Below, in pieces: positions 1 to 44,869 of a stretch of DNA of 44,869 nt. The stretch covers positions 1-44,869 of the IMG/VR virus record IMGVR_UViG_3300032805_000011. One strand, written 5' to 3'. Each line of letters opens with the position of its first letter. Within the stretch, counting starts at the first letter, position 1. Below the pieces are notes generated by a model. It was given only the letters and a program-made list of their open reading frames with translations, had not been told where the DNA came from and made no database searches. The DNA comes from a virus. A program made the position numbers and the translations under genes.

Positions 1-212
1 TACTCGAACCAGAACCATTACAACCAGCAGTTAATGTTGGTGCGTTAGTGCCAGTGCTGGAGTAATCCATTAAGGCTAAGTTAGCCAATGACGGGACTGT
101 AGCACCATTTACCCTGGAAAAATCAAACATACGATTTTGATTAAGCCCTGTTGACAATGGGGTGCCATTATTCTGAAATATATTCGTATAGCTATCAAAG
201 CTATAAAAGGTA
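1..212. repeat. Direct terminal repeat, left copy
   Basis: This 212-bp block recurs at the right end (44658-44869) in the same orientation. The only difference I see is C at 128 versus T at 44785. Both copies lie inside the same minus-strand tailspike gene in the same frame, so joining them restores one continuous gene. That is what the overlap of a circular or circularly permuted genome assembly looks like, and it gives a unit length of 44,657 bp. A true packaged terminal repeat is the alternative. The mismatch changes a tailspike codon (Met on the left copy, Ile on the right). Confidence 0.9.
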
Positions 213-2188
213 ATATCTGAGGGCCATGTATTATTTATCGTATAGTCAAACAAAGCCGCAACAGCAGCGCCAACCCCAGTGGGATTACACTGGATATTAT
301 AAAAATGAAAGCTATCTACCGCTCCAAAATAGTAGCAAGTATGGTTAATATTATTTGGTATAACTTGTACGTTTCTCCACTGATCATAGAATACATCAGC
401 TGTATTTATACCGCTAATATGTATGCCCTGTGGATCAGACCCAGTACCAAAAGAAGCATTTGGGGGAATCCAAACTTGTATGCTATCCCAAACATTATTG
501 TTCGATGCTTTAGTCCCTACAGTCTCAAGGATACCTATATTATAAGAACCAGATACTAATAAACCACGAATGCTACCAAAAGAAGCACTTGTGGTAACTA
601 GACCAAATGAATTAGTAGAAGCTACTTGACTTAAATCTATTGATAAATTTTCAAGACCCCAATCGTTAATTGGGCCATTAACCTTTATGCAAATCCCATA
701 CCAAAGACATCGCAAATTAACTGGCAAGACTGACGGGGTTCCGGTTATTCCATTAATGCCACCACGGGAAGCATTCCCTTCTAATATAATACCAGATGTT
801 GTAGACGCTGTTGTACCATTACCATTACCAATATTTGTTGTTGACGTAAATTGGTAAGTACCCACATTAAGATAGCATTTACCCCCAGTAGAGGGTAAAC
901 TACCTATACAATGCTGCAAAGCAACCGTATCGTCATGGTCGGATATTGCACCGCTTACACTATTGGTCGCTGCATTAGCAACTGTTACTGTTGTAGTACC
1001 ACCACCACTTACTATAGATGTTAAAAGATAATCATTAAGGGCAGCTCCGGGGGGGGATGAAGGAATCCAATCAGGGACAGTAACAGTAGTAGTACCTACA
1101 TCGTTCCATGACTGGGACGTACCACCATTACGAAATATAATAAGCGGAGTCATAGAACCAGAAGTTTTCCCATATACTACACACGCAGCATTACTAGCAG
1201 GGGCCGTCCATGACAATGCATTATAGTTAGTGGTACTAAGTGTGGCATTCCCATTAGTGATTGTAGTAGCTGTAGGAGCCGCGCTCATTCCACCCGCAGC
1301 GTCTAAACATGCAACTTGATACTGATAATGCGTAGAGCCCGTGGTTCCGGTTGCGGTTACACTTAGCCCAGAGGGGTTACCCAAGGAATAAGAAGCGCCA
1401 GCGCCATTGCACCGTATGCCTTGACCGTTTGCAAAATCTATAGCAGAACCAAGAGACATAGATGTAGAAGAACTACTTATGCTGCAAGTAGTACTTTGTA
1501 TAGAACCAGAGGCACCAAAATCATAAGCATTAACTATATCCTTAACTTTACTGTCTAACGTACGTTGCACAGCACCGGTGCCAGATTGTGTAATAGGTAA
1601 AAGACTTTCAGCCGTTGCTCCTGTAGCACCTTGTGCACTACCAGCGGCTCCAGTGCCGATATAGAACTGTGACGTACTAATGCTAGGTAAAGCAGAGTTT
1701 AAATTTGATGTAGTAATAAAATTAGTAGCACAACTAATTCCACTGTTAGGTATATACTGCAACGCACTATTGGAACTCGAACAACTAGCAACACTATTAG
1801 CTATTGATACAGCAGAAGAACCAGTGAAGTTACCCCAAACTGTGTTAGGTCCACTAGTTGTAGTATTTACCATGCAAGTTGGGCAAGTTAGAAAGCCCGT
1901 AGTGGTATTTAGCACCAAAGGAGAAGAAGCATTAGCGGCAATAGTACCAGAAATAGTTGGCGGATTAATTACTACATTACCTGCAACTGCTTGAGGTATA
2001 ATCTCCGCACTACCACTAGTAGCACCTTTAAGGATAACGGCACCTGGAGTTCCCCCATTCTCACCAAGAACAGGTTGCTCGGTATCTACACCGGCATCTG
2101 TGGGCACACAAGAACCAGGACTCGTATATGTACAAGCAACCGCTTGGGCATATAAAAATAAAGAAATTATGAAGACAACTAGCCTCAT
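1..2188 (-). CDS. Tailspike with pectate-lyase-like fold and signal peptide (N-terminal 729 codons; continues at right end)
   Basis: The start ATG (2188-2186) overlaps the stop of the upstream tail gene as ATGA. I read the whole frame to position 1 without a stop. It continues through the circular join to 44431, for 804 aa in total. Residues 1-18 are a hydrophobic signal peptide (MRLVVFIISLFLYAQAVAC), with AVAC a weak lipobox-like end. Around residue 223 is a VNAYDFGA motif, and near 418 a DDTVALQ motif followed by a G-K-C-Y-L-N-V-GTY strand. These are the two halves of the opening motif of pectate-lyase-3/tailspike beta-helices. Between them lies a roughly 100-residue Fn3-like segment. Ser/Thr/Asn/Gly-rich repeats follow, as in a beta-helix. 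The probable role is receptor binding or polysaccharide cleavage at the cell surface. The enzymatic activity is not shown. Confidence 0.85.
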   Translation of the reverse strand, partial: MRLVVFIISLFLYAQAVACTYTSPGSCVPTDAGVDTEQPVLGENGGTPGAVILKGATSGSAEIIPQAVAGNVVINPPTISGTIAANASSPLVLNTTTGFLTCPTCMVNTTTSGPNTVWGNFTGSSAVSIANSVASCSSSNSALQYIPNSGISCATNFITTSNLNSALPSISTSQFYIGTGAAGSAQGATGATAESLLPITQSGTGAVQRTLDSKVKDIVNAYDFGASGSIQSTTCSISSSSTSMSLGSAIDFANGQGIRCNGAGASYSLGNPSGLSVTATGTTGSTHYQYQVACLDAAGGMSAAPTATTITNGNATLSTTNYNALSWTAPASNAACVVYGKTSGSMTPLIIFRNGGTSQSWNDVGTTTVTVPDWIPSSPPGAALNDYLLTSIVSGGGTTTVTVANAATNSVSGAISDHDDTVALQHCIGSLPSTGGKCYLNVGTYQFTSTTNIGNGNGTTASTTSGIILEGNASRGGINGITGTPSVLPVNLRCLWYGICIKVNGPINDWGLENLSIDLSQVASTNSFGLVTTSASFGSIRGLLVSGSYNIGILETVGTKASNNNVWDSIQVWIPPNASFGTGSDPQGIHISGINTADVFYDQWRNVQVIPNNINHTCYYFGAVDSFHFYNIQCNPTGVGAAVAALFDYTINNTWPSDITFYSFDSYTNIFQNNGTPLSTGLNQNRMFDFSRVNGATVPSLANLALMDYSSTGTNAPTLTAGCNGSGSS

Positions 2189-4062
2189 TGTACTACCAAT
2201 AAATAATTAGCACTTCTAGTTGTACCAGAATTACTAGGATGATTAACAGTGAACGAACCTTGACCAGCTACAATAGAGAAATCACCTGAAGCTACATCCT
2301 CAGCAATCCCACCAGGAAGAGGCTGATACTCGACAAACGAAGTAGGCGTGCAAGCAAGGGCGGCACCCGTATTAATAAGCGTGGAAGTTTGGTTAGGATT
2401 AAGCGTAAACTTACCCGTGAGCAAAGACTGAGGAAGCGCTACAAACATGGCCGAACTCTGGAGTATGTAACCAAGTGCTTGCAACCTCGTAACAAGCGGG
2501 CCTATCCGAAGATTTGCCGATGATGGCCCGGAACCTGCAACTGTGCAAGACTTAAACACAAGAGGGTTGGCATAAGCGAGCTGTTGAGCGGCGTAGGCCG
2601 TCAGCGTGCCAAGCCACGGCGCATTGCCCCAAGTGAACTCATCCCAAACCGTGGAGACATTCATACCCTGGAGTTGCGATTGGCCTATAATACGGCTTTG
2701 CTCATCCCTAACAAAGAAGAGGTAAACATCTTCTAAATTAAGCTGCATGTCTATAGTTTGTTCTATAACATTATGCATAGCTCCATCTTTGGAACCAGGA
2801 ACTAAAGGAGTCTGGTAAAGCCAATTGAGAGCGTTACCATTCTCAACATAAGTATTAGTTAGTCCAGGAACAGTATTTGACTGCCAAAGCGATCCTTGAG
2901 CGCTAACGGGGGCAACTATGAAAGTGGACCCCATACCCTGAATAAGGGAAGCTGGGAACGTATGGGGTCCACTCCATCTCTTACCAGAGATATGGTAAAA
3001 ATATTCTTGATAAGGACTACCAGCTAAAACACCATTTTGTAAACTAACTCTTATACAATCTCCTGCATATGCTATAGCTATACGAGAAGGAACTAATGAA
3101 GTGAAGAAAACCCTAGCAATGCCTTTACCATAAGATCCTAGGGGATCACTGACAGCGGCAGCATAATTAATAAATCTAAGTCCATCAGGAGATACAAAGC
3201 AAATATCTTGAGGGGTAGCGCAAACAGAGTTTTGACTAAATGTACCTGTCGCAACATTAAGCTGGTTAATTGCCAGGTTACTTAAAGCAGCATCACCCGT
3301 AAGTTGGTACATTATTATGGTATCAACAAATATTATAATAGATTGAACAATCCCACCCTGAACTTGATTTTGCAAAGGCATACCAATCAAGGCGGTAATA
3401 GATTGGTTAGTACCAAAGGTTAGAACTTGAGTTCCCGATGTACAATTAGTAGCATTATTAGTATCGGAAAATACTAAAGCATTCTGAACAGCATAATAGG
3501 CTCTACTATTAAACTGAGTAATAGAAATAGGTTTACTAGGAAGAGTAACGGCACCCGTCAACGTTCCCGCGCTCCAAGATGGTGCAGCTGGATTATTAAT
3601 ATTTAAAACACCGAAGAAATAACCACCCGCTTGGTTGAATCCTTGGTGTGCAACAAGAATTTCACCTCCGACCAGTGTCATAGTTGGGGGAACCCATGCA
3701 CCATTAATAGATGGGGAAACGGGAGTATTAACAGAAGTTACACCAGATACAGTAACGAAAGTACCAGTAGAGGTGTTATAAACGAATGGTTCATCCTGGC
3801 CAACATTTCTGGATGAAGCAATCATACCATAAACGATGTTACCTACAACCAGCATACAAGAAATAAAGCCAGGGGAAGAAAAACCATTAAATGAAGTTAG
3901 TTCTGTAGAAGCTGGCCTGCATTGCCAGAGGCAATCAGAACCAGTGTCGGGAACTAAGTTCTGCAAAGACAACATCGCACCAGGAAAAGCGAGGTCCATA
4001 GCTGGGGCATCGCTTAGCCCTTGGGGCTTATAGATAACCGGATTAGATTTACGAAGAGCCAT
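2185..4062 (-). CDS. Tail hub/nozzle-like protein (P22 gp10-type, putative)
   Basis: This is a 625-aa protein immediately after the adaptor gene and before the tailspike. Its start lies inside the adaptor's last codons (14-bp overlap) and its stop overlaps the tailspike start as ATGA, so translation is probably coupled. The sequence is almost all beta, with repeated short strands and loops (for example GEILVAHQGFNQAGGYFF and GLRFINYAAA), as in the beta-propeller nozzle or stabilisation proteins of podoviruses (P22 gp10, T7 gp12). An N-terminal segment with PGAMLSLQNLVPDTG resembles the usual start of that group. The call rests on position, size and fold style, not on a signature motif, so a generic tail protein is the safe fallback. 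Confidence 0.65.
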   Translation of the reverse strand: MALRKSNPVIYKPQGLSDAPAMDLAFPGAMLSLQNLVPDTGSDCLWQCRPASTELTSFNGFSSPGFISCMLVVGNIVYGMIASSRNVGQDEPFVYNTSTGTFVTVSGVTSVNTPVSPSINGAWVPPTMTLVGGEILVAHQGFNQAGGYFFGVLNINNPAAPSWSAGTLTGAVTLPSKPISITQFNSRAYYAVQNALVFSDTNNATNCTSGTQVLTFGTNQSITALIGMPLQNQVQGGIVQSIIIFVDTIIMYQLTGDAALSNLAINQLNVATGTFSQNSVCATPQDICFVSPDGLRFINYAAAVSDPLGSYGKGIARVFFTSLVPSRIAIAYAGDCIRVSLQNGVLAGSPYQEYFYHISGKRWSGPHTFPASLIQGMGSTFIVAPVSAQGSLWQSNTVPGLTNTYVENGNALNWLYQTPLVPGSKDGAMHNVIEQTIDMQLNLEDVYLFFVRDEQSRIIGQSQLQGMNVSTVWDEFTWGNAPWLGTLTAYAAQQLAYANPLVFKSCTVAGSGPSSANLRIGPLVTRLQALGYILQSSAMFVALPQSLLTGKFTLNPNQTSTLINTGAALACTPTSFVEYQPLPGGIAEDVASGDFSIVAGQGSFTVNHPSNSGTTRSANYLLVVQ

Positions 4063-4849
4063 TGGCTAACATACCCACCACACAGGTAACGAACATAACA
4101 ATTGGAAAAACGAACCCTACGCTCTTAGTGTTCTTCAAAAGGTCGAAGGGAGAGCTGAACTTATTCCTATCTAGCTTAACCCTAAGTACAGTGCTTTCTA
4201 AGTCTCTCTGCATCGTCAGCCATTTGCTGATAAGCTTCCTCGCTTTCTCATGTTGCTTATCTACTCTATCATCGTCTGCTATGTCCATCATCCTAGCAGA
4301 CAATTCCCAAATAAGGTATTGTTGGAGAGGAAAGGGAGGAACAACCGTAGACACACTAGGATTAACTATATCAGCAGTTAACTTAGCATACCTAATAAAT
4401 ACGGTAAATGCAGCATTAGGTGGTGGCCAGAATTCTATGGTTGGAGGAGTATTGCTATCGTCAACACAGAAAAACACCATCTGGGCATTAAACCCAGTAG
4501 TAGTTATGAGTTGGTCAAACTCACTACGTTGCTTCTGAATGAGGGTATAGGGCACCCCAGACACAAGATAAAAGCACTCATCCTCTAGTATACGAAGGTG
4601 ATCGGGAGCAAGGTTGTAATAAGGGATGTTGGACGTAATAGTAAAACCAGAAGGAGCGGCAGTATTGACCTGCCACAACCCACGATCATACTCAAGATCG
4701 TTGATTTGTACTAGCTCCTCCAGAATAATATTAAGAAACTGCCCGGCCTGGATAACCATACCGGGAGTTTTGGAGATAGCACAGGCTAAACTAATGAGCT
4801 GCGCCGCTGTTTGAGCCAAGACGTTTCTCCATTTGCGCAGCATCGGCAA
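4049..4849 (-). CDS. Head-tail adaptor (P22 gp4 / T7 gp11-like, putative)
   Basis: This is a 266-aa protein between a coiled-coil protein and the nozzle-like protein. The N-terminal helices (QTAAQLISLACAISKTPG, then a helix with ILEELVQINDLEYDRGLW), a central beta part containing EFWPPPNAAFTVFIRYAK, and a C-terminal helical part (LIWELSARMMDIADDDR) match the architecture of podovirus adaptor proteins that join portal to tail. Two in-frame ATGs (4849, 4843) could start it; both lie inside the upstream gene (59-bp overlap). The last 22 residues are hydrophobic (FPIVMFVTCVVGMLANG), which is odd for an adaptor. They could be an embedded strand or a read-out of the overlap region. Confidence 0.6.
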   Translation of the reverse strand: MPMLRKWRNVLAQTAAQLISLACAISKTPGMVIQAGQFLNIILEELVQINDLEYDRGLWQVNTAAPSGFTITSNIPYYNLAPDHLRILEDECFYLVSGVPYTLIQKQRSEFDQLITTTGFNAQMVFFCVDDSNTPPTIEFWPPPNAAFTVFIRYAKLTADIVNPSVSTVVPPFPLQQYLIWELSARMMDIADDDRVDKQHEKARKLISKWLTMQRDLESTVLRVKLDRNKFSSPFDLLKNTKSVGFVFPIVMFVTCVVGMLANGSS

Positions 4850-5279
4850 TCATGGAGTCATGCCGATGCATGGCCTGTCTTAGATTATTATCGATAGCGA
4901 TTAGATTCTGAGCCACAGGACGGGCAATCTTACCATTCCCCGAGCGCTTAGCCTCTTCCTCTTTTTCTGCTCTTTTCTGCTTAAGCTCCTCTTTAATATT
5001 GTCAATCATAGCAACAGAGAGCTTAATCTCAGTCTTGAGCTTTTGGTAATCGAACCTAAGCTGTTCTAGCTCTATAACACCGAGAGCCTTACGAGTATAA
5101 GCCTGCATCACATCTTCATCCATAGAAAGAGGAAGATGGAACTGGGCAATAGCCGTACTGCCAGCTTTATCAAGAATAATGTTAAAAGAGAACGTTACTC
5201 CAGGCTCTACTATCTCCTTTGTAGCAGAACCGGGGGCCTTAACTTGGGTAGGTTTCGTTTGTGGCTTTGTAGAGATCAT
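4791..5279 (-). CDS. Coiled-coil protein of the head-tail module, unknown function
   Basis: This 162-aa protein has a Pro/Lys-rich N-terminus (residues 1-20), a short beta part (VTFSFNIILDKAG), and then a long charged coiled coil from about residue 60 to 115 (LEQLRFDYQKLKTEIKL...EELKQKRAEKEEE). Its start overlaps the preceding gene's end by 4 bp and its end overlaps the adaptor start by 59 bp. Its place between capsid and adaptor fits a head-completion or minor head component. I do not recognise the family. Confidence 0.7.
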   Translation of the reverse strand: MISTKPQTKPTQVKAPGSATKEIVEPGVTFSFNIILDKAGSTAIAQFHLPLSMDEDVMQAYTRKALGVIELEQLRFDYQKLKTEIKLSVAMIDNIKEELKQKRAEKEEEAKRSGNGKIARPVAQNLIAIDNNLRQAMHRHDSMIADAAQMEKRLGSNSGAAH

Positions 5280-5875
5280 AGCTGTGGCTGTCCGATGTTT
5301 TTAGAGGTTGTGACTTTCGGCACCACCCGGCCAGCGGACATAGGACTGATTGGAGCCGCTACCTGTTGTGGCGTCGGAGCATTTGTAACACCTCGCGTAG
5401 CGGAAAGTCCAGTGCTTCTAGGCTTGCGGTAAATATCCTTGTTGGCCCCGCCCGTCTCTTCCTCATGCCGCCAAGCCCTATCCATCATATGATTAAGCGT
5501 GTCCGCAACCGAGGCGGGGATAGTGTAGGTGTAAGCATGGTAGTAGCGACGATTATCGATACGTATGTATTCAGAGTGTCCAGGCAAGTCCATAAGAAGA
5601 GTTATTTGCTCCTCTTCAAGGCCCTTCTGAATACGAACAGCAGAGCGAGCCTTAACCTTGAAGTCCTTCTTAGCTTTTTCAGCTAGTTCTTCCCGAATCT
5701 CGTCCTCTACTTCGGCAAGAAGCTCAGCTCTCTCCTCCTCGGAAAGGAGACCATCGAAGGATTCATCCTCCATAACCGGAGCAATAGCCACCTCCTTTTT
5801 AGAAAGGCGGGAATAAGCGTTCTGTCTGCGAGCTACCATTTCACACCTAAAGTTGGTAAGGGGGATATCACCCAT
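5276..5875 (-). CDS. Conserved-looking virion-module protein, unknown function
   Basis: This 199-aa protein lies just downstream of the major capsid gene (16-bp gap). An acidic helix-rich segment (residues 38-75, LLSEEERAELLAEVEDE) is followed by a beta segment containing HSEYIRIDNRRYYHAYTYTIP (about 100-120), then a disordered Pro/Thr-rich tail. The YHAYTY/IP segment resembles short motifs in proteins that follow N4-type capsid genes, but I cannot name the family. Translation is probably coupled to the next gene through a 4-bp overlap. Confidence 0.75.
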   Translation of the reverse strand: MGDIPLTNFRCEMVARRQNAYSRLSKKEVAIAPVMEDESFDGLLSEEERAELLAEVEDEIREELAEKAKKDFKVKARSAVRIQKGLEEEQITLLMDLPGHSEYIRIDNRRYYHAYTYTIPASVADTLNHMMDRAWRHEEETGGANKDIYRKPRSTGLSATRGVTNAPTPQQVAAPISPMSAGRVVPKVTTSKNIGQPQL

Positions 5876-5890
5876 CCCCCTTTGTTGGGA

Positions 5891-7249
5891 TTAGTTAAAC
5901 GTTGAGCCATAAGCAGAAGCAGACTCTATACGACCAAAGAAATTCTGATTTTCAATGAGCGTACCATAGAACGTCTTCCATCCAACTATACGAAGCTGAT
6001 TGAGGGGATCGGACTTATCTGCCTCTTTCAGATAGGTAAAACCTACATCGTCAAGAATAACCTGACCATAGGCACCCCTGCCAAAGACAAAGGTTGGGTA
6101 TACAGTTATACCAGTAGTAATACCTGGATAGGCCGGAGGAACTTGAGCCAATCCGCTACCAGTGATGGTAATAGTAGTGTTGGCGGGAAGTTGCACAGCT
6201 TGTCCAGTAAGAGGACCATATGAAGGTCCAGAGGTTGTTAGCCCCAGATTGGTAAGAGTAGAACCACCTGCTGTACTGACATAAACATTGAAAGTATACC
6301 CCGCAACATTGGGTGTAGTTAAGGTGAACGAGCCATTGCCTGCTATAACAACACCAGAAGTGACAGCAGCAACATAAGACTCATACTGATTCTGGGTATC
6401 GGAACCAGTAACTTGTACTTTATAAGTGCCACCAGTAAACGTACCGCCACTACCAACAGGAGTAGCTGAAACAGCATTATAGCCTGTCCAAAATGGCACC
6501 ATGTTAGACATACAGAAGCGTATGCCACGCCATTCCCCAAACTCATAATTATAGAGACGATTGACATCGCTATAAGAAAGAGCATTGATAATAGTAGTGT
6601 CCGCGTAAAGATCGGCCATGACAAATGGATGCATGACGCAGACATAGTGTGGCATACCTCGCGGTGAGTCCGAAGCCCTGGCCCCCCCGCCATCGGCATC
6701 GAGAACCACATCGGTCATCTCATCGCCATTAAAGCGAGGAGCCCCCAAGGCTACAAGCTGAGCAAAGATGCGATTGAAGACCTGACCGGTAATAACGGAG
6801 GTAGAAGTAAGAGAAGCACGAGCACCAACGGCACCCACGAAATCAACCTGAGTCCCGCCAAGAAGAGCATTGAAGCAATTACGCTCAAGAGTCTCGGAAA
6901 CTTGAAGGGCTGTAAGCTCGATAGCCTTTTGGAAAAGGGGATGCTTAATCGTAAGCTCGGCAACGTCCGTAATGATGATACGATCACCCCACTGCTGCGC
7001 AGTCGCGGTAACCTGCGCCAGTGTCATCAACTCCCCTGGAGGCGGGGAACCCTCTGTCAGGGGCTGGTAGGGAAGGGGAACACGATTGAACCGGGTTGCG
7101 GTATAGGACGTGCCCCGCCCCTTGGGCAGGGTAAGGGGATCGCCCAAACGATAAACGACAAGCTGACGCCGGACAAGCGGAAGGGTCTCGGTTGCGATAT
7201 ACGCCTCGATATCGCTAGCGAAACTAGAAGCAACATTAGTGTTGGCCAC
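5891..7249 (-). CDS. Major capsid protein, N4-gp56 family
   Basis: This 452-aa protein forms the icosahedral shell. Residues 1-250 carry recognisable N4-gp56-family features: an early helix, a GRGTSYTATRFNR stretch near 44-56, the segment LAQVTATAQQWGDRIIITDVAE at 78-98, a helix ending RNCFNALLGGTQV, and HYVCVMHPF near 201-208. The C-terminus has the expected GQVILDDVGFTYLKEADKSDPLNQLR...VGWKTFYGTLI pattern. Between about 260 and 378 is an extra Gly/Thr/Val-rich beta segment that splits this pattern and looks like an inserted Ig-like domain. The scaffold gene lies just upstream (7285-8067), the usual order. The start at 7249 is followed by a sensible N-terminus (MANTNVASSF). Confidence 0.92.
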   Translation of the reverse strand: MANTNVASSFASDIEAYIATETLPLVRRQLVVYRLGDPLTLPKGRGTSYTATRFNRVPLPYQPLTEGSPPPGELMTLAQVTATAQQWGDRIIITDVAELTIKHPLFQKAIELTALQVSETLERNCFNALLGGTQVDFVGAVGARASLTSTSVITGQVFNRIFAQLVALGAPRFNGDEMTDVVLDADGGGARASDSPRGMPHYVCVMHPFVMADLYADTTIINALSYSDVNRLYNYEFGEWRGIRFCMSNMVPFWTGYNAVSATPVGSGGTFTGGTYKVQVTGSDTQNQYESYVAAVTSGVVIAGNGSFTLTTPNVAGYTFNVYVSTAGGSTLTNLGLTTSGPSYGPLTGQAVQLPANTTITITGSGLAQVPPAYPGITTGITVYPTFVFGRGAYGQVILDDVGFTYLKEADKSDPLNQLRIVGWKTFYGTLIENQNFFGRIESASAYGSTFN

Positions 7250-7284
7250 GGACGAACTCCTGCCAGTGACCCCATGCTACTACG

Positions 7285-8067
7285 CTAGAGGGGTATGTTC
7301 TCTAATCTCTTTCTTAAAGCTTCTCTGTCTGACGTGGGGCCACGCTTACCCGGCGTAGAGGCACCGTCACCCCGCGAATTCATAGGCTTGGAAACAGGCT
7401 TGCGTCTTTGGGCTTGAGGCTTGCTGGACCGTTCCGCCATGCTTAAGACCTCATCGCCTACGAGATACCTCAAAATCTGTTCCCTGCTTAAATTAGTACC
7501 ACTGTCCCGTGCTTTCTTCAACTCCGTTTCCACCTTGTCTCGGTAGCGCTTATAGGTTTTGTTAATGGAGCACTTGGCATCGTAGGATGCCTTATCGGAG
7601 GCATCGGCACGCCAAAACTGGTCCATCTGACTTTGGAAGACAATCTGCCCGCGAAGCTCCTGCACATCGGCGGCCGTACGCTCTTCCGGCGTCATTGTCT
7701 CGCGAAGCTGCTCGCGCTGCTGGCGGGCAGCGGCAAGCCGTTGCGCTTCTTCCCGCTGGCGCTCCGCAGCCAAAGCGTTCGCCCGCTGCTCGGCAGCTTC
7801 GGCTCGCTGGCGCGCAGCCGCAAGCTCCGCCTCGCGGCGCTGCCATCGGGTCTGAGACCGGCGCTGCCGTGAAGGCAGGTTAGAGTCTACGCGGTCCTGC
7901 CGCCCTTGAACTTGAGGCTCTTCTTCCGGCTCATCGGCGTCTTGCTCTTCATCGCCTTCTTGTCCGCCATCATTGCCGGGTCCTTCGTCCCCCTCATCTT
8001 CTTCATCTTGACCATCTGTTAAGTCCTCCAGCTCTAACTCGTCTTCATCTCCGGGTAATAGTGTCAT
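7285..8067 (-). CDS. Capsid scaffolding protein (putative)
   Basis: This 260-aa protein lies directly upstream of the capsid gene. Residues 1-55 are extremely acidic (runs of D, E, G). Residues 65-130 form a long Arg/Ala/Glu/Gln coiled coil. The C-terminal 60 residues are basic and disordered. Acidic N-terminus, long helix and basic C-terminal tail next to a capsid gene is the usual appearance of a scaffolding protein. It starts inside the stop of the upstream gene (ATGA). The GC-rich coiled-coil region leaves several other frames open; those are shadows. Confidence 0.75.
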   Translation of the reverse strand: MTLLPGDEDELELEDLTDGQDEEDEGDEGPGNDGGQEGDEEQDADEPEEEPQVQGRQDRVDSNLPSRQRRSQTRWQRREAELAAARQRAEAAEQRANALAAERQREEAQRLAAARQQREQLRETMTPEERTAADVQELRGQIVFQSQMDQFWRADASDKASYDAKCSINKTYKRYRDKVETELKKARDSGTNLSREQILRYLVGDEVLSMAERSSKPQAQRRKPVSKPMNSRGDGASTPGKRGPTSDREALRKRLENIPL

Positions 8068-8435
8068 TTCTTATGTCTCACCTTGATAGTCTTAGTCTCA
8101 CCTGTTTTGGGGTTAGCAATCTTTATTAAAATAGGTAAATCATGTTTAACCTGCTGTATGGATTCTTTGATATTGATAAGCTCGGCCCTCGTAGCTAAAG
8201 ACTGAAATGTTATGGATGTATGCCTAACTTTAGCTTTTTCCTCTAATACCGCTACTTGAATGTCAAGTTTATGAATAGAGGAAACCATATCGTTAAGCTT
8301 GGTGTTCATATTAATAAACATCCAAAGTACAGACGGTAGTAAAAGTGTTGTAACTAGTGTACCGACAAACTTGAGAGCATCATGCTCCGTTATCGCTTTA
8401 ACAGGATCAACACTAGAACTAGAAACGGTTACCAT
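8064..8435 (-). CDS. Single-pass membrane protein, possible holin or lysis accessory
   Basis: This 123-aa protein has one clear membrane segment at about residues 22-42 (KFVGTLVTTLLLPSVLWMFI), then a long helix likely to form a coiled coil (about 45-95), then a Lys-rich tail. It follows the lysozyme gene and precedes the scaffold. A GAGG-type ribosome site stands just before its ATG. One-TM holins and inner-membrane spanins can look like this. The adjacent muramidase favours a lysis role, but no family motif supports it. Confidence 0.65.
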   Translation of the reverse strand: MVTVSSSSVDPVKAITEHDALKFVGTLVTTLLLPSVLWMFINMNTKLNDMVSSIHKLDIQVAVLEEKAKVRHTSITFQSLATRAELINIKESIQQVKHDLPILIKIANPKTGETKTIKVRHKK

Positions 8436-8452
8436 ACCAGTACCTCAAAAGA

Positions 8453-8498
8453 CCGGGTTACTATTCATCACTGTAGGGTCGCTGGGATAGTAACCCGG
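8453..8498 (-). other. 12-bp perfect inverted repeat between lysozyme and membrane-protein genes
   Basis: CCGGGTTACTAT (8453-8464) and ATAGTAACCCGG (8487-8498) are exact reverse complements around a 22-nt loop. Read on the minus strand, the stem is followed by TCTTTT, so it could act as a weak terminator or attenuator, or as an RNA processing or stability element within the late transcript. It ends about 12 nt before the ribosome site of the membrane-protein gene. Confidence 0.7.
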
Positions 8499-8529
8499 CC
8501 CTTTAGCATAAGCAGCCACAAGGCTTACA

Positions 8530-9405
8530 CTAAACTTTTTTTCCTGCTTCAACCTCCTTAAGTTTGCTCTCTAAGCTATCTATGATAGCTGTAGTAGTAG
8601 CATTAGAATTATTGACCCAGGAATGTTTATACCATTCAATAAGAGCAATGATAGCTGTGCAGCCATAAACAGGCAGGGAATTAATACCAATTAGGTCCCA
8701 TAAACTATTGAAGTGCTGAAGAGCATATGCAAGGAAAGTGAGAAAAAATCCCTGACTAACGGTAGCAACCTTATGGCCAAGCTGTGGAATAATGGCTGTA
8801 GTGGCATTAAGCGGAACGGTAACTAAAGAGTCTGTAGTAATCATATTCTTCGCCAATATGGCAGCTCCTTTCGGCACCGGATGAGACGAGTCATACTCTG
8901 CCACATAAGTCTCCGCTTGCAAAGGGGGATCGTCTGGCGTATTCCAAAGTTTTATCTCGGCATTACGGCGATTAACCAAACCCGGAATTATCTTGGAACC
9001 CGTGGCACGTCCATGCACGTATAGTTTAAGATGAGAAGGAACTAAAGAATATTGACGGTTATTAATTAAAGTAACAATGGGAGAGTCGATCAGTTCTCCC
9101 TCCCCACAATTATATGCAAAAGATACAAGAGCTATAAACTGATTATTGGTAAGAGGAACTTTTATAAGCTTATGAACTTCGTCCTCAAAAGGTTTTAGCT
9201 CCTTAAGAAAGGTATCATCTATCTGCTGCCGGGTCATAACCGTTGTACGAGTTATGCCATGCGTGAGACCAGGACCTATATTCCAGCAGCCACCTATGGA
9301 GTCGTAAGTAGAACGGTAGGAGCCATCGGGCAATCTCCCTTCTTTACCCGTCCATTCTTCAGACTCTATAAACTGTTCAAGAGTTAGAGCTACCATGAGT
9401 ACCAC
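8530..9405 (-). CDS. GH24 lysozyme (muramidase) with C-terminal membrane module
   Basis: This enzyme cleaves the glycan strands of peptidoglycan. Residues 1-160 show the T4/P21-type GH24 pattern: catalytic Glu region ESEEWTGKEG (14-23), YDSIGGCWNIGPGLTHG (34-50) in place of the usual D-x-x-G-x-x-TIG-x-G-x-T, LTNNQFIALVSFAYNCG (85-101), and GLVNRRNAE (142-150). From about 160 to 291 there is an extra region with two hydrophobic segments (about 212-230 and 238-252), then a charged helix. GH24 endolysins are normally about 150-180 aa, so this is a fusion or membrane-anchored form. A second ATG at 9396 is an equally good start. It overlaps the M15 peptidase end. Confidence 0.85.
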   Translation of the reverse strand: MVLMVALTLEQFIESEEWTGKEGRLPDGSYRSTYDSIGGCWNIGPGLTHGITRTTVMTRQQIDDTFLKELKPFEDEVHKLIKVPLTNNQFIALVSFAYNCGEGELIDSPIVTLINNRQYSLVPSHLKLYVHGRATGSKIIPGLVNRRNAEIKLWNTPDDPPLQAETYVAEYDSSHPVPKGAAILAKNMITTDSLVTVPLNATTAIIPQLGHKVATVSQGFFLTFLAYALQHFNSLWDLIGINSLPVYGCTAIIALIEWYKHSWVNNSNATTTAIIDSLESKLKEVEAGKKV

Positions 9406-9890
9406 CTACGAACGCGACGCCTACCATCATCAACATGACCGCAGTCGCGAATACCATAAAAGGGAGCTACAAAGCTGCAACCATTACGGAAGTGATGCTT
9501 TTGTATAATTTTAGCAGCGATGTAAGAACGCATGAAAGGAGAGCGGCTTAGAGAACCATCGAAGTCGCAAGCAGCACCCGCATAATGCCGGGAATTGGGA
9601 ACATGGCCATAGGAAGCATAACAACCTATGCGGCGAGGAGTATAGCCATGAGCCACAAAGTCTGCAATAAGGGCCTGAAAGCGTGGGGCTAGATGCCGGG
9701 CAACTGTGATAGGAATACCAGCGGCAGTGGGCACTGTCACTAGGTAAGAACTAGGATGAACATGATGAGAACGACGATGAATATGGCGATGATGCGGATG
9801 ATGTTTATAGGCAACATGATGACGATGCGAGTGAGCTTCAGCTGATGTGAAGAGAAGAAAGGTTAGGAATAAAGAGATAAGCCTTACCAT
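9390..9890 (-). CDS. Secreted M15-type zinc peptidase (D,D-carboxypeptidase/endolysin-like)
   Basis: This 166-aa protein probably cuts peptide cross-links or stems in peptidoglycan. Residues 1-19 are a signal peptide (MVRLISLFLTFLLFTSAEA). Residues 20-45 form a His-rich linker with about 13 histidines. The catalytic part carries S100-R-H102-Y-A-G-A-A-C-D109 (the SxHxxGxAxD zinc motif of M15/VanY peptidases) and G-H152-V-D as the third ligand region. I chose the ATG at 9890 because it begins the signal peptide; a GTG at 9908 in the same frame would place six residues before it. It overlaps the portal stop by little and the lysozyme start by up to 16 bp. Confidence 0.82.
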   Translation of the reverse strand: MVRLISLFLTFLLFTSAEAHSHRHHVAYKHHPHHRHIHRRSHHVHPSSYLVTVPTAAGIPITVARHLAPRFQALIADFVAHGYTPRRIGCYASYGHVPNSRHYAGAACDFDGSLSRSPFMRSYIAAKIIQKHHFRNGCSFVAPFYGIRDCGHVDDGRRRVRRWYSW

Positions 9891-9891
9891 G

Positions 9892-12096
9892 TCAAGCCCC
9901 GTTTCCACGAGCCATGCGAGCCGCGCGGCCAGCTGGATTCATTTGATCGGCGGGGAGGGCACCGGGCGGGTTCTGAGTACCCGTGGGGTTCCTCATGGGC
10001 ATCGCACCAGGGCGAGGAGAACCAGGAGCGGCTTGGCCGGGAAGACCGGAACGGGCACCGCCCGGCGTACCAGGATTGCCGCCCGGAGCCATTGCCATTT
10101 GCTTCTTCTGAAGAGACACCATGTGCTCCTGTATGTGGCTCCTAAGCTGTCCATGCGAATCCGCTAAAGGACCTCCTTCCTTCAAGAAGGCCATGTGAGC
10201 TTGCAAATGTTCGGCATCGTTGTCAAGCGGAGAGACATGGACGGCAAACCCGTCCCTCATCATAACATTCTCTTGGGTGGCGGGGAGAGATTGAACAAGC
10301 TGGGAAGGCTTGAAGATTTGACGGGAGAGGCGCGGACCGAAAGTAGACTCGATAAGCTGAGCGATGGCGGGCTGAAGAGAAAGTTCGAAGCCAGGATAGA
10401 ACTCTTTGGGCACCCCCCGGAGGATGTTCATTGCCGCGATCTGCTGCTGTATCTGCTGAGCATTGCGGGCGGCTTCGACGCCAAGCCACTTGAACTCGAC
10501 TTGCTCATTCATACGAAGGGGCTCTATTTCCTCCATCTGAGCCTCTACCCCTAAAGGTCCATACTTTTTTACAGTAAGCTCACGATCACGAAACTGATAG
10601 TCGAAATCTATGAACCATTGGATAAGCGGAGAAAGTATACCTTCTTCTAAGACCGTAACGGCATCGGCAGTGGTAAGCATATCCACCATCTGCTCATTAG
10701 CGATGTCCGCTTGGGTTGGCTTTTTCTTTGAGGAACCCTGCGTGATAGCTGAGGGGGTAACGGATAAGACCTGAAGGATAGTATCCTTGGCTTGCGCCGC
10801 AATTGCAAATCCCTTCTCCCAAAGGTCAGGGAATTGAATAACTTTAGTAGAGTTAGGGTTACACTCCCAAATGGCAGCCATGCTCATTATCATGGAAGCT
10901 ACGCGGGGGTTGGCCTCAGGATCGGTCATAACGATAGGCATGAGAGAATACATAGCCGAGTCCATGGCTATGTTCACACAGTCATTAGCCTTGTACTGCA
11001 TGTCAGCACAGAACTTAACACGGCTATCACCCTTGAAAACGCCAGCGGTTTTTACGACCGGGCAGGAAAGTATGGGAACTTTGTTGTTCCAATATATGTT
11101 CTCCCGGCACCCGAGTACAACACCGTCTGCCTTGATAAAGACTTGACATAATTTCCTCTCCAGCTTCTTGGATGTTTTGCCATTCCTTAAGGGGGTCTTG
11201 TCTTTTTCCTCTGCTTTTATTTTTAGTTTCGTCCATACCTCATAGACCTCCATCTCTTTTCCGGTGAGTCTCTGGCCTATATTCTCAACCAGCTTCTTTT
11301 TCTGGTTCTTGGTATTTATCTTAGACTGCACGTCGTCAAGAGAGTCCAAAAGCTCCTGAGCAGCGTCTTTATCAAATGTGCCATCCTCCTTAAGACGCTC
11401 AATCTCTTGCTTGGAATAGCGACGTATAACCGCCACTCCACCACCTCTTTCGAGGGCATCCTCGATACTATCTGCGGAGGCAGGGAAGACGGCAACGTCA
11501 CAGTCGTGTAGGACCTCAACCTCGGGTCTACCATCTTCGATATCCTCAATGAGTATAGCGTCATCGTCTCCTTGCGCACGGGGGGCACCCGTAGAGGTGT
11601 CTATCGGGAAGCGTACACGTCTCTTAATTGTACGCTTGAAAGTACGCCAGGAGAGGGAGAGGTGATAAGAACCCTCGACATCTCCGTTAACACAGAGAGC
11701 TGGCATAACCTCGGTACGGAGTCTAGTTGAGCTAATATAGTGCTCTGCGAGACTGAGCAAAGAGTCTGGTATCGTACCATCCGTAGTAATGGCCTCGACG
11801 TGGCGTTTAGACTGGGGGAAGATTTGGTTGACAAAGCGGGTTTTCCTAGCTTGGATAGCAGAGTTGACTATGGGTACGTAGACTTTAGAATCACCGGCGT
11901 AAAATTGATGCTCGTTTATTTTACAGTTATATACGTCCCAATACTCGGCAAGCTCGTCCGTTCGTTCCTTCTGATCCTCGAAAGCTTTACGAACACGCTC
12001 ATGAAGTTTAACAAGTTGCTCTTCGATGTCCTCATTAGGAGTGAAGTGCTTGGGTTCTTTATAATCTTTGAGATATATGATGTTGGTATCAGCCAT
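9892..12096 (-). CDS. Portal protein
   Basis: This 734-aa protein forms the dodecameric channel at the capsid vertex for DNA packaging and release. It is large, as in the P22/N4-type portals. The N-terminal part has the helix ending in ELAEYWDVYNC and Y-V-P-I-V-NSAIQARKTRFVNQIFP near 70-95, typical of these portals. The centre contains CADMQYKANDCVNIAMDSAMYSLMP, the long helix region, and QADIANEQMVDMLTTADAVTVL, then a helical segment with EAARNAQQIQQQIAAMN. Residues 670-734 are a Pro/Gly/Met-rich disordered tail. It sits two ORFs downstream of terminase, the normal order. Confidence 0.9.
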   Translation of the reverse strand: MADTNIIYLKDYKEPKHFTPNEDIEEQLVKLHERVRKAFEDQKERTDELAEYWDVYNCKINEHQFYAGDSKVYVPIVNSAIQARKTRFVNQIFPQSKRHVEAITTDGTIPDSLLSLAEHYISSTRLRTEVMPALCVNGDVEGSYHLSLSWRTFKRTIKRRVRFPIDTSTGAPRAQGDDDAILIEDIEDGRPEVEVLHDCDVAVFPASADSIEDALERGGGVAVIRRYSKQEIERLKEDGTFDKDAAQELLDSLDDVQSKINTKNQKKKLVENIGQRLTGKEMEVYEVWTKLKIKAEEKDKTPLRNGKTSKKLERKLCQVFIKADGVVLGCRENIYWNNKVPILSCPVVKTAGVFKGDSRVKFCADMQYKANDCVNIAMDSAMYSLMPIVMTDPEANPRVASMIMSMAAIWECNPNSTKVIQFPDLWEKGFAIAAQAKDTILQVLSVTPSAITQGSSKKKPTQADIANEQMVDMLTTADAVTVLEEGILSPLIQWFIDFDYQFRDRELTVKKYGPLGVEAQMEEIEPLRMNEQVEFKWLGVEAARNAQQIQQQIAAMNILRGVPKEFYPGFELSLQPAIAQLIESTFGPRLSRQIFKPSQLVQSLPATQENVMMRDGFAVHVSPLDNDAEHLQAHMAFLKEGGPLADSHGQLRSHIQEHMVSLQKKQMAMAPGGNPGTPGGARSGLPGQAAPGSPRPGAMPMRNPTGTQNPPGALPADQMNPAGRAARMARGNGA

Positions 12097-12226
12097 CTTT
12101 ATCAGCCTCCAGCATCTTGCAATTGTATGGGAGACCTATCTTAAAGCTAGTAAGACCCTTAGCCTCGAACTGCCTAGTAAGACTAGCTGCTAAATTATTA
12201 AGCTTTAAGGTTACTAACTCACCCAT
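12089..12226 (-). CDS. Small ORF linking terminase and portal genes, 45 aa
   Basis: A 45-aa frame fills the gap between terminase and portal exactly. Its ATG (12226) overlaps the terminase end by 8 bp and its TGA (12091-12089) overlaps the portal start by 8 bp. The product begins MGELVTLKLNN and is a short helical protein with one Cys. The tight overlaps on both sides argue for a real coupled gene; the weak ribosome site (AGG only) argues against. No function can be assigned. Confidence 0.55.
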   Translation of the reverse strand: MGELVTLKLNNLAASLTRQFEAKGLTSFKIGLPYNCKMLEADKDG

Positions 12227-14168
12227 GTCGTTGCCTATCTGGACGCGAACTTAAGTGTTTGATACCGGTCCTTGGATCGATGGCATAGTGGGCATCGAGA
12301 GTTTGGGACTGGCTTAGGAATATAGGAAGTGCCGCCTCGATGGCACCCATAAGGGTGGCGTAGGAATTGCGCTTGGGCTCCTTGGTCTTGGGCTCGTAGG
12401 CATAACCTGAAGAGAGCGCGCGCATCGTCCAGAGGGCCATGGAAGAGACGGCAAGTTTGGAAGCGTCGAGCTGCTGCTGGAGGAGCGCGCGGGCACGATC
12501 CGGAGGGGCACCCAAGGATGGGGTCTCCCCTTGAGCCCGGAGAATGGCGCGCAGACCTAATGTATCGTAGGTCTGAAGCGGGCGGGGGATGACAAGAGCA
12601 CCCGATCGCGCGACAGAAGCCCGGATATGGGAGAGCGCTTCGGGCACTGAAGAAGCGGGTGCGCCCTCGGCAACGGCATCGTCAAGGACAACCAGCCGGG
12701 ATTTGAAGTAAGAGAGGGCGGCAGCGGCCGTCTCCGTGGAAGTGGCGTTGAGACAATATATAATGGGGGCATTGGGACGCAACTCCTCGATAGGGGTTGG
12801 GAGGATGTGCTTTTGGGGATTGAAGCCCCTATAGACCGGCTCGCCTGGGTACATCCTGGGAACATAGGCTAAAGCATTCAAGACGTCAATTTTGCCAGCT
12901 GGGAAATTCTTAAGCTGAGCCTCTAATTGGGGCACCGGCTTGGCGGCAACGAGATCGCCGGAAGCGATGAAAGGCTGGAGGGAACGTATGAATTCAAGCT
13001 TATTCTTGGGAGCTTTAATTGGAGTAATTGGTAAGAATATACCTCGTTCAACCATTGCAGAACGAAGAGGTTGAAAGATAAACTCCTCAAGTCCGTCTCG
13101 TTCCACACCAATAAAGGTGAAGTTGTATTGTTTATGAAGCTCAAAGATAGTATTAATGATATCGCTAGGGCGATGTGTCTTTCCGAAAGCTTCCCAGATT
13201 GTAATACGCGAATTGCTCCACGAACCTGCCACATACCCGGTAAGGCTCGATGAAGTTTTTGCAGTTCTAGCAGGGTCAACTATGAGAACACAGGGTTCAT
13301 AGGTATGTGTTTGAGGCATGAGCTGGATGGTGGTAACGTCAAAAGCTTTCGTTTCATGGTGCTCAGCTTCGCATAAGTACTCTTGCGCGAACTCGCGCGC
13401 TTTGCCAAGTCTCTCAAAGGACTCCCTCATAGCTAGCATTTTAGTGAGTGGGAACCTATCTTCCCACGTAGAGGTTAGCACATCGTTAACATAGTGATAA
13501 ACAGGAATAGTATGCGTGTACCAGTCTTGATCCTTAGCAAGCTGCACACAAGCAGCAGAAGGATGAATAGGAGTAGCAGCCATACGAACAATATTACGAG
13601 TAAGATCTAAGGCGGGGAGGGCTATGGATAATATCCAAGTTAAGGTAGCATCTCCACCCTTACCCTCTTTACCTATAGACTCATCATCTTCTATATCATC
13701 GAAGAACATAAAATCTGGTCTTTGATCTAAATGCTTCGTGCCCCTAAGAGTTTGTCCCCTACCCTTAGCTTGTATAAGAACCCCATTCTTAAGAAGAATA
13801 CGAGCGTAACCCCAAGGAATAGATACTTGAGACCCGAACACATCTATAAGTTTTTCATTATACTCTAACTCATGTTTAATAGCGGTAAGCCTATCGGCAG
13901 CCATAGGCTCCGAGGCACCAAAGATAACGCCGTTATGAAATAACTCAAGAAGGGCAAAGAGTATGGTGGCCTCCTCTAGTATTGTACTTTTAGCGCCACC
14001 CCTGAATATGAACTCTAGGACCTTAGGTTTATCAAAGTCATAAATGTCTAAAATAACTTCTTCAAAGAAGTCAGGAGATATATTGGGGTGGCGGTGGCTA
14101 AAGAAGTATTGGTGAGCGGACACGGGATCCCGCAAAATGAAGTCCGCTATGTCTTTATCCGTGGGCAT
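12219..14168 (-). CDS. Terminase large subunit with long C-terminal extension
   Basis: This 649-aa packaging motor and nuclease has an ATPase part with a Walker A-like FRGGAKST (residues 55-62), Walker B MFFDDIED (154-161) and motif III AATP (197-200). The RNase H-like nuclease has the expected acidic residues at VDPA (D298), VERDG (E356/D358) and KIDVLNAL (D428). After the nuclease ends near 440 there are about 200 more residues with an alpha/beta look (IIYCLNATSTETAAAALSYF, SRLVVLDDA), absent from the usual 450-600-aa enzymes. No small subunit is recognisable next to it. Two terminators stand just upstream, so it probably has its own promoter. Confidence 0.92.
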   Translation of the reverse strand: MPTDKDIADFILRDPVSAHQYFFSHRHPNISPDFFEEVILDIYDFDKPKVLEFIFRGGAKSTILEEATILFALLELFHNGVIFGASEPMAADRLTAIKHELEYNEKLIDVFGSQVSIPWGYARILLKNGVLIQAKGRGQTLRGTKHLDQRPDFMFFDDIEDDESIGKEGKGGDATLTWILSIALPALDLTRNIVRMAATPIHPSAACVQLAKDQDWYTHTIPVYHYVNDVLTSTWEDRFPLTKMLAMRESFERLGKAREFAQEYLCEAEHHETKAFDVTTIQLMPQTHTYEPCVLIVDPARTAKTSSSLTGYVAGSWSNSRITIWEAFGKTHRPSDIINTIFELHKQYNFTFIGVERDGLEEFIFQPLRSAMVERGIFLPITPIKAPKNKLEFIRSLQPFIASGDLVAAKPVPQLEAQLKNFPAGKIDVLNALAYVPRMYPGEPVYRGFNPQKHILPTPIEELRPNAPIIYCLNATSTETAAAALSYFKSRLVVLDDAVAEGAPASSVPEALSHIRASVARSGALVIPRPLQTYDTLGLRAILRAQGETPSLGAPPDRARALLQQQLDASKLAVSSMALWTMRALSSGYAYEPKTKEPKRNSYATLMGAIEAALPIFLSQSQTLDAHYAIDPRTGIKHLSSRPDRQRHG

Positions 14169-14189
14169 GGGGGTAAGAATAACATAGAG

Positions 14190-14236
14190 AGAGGAAAAAA
14201 GAAAAGCCCTCCTAAGCGGGGGAGCGAAGGAGGGCT
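14190..14236 (-). terminator. Rho-independent terminator (minus strand)
   Basis: A perfect 9-bp stem, AGCCCTCCT (14205-14213 on plus) with AGGAGGGCT (14228-14236), closes a 14-nt loop. On the minus strand it is followed directly by a T-rich tract (TTTTCTTTTTT, 14194-14204). It stands 22 bp upstream of the terminase start, so it would stop readthrough into terminase unless transcription starts inside or is antiterminated. Confidence 0.85.
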
Positions 14237-14313
14237 AGCGAGGAACGCAGCACGGGTGCCTCACCCGGCGAAGCATAAGAGAAGGACGTTAAGCCGGTAA
14301 ACAGAAAGTGGCA

Positions 14314-14359
14314 CAAAAAAAGAGAGGTGTCAACCCGGCATGCCGGGAAGAGACCTCTC
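14314..14359 (-). terminator. Rho-independent terminator with compound stem (minus strand)
   Basis: The outer stem GAGAGGT (14322-14328) with ACCTCTC (14353-14359) encloses a 14-bp palindrome CCCGGCATGCCGGG (14334-14347). On the minus strand, seven T residues (14315-14321) follow directly. It would end transcripts from the upstream HNH and alanine-rich protein genes. Confidence 0.85.
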
Positions 14360-14560
14360 AAAGTCCAAGAACCTAATATCCGAACATGCACGCTAACCAA
14401 CCGCTCCAGAAACCTCCCAAGCCCTCCGGGCCTTCGATGTGAAAGAAGAAGAAAAATTAGCGCTTAGATAAGTCTATGTCATGCGTACCGTCGAGTCGCC
14501 GTCTGAATCTTCCCGGCACCATTACCGGTGAACCAGTATGGCACCGCCCAAGGGAGATGT

Positions 14561-14926
14561 CTAGACAGAAGCGGTGGCGGAAGAAAGATGCACGGCGGCG
14601 GCAAGCATCTGGCCCATGGACTGGGATTGCTGGCCGATTTCAGAGACCAGGGTGGAAAGAAGGAGAGGGAGGCTGGCGGGGTTGCCTTCGATCTCGGCCG
14701 CCGTCCCAGCCGCGGCGGGGTTGGAGCTGGCGAACAAGGAGGAGAGGATAGCGGCTTGAGCCTTGATGGACTCTGCATTGGCGGCGGGATTAGCAATATA
14801 AGCTTCAAGTTTGGCAAGGGGGCCGGTAGCGGCAGCCGTGGCATTAGTATGCATGCCGAAGAGGCTGGAAAGACCGAGGATACCGCCTTGAATGAGGGAG
14901 TTGAGGAGGGTTTGGTCGATGGCCAT
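14561..14926 (-). CDS. Small Ala/Ser-rich protein upstream of terminase, unknown function
   Basis: This 121-aa protein is chosen from the ATG at 14926 because AGGAG stands six bases before it; an earlier in-frame start (14980) has no such site and overlaps the HNH gene. The sequence is helical and mildly hydrophobic: LLNSLIQGGILGLSSLF (about 6-22), an Ala-rich middle, and SLPLLLSTLVSEIGQQS near 85-101. No Cys and no nuclease or HTH motif are seen. Its position before terminase would suit a small terminase subunit, but it lacks a DNA-binding helix pair; a minor virion or membrane-active protein is possible. Two terminators separate it from terminase. Confidence 0.65.
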   Translation of the reverse strand: MAIDQTLLNSLIQGGILGLSSLFGMHTNATAAATGPLAKLEAYIANPAANAESIKAQAAILSSLFASSNPAAAGTAAEIEGNPASLPLLLSTLVSEIGQQSQSMGQMLAAAVHLSSATASV

Positions 14927-14976
14927 TGGAGACTCCTGGGGTGAGGGGGAGAAGTGGAGATGGATGTGAGTGTGTA

Positions 14977-15597
14977 TCATGCGTGGGGGTCCTTGGCTAG
15001 GGCTTCGGCGTATTCGCGCACCTCGTCCGCTTCCTCCTTGGTATCGAAGGCACCGAGATAAGTAAGCCGGCCATTAAGAATAACACGGACAGGATGCTTG
15101 GGGAAGGCACGCCTAGTATTCATCATTTGTCCTCTACGTGTAGTCCAAGCAACATTCCCTGGCTCGTAATCACCATAAGGATCGATGCGGTCTATCTCAT
15201 GATATTCCGTAGGTGGATCTCCAACGTAGGAATAGAAGGCTTCGAAAGATAGGAGCCACTCATCACAAACCTGTACACCCATAGCTCCATGGTATGTATA
15301 GCATCTCGTGGCTGTGGGATTGTAACACCTAGTTTTCATAGATGCCCAAGCACGGTAAACCTTGGTGCCGGTCATACGATGAGTATCTTTAACTTCCCAT
15401 GCTCTCCTAGAGGAGCACTTGCGGCATGAACGAGATTTGCCTGAAACAAGGTGGCCGTGGTCCACTTCCTTCTCCGTACCACACCTACACCTGCAAAGGG
15501 AGTAAGTCTTCTTCTTCCTGCGAACAGGGTGGTCTATAACTTCCCAAGAGTTAAAGACTTGCCCCAGCTTCGACTCTGCACAGGACGGCATGCGCAT
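14977..15597 (-). CDS. HNH homing-type endonuclease with zinc-binding N-terminus and AP2-like tail
   Basis: This 206-aa protein begins with a Cys cluster (C35, C37, C39 and C58, C61) likely to bind zinc. A middle part has RAWASMKTRCYNP, and the HNH-like core is HEIDRIDPYGDYEPGNVAWTT (residues 133-153) with D136/D139 and N148. The C-terminus (170-200) has the RVILNGRLTYLGAFDTKEEA pattern of AP2-type DNA-binding tails. Selfish endonucleases of this type are common in phages. An ATG at 15591 has a better-spaced GGGGGT ribosome site than the one at 15597. It is the first gene of the leftward unit. Confidence 0.85.
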   Translation of the reverse strand: MRMPSCAESKLGQVFNSWEVIDHPVRRKKKTYSLCRCRCGTEKEVDHGHLVSGKSRSCRKCSSRRAWEVKDTHRMTGTKVYRAWASMKTRCYNPTATRCYTYHGAMGVQVCDEWLLSFEAFYSYVGDPPTEYHEIDRIDPYGDYEPGNVAWTTRRGQMMNTRRAFPKHPVRVILNGRLTYLGAFDTKEEADEVREYAEALAKDPHA

Positions 15598-15605
15598 ACC
15601 CCCTA

Positions 15606-15640
15606 TTGACCAAAAAGTGGAATAGGTATAATGGTATAAT
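15606..15640 (+). promoter_or_regulatory. Promoter-like site with doubled TATAAT
   Basis: TTGACC (15606-15611) is followed 15 bp later by TATAAT (15627-15632), and a second TATAAT lies at 15635-15640, each preceded by GG. The 15-bp gap is short for sigma70, but two perfect -10 boxes in tandem are striking. It would drive the rightward unit; the first gene is about 760 bp away. Confidence 0.45.
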
Positions 15641-15679
15641 GCGAAAACTGCAAGCGGTATATTTTAGTGAGGAAAAACG

Positions 15680-15727
15680 AAAAAATCGAAGCGAGTGGGT
15701 GGGACTCCACAACCCAAAGTTGCTCGC
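15680..15727 (-). other. Imperfect stem-loop followed by T tract on the minus strand
   Basis: GCGAG (15691-15695) pairs with CTCGC (15723-15727) around an inner GTGG/CCAC stem. On the minus strand, a run of six T residues (15685-15680) follows five bases after the stem. It could be a weak terminator or a structured leader ahead of the HNH gene. Confidence 0.35.
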
Positions 15728-16011
15728 CAAAGGGCCAAAATCCTACGCAAAATGAGCATCGTTTCCATAATATATTTTATCCGAGCGCACATTAACCATT
15801 AACACACGCCCACAACCAAGCCAGAGCCACTGAGCTACCTAAGCCCTCTATATTGACGGGGAGGGCACCCGTACCTCTAGAGCTATTTAGGTTTTTATCA
15901 TCGGATGACACAATCGGGGTCCACTCTAACAAAATTTTAGACAAGACTCCGTTACCGGCACGCCCGTAAACATTTGATTTTGTTGAGAAATTTCTAAATT
16001 TCAAAATAGGT

Positions 16012-16039
16012 TTGGACTCTTACTTATTATTTATATAAT
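16012..16039 (+). promoter_or_regulatory. Sigma70-like promoter for the rightward unit
   Basis: TTGGAC (16012-16017), a 16-bp AT-rich spacer and a perfect TATAAT (16034-16039). The predicted transcript start falls just before the perfect 15-bp hairpin at 16063-16101, so that hairpin would sit at the 5' end of the early message. Confidence 0.55.
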
Positions 16040-16062
16040 TAGATAGAAAGAGAAATCCTCTT

Positions 16063-16101
16063 GAGGGTGATGCAGCCCCCACCCCTGGCTGCATCACCCT
16101 C
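16063..16101. other. Perfect 15-bp hairpin in the divergent region
   Basis: GAGGGTGATGCAGCC (16063-16077) and GGCTGCATCACCCTC (16087-16101) are exact reverse complements with a 9-nt loop. No T run follows on either strand, so it is not an ordinary terminator. It lies just after the best promoter candidate. A 5' stabilising hairpin, regulator binding site or origin structure are all possible. Confidence 0.85.
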
Positions 16102-16190
16102 GCCAGTCCTCTGCTCTCTCCAGTTGTACCCCCAACCGATAGTTGAGGCCATTGATTTTAAACGATTTTGTTCATATTATCCTAGGAATA

Positions 16191-16247
16191 AGGGTGCACC
16201 CTAATTCTTCAAAAGGCCCATTTTGTATGTAATACTTCAGACATACA
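16191..16247. promoter_or_regulatory. Two operator-like dyads
   Basis: AGGGTGCACCCT (16191-16202) is a perfect 12-bp palindrome. TGTATGT (16224-16230) and ACATACA (16241-16247) form a 7-bp inverted repeat with 17 bp between arm starts, the spacing of many dimeric repressor sites. No repressor gene is recognised in the window, so a host or unrecognised phage regulator would be needed. Confidence 0.45.
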
Positions 16248-16405
16248 GTGTTAAGAGTACTTTACCGAGCAAGGCCGATTTCTGCCACTTAAGGTGTACC
16301 TAAACTTTTCTTGACAAACGGTCCAAATTATCCAACTCTAACCCTACCAGCGCGGATCGAACTCCCGCCTAAATCTGATATTCTTTAGTAAGCAAGGAAA
16401 CCGGC

Positions 16406-16924
16406 ATGTCCAACCCCGTCGAACTACGCTTCAAACTCGAAAGAGAGCCTCTTACCTATCTCTCTATGGCTAACGGTCATAGTTTCTCCAGTGAGTGCAC
16501 CTCCACGGATATCGCCCGCGCCAGCATGTACGCGTGCTGTTATCTATGGATGCTGGCTAATCCTCATTTCAAAGCCCCTCCCGGTTTCCGCGAAGAAGCG
16601 CGCGAATATGCCGAGTGGCTGTTGGAGCCTGGGACATACAGGCGGATTACGCACGGGTGCCGTAGCGACGGTGCCATCGATCTCGAAGACCAGGAGCTCA
16701 TAGACTGGTATCGCTCTTTCCTTCATGGACAGCTCCCTAAGGACAAAGAAAAGGTAAAGCTTCAAGTCTTCATTCCTCGCGGGCTTTGGGCCTCGATCAA
16801 AGCCGCTTACAATATCAAGCACGGTGCCACCAATGAGGGCTTCGCGCTTCTCATGGCAGCGCTCTTGAAGCAGGCCGAAGCCTTGGAGCTCCCAAGTGAA
16901 GGGGACAACAATGACGATAACTAA
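16406..16924 (+). CDS. First early gene, unknown function
   Basis: This 172-aa soluble protein starts the rightward unit. It contains an Ala/Cys-rich helix (IARASMYACCYLWMLANP, residues about 36-53), an acidic helix (REEAREYAEWLLEPG), and a basic segment with KVKLQVFIPRGLWASIKAAY. Its last codons overlap the next gene's start by 14 bp. Such first early genes often act on the host, but no family is recognised. Confidence 0.75.
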   Translation: MSNPVELRFKLEREPLTYLSMANGHSFSSECTSTDIARASMYACCYLWMLANPHFKAPPGFREEAREYAEWLLEPGTYRRITHGCRSDGAIDLEDQELIDWYRSFLHGQLPKDKEKVKLQVFIPRGLWASIKAAYNIKHGATNEGFALLMAALLKQAEALELPSEGDNNDDN

Positions 16925-17081
16925 GAAAGAGCTGGATTGCTGGCTAGCTATCGAGGCATGGATAAGGTCTTTGCCTGAGACAGAGCGTGTAACACGCATC
17001 GCGTGGCAAGTAGATAATATGTGGCGGTTACATCGTGAGTTATCGCCAAAAAGAGAACGTTCCAGGAAAAGAGGAAGATGA
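16911..17081 (+). CDS. Small early protein, paralogue of the next gene's N-terminus
   Basis: This 56-aa protein (MTITKKELDCW) overlaps the previous gene by 14 bp and the next by 4 bp (ATGATG). Its core, AWIRSLPETERVTRIAWQV..MWRLHREL, lines up with AWLKSLPQEQRASWAQTLC..VWSIHGSL in the following gene, so the two derive from a duplication. The C-terminus is basic. Function unknown. Confidence 0.65.
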   Translation: MTITKKELDCWLAIEAWIRSLPETERVTRIAWQVDNMWRLHRELSPKRERSRKRGR

Positions 17082-17614
17082 TGAAAACTGAATACGAGCA
17101 GCTAGCCAGCGATCTTGAGGCGCTTGTTGCGGCGGCGGAAGCTTGGCTCAAGTCACTGCCTCAAGAACAGAGAGCGTCTTGGGCACAAACGCTATGCAAC
17201 CGTGTCTGGAGCATCCACGGCTCACTCAAACCCGTGCGCGATCCTAACAAATCCCGCAAGATTGCCTCTCGCAAGCGCGAGCTGGCGCTGAGGTGGGTGA
17301 CGCCGCGCGCGAACCGCAACCCTGAAATGGCGGATGAGGTGTATGCTCTCTATAAAGAATGCAAGCAACGCATCGCTCGCATTGCCGTTGAGGAGCGCAG
17401 CCTCCGCTATGGCCTCTACGTCCCCGCGGTGTTCTCCCGTGTCAACGCCGCTTTCTTCGCCGTGTGGCAGCTGCCTGGCGGTGAATGGGTGGCACCTGAA
17501 TACAAGAGTGTCTATGGCTTTGAACGACTGAGTGAGAGTTTAGGACAGCGGCGCGTGCCGGTATCCTTCACCTTCGACGAAACCTGCTTCATAGAGAATG
17601 GAGAGATAGAGTGA
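17078..17614 (+). CDS. Early protein, unknown function, paralogous to upstream small gene
   Basis: This 178-aa protein shares its first 60 residues with the 56-aa protein upstream. A basic stretch (NKSRKIASRKRELALRW, about 49-65) and a C-terminal alpha/beta part with PAVFSRVNAAFFAVWQLPGGEWVAPEY follow. The stop overlaps the next start as GTGA. No catalytic motif seen. Confidence 0.72.
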   Translation: MMKTEYEQLASDLEALVAAAEAWLKSLPQEQRASWAQTLCNRVWSIHGSLKPVRDPNKSRKIASRKRELALRWVTPRANRNPEMADEVYALYKECKQRIARIAVEERSLRYGLYVPAVFSRVNAAFFAVWQLPGGEWVAPEYKSVYGFERLSESLGQRRVPVSFTFDETCFIENGEIE

Positions 17615-17763
17615 CCACCCTCGGCCTTCGCATCCTCGAGGCCAAGGGACGCCTTCGAAGGCGTGCCCGCAAACAAGCCCGTGAGGCAGCTGCCGCTGAC
17701 AGCTCCGCCTTTTGGCGCAGCCTCTACGCCGCTTGCGCCATCCCGCCGTTGACACTTTCTTAA
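17611..17763 (+). CDS. Small Arg/Ala-rich early protein, GTG start, 50 aa
   Basis: A GTG start overlaps the previous stop (GTGA) and gives a 50-aa basic protein containing GRLRRRARKQAREAAAADS. It ends with TAA just before the first copy of the repeated leader. The coupling and the clean end support a gene; the short length and low complexity leave doubt. Confidence 0.5.
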   Translation: MTTLGLRILEAKGRLRRRARKQAREAAAADSSAFWRSLYAACAIPPLTLS

Positions 17764-17770
17764 CCCAGCT

Positions 17771-17813
17771 CTGGTATCGCTAGAGCTACTAACATCACTA
17801 AGAGAAGGGAAAC
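17771..17813 (+). repeat. Repeated early leader, copy 1
   Basis: A 43-bp intergenic sequence (CTGGTATCGCTAGAGCTACT... ending AAGAGAAGGGAAAC) recurs as a shorter copy at 18133-18164 and as a diverged copy at 18344-18387, each just before a small early gene. Each copy carries a purine-rich AAGAGAAGGGA segment able to serve as, or sit beside, a ribosome site. Confidence 0.75.
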
Positions 17814-17834
17814 TAAGATGAATAGGAGTAACCA

Positions 17835-18134
17835 ATGAAAGTCTATGCTTATCAAGCGGCCTTACTATGTGAAGCCTGCGGCAAGGGAATGCAAACCTAT
17901 CTCAGTGAAACCATTGGCCGTGAGGACACGGGAGACAGCGATAGGTTTCCGCAAGGTCCCTATGACGATGGAGGCGGTGAAGCGGATAGCCCGCAGCACT
18001 GTGACCGTTGCTGTATCTTCCTTGAAAACCCGCTTACGCCGGACGGCGTGAATTATGTGCGCACAGGCTTTTGCGCGGCGCAATGGAAGCAATTCTATAG
18101 CGGAAGCTACGGGCTTGAATGGCCTGACAATTGA
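17835..18134 (+). CDS. Small Cys-rich (zinc-ribbon-like) protein
   Basis: This 99-aa protein has GGAGTAACC just before its ATG. Two Cys pairs, C12-x2-C15 and C56-x2-C59 (followed by C60, preceded by H55), are spaced as in a zinc ribbon. The segments FPQGPYDDGGGEADSPQHC and FLENPLTPDG resemble a small hypothetical protein often seen in proteobacteria and their phages. Function unknown. Confidence 0.75.
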   Translation: MKVYAYQAALLCEACGKGMQTYLSETIGREDTGDSDRFPQGPYDDGGGEADSPQHCDRCCIFLENPLTPDGVNYVRTGFCAAQWKQFYSGSYGLEWPDN

Positions 18135-18164
18135 GCTACTAACATCACTAAGAGAAGGGAAAAC
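18133..18164 (+). repeat. Repeated early leader, copy 2 (short)
   Basis: About 30 bases (GAGCTACTAACATCACTAAG...) identical to the right part of copy 1. It overlaps the stop of the upstream gene and precedes the ATG at 18169. Confidence 0.7.
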
Positions 18165-18168
18165 ACTA

Positions 18169-18336
18169 ATGCTTGTACGCCTCACATTCATGGACCGCTT
18201 CCACCGCCGCCGCATCGCCCGTGCCATCGCGCGGGCTCACCGGCTCCACGGCCAAGGTTTGGAGCTATCCCCCCGCCAGCGAGACAGGCTCTACCGGCTG
18301 TGGCTGAAACACCGGGAGCTATTTACAGTTCGTTAA
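18169..18336 (+). CDS. Small Arg-rich early protein
   Basis: This 55-aa basic protein (MLVRLTFMDRFHRRRIARAI) is rich in Arg and His. The ATG at 18169 is chosen because it follows the repeated leader and lies after the preceding gene's stop; an upstream in-frame start at 18055 lies inside that gene. Possibly nucleic-acid binding by charge alone. Confidence 0.6.
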   Translation: MLVRLTFMDRFHRRRIARAIARAHRLHGQGLELSPRQRDRLYRLWLKHRELFTVR

Positions 18337-18343
18337 CTTATTC

Positions 18344-18387
18344 CTGGTATCACTAGAGCTATCAAGACCACTAAGAGAAAGGATAAC
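18344..18387 (+). repeat. Repeated early leader, copy 3 (diverged)
   Basis: The sequence CTGGTATCACTAGAGCTATC...AAGAGAAAGGATAAC matches copy 1 with a few substitutions and stands before the GTG start at 18392. Confidence 0.7.
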
Positions 18388-18391
18388 TCTA

Positions 18392-18574
18392 GTGAAACAC
18401 CTAATCAACCTCTACGCCTTCAACCCCGAGACCTATCAGGAGATAATCTGCGTTCTCGACTTCACCAAGCCAGAAGAAGCGGACAACCTCTTTCGTCAGT
18501 TTTCAAGGCTAATCGCTCACCAAGGCTACGTCCTACAGGGAGCGCGGCTCAAGCGCGTTCCTTCCAACCTTTAA
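18392..18574 (+). CDS. Small early protein, GTG start
   Basis: This 60-aa protein (MKHLINLYAFNPETYQEIIC) starts at a GTG five bases after the third leader copy. One alpha/beta unit is predicted: a beta strand, then helix KPEEADNLFRQFSRLIAHQG, then a strand. Function unknown. Confidence 0.6.
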   Translation: MKHLINLYAFNPETYQEIICVLDFTKPEEADNLFRQFSRLIAHQGYVLQGARLKRVPSNL

Positions 18575-18584
18575 GGAGACCGGC

Positions 18585-19469
18585 ATGAAACCCTATAACC
18601 CTTGTTTCACTAAGTTGCTTGCGTTCATGCTCGAGCGTCATGCTTGCGATGCCGCCATCGGCGCTGTCATGGTAGCCACGGACTGGGATGCTCTAGCTCG
18701 TAACCCCAATGCCCGGGATTGGGCAGAGTGGTTACGCTGGAAGCACCCGCCCTTGGCTCCCGCCTGGGAGGCTTACGCGGCGGCCGGGGCTACCGCCCGG
18801 GAGGCTTACGAGGCAGCCGGGGCTCCCGCCTGGGAGGCTTACGAGGCAGCCGCGGCTGCCGCCTGGGAGGCTTACAAGGCAGCCAGGGCTACCGCCTGGG
18901 AGGCTTACGAGGCAGCCGGGGCTCCCGCCTGGGAGGCTTACGCGGCAGCCTCGGCTGCCGCCTGGGAGGCTTACAAGGCAGCCAGGGCTACCGCCTGGGA
19001 GGCTTACGAGGCAGCCGCGGCTCCCGCCCGGGAGGCTTACGAGGCAGCCGCGGATGCCGCCTGGGAGGCTTACGCGGCAGCCGGGGCTCCCGCCCGGGAG
19101 GCTTACAAGGCAGCCGGGGCTCCCGCCTGGGAGGCTTACGCGGCAGCCAGGGCTCCCGCCCGGGAGGCTTACGCGGCAGCCATCGCTACCGCCTGGGAGG
19201 CTCACGCGGCAGCCGGGGCTACCGCCCGGGAGGCTTACGAGGCAGCCGGGGCTCCCGCCCGGGAGGCTTACGAGGCAGCCAGGGCTCCCGCCCGGGAGGC
19301 TTACGAGGCAGCCAGGGCTCCCGCCCGGGAGGCTTACGCGGCAGCCATCGCTACCGCTTGGGAGGCTCACGAGGCAGCCACCGTTACCGCCCGGGAGGCT
19401 TACGAGGCAGCCATCGCTACCGCCTGGGAGGCTTTGAAACTGGCGATAATAAAGGAGTTCGATACATGA
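18585..19469 (+). CDS. Alanine-rich 11-residue-repeat protein
   Basis: This is a 294-aa protein with AAGGAG before its ATG. Residues 1-59 form a head containing ACDAAIGAV...TDWDAL...DWAEWLRWKH. This resembles the start of small phage/bacterial proteins in which a C-x2-A...DW-x-x-W-L segment precedes Ala-rich repeats, sometimes labelled putative immunity proteins (low confidence). Residues 60-279 are 20 unbroken 11-residue units of the form A-[WR]-E-A-[YH]-x-A-A-x-A-x, then a partial unit. An 11-residue period fits a long amphipathic helix or hendecad coiled coil. The 33-bp period is a multiple of three, so other frames also stay open; those are shadows. Role unknown. Confidence 0.75.
   Translation: MKPYNPCFTKLLAFMLERHACDAAIGAVMVATDWDALARNPNARDWAEWLRWKHPPLAPAWEAYAAAGATAREAYEAAGAPAWEAYEAAAAAAWEAYKAARATAWEAYEAAGAPAWEAYAAASAAAWEAYKAARATAWEAYEAAAAPAREAYEAAADAAWEAYAAAGAPAREAYKAAGAPAWEAYAAARAPAREAYAAAIATAWEAHAAAGATAREAYEAAGAPAREAYEAARAPAREAYEAARAPAREAYAAAIATAWEAHEAATVTAREAYEAAIATAWEALKLAIIKEFDT
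18762..19421 (+). repeat. Twenty tandem 33-bp coding repeats
   Basis: Exactly 660 bp, twenty units beginning GCC[T/C]GGGAGGCTTACG, with a partial 21st unit at 19422. Variation is concentrated at a few positions (W/R, Y/H, E/K/A and the last three residues of each unit) and no unit changes length, so the frame is kept. GC-rich compared with the flanks. Confidence 0.95.
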
Positions 19470-19684
19470 GAGTTTATACAACCATCTTGCCCAATCGCCC
19501 CAACATCACCCTGAAAGTCCGCTCCTTCTGGTGGAAGGGTGCCTATATCGCCAGTGCCTCTTTACTCGCCCCATTTGGAGTGGTAATCATAAATGGCGAA
19601 GGCGAGACCGAACACGAGGCTATCCATATGTGCGTCGATACCCTTAACGATCTAGCAGGATGTATCAGGGCAAGCTTGAATTGA
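19466..19684 (+). CDS. Small early protein, unknown function
   Basis: This 72-aa protein (MRVYTTILPNRPNITL) overlaps the repeat gene's stop as ATGA and has AAAGGAG upstream. It shows an alternating beta pattern, WWKGAYIASASLLAPFGVVIING, then a helix (ETEHEAIHMCVDTLNDLAG), a common fold for small dsRBD-like or DUF-type domains. No family named. Confidence 0.65.
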   Translation: MRVYTTILPNRPNITLKVRSFWWKGAYIASASLLAPFGVVIINGEGETEHEAIHMCVDTLNDLAGCIRASLN

Positions 19685-19953
19685 AACGTCATAGACACCC
19701 ACTTGAACCCCTTGAGGATAGGCCACCTCCCTACCCTCAAGGTTACCTGGAACATCGTAGAGGCGAGTATGCTCTTTACGACCAGCTTCCCGCTTGGGCT
19801 CGTAAAGTCCTTAGGCGTACTAATCACGAGGTGCCCGTGGCCTATGTCCATCAAAGACTAAATCGCGGTGACAGACCTGTTGACATTATCGCGGACATAG
19901 AGCATACGGAGAAGGCGCTAAGTCAAAACTATCTTAAGCAATTCGAACGTTGA
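19660..19953 (+). CDS. Small basic early protein, unknown function
   Basis: This 97-aa protein overlaps the previous gene by 25 bp. It is rich in Arg, His and Pro in its first 45 residues, then helical (YDQLPAWARKVLRRTNHEV, VHQRLNRGDRPVDIIADIEHTEKAL). The overlap lowers confidence slightly; the helical amphipathic pattern supports it. Confidence 0.62.
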   Translation: MYQGKLELKRHRHPLEPLEDRPPPYPQGYLEHRRGEYALYDQLPAWARKVLRRTNHEVPVAYVHQRLNRGDRPVDIIADIEHTEKALSQNYLKQFER

Positions 19954-19977
19954 ACCAAACCTGAAAGGACTATCGAA

Positions 19978-20367
19978 ATGGCTAGGAAGCCTGCAGCTAC
20001 TGTTGCTTATGAGAGCGGGGAAGAGAATGGTTACGAACCAGCCCCGTCTGTTAAAACGGCACCTCGTACGCGCTCCCGCATCCAGGTTCGCTGCCCGGAA
20101 GAAATGCATGGCTTGACTGTGTCCCTGCTTATCCCCAACCGGTACTTGCCCCACCTGCTTGAAGCGTATTTGACGGGCGCCAAGGAGGGCAGTGTGAGCC
20201 GCAGAGGCCGGAAGTTGCCCGAGGCCGTCATGGCGCGCAAGCTGTTCATTGAAGCCCTCTCGGGCCTCTCTGGCGACGACGAGGAGACCGTGAGCGAAAT
20301 CGTGGCCCAAGCCGAGCAAGCCGAGGCAGCTTCGATCGCGGAGCACAAGGCGCGGTACGCGGCTTGA
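19978..20367 (+). CDS. Last gene of the first early block, unknown function
   Basis: This 129-aa protein has an AAAGGA ribosome site upstream. The first 40 residues are disordered and basic, then IQVRCPEEMHGLTVSLLIPNRYLPHLLEAYL (34-64), a basic RRGRKLPEAVMARKLFIEAL helix and an acidic C-terminal helix. A strong terminator follows, closing this transcript. Possibly DNA-binding; no motif proves it. Confidence 0.7.
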   Translation: MARKPAATVAYESGEENGYEPAPSVKTAPRTRSRIQVRCPEEMHGLTVSLLIPNRYLPHLLEAYLTGAKEGSVSRRGRKLPEAVMARKLFIEALSGLSGDDEETVSEIVAQAEQAEAASIAEHKARYAA

Positions 20368-20401
20368 GCGGAGCACGCGGCCTTAAACGGGTTAATTGAA
20401 C

Positions 20402-20432
20402 GAGGTGTGACCTAAACATCACACCTCTTTTT
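20402..20432 (+). terminator. Strong rho-independent terminator
   Basis: A perfect 9-bp stem GAGGTGTGA (20402-20410) / TCACACCTC (20419-20427), loop of eight, then five T residues (20428-20432). It separates the small early genes from the replication block and implies another promoter or antitermination for the polymerase gene 15 bp downstream. Confidence 0.92.
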
Positions 20433-20446
20433 AAGCGGGGGATCGT

Positions 20447-22252
20447 ATGGACCTTTATCTTATCGACTTTGAGACTAGCTTCTCAACTGAGAACACACTT
20501 ACCCGTCACTCCATTGAGGAGTATGTCAGGCACCCTAAGTTTGAAGTAATTGGGTTAGGTTGGAAGAATCTAGCTATAGGTGAGGCTGATTGGATTGAAG
20601 GAGGCGACAGCCGCATACGTTCTTTCCTTCATTCTATCGAGGACGGAGCATTTATTGCTCATCATGCGCAATTCGATGGCTTTATCTGTAATGAAGTTTA
20701 TAATTGTCAACCAGCTTTTTGGTTCGATACTCTCTCTATGTCGAGAGCCCTTTATCAGCATCTCCCCAGCCATAGCCTTGACAAGCTCATCGCCCACTTC
20801 AACTTGGGCACCCCCAAGACCGTACCTTATAACCAATTCCGGGGAAAGACCCTCGCGGAGATCGAGGCCACGCCGGGCCTCATGGCCACTATTGGCGCGG
20901 GGTGCCTGCACGATATCGAGCTCACACACCGGCTCTTCAACCTCCTTGTTCCCCAGATGCCCGCCGATGAGCTAGAACTGATCGATGAGTGCATACGCCT
21001 CTATACCGAGTCCATGCTCGTAGGTGACGAGGGCATCCTCTCCGAGGCTCTGACCGAGGCTATCGTGGCGCGCGAGGAGAAAATGCACGCGATGGGCCTC
21101 ACTGGCGATGTCTTGAAGTCCGATGCCAAGTTTGCGAAGCTGCTTCGCGGTGCTGGTGTCCAGCCTCCCATGAAGCTCAGCGAGCGTACGGGCCGGGAGG
21201 CTTTCGCCTTAGCCAAGAGCGATCTGGCGTTTCAGGCACTGGAGGAGCATCCTTCCCCCTATGTGCGGGATCTCTATGAGGCTCGCGTGGCTGCCAAGAC
21301 CTCCATCCATGAGACACGGGCCGGGCGCCTGCTGGGGATGGCCGGACGGGGCAAGATGCCCGTCTATTGTAAGTGGTATGGGGCTCATACGGGCAGGCCC
21401 TCTGGCGGGGATAAGGTAAATTTCCTCAACATGCCTAGAGGCTCTAAGATTAGGAGTAGCCTTAAAGCTCCTGAGGGCCACTGCCTCGTCTGGGGCGATA
21501 TGTCGCAGCAGGAGCTGAGGCTGACCGCGTGGCTTAGCGGTTGCCAAGCCCTCTTGGAAGCTTTTCGCGAAGGCCGGGACGTGTATAGCGAGGATGCAAC
21601 TAAGTTCTTCAAGAAAGAGGTTACAAAGGACACGCACAAGGACCTTCGCAGGCTGCTCAAAGAGGTCGATCTAGGATGTGGGTATGGCATGGGCAAGGAG
21701 AAGTTTGCTCATTACTTAGCTGTTAAGGGAATAGAAGTTCCCAGAAACTTATCAGACGCACTTGTAGACTTTTTTAGGAGTGAACGGCGGGAAATCCCTA
21801 AACTTTGGAGATCGCTCGATACGACGCTCCAATGGATGGATACACCCAACTATGAGGAGATCATAGGTCCTCTTACTGTCAAGGGACGCAAGATTTGGTT
21901 CCCCGATGGGCTTTTTCTCGATTACACCAATGAGGACCTTAGTAATATCTGGGGTGGAAGGGTCCTCGAGAACATCATTCAAAAACTTGGCTGGATAACC
22001 CTCAAAGAGGCATGGCTGATAATGCGGGGTAGCTTCGCCACACGCGGTGCGGGGCGGGTGGTGCTACCGGTTTACGATGAGCTTGTTTGCTGTGTACCGT
22101 TAACGGACCGGCAATGGTGTCTCGATATGCTAGGCTACGCACTGACGTACGTGCCCAACTGGGCAGTGGACTTGCCAATGGCGTGCGAACTCTACACAGG
22201 ACAGTGTTATGATAAGTCAGAGTCTCCAAGCCTTTCTAGGACCAGTGCGTAG
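20447..22252 (+). CDS. Family A DNA polymerase with 3'-5' exonuclease
   Basis: This 601-aa replicative polymerase has exonuclease motifs LIDFET (D7, E9), AHHAQFDGF (D77) and CLHDIELTHRL (D156). The polymerase part has HTGRPSGGDKVNFLNMP (314-330), motif A WGDMSQQELRLTAWLSG (D351), motif B RRLLKEVDLGCGYGMG (K405, Y413) and motif C VLPVYDELVCCV (543-545). Motif C has Tyr where most family A enzymes have His (HDE). There is no 5'-3' exonuclease domain and the length suits phage Pol A. A GGGGGA ribosome site precedes the ATG, and the next gene overlaps by 44 bp. The other replication proteins lie in the following 8 kb. Confidence 0.93.
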   Translation: MDLYLIDFETSFSTENTLTRHSIEEYVRHPKFEVIGLGWKNLAIGEADWIEGGDSRIRSFLHSIEDGAFIAHHAQFDGFICNEVYNCQPAFWFDTLSMSRALYQHLPSHSLDKLIAHFNLGTPKTVPYNQFRGKTLAEIEATPGLMATIGAGCLHDIELTHRLFNLLVPQMPADELELIDECIRLYTESMLVGDEGILSEALTEAIVAREEKMHAMGLTGDVLKSDAKFAKLLRGAGVQPPMKLSERTGREAFALAKSDLAFQALEEHPSPYVRDLYEARVAAKTSIHETRAGRLLGMAGRGKMPVYCKWYGAHTGRPSGGDKVNFLNMPRGSKIRSSLKAPEGHCLVWGDMSQQELRLTAWLSGCQALLEAFREGRDVYSEDATKFFKKEVTKDTHKDLRRLLKEVDLGCGYGMGKEKFAHYLAVKGIEVPRNLSDALVDFFRSERREIPKLWRSLDTTLQWMDTPNYEEIIGPLTVKGRKIWFPDGLFLDYTNEDLSNIWGGRVLENIIQKLGWITLKEAWLIMRGSFATRGAGRVVLPVYDELVCCVPLTDRQWCLDMLGYALTYVPNWAVDLPMACELYTGQCYDKSESPSLSRTSA

Positions 22253-22565
22253 TACTGACAAGTTCGTTACTAGACTTGAGGATGGGGGTCTTTACATAAG
22301 TCCTGAGCAGCTTGCTAATATTGAGAAAGAAGGCTTGGATGATAGGTGCCTTCTCTCCATTTGTGCTCGCAACTCTTTAAGGGATACGAACTTAAGCGAC
22401 GATGCCGTGTTGGAGGGAAGGGCGCAGTTCTCCCGGCTCTGGAGCCGCAGCTTCGCGGCATGGCCAGCAACGAAGCTAGGGCAATCGGCTTACCATCTTA
22501 TGGAGTTCGCATTTAGCTTCGGGTTGATGTGGGGAGCTTATCTAGCTAGGAGAGAGAAGAGATGA
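22209..22565 (+). CDS. Small replication-block protein, unknown function
   Basis: This 118-aa protein starts inside the polymerase gene (44-bp overlap, AGGACAG upstream of ATG) and overlaps the nuclease start by 4 bp. The C-terminus has a mildly hydrophobic helix (YHLMEFAFSFGLMWGAYLARR). No known motif. Its place between polymerase and nuclease suggests a replication accessory. Confidence 0.65.
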   Translation: MISQSLQAFLGPVRSTDKFVTRLEDGGLYISPEQLANIEKEGLDDRCLLSICARNSLRDTNLSDDAVLEGRAQFSRLWSRSFAAWPATKLGQSAYHLMEFAFSFGLMWGAYLARREKR

Positions 22566-23215
22566 ACCTATTGCCTTGGTCCTACTCCAAGCTCACAAGC
22601 TTCGAACGTTGCCCGCGTTATGGCAGAGCGAAGTACATAGATAAGTCTCTTCCTTACGTCGAAAGCCCGGCCGCCAAAGAAGGCAACGAGTGCCATGCTG
22701 CCATTGAGGCCCATGTCAACAATTCCGAGCCTCTACCGGCGAAATGGACTTGGGTGCAACAGTTCATACCTGACTATAAAGCCGGGGATACCTTAAAAGC
22801 GGAGGGCTGGTTGAACGTCAATGCCGATGGCACTCCGGCACCCCGCAAATCTTGGTTCACAACTAAGATCGACCTGCTTCAAATCGAGGATGGGGATATT
22901 GCTTGGATCATAGACTGGAAGACCGGCAAGCCTTGGGAAGACCCTGACCAGCTCAAGTGCTACTCAGTAGCTGTCAAAGCTCATTACCCCCATGTCCGGC
23001 ACTGGCGGGGTATGTATGTGTGGCTTAAAGAGAAGCGAGTAGGTGAGGTCCATACCCTTTCCCCTGCTAGGACGTTAACCAAACTTCAAGAAAGAGTTGC
23101 TAAAGTAGATACGAGCGACACGCCTAAGCCCAACAAACTCTGTGACTGGTGTGAGCTCCAAACCTGCGAGTTCTATACAGGGAGAAAGGGACATGATAAA
23201 CATGCCAACGTGTGA
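22562..23215 (+). CDS. Cas4/RecB-like PD-(D/E)XK nuclease with Fe-S type cysteines
   Basis: This 217-aa nuclease carries the PD-(D/E)XK pattern: GNECH (41-45), D104 in TTKIDLL, catalytic IDWKTGK (D118, K120), and QLKCYSVAV (Q130...Y134). One N-terminal Cys (FERCPRY, C17) and a C-terminal trio (C194, C197, C202 in CDWCELQTC) match the four-Cys iron-sulphur arrangement of Cas4, AddB and related exonucleases. It probably processes DNA ends for recombination or replication. AGGAG stands upstream, with a coupled overlap to the preceding gene. No cas genes or CRISPR array are present, so a phage recombination role is likelier than CRISPR adaptation. Confidence 0.88.
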   Translation: MNLLPWSYSKLTSFERCPRYGRAKYIDKSLPYVESPAAKEGNECHAAIEAHVNNSEPLPAKWTWVQQFIPDYKAGDTLKAEGWLNVNADGTPAPRKSWFTTKIDLLQIEDGDIAWIIDWKTGKPWEDPDQLKCYSVAVKAHYPHVRHWRGMYVWLKEKRVGEVHTLSPARTLTKLQERVAKVDTSDTPKPNKLCDWCELQTCEFYTGRKGHDKHANV

Positions 23216-23390
23216 GTATGTAGAGGAGCTTGGTAAGACACATGTCACTCTTTGTACGCTTGTAGCTACGCAGTGTGTCGAGTGTAAAATTCCCTCTACA
23301 CAGATAAAAACAAAGCACAACCTTTGTGATGCTCATGCTAATGAGTACAAGGATAAGTACGATGCCAAAGAAGTTAAGTCCCTCACTTGA
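23193..23390 (+). CDS. Small Cys-containing protein, possible zinc finger
   Basis: This 65-aa protein overlaps the nuclease by 23 bp and the next nuclease by 29 bp. It contains C28-x2-C31 and C45-x2-H48, a plausible zinc site, with C7 and C21 extra. The ATG at 23193 has GGGAGAAAGGGAC upstream. Function unknown; probably a small nucleic-acid-binding accessory. Confidence 0.6.
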   Translation: MINMPTCEYVEELGKTHVTLCTLVATQCVECKIPSTQIKTKHNLCDAHANEYKDKYDAKEVKSLT

Positions 23391-23760
23391 TCTTCTAGAA
23401 AGCCATGTTAAAAAGGCTGTTAAGTCCGTTCTTAAAAGCTGGGGGGCTTATCAATACTGGCCCGTTAAGACAAGTGCCTTAGGAGCTACTACGGTTGATT
23501 GCCTTGCTTGCATCCCGGTCAAGATAACAAGGGACATGGTGGGCAGCACCATTGGTGTGTTCGTTGCCATTGAGACAAAACGGACTAAGATTGATGAGCC
23601 TACAAGTGCCCAAGCTGAGGTATTTAGACAAGTTCGTGAAGCGGGAGGAGGAGCAGCACTCATACACACTGTGAACGATTTGGAAATAGAAGACGGTCTT
23701 GTGTGGGCTATCGATGAAAGGAACCCTACGACATGGGTCTTAGTGGGGTCGAAGAAATAG
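23362..23760 (+). CDS. VRR-NUC domain nuclease
   Basis: This 132-aa protein begins at 23362 after AAGGATAAGTACG. It matches the small phage VRR-NUC (virus-type replication-repair nuclease) pattern: ESHVKKAVKSVLKSWGA at the N-terminus, D46-CLAC, the core VFVAIETKRTK (E71, K73), and Q84 in SAQAEVFRQVREAGG. These are the D...E-x-K...Q residues of the PD-(D/E)XK superfamily. Members act on branched or flapped DNA. It sits between a Cas4-like nuclease and a SNF2-type helicase, a combination seen in phage replication blocks. Confidence 0.87.
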   Translation: MPKKLSPSLDLLESHVKKAVKSVLKSWGAYQYWPVKTSALGATTVDCLACIPVKITRDMVGSTIGVFVAIETKRTKIDEPTSAQAEVFRQVREAGGGAALIHTVNDLEIEDGLVWAIDERNPTTWVLVGSKK

Positions 23761-25139
23761 ATTATCCCTTTCCCGGTCCTTGGGCACCCATGGACAACCA
23801 AGTTGAACGGTTTAAATTCCTTTTGGCTAACCAGTATGCTTTCGATCTAAGCCAAACCAGGACCGGTAAGACCGCTACCTCTATCTGGGCAGCTCATTAC
23901 CTCATGTTCCAAGCTGGCGGGAGTGTGCTAGTTCTTGCTCCTAAGTCAACATTGATAACCGTTTGGGAGAAACATTGCGCAGCTATTCTTAGCTCTGACC
24001 TTGTTTGTTTGCTTACCGGTAGTAATAAAATACGATCCGAGCGAATCGCGGAAACTACTGGCTGCTTCTTTATTAGTAATTACGAGTGTCTTCTTAGCAG
24101 AGCTGTTAGGGAAGCTATTATTAAATCCGACATCCATACCATAATAGTTGATGAGTGCAGTAAGTTTAAACACTACAAATACAGCTCTAGCGATTCTCAG
24201 TCTCTACATGCAGGACTTAGAGAGATTGCTATCGATAGGAATGTTTGGGGGTTGACGGCGACACCCATGCCCAACTCGCCTATGAATGCCTATGGCATTG
24301 CACGAGCAATCCGTCAAGATTACCGGGAGGCTATGACTAGATTTAGGAACCGTACCCATATCCACAAGGACATGTTTACATGGGTGCCCGTGGCCGATGC
24401 AGATGAAAAGGCTTATCAGATTCTACAACCGTCTATAAGGGTCAAAAGGGATGACTGTTACAAGATCATGGATGCGACAACTGAACGAAGACTTGTTGAG
24501 CTTGGAGATGAGGCTAAGCGAGCTTATAAGGTCCTCAAGAAGCAAGCCTATGTTGAGCTTAGAGGAGAGGCAAGAGTTAGCGCTCCTCATGAAGCTGCAC
24601 TTCGAAATAAGTTGCTACAGGTTGCTGGGGGAACCGTCTACACTACTAACGGGGCCTATAACTTCGACCCTGGCGAACGAGCTGGGGAACTCCTCAACAT
24701 CCTGGAACAAGTAGACGATAAGGTAGTCGTACTGGTGCCGTACCGGGCACAATTGGAGCTTGTTAAGGAGTTCGTAACCAAGGCGGGGTACAGTTGCGGT
24801 GTCATTCATGGCGACGTGAGCACCAAGGACCGGGGGAGGCTTATCGATCTTTTCGAACGGACGGCACACCCGCGCGTGCTGGCGGCGGACCCGCGCACGC
24901 TCAGTCATGGCGTTGAACTGGCGGCGGCGGGAACTGTAATTTTTTGGTTGCCTGTAGACAGCAATGAGACGTATAGACAAGCATGTGACCGGCCAATCCA
25001 CCGAGGACAAACCAAGGGTGTACAAATCATACAGCTATGTGCAACGTCGCTTGAAGCTAAGATTTACGACCGGCTTGACAATCGGGAAAAGCTTCAAGGT
25101 GCGCTCTTAGAGAGTCTTTCCAATGACAAAGATGAGTAG
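23733..25139 (+). CDS. SNF2/superfamily 2 helicase
   Basis: This 468-aa ATP-driven DNA translocase has SF2 motifs in order: Walker A QTRTGKTATS (41-50), motif Ia VLVLAPKST, motif II VDECSKFKH (D140-E141), motif III GLTATPMP (173-180), an IVHGDVS-like GVIHGDVSTKDR, and motif VI QACDRPIHRGQ (416-426). Motif II is DECS, not DEAH, as seen in some phage SNF2-like proteins. It overlaps the VRR-NUC gene by 28 bp. Likely helps fork remodelling or recombination with the adjacent nucleases. Confidence 0.9.
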   Translation: MGLSGVEEIDYPFPGPWAPMDNQVERFKFLLANQYAFDLSQTRTGKTATSIWAAHYLMFQAGGSVLVLAPKSTLITVWEKHCAAILSSDLVCLLTGSNKIRSERIAETTGCFFISNYECLLSRAVREAIIKSDIHTIIVDECSKFKHYKYSSSDSQSLHAGLREIAIDRNVWGLTATPMPNSPMNAYGIARAIRQDYREAMTRFRNRTHIHKDMFTWVPVADADEKAYQILQPSIRVKRDDCYKIMDATTERRLVELGDEAKRAYKVLKKQAYVELRGEARVSAPHEAALRNKLLQVAGGTVYTTNGAYNFDPGERAGELLNILEQVDDKVVVLVPYRAQLELVKEFVTKAGYSCGVIHGDVSTKDRGRLIDLFERTAHPRVLAADPRTLSHGVELAAAGTVIFWLPVDSNETYRQACDRPIHRGQTKGVQIIQLCATSLEAKIYDRLDNREKLQGALLESLSNDKDE

Positions 25140-25629
25140 GATTGATGTAAACACCCTTAGGAAGATTATTTCGTATGATCCTGGTAATGGTGAACTTAGG
25201 TGGAAAATAAAAAAGGGGACGAAAGGGAAGCCCGGTAAACTTGCTGGGTCTATCCACAAAGATCATAACACTTACTACTTGCGTATTACCATAAATTATA
25301 AGATTTATTCTGGGCACCATATTGCCTTCGCTATACACTATGGTAGGTGGCCAGGTAAGTTAGACCATATTGATAGAGATGGGCTAAATAATAGGATTTT
25401 AAACTTACGGGAGGCTACTGATTCCCAGAATCAGTTTAATAGAAGTAAAGAAATAACTAACACCACAGGTTACAAGGGAGTATATAACGATCGAGGAGCA
25501 TATGTTGCGCAAATATATAAGTACAATAAGAAGTACTATCTGGGTAGGTATAAGACTGTAAAAGAAGCAAGCGAGGCTTACGAAGCAGCCGCTAAGAGGA
25601 TGCACGGCAAATTTGCTAGAGCGGCATAG
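25123..25629 (+). CDS. HNH-AP2 homing-type endonuclease (copy A)
   Basis: This 168-aa protein has an HNH core LDHIDRDGLNNRILNLREAT (80-99: D81, H82, N90, N94) and a C-terminal AP2 domain (115-168: TGYKGVYNDRG...YYLGRYKTVKEASEAYEAAA). It overlaps the helicase end by 17 bp. Lower GC than the neighbouring genes suggests recent mobility. It is a likely selfish insertion inside the replication block. Confidence 0.92.
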   Translation: MTKMSRIDVNTLRKIISYDPGNGELRWKIKKGTKGKPGKLAGSIHKDHNTYYLRITINYKIYSGHHIAFAIHYGRWPGKLDHIDRDGLNNRILNLREATDSQNQFNRSKEITNTTGYKGVYNDRGAYVAQIYKYNKKYYLGRYKTVKEASEAYEAAAKRMHGKFARAA

Positions 25630-25640
25630 AGAGGGGGACC

Positions 25641-26036
25641 ATGAGTAATTCAGAACTCACTGAGACTATTGCGGCCTGGAGGAGTCTTAGGGACGATATT
25701 AAGGACCGGGAAAAAATCTTCAAAGAGTCCATGGCTGAGGATAAGGCTACGTTAGAAGCCCTCGAAGGCATGGTACTTACCCAGCTTAGGAGCCTGAAAA
25801 TACGTTCCGCGAACGTCGAAGGCGAGGGCACCGCTTTTATTTCTAAGAAGCTAAGTTCCAAGGTCGAAGACCCTGAGGCTTTCTTTGCTTTCGTGCTTGA
25901 AAGTGGCCGTACTGAGCTGTTGTTCGCTCGTGCGGCAGACAAGGCGGTAGAGGAGTATATAGAGCAAGCCAAGGTGCCGCCGCCTGGAGTGAAAATAGAG
26001 ACGACTGAGAGACTTAACTTTAGGACGAAGCAATGA
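25641..26036 (+). CDS. Early phage protein of unknown function
   Basis: This 131-aa protein has GAGGGGG before its ATG. An N-terminal helical segment (ETIAAWRSLRDDIKDREKIFKESM) is followed by a beta part and the pattern VEDPEAFFAFVLESG...LLFARAADKAVEEYIEQAKVPPPGVK...RLNFR. This pattern recurs in small phage proteins encoded beside ssDNA-binding and polymerase genes. The next gene overlaps its stop (ATGA). Confidence 0.78.
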   Translation: MSNSELTETIAAWRSLRDDIKDREKIFKESMAEDKATLEALEGMVLTQLRSLKIRSANVEGEGTAFISKKLSSKVEDPEAFFAFVLESGRTELLFARAADKAVEEYIEQAKVPPPGVKIETTERLNFRTKQ

Positions 26037-26314
26037 GTGACCCTCGTTTTATAGTTATGGATGACCTCGCTGATGAGGAAGTTACAGAGGAAATAAAAAG
26101 CAATGTCACAGCATGGTGTGAAGAGATGATAGACAAAAAGTCGAAGAGAGAGCGAAGCGAACCGCAACCCGAACCTAACTTCGGACCTCGGCCGCCGTTG
26201 CAGCCGCATCCCTACCCCAGTAGTGAGCACGCCAACCCCGCGAAGCCTGCGATTAGCAAGCCCGTGATCAAGCCAACCATTACCCGGCCCGTATTGCGTG
26301 GAGGGAAAGAATAA
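26033..26314 (+). CDS. Small acidic protein with Pro-rich tail
   Basis: This 93-aa protein is coupled to its neighbours by a 4-bp overlap at the front and a 1-bp overlap at the back. An acidic helix with one Cys (VTEEIKSNVTAWCEEMIDKK) is followed by a Pro/Lys-rich tail (about residues 45-93). The tail may bind another replication protein. No family recognised. Confidence 0.7.
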   Translation: MSDPRFIVMDDLADEEVTEEIKSNVTAWCEEMIDKKSKRERSEPQPEPNFGPRPPLQPHPYPSSEHANPAKPAISKPVIKPTITRPVLRGGKE

Positions 26315-26610
26315 TGCCTTTGGAGATACCTAAGGGCTCTATCGATGAGCTAATCAAGCAGGTTGAAACGGCAACTAAAAAGATAAGCATGGAGAACTTA
26401 AACCTTCATCTTATCGTGCTTGCCGTCTCTCAAGCTGACATGTGTATGGCTAGTAGTCAGCACGTTGCCGACCCCCTAACCAGGATCAATCTACTTACCG
26501 AAGCTATAAAGATGGAGTCCGGTAAATTACAGCAGGCTCTTCACAATGCTGCGCAAGCAGAGGTAATGAAGGTAGTTCAACAATCGACCGAAAAGATGAC
26601 TAAACAATAG
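26314..26610 (+). CDS. Small helical replication-block protein
   Basis: This 98-aa protein is almost all helix (IDELIKQVETATKKISMEN, HVADPLTRINLLTEAIKME). It starts on the last base of the previous gene's stop codon. Function unknown. Confidence 0.68.
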   Translation: MPLEIPKGSIDELIKQVETATKKISMENLNLHLIVLAVSQADMCMASSQHVADPLTRINLLTEAIKMESGKLQQALHNAAQAEVMKVVQQSTEKMTKQ

Positions 26611-26618
26611 GAGTAACC

Positions 26619-27641
26619 ATGCAAGTCCCTGCCCACCTCGCTAAGTTCGCCGCAAAGTTCAACGATGCCTCTAAGTTCACGATGCCCTCTGGTATGTCGT
26701 TCCCTCATATCGCTATCGGCAAGGAGCGGTTTACTGCTATCGATGCTGAGGGTAACGAAACTCTTCTAGGTCTGGATGGTTTCGAGTTTATTGCTGTAGA
26801 CTCTAACCCCGCTACTTCCAAAATTTATTACGATACCCCCTATGCTGGCGATGCGGAAGGGGCACCTCCCGCTTGTTACAGCGATAATGGCTACTATCCC
26901 GATATCCGGGCCTCTAAGCCTCAAGCAGAGTCTTGCGCGCTCTGTCAGTGGTCCTCATGGGGCTCGGCTAAGTCCAAGCTGACTGGCAAGGATATCAAGG
27001 CTTGCCAGGACTTTAAGAAGCTTGCGGTGCTCCCTCTCCACGAGGAAATCGAAGACGTGCACATGTTCCGCGTATCTCCAGCGGCGCTTGGCAATTGGAG
27101 CCGGTACGTTAACGAACTGCGCAAGATCGGCGGGGATTGCGGCTTTGAGGTCACACCTTCTCTGGTTGTTACCAATGCCTTTTGGAGCGAGGCCAAGAAC
27201 GTCATGGACTTTGAGTTCGTAGACTTCTTGGACGAGGACACGGGTGCCTATGTTGAGCAGCTCAAAGAAGAGAATGTGCACGAGGCTTGGATAGGTCTCG
27301 ATGCCAAAGCGCAGGAGTACCCCATGCTATCGAGCCAGCCGCGGGGGCAGCAACAGCGCCTGGAGGCACCCAAGGACACGAGGCGCCCGTCAGAAGAACG
27401 CATCCAAGACGCGGAAGTGGTTGAGGAGAAGACACGGCGCGGGCGCAACGGGGGTACTTCGGCAGAGAAGTCCGTTCCTTCCGCAAGTGCTCGCAGGGGC
27501 CTGAAGTCAGCTGAGCCCGTTCCCGGCCGCGCCCGTGCCGATGCCCAGGCCCTCGGGGCCACGCAGGGCGAGGAACGCAAAATGACGCCCATCGAGATTG
27601 CCAAGGCCCGTGCAAAGGCTCAAATGGCAGCCCGTGCGTAG
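26619..27641 (+). CDS. Four-Cys DNA-metabolism protein, putative ssDNA-binding
   Basis: This 340-aa protein has AGGAGTAACC before its ATG. Residues 1-230 look globular. Four cysteines (C86, C106, C109, C129) with the setting PQAESCALCQWSSWGSA...KDIKACQDFKKLAVLP match a phage protein group encoded beside polymerase and recombination genes, possibly ssDNA-binding. The C-terminal 110 residues are disordered and basic. A good terminator follows. The ssDNA-binding role is inferred from context. Confidence 0.65.
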   Translation: MQVPAHLAKFAAKFNDASKFTMPSGMSFPHIAIGKERFTAIDAEGNETLLGLDGFEFIAVDSNPATSKIYYDTPYAGDAEGAPPACYSDNGYYPDIRASKPQAESCALCQWSSWGSAKSKLTGKDIKACQDFKKLAVLPLHEEIEDVHMFRVSPAALGNWSRYVNELRKIGGDCGFEVTPSLVVTNAFWSEAKNVMDFEFVDFLDEDTGAYVEQLKEENVHEAWIGLDAKAQEYPMLSSQPRGQQQRLEAPKDTRRPSEERIQDAEVVEEKTRRGRNGGTSAEKSVPSASARRGLKSAEPVPGRARADAQALGATQGEERKMTPIEIAKARAKAQMAARA

Positions 27642-27661
27642 TACTCTTCCAAGCAGGTAGC

Positions 27662-27686
27662 AGGGGTCTGTCAAGGCCCCTTTTTT
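27662..27686 (+). terminator. Rho-independent terminator
   Basis: AGGGGTC (27662-27668) pairs with GGCCCCT (27675-27681), including one G-T pair, with a 6-nt loop and six T residues (27681-27686). It stands between the putative ssDNA-binding gene and the primase-helicase gene, 16 bp before the latter's ATG. Confidence 0.82.
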
Positions 27687-27702
27687 GTCTGTGGGGGAGG
27701 GC

Positions 27703-30582
27703 ATGAGTGAGGATTTAGAGCGTTTTTACAACGCGATCTGGGCACCGGCCGGGCATCGCGTATTGGCTCGTGCTTGTCCAGGCGGGGGTATGGAGCACTT
27801 TTGGGGTGCCTCCACGGATGAGCTGTTATTCAGTCAGCGCGGACGGCTGCGTCAGCACGGCATGTTTCATTCGGTAGCCACTTTTAGAAGAGTGGATGCT
27901 AGGGACAATATTAAGAAAGAAGGGGTGAAGATCGGAGAGCTTAGGAGGTTCAAGCAGTTAGTTCTATGGAGTAAGTGCGGACATAACGAGATAGACATTA
28001 GAGAAGGGAAAGATAGTTATGTTGACGTTGACGAGGTTATTAGAGCTATTGAACCCATTGAAGGAGAACTTCGACAAAGAGCACTTATTGTCTGGAGTGG
28101 AAGCGGAGTTCATCTTTATTGGATTTACGAAAGACCAGTTGATAGTAACACGTGGTGGTCAGATACTCTTGTGCGCGAGTCCCTTATGCGAAGATTTAAT
28201 ATCAAGGGTCATGATTCACCTGTCGCTAAGGACCGCACAAGATTACTTAGAGTACCCGGTAGTATTAATGAAAAGTATGGCACCCCAGTTAGACTTATCC
28301 GATGGCATGACTGCGAACGAACCCCCCGATACATCCCCCAAATAAGCCTAGATACAAAAGAGCAAGAGGATGCCTACCAAGACCGGCGTTATAAACATTT
28401 AACACCTGAGTTAGTCTTAGAATGTTGCCCCCAGCTTCGTCAGTTCAAAGAGTACCCTGAGAAGCAAACTTATAACGAGTGGATAGGGTGTGCATCTCTT
28501 CTTAGGCGCATACCTGGAGGCCGGGAGAAGTTTCTTGAGTGGAGTGCTAACGATAAAGAAAGGTTCGACTATGATACCGCCGAAAGTCATTTGGACTCCC
28601 TTACAGGTAAAGACGCGCAAGCATGTGAGAAGTTTCTGGAAGAAATATCAGTTTCGCCATGTCAATCTTGCATACATGCTCAAAAAAAGAGCAATCCGCT
28701 TAAGATCGCCCTTACCGTTCACAGTTCGTCTATTCCAGTCATTGAACCGTCCGATACGCCCCTCCCGCCCGGATATACTTTCAACGGCACCAAGATCGTT
28801 ATTGGCGAGGGTAACCTCCAAGCCAAGGGGCAGGGTGGCTTACCGGTATCGTCCAAGCCATTCTATGTGGATGGGCTCTATGTGGATGAGGCCAGCAAGG
28901 CCCAAACACTCTTGGTTCGGTATCTCGATCCTACCGGTAAAAACTGGCTTCAAGCAACTGCCCCAATGGGGAAAGCTCTTTCGAACCCTACTCAGGTCTT
29001 CGGAGACAAGTTAGCCTTAACGGAGCGGTCTAGACTTTATCTTTTCGATTCGGTGACACTATATGAAGAGCGTATTATGAGTGAAGGTAGAGATAGTATA
29101 CTACCGGTTGTTAAGTATATGGGTTGGCATAAGAGCACTAAAGGTGGATATTGCTTCAATTACGGTGATAAGCTTATAAGTGATCGTGGTGTGTATAGAG
29201 TCATCACAGACCCCAACAATGCTAAGCTTAGAGAGCTAACTGACCTAATGGAGGTAGACTACCATGATCCAGAAGAATTGGAGAGAGCTTATCAGGATTG
29301 GCAAATCCTGGCTTGTGAGTACGCAAACGATAAGTCCGTCCCTCTTGCTTGCCGTATTTTTCTCCTTCTTGGGTTTGTTTCTCCCGTCGTTCGTCTTATA
29401 GCCGAAGGACAACAATTTGGGGGATTAGTTGCCAATATTTGGGGGAAAACAAACTGGGGTAAAACGCTTGCCATGATTGCCGCCACAAGCATTTACGGCA
29501 AGTCTAAAATGATATTGCCCGTTAATGTTAGTGAGGCAGCCCTTTACCATGCAGTCTCCTGTACTCCCAATCTCCCTATTTGCGTTGATGAGTTTACGAG
29601 TTCGCAGATTGTGAAATCTGGGGCGAAGGGCATCCATGACTTTATCAAAAGCTTCGCGGACGGGCAAGCACCGGCCCGGATGAATAGCGATGGCACCGCG
29701 CGTGCGTCGAAGAATTGGAATACGTTGGCGCTGACCTCCGCGAACGAACGGTTCGTGGACCTCATGCGCGCCTATGGCGGGCAGGATGACGTACGCGCTG
29801 CCGAGATGCGTGTCGTAGAGCTGCCGTTGCCGCAGGGCGAGGCGGATGAGAGCTTGAGGAGCCAGGACTACACAGCCTTTACCCGGCTTACGGGGCTGGC
29901 TGGGCCGCGGTGGATACGCCACCTCTGCAAGCCTGGGGTCCAGCTATCTCTCAACCGTTGGATGAGCGGGTATGAGTGCCAGCAGCTTCCCTCCGAGGCG
30001 AGGCTGCTGCGTAAGCTGGCGGGGTTAATGGAGTGGACCATGAAGGAGCTGTGGAATGAAACGCGGCCATGCTGGTTGGAAGACGGATGCCTTGGTATGG
30101 TGAAGTTCCCGTTCCATGACATTATGGACTTCTACTTTGAAAGTCAGATCGGCCATGCCAAGGAAAGTAAGGCTGCTCACACACTGCCTCCGGTTGTTCA
30201 GTCTATTTTAGACTTCCTGGATTTGAACAAAGACAAGTGCGCTATCTATAACAGCTACCCTAATGGGAAAGTAGATGCGCCTAGGAGAGCTAAGTTGCTG
30301 AGACCAACGAATGATGATATGCCTATCATTAGAAACGGAGGGGCTACTAATAGCTTTGTTGTAGATATTAAAATGCACTATATACCCCATAATGCCTTGA
30401 TGAATTATCATAATAAGCGTATGGGCACTAGAGGATTTACGAATGAGATAGAGAAGCTTGTTAATGAAGGGGTAACTAAAAAAGTCTTGCATAGAGTGAA
30501 TGGTAATGTAAACTATGAAAAGGGGGAGGAGCCATGCTGGCGCTTCCCTAGAGATGTCATCGAACACTGGCTGAAAGGATAA
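27703..30582 (+). CDS. Primase-polymerase / DUF927-type helicase fusion
   Basis: This 959-aa protein is counted from the ATG at 27703; an in-frame TTG at 27685 would lie in the terminator. The N-terminal part (about 1-330) resembles archaeo-eukaryotic-type primases: an acidic NEIDIREGKDSYVDVDE segment (about 100-116) and VWSGSGVHLYWIY (130-142), the S-G-x-H-h-x-W motif. A Cys pair (CQSC) lies near 320. From about 350 the DUF927 helicase-like part holds Walker A IWGKTNWGKT (around 579-588), Walker B VDEFTSS (around 627) and a sensor-like LALTSANERF. It would start and unwind DNA for the phage polymerase. No separate replicative helicase is seen elsewhere in the window. Confidence 0.85.
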   Translation: MSEDLERFYNAIWAPAGHRVLARACPGGGMEHFWGASTDELLFSQRGRLRQHGMFHSVATFRRVDARDNIKKEGVKIGELRRFKQLVLWSKCGHNEIDIREGKDSYVDVDEVIRAIEPIEGELRQRALIVWSGSGVHLYWIYERPVDSNTWWSDTLVRESLMRRFNIKGHDSPVAKDRTRLLRVPGSINEKYGTPVRLIRWHDCERTPRYIPQISLDTKEQEDAYQDRRYKHLTPELVLECCPQLRQFKEYPEKQTYNEWIGCASLLRRIPGGREKFLEWSANDKERFDYDTAESHLDSLTGKDAQACEKFLEEISVSPCQSCIHAQKKSNPLKIALTVHSSSIPVIEPSDTPLPPGYTFNGTKIVIGEGNLQAKGQGGLPVSSKPFYVDGLYVDEASKAQTLLVRYLDPTGKNWLQATAPMGKALSNPTQVFGDKLALTERSRLYLFDSVTLYEERIMSEGRDSILPVVKYMGWHKSTKGGYCFNYGDKLISDRGVYRVITDPNNAKLRELTDLMEVDYHDPEELERAYQDWQILACEYANDKSVPLACRIFLLLGFVSPVVRLIAEGQQFGGLVANIWGKTNWGKTLAMIAATSIYGKSKMILPVNVSEAALYHAVSCTPNLPICVDEFTSSQIVKSGAKGIHDFIKSFADGQAPARMNSDGTARASKNWNTLALTSANERFVDLMRAYGGQDDVRAAEMRVVELPLPQGEADESLRSQDYTAFTRLTGLAGPRWIRHLCKPGVQLSLNRWMSGYECQQLPSEARLLRKLAGLMEWTMKELWNETRPCWLEDGCLGMVKFPFHDIMDFYFESQIGHAKESKAAHTLPPVVQSILDFLDLNKDKCAIYNSYPNGKVDAPRRAKLLRPTNDDMPIIRNGGATNSFVVDIKMHYIPHNALMNYHNKRMGTRGFTNEIEKLVNEGVTKKVLHRVNGNVNYEKGEEPCWRFPRDVIEHWLKG

Positions 30583-30586
30583 GGTA

Positions 30587-30739
30587 GTGGAAAAGAAGAT
30601 TGACGTTGACAATCTTTCACAGGAACCTAAGGCACCCGCCAACGATAACGGCTTCACTGCTGAAGACCGTGCCAAGCTGGCGGAGCTTCTAAAGATCGCA
30701 GAGGAGCTTAAGGCGAAGCTGGACTCTTATCTAGGATGA
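30587..30739 (+). CDS. Small protein after primase-helicase, GTG start, 50 aa
   Basis: A GTG start five bases after the primase stop (AAGG upstream) gives a 50-aa protein (MEKKIDVDNLSQEPKAPAND) with a charged C-terminal helix (LAELLKIAEELKAKLDSYL). Its TGA overlaps the next gene's ATG (ATGA), supporting a coupled gene. Function unknown. Confidence 0.6.
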   Translation: MEKKIDVDNLSQEPKAPANDNGFTAEDRAKLAELLKIAEELKAKLDSYLG

Positions 30740-31215
30740 ACCAGGACTCCCTAAAGTTGCTGCTTAATTACGAACCGTCCACAGGTGTATTTACGTGGAA
30801 GGTTAGTAGGGGAAGTGTAAAGCCTGGGAAAATAGCGAATAATAGGGATAAAGATGGGCATGTGCGAATTAGAGTGAATGGTAGGCTCTATTTCGCACAC
30901 GCATTAGCTTGGCTGTATATGAAAGGAGGGTGGCCTGTAGGTGAAGTTGACCATATAGACTTAATCAAAGATAACAATGCGTGGAGTAATCTTAGACTAG
31001 CCACGCACCAACAAAATAGCCATAACCAGGAGGCACGTAGGAACAACAAGCTCGGTGTAAAGGGTGTATGTATTAGTCAAGGCAGATATGAGGCTAAAAT
31101 AGAACATAGAAGGAAGACCATACATCTAGGTAGATACATTACTTTGGAAGAAGCTAAAGCGGCCTATGATGAAGCCGCTAGTATTCTTCATGGTGAATTT
31201 GCTAAGATTGCTTAG
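30736..31215 (+). CDS. HNH-AP2 homing-type endonuclease (copy B)
   Basis: This 159-aa protein is similar to the endonuclease at 25123-25629. The HNH core is VDHIDLIKDNNAWSNLRLAT (71-90: D72, H73, N80, N85), and the C-terminal AP2-like part is 105-159 (LGVKGVCISQGRYEAKIEH...LGRYITLEEAKAAYDEAA). It is the last rightward gene; its stop overlaps the convergent leftward gene's stop by 14 bp. Confidence 0.92.
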   Translation: MNQDSLKLLLNYEPSTGVFTWKVSRGSVKPGKIANNRDKDGHVRIRVNGRLYFAHALAWLYMKGGWPVGEVDHIDLIKDNNAWSNLRLATHQQNSHNQEARRNNKLGVKGVCISQGRYEAKIEHRRKTIHLGRYITLEEAKAAYDEAASILHGEFAKIA

Positions 31216-31669
31216 CTGCTTCTAGCTCTAAAGTAGCCTTATATTCTTGTTCTCTAGCATCTCTTAGTTTAAATAAATGTGGCTGTTCTGCACGGATTGC
31301 CCTCAAGGCCGCGAGATGATCTCTAGCTACTTCCTTCGCCTTTTTGGCGGTGTAGGCGATTTCGTCCCGCTTGAAGTCCTGAGCCATGAACAGCTCGCGC
31401 CACTTCGCTTGCTCTTTGCGCCACTCAGGCCCGCAGAATTGGGCTGGCAGAAATGCAATCGTCTCCACTTGCCGGAAGAACTCCAGGTGCACACGGCTGA
31501 ATCGCGCTTCCTTGTCCCGCTCGTAGGCACCGTCGACTTGCAGGGTTAGGAACTCGGAAGAAAGTCTGCGGCCCTTGCGGGAAGCACCACAGCAGGGACA
31601 CGTGCCCTCAGCGGCCTCAAGGGTCTCTAGATCGATAACGTCAAGCTCTTGAATGACGATGGCGTCCAC
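31202..31669 (-). CDS. Cys-containing helical protein at the end of the late unit
   Basis: This 155-aa protein starts at GTG 31669 with a full AAGGAG eight bases upstream; that site lies in the stem of a hairpin (31675-31695). Residues 22-29 (GTCPCCGA) hold three close Cys, followed by a basic RKGRRL. The rest is helical and rich in Arg/Glu/Lys. It is the last gene of the leftward unit, after the ATP-grasp gene. Function unknown. Confidence 0.72.
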   Translation of the reverse strand: MDAIVIQELDVIDLETLEAAEGTCPCCGASRKGRRLSSEFLTLQVDGAYERDKEARFSRVHLEFFRQVETIAFLPAQFCGPEWRKEQAKWRELFMAQDFKRDEIAYTAKKAKEVARDHLAALRAIRAEQPHLFKLRDAREQEYKATLELEAAKQS

Positions 31670-31674
31670 GGCAC

Positions 31675-31695
31675 TTACTCCTTGTTGGGGAGTAA
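31675..31695 (-). promoter_or_regulatory. Hairpin covering a ribosome binding site
   Basis: TTACTCC (31675-31681) and GGAGTAA (31689-31695) form a perfect 7-bp stem with a 7-nt loop. On the minus strand the downstream arm contains the AAGGAG ribosome site of the GTG-start gene at 31669, so folding would hide it. Confidence 0.6.
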
Positions 31696-31700
31696 ATACC

Positions 31701-32990
31701 CTATCTATATGAAAAGTTCAACCCCAGCCCATGTTTTTGTAGCTTAGGCAGTACCTTCTCAAGCTTGTAGCCGATATCGTTGCGATACATGCAGCTATTT
31801 GGGATGTGTATCTCTTTTAAATTAGTGTAAGCGTTGTCACTGGCCTCTTTAATAGTAGAGCCATGACCAGTAATGCAACAAATATTATCACCAGCGGTAA
31901 CCCATTCACCAGCCCTATTCTTCTTCATCATATAGGGATGGTGATGAAGATTACCATCTTCAAAACCGAATACCGGAATCCCATTAACTTCCTTACCTGT
32001 TAGATGAGAGTAGGGAAAATCGGGTATAGCAAGTACCACACCGCTAGTAACAATATTAGTGCGAAAAGACGGAGCCCTATTCTCGTAGAGATTAGTGACA
32101 AAATCACCCTTATTAATTGAGAGTTGAAGCTGGAAACACGGCCACCCAGGTCTGCAAGTAAACTCAAGCGGGTAGATTTGGCCATTGTTGGCAACGATGC
32201 AGTTGAGGTTGATAAACCCGCAATAACGATGTGCCGTTAAATGATCGGTAAGAGGACTGAGGACTTTTTCGGCAATTTTGGAAGTTCTAAAGGCAGCATT
32301 AATTGTTCCCATTTCTCCGGTTGCCGGGCCAATGTCTCCAGACATAAATTTCTTATGCTCAAAAGACTCATGGAATCCAGCGTCCTTAGACCAGCCTTCC
32401 CCGTCGAACCATCCTTCGGCACCGAACTCCACTCCTTCTATGAAATCTTGAAGCATGAACTGCTGCTTAAGCTTGCCTAGCTTGCGCCAGCGATCAAGCA
32501 TATAAATCATGTCTTCCGGAGACTTGGAGACGTAGGTTAGAGATTTATCGTCCTGGTCGTTCCCGAAGGGTTTAGACACCAAGCGAGTGTCACGCTTTTG
32601 CACGTAGGCAATTGCGGTGTCGTAGTCGTTAAAGACCCTATAAGGGGCAACAGGGATACCATACTTATCAAGTAAATCTTGACCATATTTCCTATCGCTC
32701 TCCCATCTTGCATGCTCTTTAGTTGGACCTATCCAGACTGTAGACTTAGGAGTTGTCTCTCTCAGCCTATCGAAAGTGTGCATTAAGTTAGCATTATCAG
32801 CGATAAAAACAACGTCTGCGCTATTAGTAACCCTACCAATATCTCCTCTAATACGGCGCACGACATTTTCACCAATGAACCGTATACTGGGCTTATCTCT
32901 GATAAAATGGACAACATCGTGTCCCTGGCTTTGAGCTAGGAGAGAAATATCGAGGGCTAACCCGTCAGGGTCTAATAAAACGAATTTCAT
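31701..32990 (-). CDS. PurD-like ATP-grasp ligase
   Basis: This 429-aa protein resembles phosphoribosylamine-glycine ligase (GAR synthetase, PurD). It shows an N-terminal Rossmann-like start (MKFVLLDPDGLALDISLLAQ), ATP-grasp B-domain strands (TRLVSKPFGND at 135-145, QFMLQDFIEGVEFGAEGWF), the PurD-like GDIGPATGEMGT (218-229), and the metal/ATP-site strand YPLEFTCRPGWP (273-284). In PurD the last motif is normally E-F-N-x-R-F-G-D-P-E; here N is T and DPE is WPC, so the substrate may differ. It lies among late genes, not metabolic ones. A TATAAT on the minus strand (33010-33005) 15 bases before the start hints at its own promoter. Confidence 0.82.
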   Translation of the reverse strand: MKFVLLDPDGLALDISLLAQSQGHDVVHFIRDKPSIRFIGENVVRRIRGDIGRVTNSADVVFIADNANLMHTFDRLRETTPKSTVWIGPTKEHARWESDRKYGQDLLDKYGIPVAPYRVFNDYDTAIAYVQKRDTRLVSKPFGNDQDDKSLTYVSKSPEDMIYMLDRWRKLGKLKQQFMLQDFIEGVEFGAEGWFDGEGWSKDAGFHESFEHKKFMSGDIGPATGEMGTINAAFRTSKIAEKVLSPLTDHLTAHRYCGFINLNCIVANNGQIYPLEFTCRPGWPCFQLQLSINKGDFVTNLYENRAPSFRTNIVTSGVVLAIPDFPYSHLTGKEVNGIPVFGFEDGNLHHHPYMMKKNRAGEWVTAGDNICCITGHGSTIKEASDNAYTNLKEIHIPNSCMYRNDIGYKLEKVLPKLQKHGLGLNFSYR

Positions 32991-33050
32991 TGGTATACAG
33001 GATAATTATAAACTGATTGCCAGAAAACCCACACTGGCCCAAGTAGAAGA

Positions 33051-33227
33051 TCATTTCTTTTTTCTCCTACTCTTGCTGGGCAAACTAGCCTCATCAGCTG
33101 CAATAGCTTTGGCTTGCTTAGGATTAGTGACCTTAGGTCCCTTCTTAGAACCGGAGTGAAGAGTGCCGTGTTTAAACTCGCTCATTACTTTACCGAATTT
33201 AGCTTTAGCGGCACTCTTCTTTTTCAT
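33051..33227 (-). CDS. Small basic protein, DUF6496-like
   Basis: This 58-aa protein (MKKKSAAKAKFGKVMSEFKH) has GTLHSGSKKGPKVTNPKQAKAIA in its middle, the pattern of the small DUF6496-type proteins (KVMxEFKxGxLHSGS, P-KQAKAIA). It ends in SRRKKK. It follows the 69-aa gene by 2 bp. Probably nucleic-acid-associated by charge; function unknown. Confidence 0.78.
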   Translation of the reverse strand: MKKKSAAKAKFGKVMSEFKHGTLHSGSKKGPKVTNPKQAKAIAADEASLPSKSRRKKK

Positions 33228-33229
33228 AA

Positions 33230-33439
33230 CTAGCTACTCGTTACCGTCCAGCTAACAGTTAGCGGGACATTGTTGAGATTATAGCTGACGGAGCCACTAG
33301 CGGCTACCGGAATATTGGCCTCTTCGATGTAGTTAGCCACCGCCCCCACGATGGCTGACATGACCGAAGAGTCAACGGCATTGAGGGCACCCGATACCGA
33401 GGACGTAATGCTGATTGTGACTGTTGCAGTGGTTGCCAT
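33230..33439 (-). CDS. Small beta-rich protein of the virion module
   Basis: This 69-aa protein is Thr/Ser/Val-rich with a central helix (VDSSVMSAIVGAVANYIEE) between beta strands. It lies 2 bp after the 103-aa gene. Function unknown. Confidence 0.65.
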   Translation of the reverse strand: MATTATVTISITSSVSGALNAVDSSVMSAIVGAVANYIEEANIPVAASGSVSYNLNNVPLTVSWTVTSS

Positions 33440-33441
33440 TG

Positions 33442-33753
33442 CTACTCCGATACTGCGATGATTGCGGTGAGGCTACCAGTACCGGCGCACCCATAAAGGT
33501 TTGCGCGAGCGTATAGAATAGGCATGGTAGGTCCTCCAGTAATAAAGCCCCCAGTAGGGATACCAGCACTGCTTTGTCCTGCTAAGTCATGAAAGTTCAC
33601 TCCATCTACGCTACCTTCTAAGGTAATGGAGAAAGAAGTAAACCCAGACCACTCAACTTGCATACCGACATTAACTTTTGGGGTATCAAAGGAAACTACC
33701 GATCCTATAGCATCGGTAGTTGCAGCTACCAAGGACTGTCCTACTAGTGGCAT
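33442..33753 (-). CDS. Small beta-sandwich virion-like protein
   Basis: This 103-aa protein has a beta pattern with WSGFTSFSITLEGSVDGVNFHDL. The GS-x-DG-x-x-F motif is frequent in small phage decoration or tail beta-sandwich proteins. It is tightly packed with both neighbours (2-bp gaps). Likely virion component. Confidence 0.68.
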   Translation of the reverse strand: MPLVGQSLVAATTDAIGSVVSFDTPKVNVGMQVEWSGFTSFSITLEGSVDGVNFHDLAGQSSAGIPTGGFITGGPTMPILYARANLYGCAGTGSLTAIIAVSE

Positions 33754-33755
33754 GA

Positions 33756-34529
33756 TTACCTCTCAATGTGAACAAGCTCAAAGTCAGCAGTTGGGTTTGC
33801 CCCAAGACCGGGGAACCACGGAACGATAACGGCTTGCCAGCCTGGAGGTACAGGGATCGATGGGCAAGTGGACACCATTCGGCTTGGGCAAACGGCTTGC
33901 GCAGCTGTTAGACCCGCATAGGAGTTCGTCTCATCTCCACCGAAACTAAGAACATACTCACTACCAGCGATGCCGATACCGCCCATGCTTCCATTGGCCA
34001 CAAGTGCCGCAACGTTTGATGGCGCCGCATTGACACTGGCTGTCGAGGATGACTGATAGAGGAAGTTGCACTTAGACTGTATAGAACTAGCAGGATTTAC
34101 GTTCTTTGGAGAAATAGCCGTGACGTGGTTGGTAGTGATCAGCATATTAGTGATAAGGTCCAGCCAAATAGCAAACCGGAACCCGGTCATAGTAGTAAAC
34201 GTACCGGCTACCATAAGCTTAAGGTAGTCTAGATAAGCAACCGGTCCACCAGGGGAATTATTGTTTTGGAAGAAAAAACAGCCGGCAGTGTTTGCATAAG
34301 ATGTCGCTGTTGGAAAAGTAACGCCGGTTCCCGGTACGTTGCAAGTGGAGAAAAGAGTACCCTCACCGGCTACAGAGTGCTTTTTCCCTAGATAAATATT
34401 AGCTGCCATCTCGCCATATGTACTAAGACGAATATTAGTCTGCGCAGCGGGGTTATCTGGGGTTGCTTGAGGTAGAACCTTGGAGGCTACAAAGCCAACA
34501 AGCTGAGAAATTACGCCAATACCTGCCAT
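33756..34529 (-). CDS. Putative virion protein, unknown function
   Basis: This 257-aa protein is beta-rich, with a short hydrophobic N-terminus (MAGIGVISQLVGFVASKVLP), several spaced cysteines (in FSTCNVPG, NTAGCFFFQ, SKCNFLYQ, QAVCPSRMVSTCPS), and an end DFELVHIER. It starts 5 bp after the 142-aa gene. No family recognised. Confidence 0.7.
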   Translation of the reverse strand: MAGIGVISQLVGFVASKVLPQATPDNPAAQTNIRLSTYGEMAANIYLGKKHSVAGEGTLFSTCNVPGTGVTFPTATSYANTAGCFFFQNNNSPGGPVAYLDYLKLMVAGTFTTMTGFRFAIWLDLITNMLITTNHVTAISPKNVNPASSIQSKCNFLYQSSSTASVNAAPSNVAALVANGSMGGIGIAGSEYVLSFGGDETNSYAGLTAAQAVCPSRMVSTCPSIPVPPGWQAVIVPWFPGLGANPTADFELVHIER

Positions 34530-34533
34530 GTTA

Positions 34534-34962
34534 TTACTCCAAGTTAGTTACTAGTTTGAGAGCTTCGTGTTTGTATTGTTCGTAAGCATCGCCGTATGTA
34601 GCGGTCATGAAAAAGTCTAGGGCATTGACAATAGCTAACAAATATGACAACACATTAAGGTCATAGTAAGTATTGGGGCTACCAATAATATTTAGGTTAT
34701 TACCTAAACTATCCGTGAAAGAAATTAACTGTTGATTTGCGGGGACCTGCACCGATGTGTTAAAAATAGACCCGACAGTAGAGTCAACTGTACTACCCGT
34801 TTCAATAGCAGTAATGGTTGGGGCACCAGGAAGTCCAGCTAGGTTATATTGAGTTCCCGGAACACCAACAATAGACATATTATTATTAGCTTCATCGGAG
34901 AAGGTAACTATCTCAACAACAGGCTGACCCCTAGTTACCGCTACCGTTACATTATCGGCCAT
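34534..34962 (-). CDS. Virion-module protein with internal duplication
   Basis: This 142-aa protein contains the same motif twice: FSDEANNNMSIVGVPGTQYNL (21-41, shown in part) and FTDSLGNNLNIIGSPNTYYDL (82-102, shown in part), each preceded by V/Q-P. A short hydrophobic helix (LNVLSYLLAIVNALDFF) follows. It comes directly after the 1526-aa gene. Probably a small structural protein. Confidence 0.7.
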   Translation of the reverse strand: MADNVTVAVTRGQPVVEIVTFSDEANNNMSIVGVPGTQYNLAGLPGAPTITAIETGSTVDSTVGSIFNTSVQVPANQQLISFTDSLGNNLNIIGSPNTYYDLNVLSYLLAIVNALDFFMTATYGDAYEQYKHEALKLVTNLE

Positions 34963-34972
34963 TTCTTAATCC

Positions 34973-37900
34973 TTAATGCGCAAAGAACGTGGGGTGCTTG
35001 CGCCCGGTTTGAGTTGTACCAAAGAAGATAGGTTTTGTCGAGGGTTGCCGCCGTGCTTGGTCGCGGCGTTCGAAGAACAGCTTACGAGCCCAAGCCTTGC
35101 GGGCTGCCTTATGCTCTTGCCGTGCCGTTTTCTCAGGATTAGCAAGCCATTGTCCCATGGGGCGTACTCCCAAAGTCCCACGCAGGGCACCCGGAATTGC
35201 CGAGCCAGCCGTGGCCGTACCCGACTGCTGGAGCGCAATAGGCTCACCAATTGTCCTAAGAATATGCCCAGCTGCCTGTTCGATCTGCCTGGACAGGGGA
35301 TCGTTGACGTTCCGGACCGGCACCCCCCGGTAGTCCTGTTTGTTCACAAGTTCTTCCCTAGCGGCACGCCACGGGGGCCGGACTTTGTTGCTCAGCTCCA
35401 TGACGGGGTCATGGTAATAGCCAAGCAGGTCTTTGAAGTTACCGGGAAGGAGAAGACGCTCTTCCGAGCCATCGGGGTTTTGGCCGCCGGTCCTAGGGGC
35501 AATGAGGTCGCGCGGGCTTCCAGGCGGCTTGCCGGACATGAAAAATTGAAGCGCCGCGGCCATGGCGCTTGTGGTGATCGCCGCGGCGAGCACATAGGCT
35601 GCGTTCTGCGATAAGGGTTCCTTCCGGCCCGTGGCCGCCTTGGCCGCGTACCGGCCCAAATCCACGGTGCCCTGGCCATAGGCTCTAAGCGCCCCGAACG
35701 TCCAGCCTGGAGCCATCAAAAGCAAGTTAGCGGTTTGTTTGAGAAGGGGCGCAACCATGACATTCTGCTGCGTCATGAGCCCTTCCACGTTCTCTATCGA
35801 GTCCGCCGCCCTCTGCGCCTCCCTAACAAGCTCCTCATCCGTGGCTTGCGGGTTCTCATCCATGAATCGATTAAGCTTTTCATAGAAGGCACCCGCCTTC
35901 ACACGGGGTATAAGATGAGCAAACAAAGGATGCATAACGCTATCGAGAGTACGAGCCATAAGGCTATATGTGTTACCCACTGCACTAAGTGGCTTACGAG
36001 GATTAAGGCCCTTGACGGTTTCCCCAAATTCTCGTCCAAGCAATCCTACCTTATAAGCTTCCACCCAATTCATATGACCGGAGGCCCGGTAGATCGGTTC
36101 GAATTCCGCAACCGTCATATTAGACTGAGCGAGCAAGGATGCAATCTTACTTTCTCTAATGCTAGAAGCTGTAGCTTTGCCCGTGAAAACATCGTGAAGA
36201 ACGGACCCTTTACGGTATAGGAATACCGGAGCACCGGGGGCACCCGCCAACTGCTTCACAGCTGACCACGGGCGGCCCGCGTCCAAGGATTTGACAGCAT
36301 TCTGAACATTAAGTTCTATCGCTCCATGAGCGATATTAAGAGCATGATAACCACTAAGTCCAAGAACAAAACCAGTGCTAGCATTGAGAGCACGTATAGT
36401 TCCAAGATAAAGCTTCCCCATGTCTGTGTGTTCATGAATTCCCGGCCCCCACATGTTTTCCCAGACACGGGCTACATCCTCCGCTGCGTAAATGCGCCTA
36501 CGGCCAACATGCTTTAAAAGTGTAGTACCGATAGGTTCACGTTGATAATTACCAAGCCTTTTAGCATAGTCTAATTTAAGCATTTCTTCCAAGGAGTCTT
36601 CCTTAGCGAAGAAATTAAATACATCTTTCATATACTGAAACTGAATTTCAATGGGATCGTCAAACTTAGCATGAAGCCCAGCAGCTTCACCTTCCCTATA
36701 AGTAGCATACTTCTTTTCCATGAAGTGTCCTTTAACAGACATCTTCTTTCTATCTCTCATTCCCTCTTTCCAATATTGAGAGAGATAGTCTTCCTGGAAC
36801 TCTTTTTGCTTAAATGCCGGAAGAGCTTGAAACCTCTTAACTATTCTTTCATTCGTGTCTTTTAGTGCTTTGACAAAGCTAACCCAGTCAGCATTTATAT
36901 TGTTAAGCGCGGGGACTACATCTCTGTAACCCTGAATATAGTCCCTAATCATCTTCTTAGTGACATCATCCAAGGCATTTATCTGCTTGCGGTAAGCATC
37001 GAGTTTAGCGGCTTCTTGAACGAAGAAGCGGCGGCTTTCGCCAACGGCAGCTCGCACGATTTGGTGAGCCTGCCTGGCACCGGGTGAAGCCGTAGAGGGA
37101 GAAAGGTAAGCTTGCAGCTCATGAAAGGCATTCTTAAGGGGGTTCTTAGAGACGGGAGCCATACCCTTGAGCGCCCGCGAAGGTGCGGATGGAGGCACCT
37201 TACCGCCACGGGGACCAGCAACCGGCCGCATGCCGGAGGAACGGGGAGCACCGTAAGCTTGCGGAACTGGCTGCTTAGGACCGATGGCGCCGCGCGTGAT
37301 AATTTTGCCCTTACGCTTCTTGCCACGGGGACCTATGGGGCCAGCGCCCCTTTCGTCGGTAATGAACCGCTTGGCCTTCTCTATGAAAAGATCGGTAAAC
37401 GTCTTTTCATGAGCTGCTTCGCGAGGCTGACGGCCACCGATGAGCGGAGGTCCCTGACGCTCGGGCTTGGGAAGAGAAGCAGCCAGCCGCGTACCTTGCT
37501 CAGGAGGGAGTGTGTCCGCGAGGTCCAAGGTGCCAGCAGCATCGGGGATATACGGCGAAAGTCTAACCTCTTGCCGCGCTTCATCGATCACCCATGGCGC
37601 AGGCATCGAAGGCACTTCCTCGAACTTCTCCCCTATTCTGCGGCCGTAAGTGTAGAGATGACGGGTAAGAGAGCGAAGGTCTTTTTCATAGAACACAGTA
37701 CCTTTGCGTCTTTCCAGTGCTTCCTTAGGGGCACTCTCAATCTCTCTCTTATAAACCTCAAAAAGATCTGAAATAGGTACGGGCTTATTAATCTCCCCAT
37801 TCGTTAATTTATAATATGCACCGGTAGCAAAACTAGGATTAAGAAGGTAAGTAGCTAGCTTCTGAAAATATTTTTGCTGAGGCTGCTCCAAGGCTGGGGA

Positions 37901-39553
37901 GTTCTTAAGCCGGTCGATAATGGGCTGTACATCTCTGATTGTGGAGGCGTTGGTAAGCGCTTCCCTAAGCTGTGGGGTTTCTTGAACAAGTTGCGCGCGC
38001 TGATTAGCTTTTTGGCGTTTACTTACAGCAGATTCCCTAGAACCGGGGCTCATCCGGGTCATATCCGGGAAGCGGTCCATAATGCCCGGTTCGAACTCAC
38101 GATGATGCTTGGCTCCGGGAGGTCCTTTTATCTTTGCAGCTCGCGACTTATCGTAACCTACACCGGGTATAAGTTTTTGCTTAGTAGGAGGCTTACCAAC
38201 TTGACCGGGGCTAGCAGCTCTTTCCTCTTTCCTTCTTTCAGCTTCAAGCTTACGGTAATATTTCCGCATAAGCTCTTGCTGCTCTACTGGACCTAGTTTA
38301 TTCCATTCTACTCCATAAGTGTTTCTGGCAATAGCGGGCCAAGCGTATTTAGTTCTTTCTTCTTTAACTTTTGGGGCCGTGGCTTTCTCGATACCTTCTT
38401 GGAAGGCTTTAGCGGCATCTTTGAGGGCTGTGTGCCTTTCTTTGGCGGGGAGTCCTTCGGAGGCTTCCTTGGCAAGCTCGTATTCTCTCTTTGCAATATC
38501 GACCATACGAGCTTTCTGGCTCGTCCTATTCATAGCAGCTTCCCTAGAACCAGGACTCATCCGGGTCATGTCCGGGAAACGATCCATAATTCCCGGCTTG
38601 AATTCGCGATGGTGCCGGTACTCAGGTGCCCTGTCCCGTGCGCGGGACGTGAAGCGGGTAACCCGGCGCTGGGCGGCCTCCAAACTTATGCCCTCATCGG
38701 CCGCGATCTGCTCGGGTGTGCGGGCACGGCTCGCGATTAGAGCTTCGTTCTCCCGTTGCTTCCGCGCAAGGACCTCCCTTGCTTGGGCCTCTGTAAGAGG
38801 AGCCGGGGTCTTGGGTGTTGCCGGTTGCTCCAGCACCGGCTTAGCCAGCATGGGTTCGCGAGGCACTTGCGCGGCGATATTGCGCGCAATCGGAGATGGC
38901 TCCGGCTGGCTTGCCCTTGCAAGGATTTCGCGCATGGGGGTCTGTACAACAGGTGCACGGGGCATGGGCTCACCCGCATAGGAGGGCACGCTACGGGTGA
39001 GTTGTTCGGGTGTGGGGGCTACATGGCCGCCGCGTCCCATCTCTCCAGCCATGAAGAACTCAGGCACCCGCCGCGCCCACTCAGGCGTTGCCTCCTGCGC
39101 CGCGCGCACGGCTTCGCTGGCTGGCGTAGCTATCGAGGGCGGCGGACCTCCGGTCAGATACCACTTATAGTCCTGGTAGGCCCGGATTAGCGGATCGAGG
39201 GCACCCCCAATATTGTACCGCCCCTGAGACAACTGGCTGACAGGATCGAACTGCAAGACCATGCCCGCCGCTGGCGCGCCAATGTTCTCCCCGAACCGCT
39301 GACTAAGCGTGGGGGTAACCTTCTGTCCGGAAGGACCGAACTGAAGGGGTGCGCGAGTTGCCATGCCCGGCCGGGGGGGCTGGCCTTCCTCACCTCCGCG
39401 CATAACTTTTTCCGGCTCTATGAACTGAACAGGGGCATACTTACTTGTCTTACCAAGTGTGGTAGTAGAGTCCGTAACTTTAGGTGCACGAGTTTTATCG
39501 GACTTCGCGGTACGGTTAACATCATTGTCATTAGGTCCGAAAAATGTTGCCAT
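34973..39553 (-). CDS. Giant multidomain protein, putative internal virion (DNA-ejection) protein
   Basis: This 1,526-aa protein is the largest in the genome. Residues 1-800 are mostly disordered, basic and Pro-rich, with a motif present twice (HHREFKPGIMDRFPDMTRMS at about 314 and again at about 483). From about 820 on it is helical: a segment with VTKKMIRDYIQGYRDVVPAL, NVEGLMTQQNVMVAPLL, and near the C-terminus GWTFGALRAYGQGTVDLGRYA and a hydrophobic AAYVLAAAITTSAMAAALQFF. This C-terminal part recalls the large polyvalent-protein-associated (LPD) domains found in giant phage proteins. Together with the two genes upstream it fills the slot of podovirus ejection proteins. A tape-measure role cannot be excluded. 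Confidence 0.65.
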   Translation of the reverse strand: MATFFGPNDNDVNRTAKSDKTRAPKVTDSTTTLGKTSKYAPVQFIEPEKVMRGGEEGQPPRPGMATRAPLQFGPSGQKVTPTLSQRFGENIGAPAAGMVLQFDPVSQLSQGRYNIGGALDPLIRAYQDYKWYLTGGPPPSIATPASEAVRAAQEATPEWARRVPEFFMAGEMGRGGHVAPTPEQLTRSVPSYAGEPMPRAPVVQTPMREILARASQPEPSPIARNIAAQVPREPMLAKPVLEQPATPKTPAPLTEAQAREVLARKQRENEALIASRARTPEQIAADEGISLEAAQRRVTRFTSRARDRAPEYRHHREFKPGIMDRFPDMTRMSPGSREAAMNRTSQKARMVDIAKREYELAKEASEGLPAKERHTALKDAAKAFQEGIEKATAPKVKEERTKYAWPAIARNTYGVEWNKLGPVEQQELMRKYYRKLEAERRKEERAASPGQVGKPPTKQKLIPGVGYDKSRAAKIKGPPGAKHHREFEPGIMDRFPDMTRMSPGSRESAVSKRQKANQRAQLVQETPQLREALTNASTIRDVQPIIDRLKNSPALEQPQQKYFQKLATYLLNPSFATGAYYKLTNGEINKPVPISDLFEVYKREIESAPKEALERRKGTVFYEKDLRSLTRHLYTYGRRIGEKFEEVPSMPAPWVIDEARQEVRLSPYIPDAAGTLDLADTLPPEQGTRLAASLPKPERQGPPLIGGRQPREAAHEKTFTDLFIEKAKRFITDERGAGPIGPRGKKRKGKIITRGAIGPKQPVPQAYGAPRSSGMRPVAGPRGGKVPPSAPSRALKGMAPVSKNPLKNAFHELQAYLSPSTASPGARQAHQIVRAAVGESRRFFVQEAAKLDAYRKQINALDDVTKKMIRDYIQGYRDVVPALNNINADWVSFVKALKDTNERIVKRFQALPAFKQKEFQEDYLSQYWKEGMRDRKKMSVKGHFMEKKYATYREGEAAGLHAKFDDPIEIQFQYMKDVFNFFAKEDSLEEMLKLDYAKRLGNYQREPIGTTLLKHVGRRRIYAAEDVARVWENMWGPGIHEHTDMGKLYLGTIRALNASTGFVLGLSGYHALNIAHGAIELNVQNAVKSLDAGRPWSAVKQLAGAPGAPVFLYRKGSVLHDVFTGKATASSIRESKIASLLAQSNMTVAEFEPIYRASGHMNWVEAYKVGLLGREFGETVKGLNPRKPLSAVGNTYSLMARTLDSVMHPLFAHLIPRVKAGAFYEKLNRFMDENPQATDEELVREAQRAADSIENVEGLMTQQNVMVAPLLKQTANLLLMAPGWTFGALRAYGQGTVDLGRYAAKAATGRKEPLSQNAAYVLAAAITTSAMAAALQFFMSGKPPGSPRDLIAPRTGGQNPDGSEERLLLPGNFKDLLGYYHDPVMELSNKVRPPWRAAREELVNKQDYRGVPVRNVNDPLSRQIEQAAGHILRTIGEPIALQQSGTATAGSAIPGALRGTLGVRPMGQWLANPEKTARQEHKAARKAWARKLFFERRDQARRQPSTKPIFFGTTQTGRKHPTFFAH

Positions 39554-40791
39554 TACTTAACGGGCTCTATACTTCCGTCCTCAGTGAACCTATATTTCTT
39601 ACCACTCCTAGTGGCTAGGATAGTGTTCGGAGGAACTTCATAGCCCCCACCTTCACCTTGTGGGAACTTAGCGGCGACGGCAGCCTCAAGCTCTTGATAA
39701 TCTCTATTGGGTATGCCAAAGGGATTCTGTGCTTCCTGAGTGGCACCCCTAGCTCCGGGGCGAATGGACCCATACTGAGCGTCTATCTCCTTCTGCTTCT
39801 GCGCAGCTTGATCGAAGGTCATCTCGCCGCTGGCCACGGCAGCCCGGAGTGTGTCCATGTCCTTATCGCGCTGTGAGGTCAAAGAAGACCGCTCCGAACG
39901 CTCCATGGCTGCCGAGCGGGTAGCCTCAGCCTGAGAGCCGCGTTGCGTAAGCGCCCGTTCAAGCCGGTCCTCGCGGGCTCCGGCAGCCCGCTCGCGCTCG
40001 ATTTCGGTACGCATATGTAGTTGCTGCACCGCGTCGGCGCGCATGGCCTTGGCTTGCGTCTGAATTTGGGTCTGAGCTTGCTGGATAGCCAGGGCGCGCT
40101 GGTACTGCTGTTGCTGGTTCACCGCCGGTGGAAGAGCCTGTACGCGCTGACGAAGTTCACCGTAAGCTTGCTGCTCCCATTGCTGGATAGGGTCTGCTTG
40201 GGGCATAGCCTGGACCTGGGGAACAGGCCCTTGGGGCTGCATACCCCCTTGGGCTTGCTGAGGAGCCGTTTGCAGCATCCCCTGAGGCATCCCTTGGGGT
40301 TGCTGCTGAGGCATGGGTGCTTGCGGTTGGGGCTGCATGGGCTGAGGGATGCCCATGCGCATAGCATCAGGACTTGCGAACGGGTTAGGCTGCATCCCCT
40401 GGGGCTGAGGTGGAGACAACTGCGGCATGCCCGGGCCTATACCCGGCATCGGCTGTGCTCCTTGGAACTGTGGGGGCATGCCACCTTGCGGGGGCTGAGG
40501 CATCGGCTGTGCCCCAGGAAGGCCTGCAAAGGGAGAGAGCTGAGCACCTTGGATCGTGGCCGCGCGCTCGTCCGCGTAACGCTGAGCATTGATATCCGGC
40601 CGGGACATGTGCGCAATCTGTGCCCGCAAGAGCTGATCTTGCAAACCTGCCTGTCTTTGATTTTTCTCAAACTCTTGCACAAGTAATTTACGGCGGGCTT
40701 CTTCGTCCGCCATCTGTTGCACCTGCAATTGAGCTTGGTTATAGGCGCCCGGCACCGCCCCAAGCATGCCTTGCCAAGAAAAGCCCGGCAT
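39553..40791 (-). CDS. Pro/Gln/Met-rich protein, putative ejection protein
   Basis: This 412-aa protein shares one base with the next gene. Residues 1-80 are helical (WQGMLGAVPGAYNQAQLQVQQM, EEARRKLLVQEFEKNQRQ). Residues 85-195 are a disordered run rich in Pro, Gln, Met and Gly. Residues 195-330 are a long charged helix, and a small C-terminal beta part ends it (ILATRSGKKYRFTEDGSIEPVK). The N-terminal pattern is common in minor head or ejection proteins of podoviruses encoded beside a giant internal protein. Confidence 0.65.
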   Translation of the reverse strand: MPGFSWQGMLGAVPGAYNQAQLQVQQMADEEARRKLLVQEFEKNQRQAGLQDQLLRAQIAHMSRPDINAQRYADERAATIQGAQLSPFAGLPGAQPMPQPPQGGMPPQFQGAQPMPGIGPGMPQLSPPQPQGMQPNPFASPDAMRMGIPQPMQPQPQAPMPQQQPQGMPQGMLQTAPQQAQGGMQPQGPVPQVQAMPQADPIQQWEQQAYGELRQRVQALPPAVNQQQQYQRALAIQQAQTQIQTQAKAMRADAVQQLHMRTEIERERAAGAREDRLERALTQRGSQAEATRSAAMERSERSSLTSQRDKDMDTLRAAVASGEMTFDQAAQKQKEIDAQYGSIRPGARGATQEAQNPFGIPNRDYQELEAAVAAKFPQGEGGGYEVPPNTILATRSGKKYRFTEDGSIEPVK

Positions 40792-40800
40792 TACTAACTC

Positions 40801-41625
40801 CTAAAGTAAGCTACCGACGCCCTTAACCAGGGATGCACCCATATTGCCGCCAAAGAGAGCGCCGAGACCGGACCCGATGCCAGTAGCATATTGGTTATTA
40901 GCCATTCCAGCCTGAACTGCATTAGCGGTATTAGCATTAGCGGCACTATAATAGCTAAGATAGTCCTGTAGCTGTTGTTGCTGGTTGGCGGTGAGTAAGG
41001 GCAGGAATTGAGCAAGATCGGTGTTGATGCCAGTCTGTGTCTGATAAGGCAAAGCCCCGCCCTGGGCGATCTGACCGGCTCCTTGCGCCCCAAGCGCAGC
41101 GCCCGTAGTCGCGGCACCCGTGCCCGCGCCTAAGAGACCCGCGATGGTGTTCGCCCCGGTTTGTTCCCGGCCGAGCTGCGACTGCAACCAGTTGGTGTTG
41201 AAATATTGATCGGATTGAGCCCCCACACCAGCGGCCCAAGGCGTAAAGCCAAGACCGGAGCTAGCAAGAGTGGCGTTCGTAAAATCAGTGTTAGCTTGGT
41301 GCTCCTGCCCGTAAAGCTGCTGCTGAGGATCGTAAGCAGTATTAAGCGTAGCTTGAATAGCTGGGGAAAGCTGACCGGGAACACCAGCAAACATATTGGA
41401 GGTGCCAATATTTTGAGCACCCTGCGCTTGAAGAGCCTGCCCTCCCGCTTGGGCGCCTTGCATGGCTCCGGTAACACCAGGGTTGTTGGCTTGGTTATAA
41501 TATAAGCTTTGGAATTGGGGTGTATACTGACCTAGACCTTGTATGCCACTAATAGCTCCAGACTGAGCGGAACCTAAGTTAGGGTCCATAGGGACATTAG
41601 GTACACTACTTCCACCCATACTCAT
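40801..41625 (-). CDS. Gly/Ala/Gln-rich minor head or ejection protein
   Basis: This 274-aa protein is very rich in Gly, Ala, Gln, Asn. It begins with a Pro/Gly segment, and contains QLYGQEHQANTDFTNATLASSGLGFTPWA and a Gly/Ala-rich middle, ending GIGSGLGALFGGNMGASLVKGVGSLL, which may insert in membranes. Similar composition occurs in podovirus ejection proteins (P22 gp7/gp20-like position). It follows the GNAT gene with a 4-bp overlap. Confidence 0.65.
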   Translation of the reverse strand: MSMGGSSVPNVPMDPNLGSAQSGAISGIQGLGQYTPQFQSLYYNQANNPGVTGAMQGAQAGGQALQAQGAQNIGTSNMFAGVPGQLSPAIQATLNTAYDPQQQLYGQEHQANTDFTNATLASSGLGFTPWAAGVGAQSDQYFNTNWLQSQLGREQTGANTIAGLLGAGTGAATTGAALGAQGAGQIAQGGALPYQTQTGINTDLAQFLPLLTANQQQQLQDYLSYYSAANANTANAVQAGMANNQYATGIGSGLGALFGGNMGASLVKGVGSLL

Positions 41626-42089
41626 AACCGTTTTACAAAAACGGCCTCCCTGAATTTGTACCCCAGACTAGCAAATAAGTTAGCTCTTGGTTTACCAGTG
41701 TGGCTTTTAGACCTACGAGAAACTTGAAACTTAATCTCAATACAATCTAGCGCCAAAGCAATTTTTTCTGCGTATCTTATGAGTTTAAACCCATTCATAC
41801 CTTTACGGTAGTCAGGGTGTAGGTAAATAGCACTTACATCCGCAATATAACCGCCAAGACCCCAAAGGTCCAAAAGCTTAATAATACCCACAAACCCAAC
41901 AAGGGTATTCCCGTCAAAGCATCCGCAAATATGTAGCATTCCAGCATCTACAAATCTCTGATATTGTTGCCAATCGATACTAAGGGAATGCTGCTTAGCG
42001 GTAGACGCGGATTCATTATAACCAAGATGGAGTAAATCATTGGCCTCGGAAAGTTCCCTAAGACCAATGATTTTATATGTTAGGCTCAC
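41622..42089 (-). CDS. GNAT-family acetyltransferase-like protein
   Basis: This 155-aa protein has the GNAT-type order: N-terminal helix, a beta strand with LVGFVGIIKL, then ADVSAIYLHPDYRKGMNGFKLIRYAEKIAL, where the HPDYR-x-G stretch is the acetyl-CoA-binding region, and a last part with NLFASLGYKF. Motif A is R-K-G-M-N-G, somewhat off the R-x-x-G-x-G/A consensus. Acetyltransferases of this kind recur beside minor head genes in podoviruses; their target is not known from this sequence. Overlaps the 62-aa gene by 4 bp (ATGA). Confidence 0.75.
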   Translation of the reverse strand: MSLTYKIIGLRELSEANDLLHLGYNESASTAKQHSLSIDWQQYQRFVDAGMLHICGCFDGNTLVGFVGIIKLLDLWGLGGYIADVSAIYLHPDYRKGMNGFKLIRYAEKIALALDCIEIKFQVSRRSKSHTGKPRANLFASLGYKFREAVFVKRL

Positions 42090-42274
42090 TTCAACTTACC
42101 ACCATCTTTGCTAGTACCCGTACCGACAGCCACGCCTTCGCGAGTTGCACCCTCGTTAACACTACGGCTACTATTAATTCTCCTAGAAGAGTCCATCTGA
42201 GAAGGAGCGTTGGACGATAGCCCCTCATGCAGAGAATGATGATGGCCTTTACTAGTGCTTCCGCTGTTGCTCAT
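42086..42274 (-). CDS. Small Ser/Gly-rich protein
   Basis: This 62-aa hydrophilic, disordered protein (MSNSGSTSKGHHHSLHEG) starts 5 bp after the 86-aa gene and ends in ATGA with the acetyltransferase. It contains GVAVGTGTSKDGGKLK at the end. Function unknown. Confidence 0.62.
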   Translation of the reverse strand: MSNSGSTSKGHHHSLHEGLSSNAPSQMDSSRRINSSRSVNEGATREGVAVGTGTSKDGGKLK

Positions 42275-42278
42275 ATCG

Positions 42279-42539
42279 TTATTCCCAATTTAACCAGATT
42301 GTTTGCCCCGTACCCGGCGACACCACAAGGCCTTGCGCGCATATGATCGGTTGGGGTGGCGAGCAGTCGCCTGCTACCGCTGGTAAACCCGCAACCGCGT
42401 TCGTGGATGCCGCCGCGCCTGTCGTGGCTGCATCGTTGAGTGTACCAGCAGCAGACCCCGCCACGCAAACGTTAATTGCCCGGATTATGGTCTGGCCAGT
42501 CTTGAGCACGGCCTGAGAGAAATAAGTTCCCGTTGGCAT
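42279..42539 (-). CDS. Small virion-like protein
   Basis: This 86-aa protein (MPTGTYFSQAVLKTGQTIIR) has an alternating beta pattern with two Cys (INVCVAGSAAG, DCSPPQPIICAQG). It sits 8 bp after the fibre-like protein. Probably a small decoration-type protein; no family named. Confidence 0.65.
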   Translation of the reverse strand: MPTGTYFSQAVLKTGQTIIRAINVCVAGSAAGTLNDAATTGAAASTNAVAGLPAVAGDCSPPQPIICAQGLVVSPGTGQTIWLNWE

Positions 42540-42547
42540 TTCGTCTC

Positions 42548-44155
42548 CTAGTTCGCATTAACAGCATCTACCCAACCTGCAACTGCTAATATATTACCTG
42601 TGTTACTAGACCAAAAGTAAATGCTATTACTTTCCAAGGGTATATTTGTAACCTGACTTTCCGTTACATTTGAGGCACTTGAATTTCTAGATATCCATGG
42701 CATGGGATTACCACTTACCGGGGCAGCATAGTTTGCATTAGGAGCCACACCAGACTCAAGCCCGCTTACAGAATATAAGTTAGACAGCACTTCGGTGGAA
42801 GTAGTTGGGCTACCAGTATTATTACCTGTGACCTGATATGCAACCCAAGAACTAGTAGCACTAGTCGTAGTAAAAGGATACGATGACGTATTGCTAGTAC
42901 CTGTTATAACATATCTAGATTTGTTTCCTGTTTGTAATGTTCTATAGAGGTTGTTACTACCATCTGTCTCCATAGCCCCTACACGGTAAAAATATGTGTA
43001 CCCACTCGGAAGTGTAGGAGACGAAGAGTTGGTACTAGCTAGACAACCAGTAGTAGACAAATTTGAAATGATATAAATGTTATACCATGTAGATGCAGCT
43101 ATGCTTCCAGTATCTAAACCATTTAGTCCGTTTATACTCAAGTTTAGTGTACAACTAAAGCTAGTGAACGAGGTTGACACTCCAGAAGAGTTAGCCAAAG
43201 TCACATATGTAGCAGATACATCTATTTTAGTATTTGGTGTAGTGCCATCATTCGTTATTTTAAGAGAATTAGCTCCAGGTAAACTATGCCCTATTGAACT
43301 ATTAGGTATCGAAGGATTAACTAATTGTCCGATGTTCCAATTAGTCCCATCCGTAATCGCTAATAGCATCTCCGATGCTTGAACTGCAAAGGTGGATCCG
43401 CCCGTAGGCACAAAGGCACCGGAGGGCGTAGATAATGTAGCGACTGCGGAAGCCCCGCTGTTGAAAGCTAGGGTACAAACTTGTGCTGGAGCACTTGAGG
43501 GCGTAGGTAAATTAACTGTATAAGTACCAGTGCCAAGACCGTAGTAAGAACCACAACTAGAGGACGCGACAGTAGTTGTAGTAGTTAATCCAGCATTACC
43601 AAAAAGAAAGTTTCCAGGCTGGTAACTATTAGTAATCCATTCATATTGAGTGCCATCATATTGTACGCAAGTAAGTTGGCCGGAAGTAAACTCACCACCA
43701 GCTAGGGATTGAAGCCCGTAGGGGGTTTGCTTAAGTACACTTGTCACACCAGTGCTATTAACATTTAACGTTGTTCCTCCAGAGATATTAGTAGCCCCAG
43801 CGGAAAAGCAAACTATAGGCTTATTAACCAAAGAAAACCCAGTAGGTATAAGAGGGGCAGAAACAACTTGTGCATTAGCAGAACCAGTGGAAGTACCACC
43901 AATATAAATTTGGGAGCCACCTTGAGCAGCGGATAGGGGGGTACTGAGACCAACTAAAGCAGTAATATTAGAATTAGTTCCGGCTGTTGCACCATTAGAG
44001 TTAACTTGAGAGATAATGTAATTATAATTAGCCATAACTTGGCTAGCATCGGCGGTAGTACCGTTCGTAAGGGTATAAGGAAGTGAACCTATAATCTGCG
44101 CTTGGGAAGCAGAGAAAGTAAAGAGGACTAAGAGGCTAACGAGTAACTTGCGCAT
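42548..44155 (-). CDS. Tail-fibre-like protein with signal peptide
   Basis: This 535-aa protein has residues 1-19 as a clear Sec signal peptide (MRKLLVSLLVLFTFSASQA, cut before Q). The rest is Ser/Thr/Asn/Gly-rich beta sequence: DASQVMANYNYIISQVNSNG (about 36-55) as in the N-termini of phage tail proteins, QYDGTQYEWIT, and GLDTGSIAASTWYNIYII with PSGYTYFYRVG, a motif common in phage fibre or collar proteins. A signal peptide on such a protein is unusual. Its start lies 20 bp inside the preceding gene's end. Confidence 0.78.
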   Translation of the reverse strand: MRKLLVSLLVLFTFSASQAQIIGSLPYTLTNGTTADASQVMANYNYIISQVNSNGATAGTNSNITALVGLSTPLSAAQGGSQIYIGGTSTGSANAQVVSAPLIPTGFSLVNKPIVCFSAGATNISGGTTLNVNSTGVTSVLKQTPYGLQSLAGGEFTSGQLTCVQYDGTQYEWITNSYQPGNFLFGNAGLTTTTTVASSSCGSYYGLGTGTYTVNLPTPSSAPAQVCTLAFNSGASAVATLSTPSGAFVPTGGSTFAVQASEMLLAITDGTNWNIGQLVNPSIPNSSIGHSLPGANSLKITNDGTTPNTKIDVSATYVTLANSSGVSTSFTSFSCTLNLSINGLNGLDTGSIAASTWYNIYIISNLSTTGCLASTNSSSPTLPSGYTYFYRVGAMETDGSNNLYRTLQTGNKSRYVITGTSNTSSYPFTTTSATSSWVAYQVTGNNTGSPTTSTEVLSNLYSVSGLESGVAPNANYAAPVSGNPMPWISRNSSASNVTESQVTNIPLESNSIYFWSSNTGNILAVAGWVDAVNAN

Positions 44156-44441
44156 GATTCTTTACTTTCTTATGATACTTAAGAGTTAGCTTTACTTTTA
44201 GCTCATTTACTTGGGCCTGTAAATCAGTTATCTGACGCTGTAAATCAATATCCATTTGGAATTGAACTTTGATCTTGTCTCTTAAATCCTGAAGATCGAA
44301 GGCCAGCTTATTTGGGTCTATAGTAGAGTAAATACTTTTGTTAGGAACCTTATCAAACCGTTGACCATAAGAGATAGACATGCTCATAAGCATAAAAACG
44401 TAAGCAATACATACAACTATAGTCCGTATGTTAGAAACCAT
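44136..44441 (-). CDS. Small signal-peptide or membrane-anchored coiled-coil protein
   Basis: This 101-aa protein starts at the ATG at 44441 (AGGG upstream), 11 bp inside the tailspike's end; an earlier in-frame start at 44513 lies in the tailspike. Residues 5-24 are hydrophobic (IRTIVVCIAYVFMLMSMSIS) with a possible cut after SYG, then a coiled coil (FDLQDLRDKIKVQFQMDIDL...ITDLQAQVNELKVKL) and a Lys-rich end. It could be a spanin-like or a secreted chaperone-type helper for the adjacent fibre proteins; no motif decides. Confidence 0.65.
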   Translation of the reverse strand: MVSNIRTIVVCIAYVFMLMSMSISYGQRFDKVPNKSIYSTIDPNKLAFDLQDLRDKIKVQFQMDIDLQRQITDLQAQVNELKVKLTLKYHKKVKNHAQVTR

Positions 44442-44869
44442 TACATTGCCCTGTAAATTTGTAATTAGCTGTACTAGCAAAGGTGACTTGAACACTTGAA
44501 GTGCTAATCGCATTTACTGACGTAATAGCGGATTGATAACCCTGGAAGTTACAAAGCGGCGCATTACTCCAACTGACGGGAGTCGCGAATGTTACCGTGC
44601 AGGTAGTAGCAGCAGAAGTTTGCCCGACCACAGTAAACAAACCATTTGTTCCTGTAATACTCGAACCAGAACCATTACAACCAGCAGTTAATGTTGGTGC
44701 GTTAGTGCCAGTGCTGGAGTAATCCATTAAGGCTAAGTTAGCCAATGACGGGACTGTAGCACCATTTACCCTGGAAAAATCAAATATACGATTTTGATTA
44801 AGCCCTGTTGACAATGGGGTGCCATTATTCTGAAATATATTCGTATAGCTATCAAAGCTATAAAAGGTA
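44431..44869 (-). CDS. Tailspike, C-terminal part (continues from left end)
   Basis: This is the rest of the tailspike gene that begins at 2188. The frame is the same through the 212-bp repeat, and the stop TAA is at 44433-44431. The C-terminal 75 residues beyond the repeat are a beta-rich end (VTFATPVSWSNAPLCNFQG, ISTSSVQVTFASTANYKF) of the type seen in trimerising tailspike tips. Codon 44785 reads Ile here versus Met in the left copy. Confidence 0.85.
   Translation of the reverse strand, partial: TFYSFDSYTNIFQNNGTPLSTGLNQNRIFDFSRVNGATVPSLANLALMDYSSTGTNAPTLTAGCNGSGSSITGTNGLFTVVGQTSAATTCTVTFATPVSWSNAPLCNFQGYQSAITSVNAISTSSVQVTFASTANYKFTGQCNGF
44658..44869. repeat. Direct terminal repeat, right copy
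   Basis: Same sequence as 1-212 with one difference (T at 44785 versus C at 128). See the left copy. Confidence 0.9.

Follow-up and report, generated by a model that had tools for sequence, protein, structure and literature searches.

Predicted Sec signals on the spike and fibre of an environmental short-tailed phage suggest receptor-binding proteins that may fold in the periplasm and join the tail at lysis

Tailed phages are taught to be assembled entirely in the cytoplasm, and exported phage proteins are usually annotated as lysis or exclusion factors. A receptor-binding protein with a Sec signal that is exported before assembly is known from the filamentous phages (pIII), an unrelated virus type assembled in the membrane without lysis. 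We know of no tailed phage that docks its fibres after export, and the literature searched, which mostly excluded subscription papers, yielded no account of tailed-phage fibres with a signal peptide. The tail of Kuravirus SU10 contains an adaptor (gp11), a nozzle (gp17) and a short fibre (gp16), and the short fibres bind the nozzle (PMC9509320).

The DNA analysed here, called the window below, is a virus record of 44.9 kb taken at its full length. Its fibre and spike resemble pIII in being receptor-binding proteins with a Sec signal, and differ from it in virus type and in the lysis-free membrane assembly of the filamentous phage. Like SU10, the window has an SU10-type adaptor and a fibre gene adjoining a presumed nozzle, whereas the similarity of the nozzles is not detectable by sequence and the SU10 paper does not use the term signal peptide (PMC9509320). 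Phage tail-collar or short tail fibres (PF07484; PHROG tail collar fibre) share with the exported fibres described below the tail-gene neighbourhood and the combination of a conserved N-domain with a variable C-terminus; a Phage Tail Collar domain forms the C-terminus in 33 of 57 signal-bearing relatives. In contrast to such fibres, the exported ones add a Sec-type signal and a cysteine-rich body, and that of the window ends in phrog_17105. By description, the MAT proteins of Bdellovibrio are also alike, being exported, phage-fibre-like and furnished with a beta-rich domain that immediately follows the signal peptide, and some have an S74 domain; unlike the window proteins, they are bacterial surface adhesins and not phage genes (PMC10769870). 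Lambda Lom-type proteins (PMC12309495) are exported from a gene between tail-fibre genes, as in our cassette, but are outer-membrane beta-barrels and not fibres.

The ends of the window overlap by 212 bp (1–212 and 44658–44869) with one mismatch, and the genome is circular or permuted. The mismatch, a C/T difference at positions 128 and 44785 by which Ile replaces Met in the spike, is likely strain variation in the assembly. The late genes lie on the minus strand in the order adaptor, 625-aa nozzle-like gene, spike, 101-aa coiled-coil protein (hereafter coil) and 535-aa fibre. The adaptor (4049–4849) matches SU10_adaptor (Pfam PF24175, E=1.1e-6); its homologs begin MALTAAQIV..., and the TTG start listed for it is probably too early. 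The next gene (2185–4062, minus) has homologs in 104 loci, where it usually adjoins the fibre on its upstream side; as it has no sequence match in PHROGs or the PDB, the name nozzle rests on position. Because the contig ends overlap, the spike of 804 aa spans the junction: it starts at 2188 on the minus strand, its residues 1–729 are encoded by 1–2188, and its last part follows after the junction at 44431–44869. The coil (44136–44441, minus) overlaps both the spike and the fibre genes, and the fibre (42548–44155, minus) consists of a signal, an attachment-type N-domain (residues 20–180) and a variable C-terminus. The coordinates thus confirm what the sequence-only reading had claimed, that spike, coil and fibre are overlapping genes; they are consecutive, on the same strand, each overlapping the next, and directly follow the presumed nozzle gene. 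The interval to which that reading had assigned them, 42548–44441, holds the coil and the fibre and misses the start of the spike, since the spike crosses the junction. Elsewhere in the window, a 294-aa protein (18585–19469, plus) is made almost entirely of A-W/R-E-A-Y-type repeats, and a 429-aa protein amid the late genes (31701–32990, minus) resembles, by look alone, an ATP-grasp/GARS-type enzyme.

To predict export signals, we devised a Sec rule of our own and calibrated it with proteins of E. coli K-12 and T7. It passed 20/20 secreted and 3/80 cytoplasmic proteins of E. coli (0/80 at a score of at least 3.3) and 4/54 T7 proteins, none of them a structural virion protein; 8/28 membrane proteins of E. 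coli pass as well, and the rule does not separate cleaved signals from N-terminal anchors. Spike, coil and fibre, proposed in the sequence-only reading to begin with a signal peptide or membrane anchor, all passed, with scores of 4.81, 3.35 and 4.10, the coil marginally. The positive n-region, hydrophobic h-region and small residues at -3/-1 are clear in spike and fibre. The spike begins MRLVVFIISLFLYAQAVACTY, and its predicted signal peptide (2135–2188, minus) covers residues 1–16 or 1–18, with a cut between AQA and V or between AVA and C; only 3 of 2000 shuffles score as high. In the fibre, the predicted signal peptide (44099–44155, minus; residues 1–19, cut between SQA and Q) is MRKLLVSLLVLFTFSASQA, followed after the cut by QIIGSL. 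The coil begins MVSNIRTIVVCIAYVFMLMSMSISYGQRF, and its signal peptide or N-terminal anchor (44364–44441, minus; about residues 1–26) is the weakest of the three, as shuffling of this N-terminus gives a score as high in 9% of cases. No canonical lipobox L-x-x-C is present, the spike showing A-V-A-C and the cut sites of fibre and coil lacking a cysteine, and lipoprotein anchoring was rejected. The rule passes only one other of the 42 window genes, apart from a match in the adaptor that is an artefact of the unlikely upstream TTG start; by simple arithmetic, three in a row among four marked genes of 42 are expected in about 1.4% of arrangements. The fourth gene (9390–9890, minus), in the lysis region, encodes a signal-bearing 166-aa protein with a peptidase M15-like motif (RHYAGAACDFD...GHVD) and no Pfam match.

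Relatives of the fibre were collected by scanning IMG/VR for D-A-x-[QE]-V-M-A-N-[FY]-N, a motif taken from the fibre N-domain, which gave 112 loci, 97 of them distinct. About 75 of the distinct relatives bear a signal and about 22 do not; the former count comprises 71 passing the Sec rule and four (L031, L039, L053, L091) added by eye, whose clear-looking signals have tryptophan-rich cores missed by the rule. In 57 aligned signal-bearing fibres, K/R occupies position 2 in 51, and A is found at -3 in 45 and at -1 in 55. The predicted cut falls mostly 16–17 residues before the motif, and signal-less relatives start mostly 15–19 residues before it; since the two positions match, the domain occurs in two forms, one with a signal added in front and one without. 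On a tree of the nozzle, a signal is present in 70/84 rows and has changed five times. All-or-none export of the cassette is ruled out by mixed loci, in which an exported first gene accompanies a signal-less fibre (L069/L111) or a signal-less fibre has exported neighbours (L063).

The sequence-only reading had also suggested a coordinated exported system, and a search of related phages in IMG/VR for co-occurring signal genes bears this out: runs of two to four such genes directly follow the nozzle in 28/66 signal-bearing loci with a called nozzle. By position after the nozzle, signal genes make up 31/49 at +2, 11/41 at +3 and 2/77 at +4 to +6, and upstream, at -2 to -6, 11/198; the fibre itself often occupies +1 owing to the way the loci were chosen, and signals called at the adaptor (22/52) were not counted, since they stem from starts placed too far upstream or from coil genes. 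Exported spike- or fibre-like proteins lie between nozzle and fibre in six loci (L007, L009, L026, L040, L041, L076), and two of these, L040 and L076, have a spike, a small exported coiled coil and a fibre in the same order as the window. A second exported fibre family (tail-fibre PHROG 4492) is often found downstream of the fibre, with a signal in 10/10 loci fetched. Over the whole contigs of four signal-bearing relatives, signal genes are otherwise few, and certain of these look fibre-like as well. Direct searches found no close relatives of the window spike or coil. Analogous exported coils occur in seven loci (L030, L040, L063, L067, L092, L108, L113) and on the contigs of L033 and L077, beside the fibre, beside the nozzle or elsewhere; in L003, the coil, the preceding gene and the fibre are all signal-less. 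The window coil has a weak TolA_bind_tri match, below the cut-off.

Gene context and domains connect the exported proteins with phage tails. Directly upstream of the fibre, a nozzle homolog is present in 67/85 loci with a signal-bearing fibre and in 12/27 with a signal-less one. Besides the collar domains mentioned above, other signal-bearing fibres match tail-fibre PHROGs, and L040 has an S74 chaperone domain. The AlphaFold model of the window fibre N-domain is good (residues 81–170 above 90) and in a BFVD fold search matches V5YST5, a tail-collar fibre of Pseudomonas phage PPpW-3; the 550-aa tail protein of PPpW-3 bears no signal. A PDB profile search matched a short stretch of the fibre to chains named tail fibre, and the fold search against the PDB gave nothing significant. 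Residues 252–384 of the spike resemble Salmonella phage tailspikes (E about 1e-8), and residues 366–722 align with the signal-bearing protein of L007 (E=7.7e-19); the AlphaFold model of the spike (mean pLDDT 32) is too poor to judge a trimeric beta-helix fold.

Signal-bearing and signal-less fibres also differ in cysteines. A pair, one cysteine near the mature N-terminus and the other about 14 residues after the motif, is present in 62/75 signal-bearing and 0/22 signal-less fibres, and the two co-occur (62 with both, 33 with neither, 2 with a single one). Over the mature protein, signal-bearing fibres have a median of 1.41 cysteines per 100 aa and signal-less ones 0.41 (p=8e-8, with relatives treated as independent despite their kinship). 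Such statistics are limited by kinship, as no more than five signal changes are required on the nozzle tree; over five independent pairs on that tree, the cysteines change the same way in 3–4 and the opposite way in 0 (sign test, p about 0.25). The window fibre has six cysteines, without the conserved pair. The signal-less fibre of L063 is 34% identical to it from residue 26 to the last residue, has only two codons to an upstream stop and thus no room for a signal, and contains 0 cysteines in 519 residues, vs six in the window fibre; in the second fibre of this phage, the signal is retained and 2 cysteines are present. This pattern is the one expected from disulfide formation in the oxidising periplasm.

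From these results, a hypothesis regarding the assembly of the particle may be formulated, which we consider somewhat better than an even bet: spike, coil and fibre would form the receptor-binding cassette of a short-tailed phage, whose fibre and spike would leave the cytoplasm through Sec, fold and become oxidised in the periplasm, and attach to the tail when the cell lyses. Each protein would be made with a cleavable signal peptide and cross the inner membrane, the signal would be removed at an A-x-A-type site so that the normal attachment domain becomes the new N-terminus, and the mature proteins would trimerise and form disulfides in the periplasm, with the small exported coiled coil as a possible folding or trimerisation partner. 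Heads, tail adaptor and nozzle would meanwhile be assembled in the cytoplasm; once the inner membrane is breached at lysis, the particles would meet the fibres, whose N-domains would dock on the tail. The parts of this scheme differ in strength. Export of the cassette proteins, as predicted from sequence, is well supported, and gene position, domains and signal-less orthologs make them likely virion fibres. Signal cleavage, disulfides in the fibres and their presence in virions are what we infer, and docking at lysis would be the simplest route to the particles. A helper role of the coil, which recurs and is sometimes far from the fibre, is a guess.

Homologs outside environmental phages were sought as well. 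Searches by nozzle or N-domain gave no isolated relative, only a weak partial portal match. Distant signal-less relatives of the fibre occur in the cultured or named phages HMO-2011, S-2L, Manatee Spring podoviruses, KBNP1711, Peat1 and ppBjS10J-1. When 84,980 genomes were scanned with the fibre motif pattern, true relatives turned up at 13 loci, which belong to Alphaproteobacteria or unclassified Proteobacteria; where the start is present, their proteins are predicted to be exported and bear cysteines, and many adjoin RHS/YD-repeat genes, not phage genes. Judging from these relatives, the host of the window phage is probably alphaproteobacterial. On alphaproteobacterial chromosomes (L128, L130, L131, L133, L134, L136, L137), an exported fibre-like protein with the same N-domain is encoded next to an exported RHS-repeat mini-protein of 90–100 aa, often also next to a very large secreted RHS protein; such loci possibly encode a surface system of the bacteria that has components in common with phage fibres.

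These chromosomal relatives, exported beside RHS genes and not in prophages, imply that the domain can act as a cell-surface or secreted protein, and together with the Bdellovibrio MAT proteins, exported fibre-like adhesins (PMC10769870), they favour a reading in which the phage proteins are exported yet stay outside the virion, masking receptors (superinfection exclusion) or serving as adhesins or secreted lectins, while the virion uses other, unrecognised receptor-binding proteins. We regard this as unlikely, given that signal-less relatives with the same full architecture occupy the same slot after the nozzle, that tail-collar domains are present, that no further fibre gene was recognised in the window beyond the spike/fibre cassette, and that a location on the outer surface would require an extra export step. 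Of the three functions offered in the sequence-only reading, the unusual fibre-assembly route agrees best with the data, given that one fibre domain occurs in one slot both with and without a signal and that many of the proteins carry tail-collar domains. An exclusion layer or a free adhesin has no positive evidence in phages. Capture of the exported fibre, signal included, from an alphaproteobacterial RHS-linked fibre gene, with the signal merely tolerated by the phage, would explain the cysteines at corresponding positions in those chromosomal relatives that have a signal-like start, and the alignment of L133 with the window fibre at both ends. The retention of signals across a diverse phage tree argues for selection rather than tolerance, and this origin seems very doubtful.

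An uncut hydrophobic N-terminus, kept in the virion as a membrane anchor or plug, for instance as a tether of the fibre to the inner membrane or tail, would agree with the passing of membrane proteins by the Sec rule and with the weak cut site of the coil. The A-x-A at a fixed place in the aligned fibres, the coincidence of the junction with the start of signal-less relatives, and the cysteine coupling all fit cleavage with a periplasmic body and count against such an anchor, making it doubtful. Hardly credible is the idea that the signals arose by chance or from wrongly called start codons, with translation beginning at the mature N-terminus. A GTG does lie near the mature start in some relatives, but SD-like 4-mers precede the signal start in 28/75 and the mature start in only 1/75, and chance is ruled out by the signals kept in about three quarters of the distinct relatives.

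If the receptor-binding proteins of a large environmental phage group do share a conserved export signal, part of the virion would mature in a second compartment, host range would be tied to the export and disulfide machinery of the host, and fibre annotation practice would change. Extended to a whole lineage of tailed phages, whose fibres and spikes would be folded and oxidised in the periplasm and fitted to otherwise finished particles only during lysis, the proposal stands, in our judgement, evenly poised. Such two-compartment virion assembly is potentially new for tailed phages, with no precedent found in the literature searched. Outside the nozzle cassette, the contig of L046 encodes further large signal-bearing proteins (L154:1041–3620 and L153:10105–12246), and in one of them a Peptidase_S74 chaperone domain narrowly misses the cut-off. 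Exported proteins of 214–237 aa with no Pfam match are encoded at L004:1374–2015 and L153:17719–18429, and that of L004 has NYKFNF as its last residues, resembling a Lom-type outer-membrane beta-barrel.
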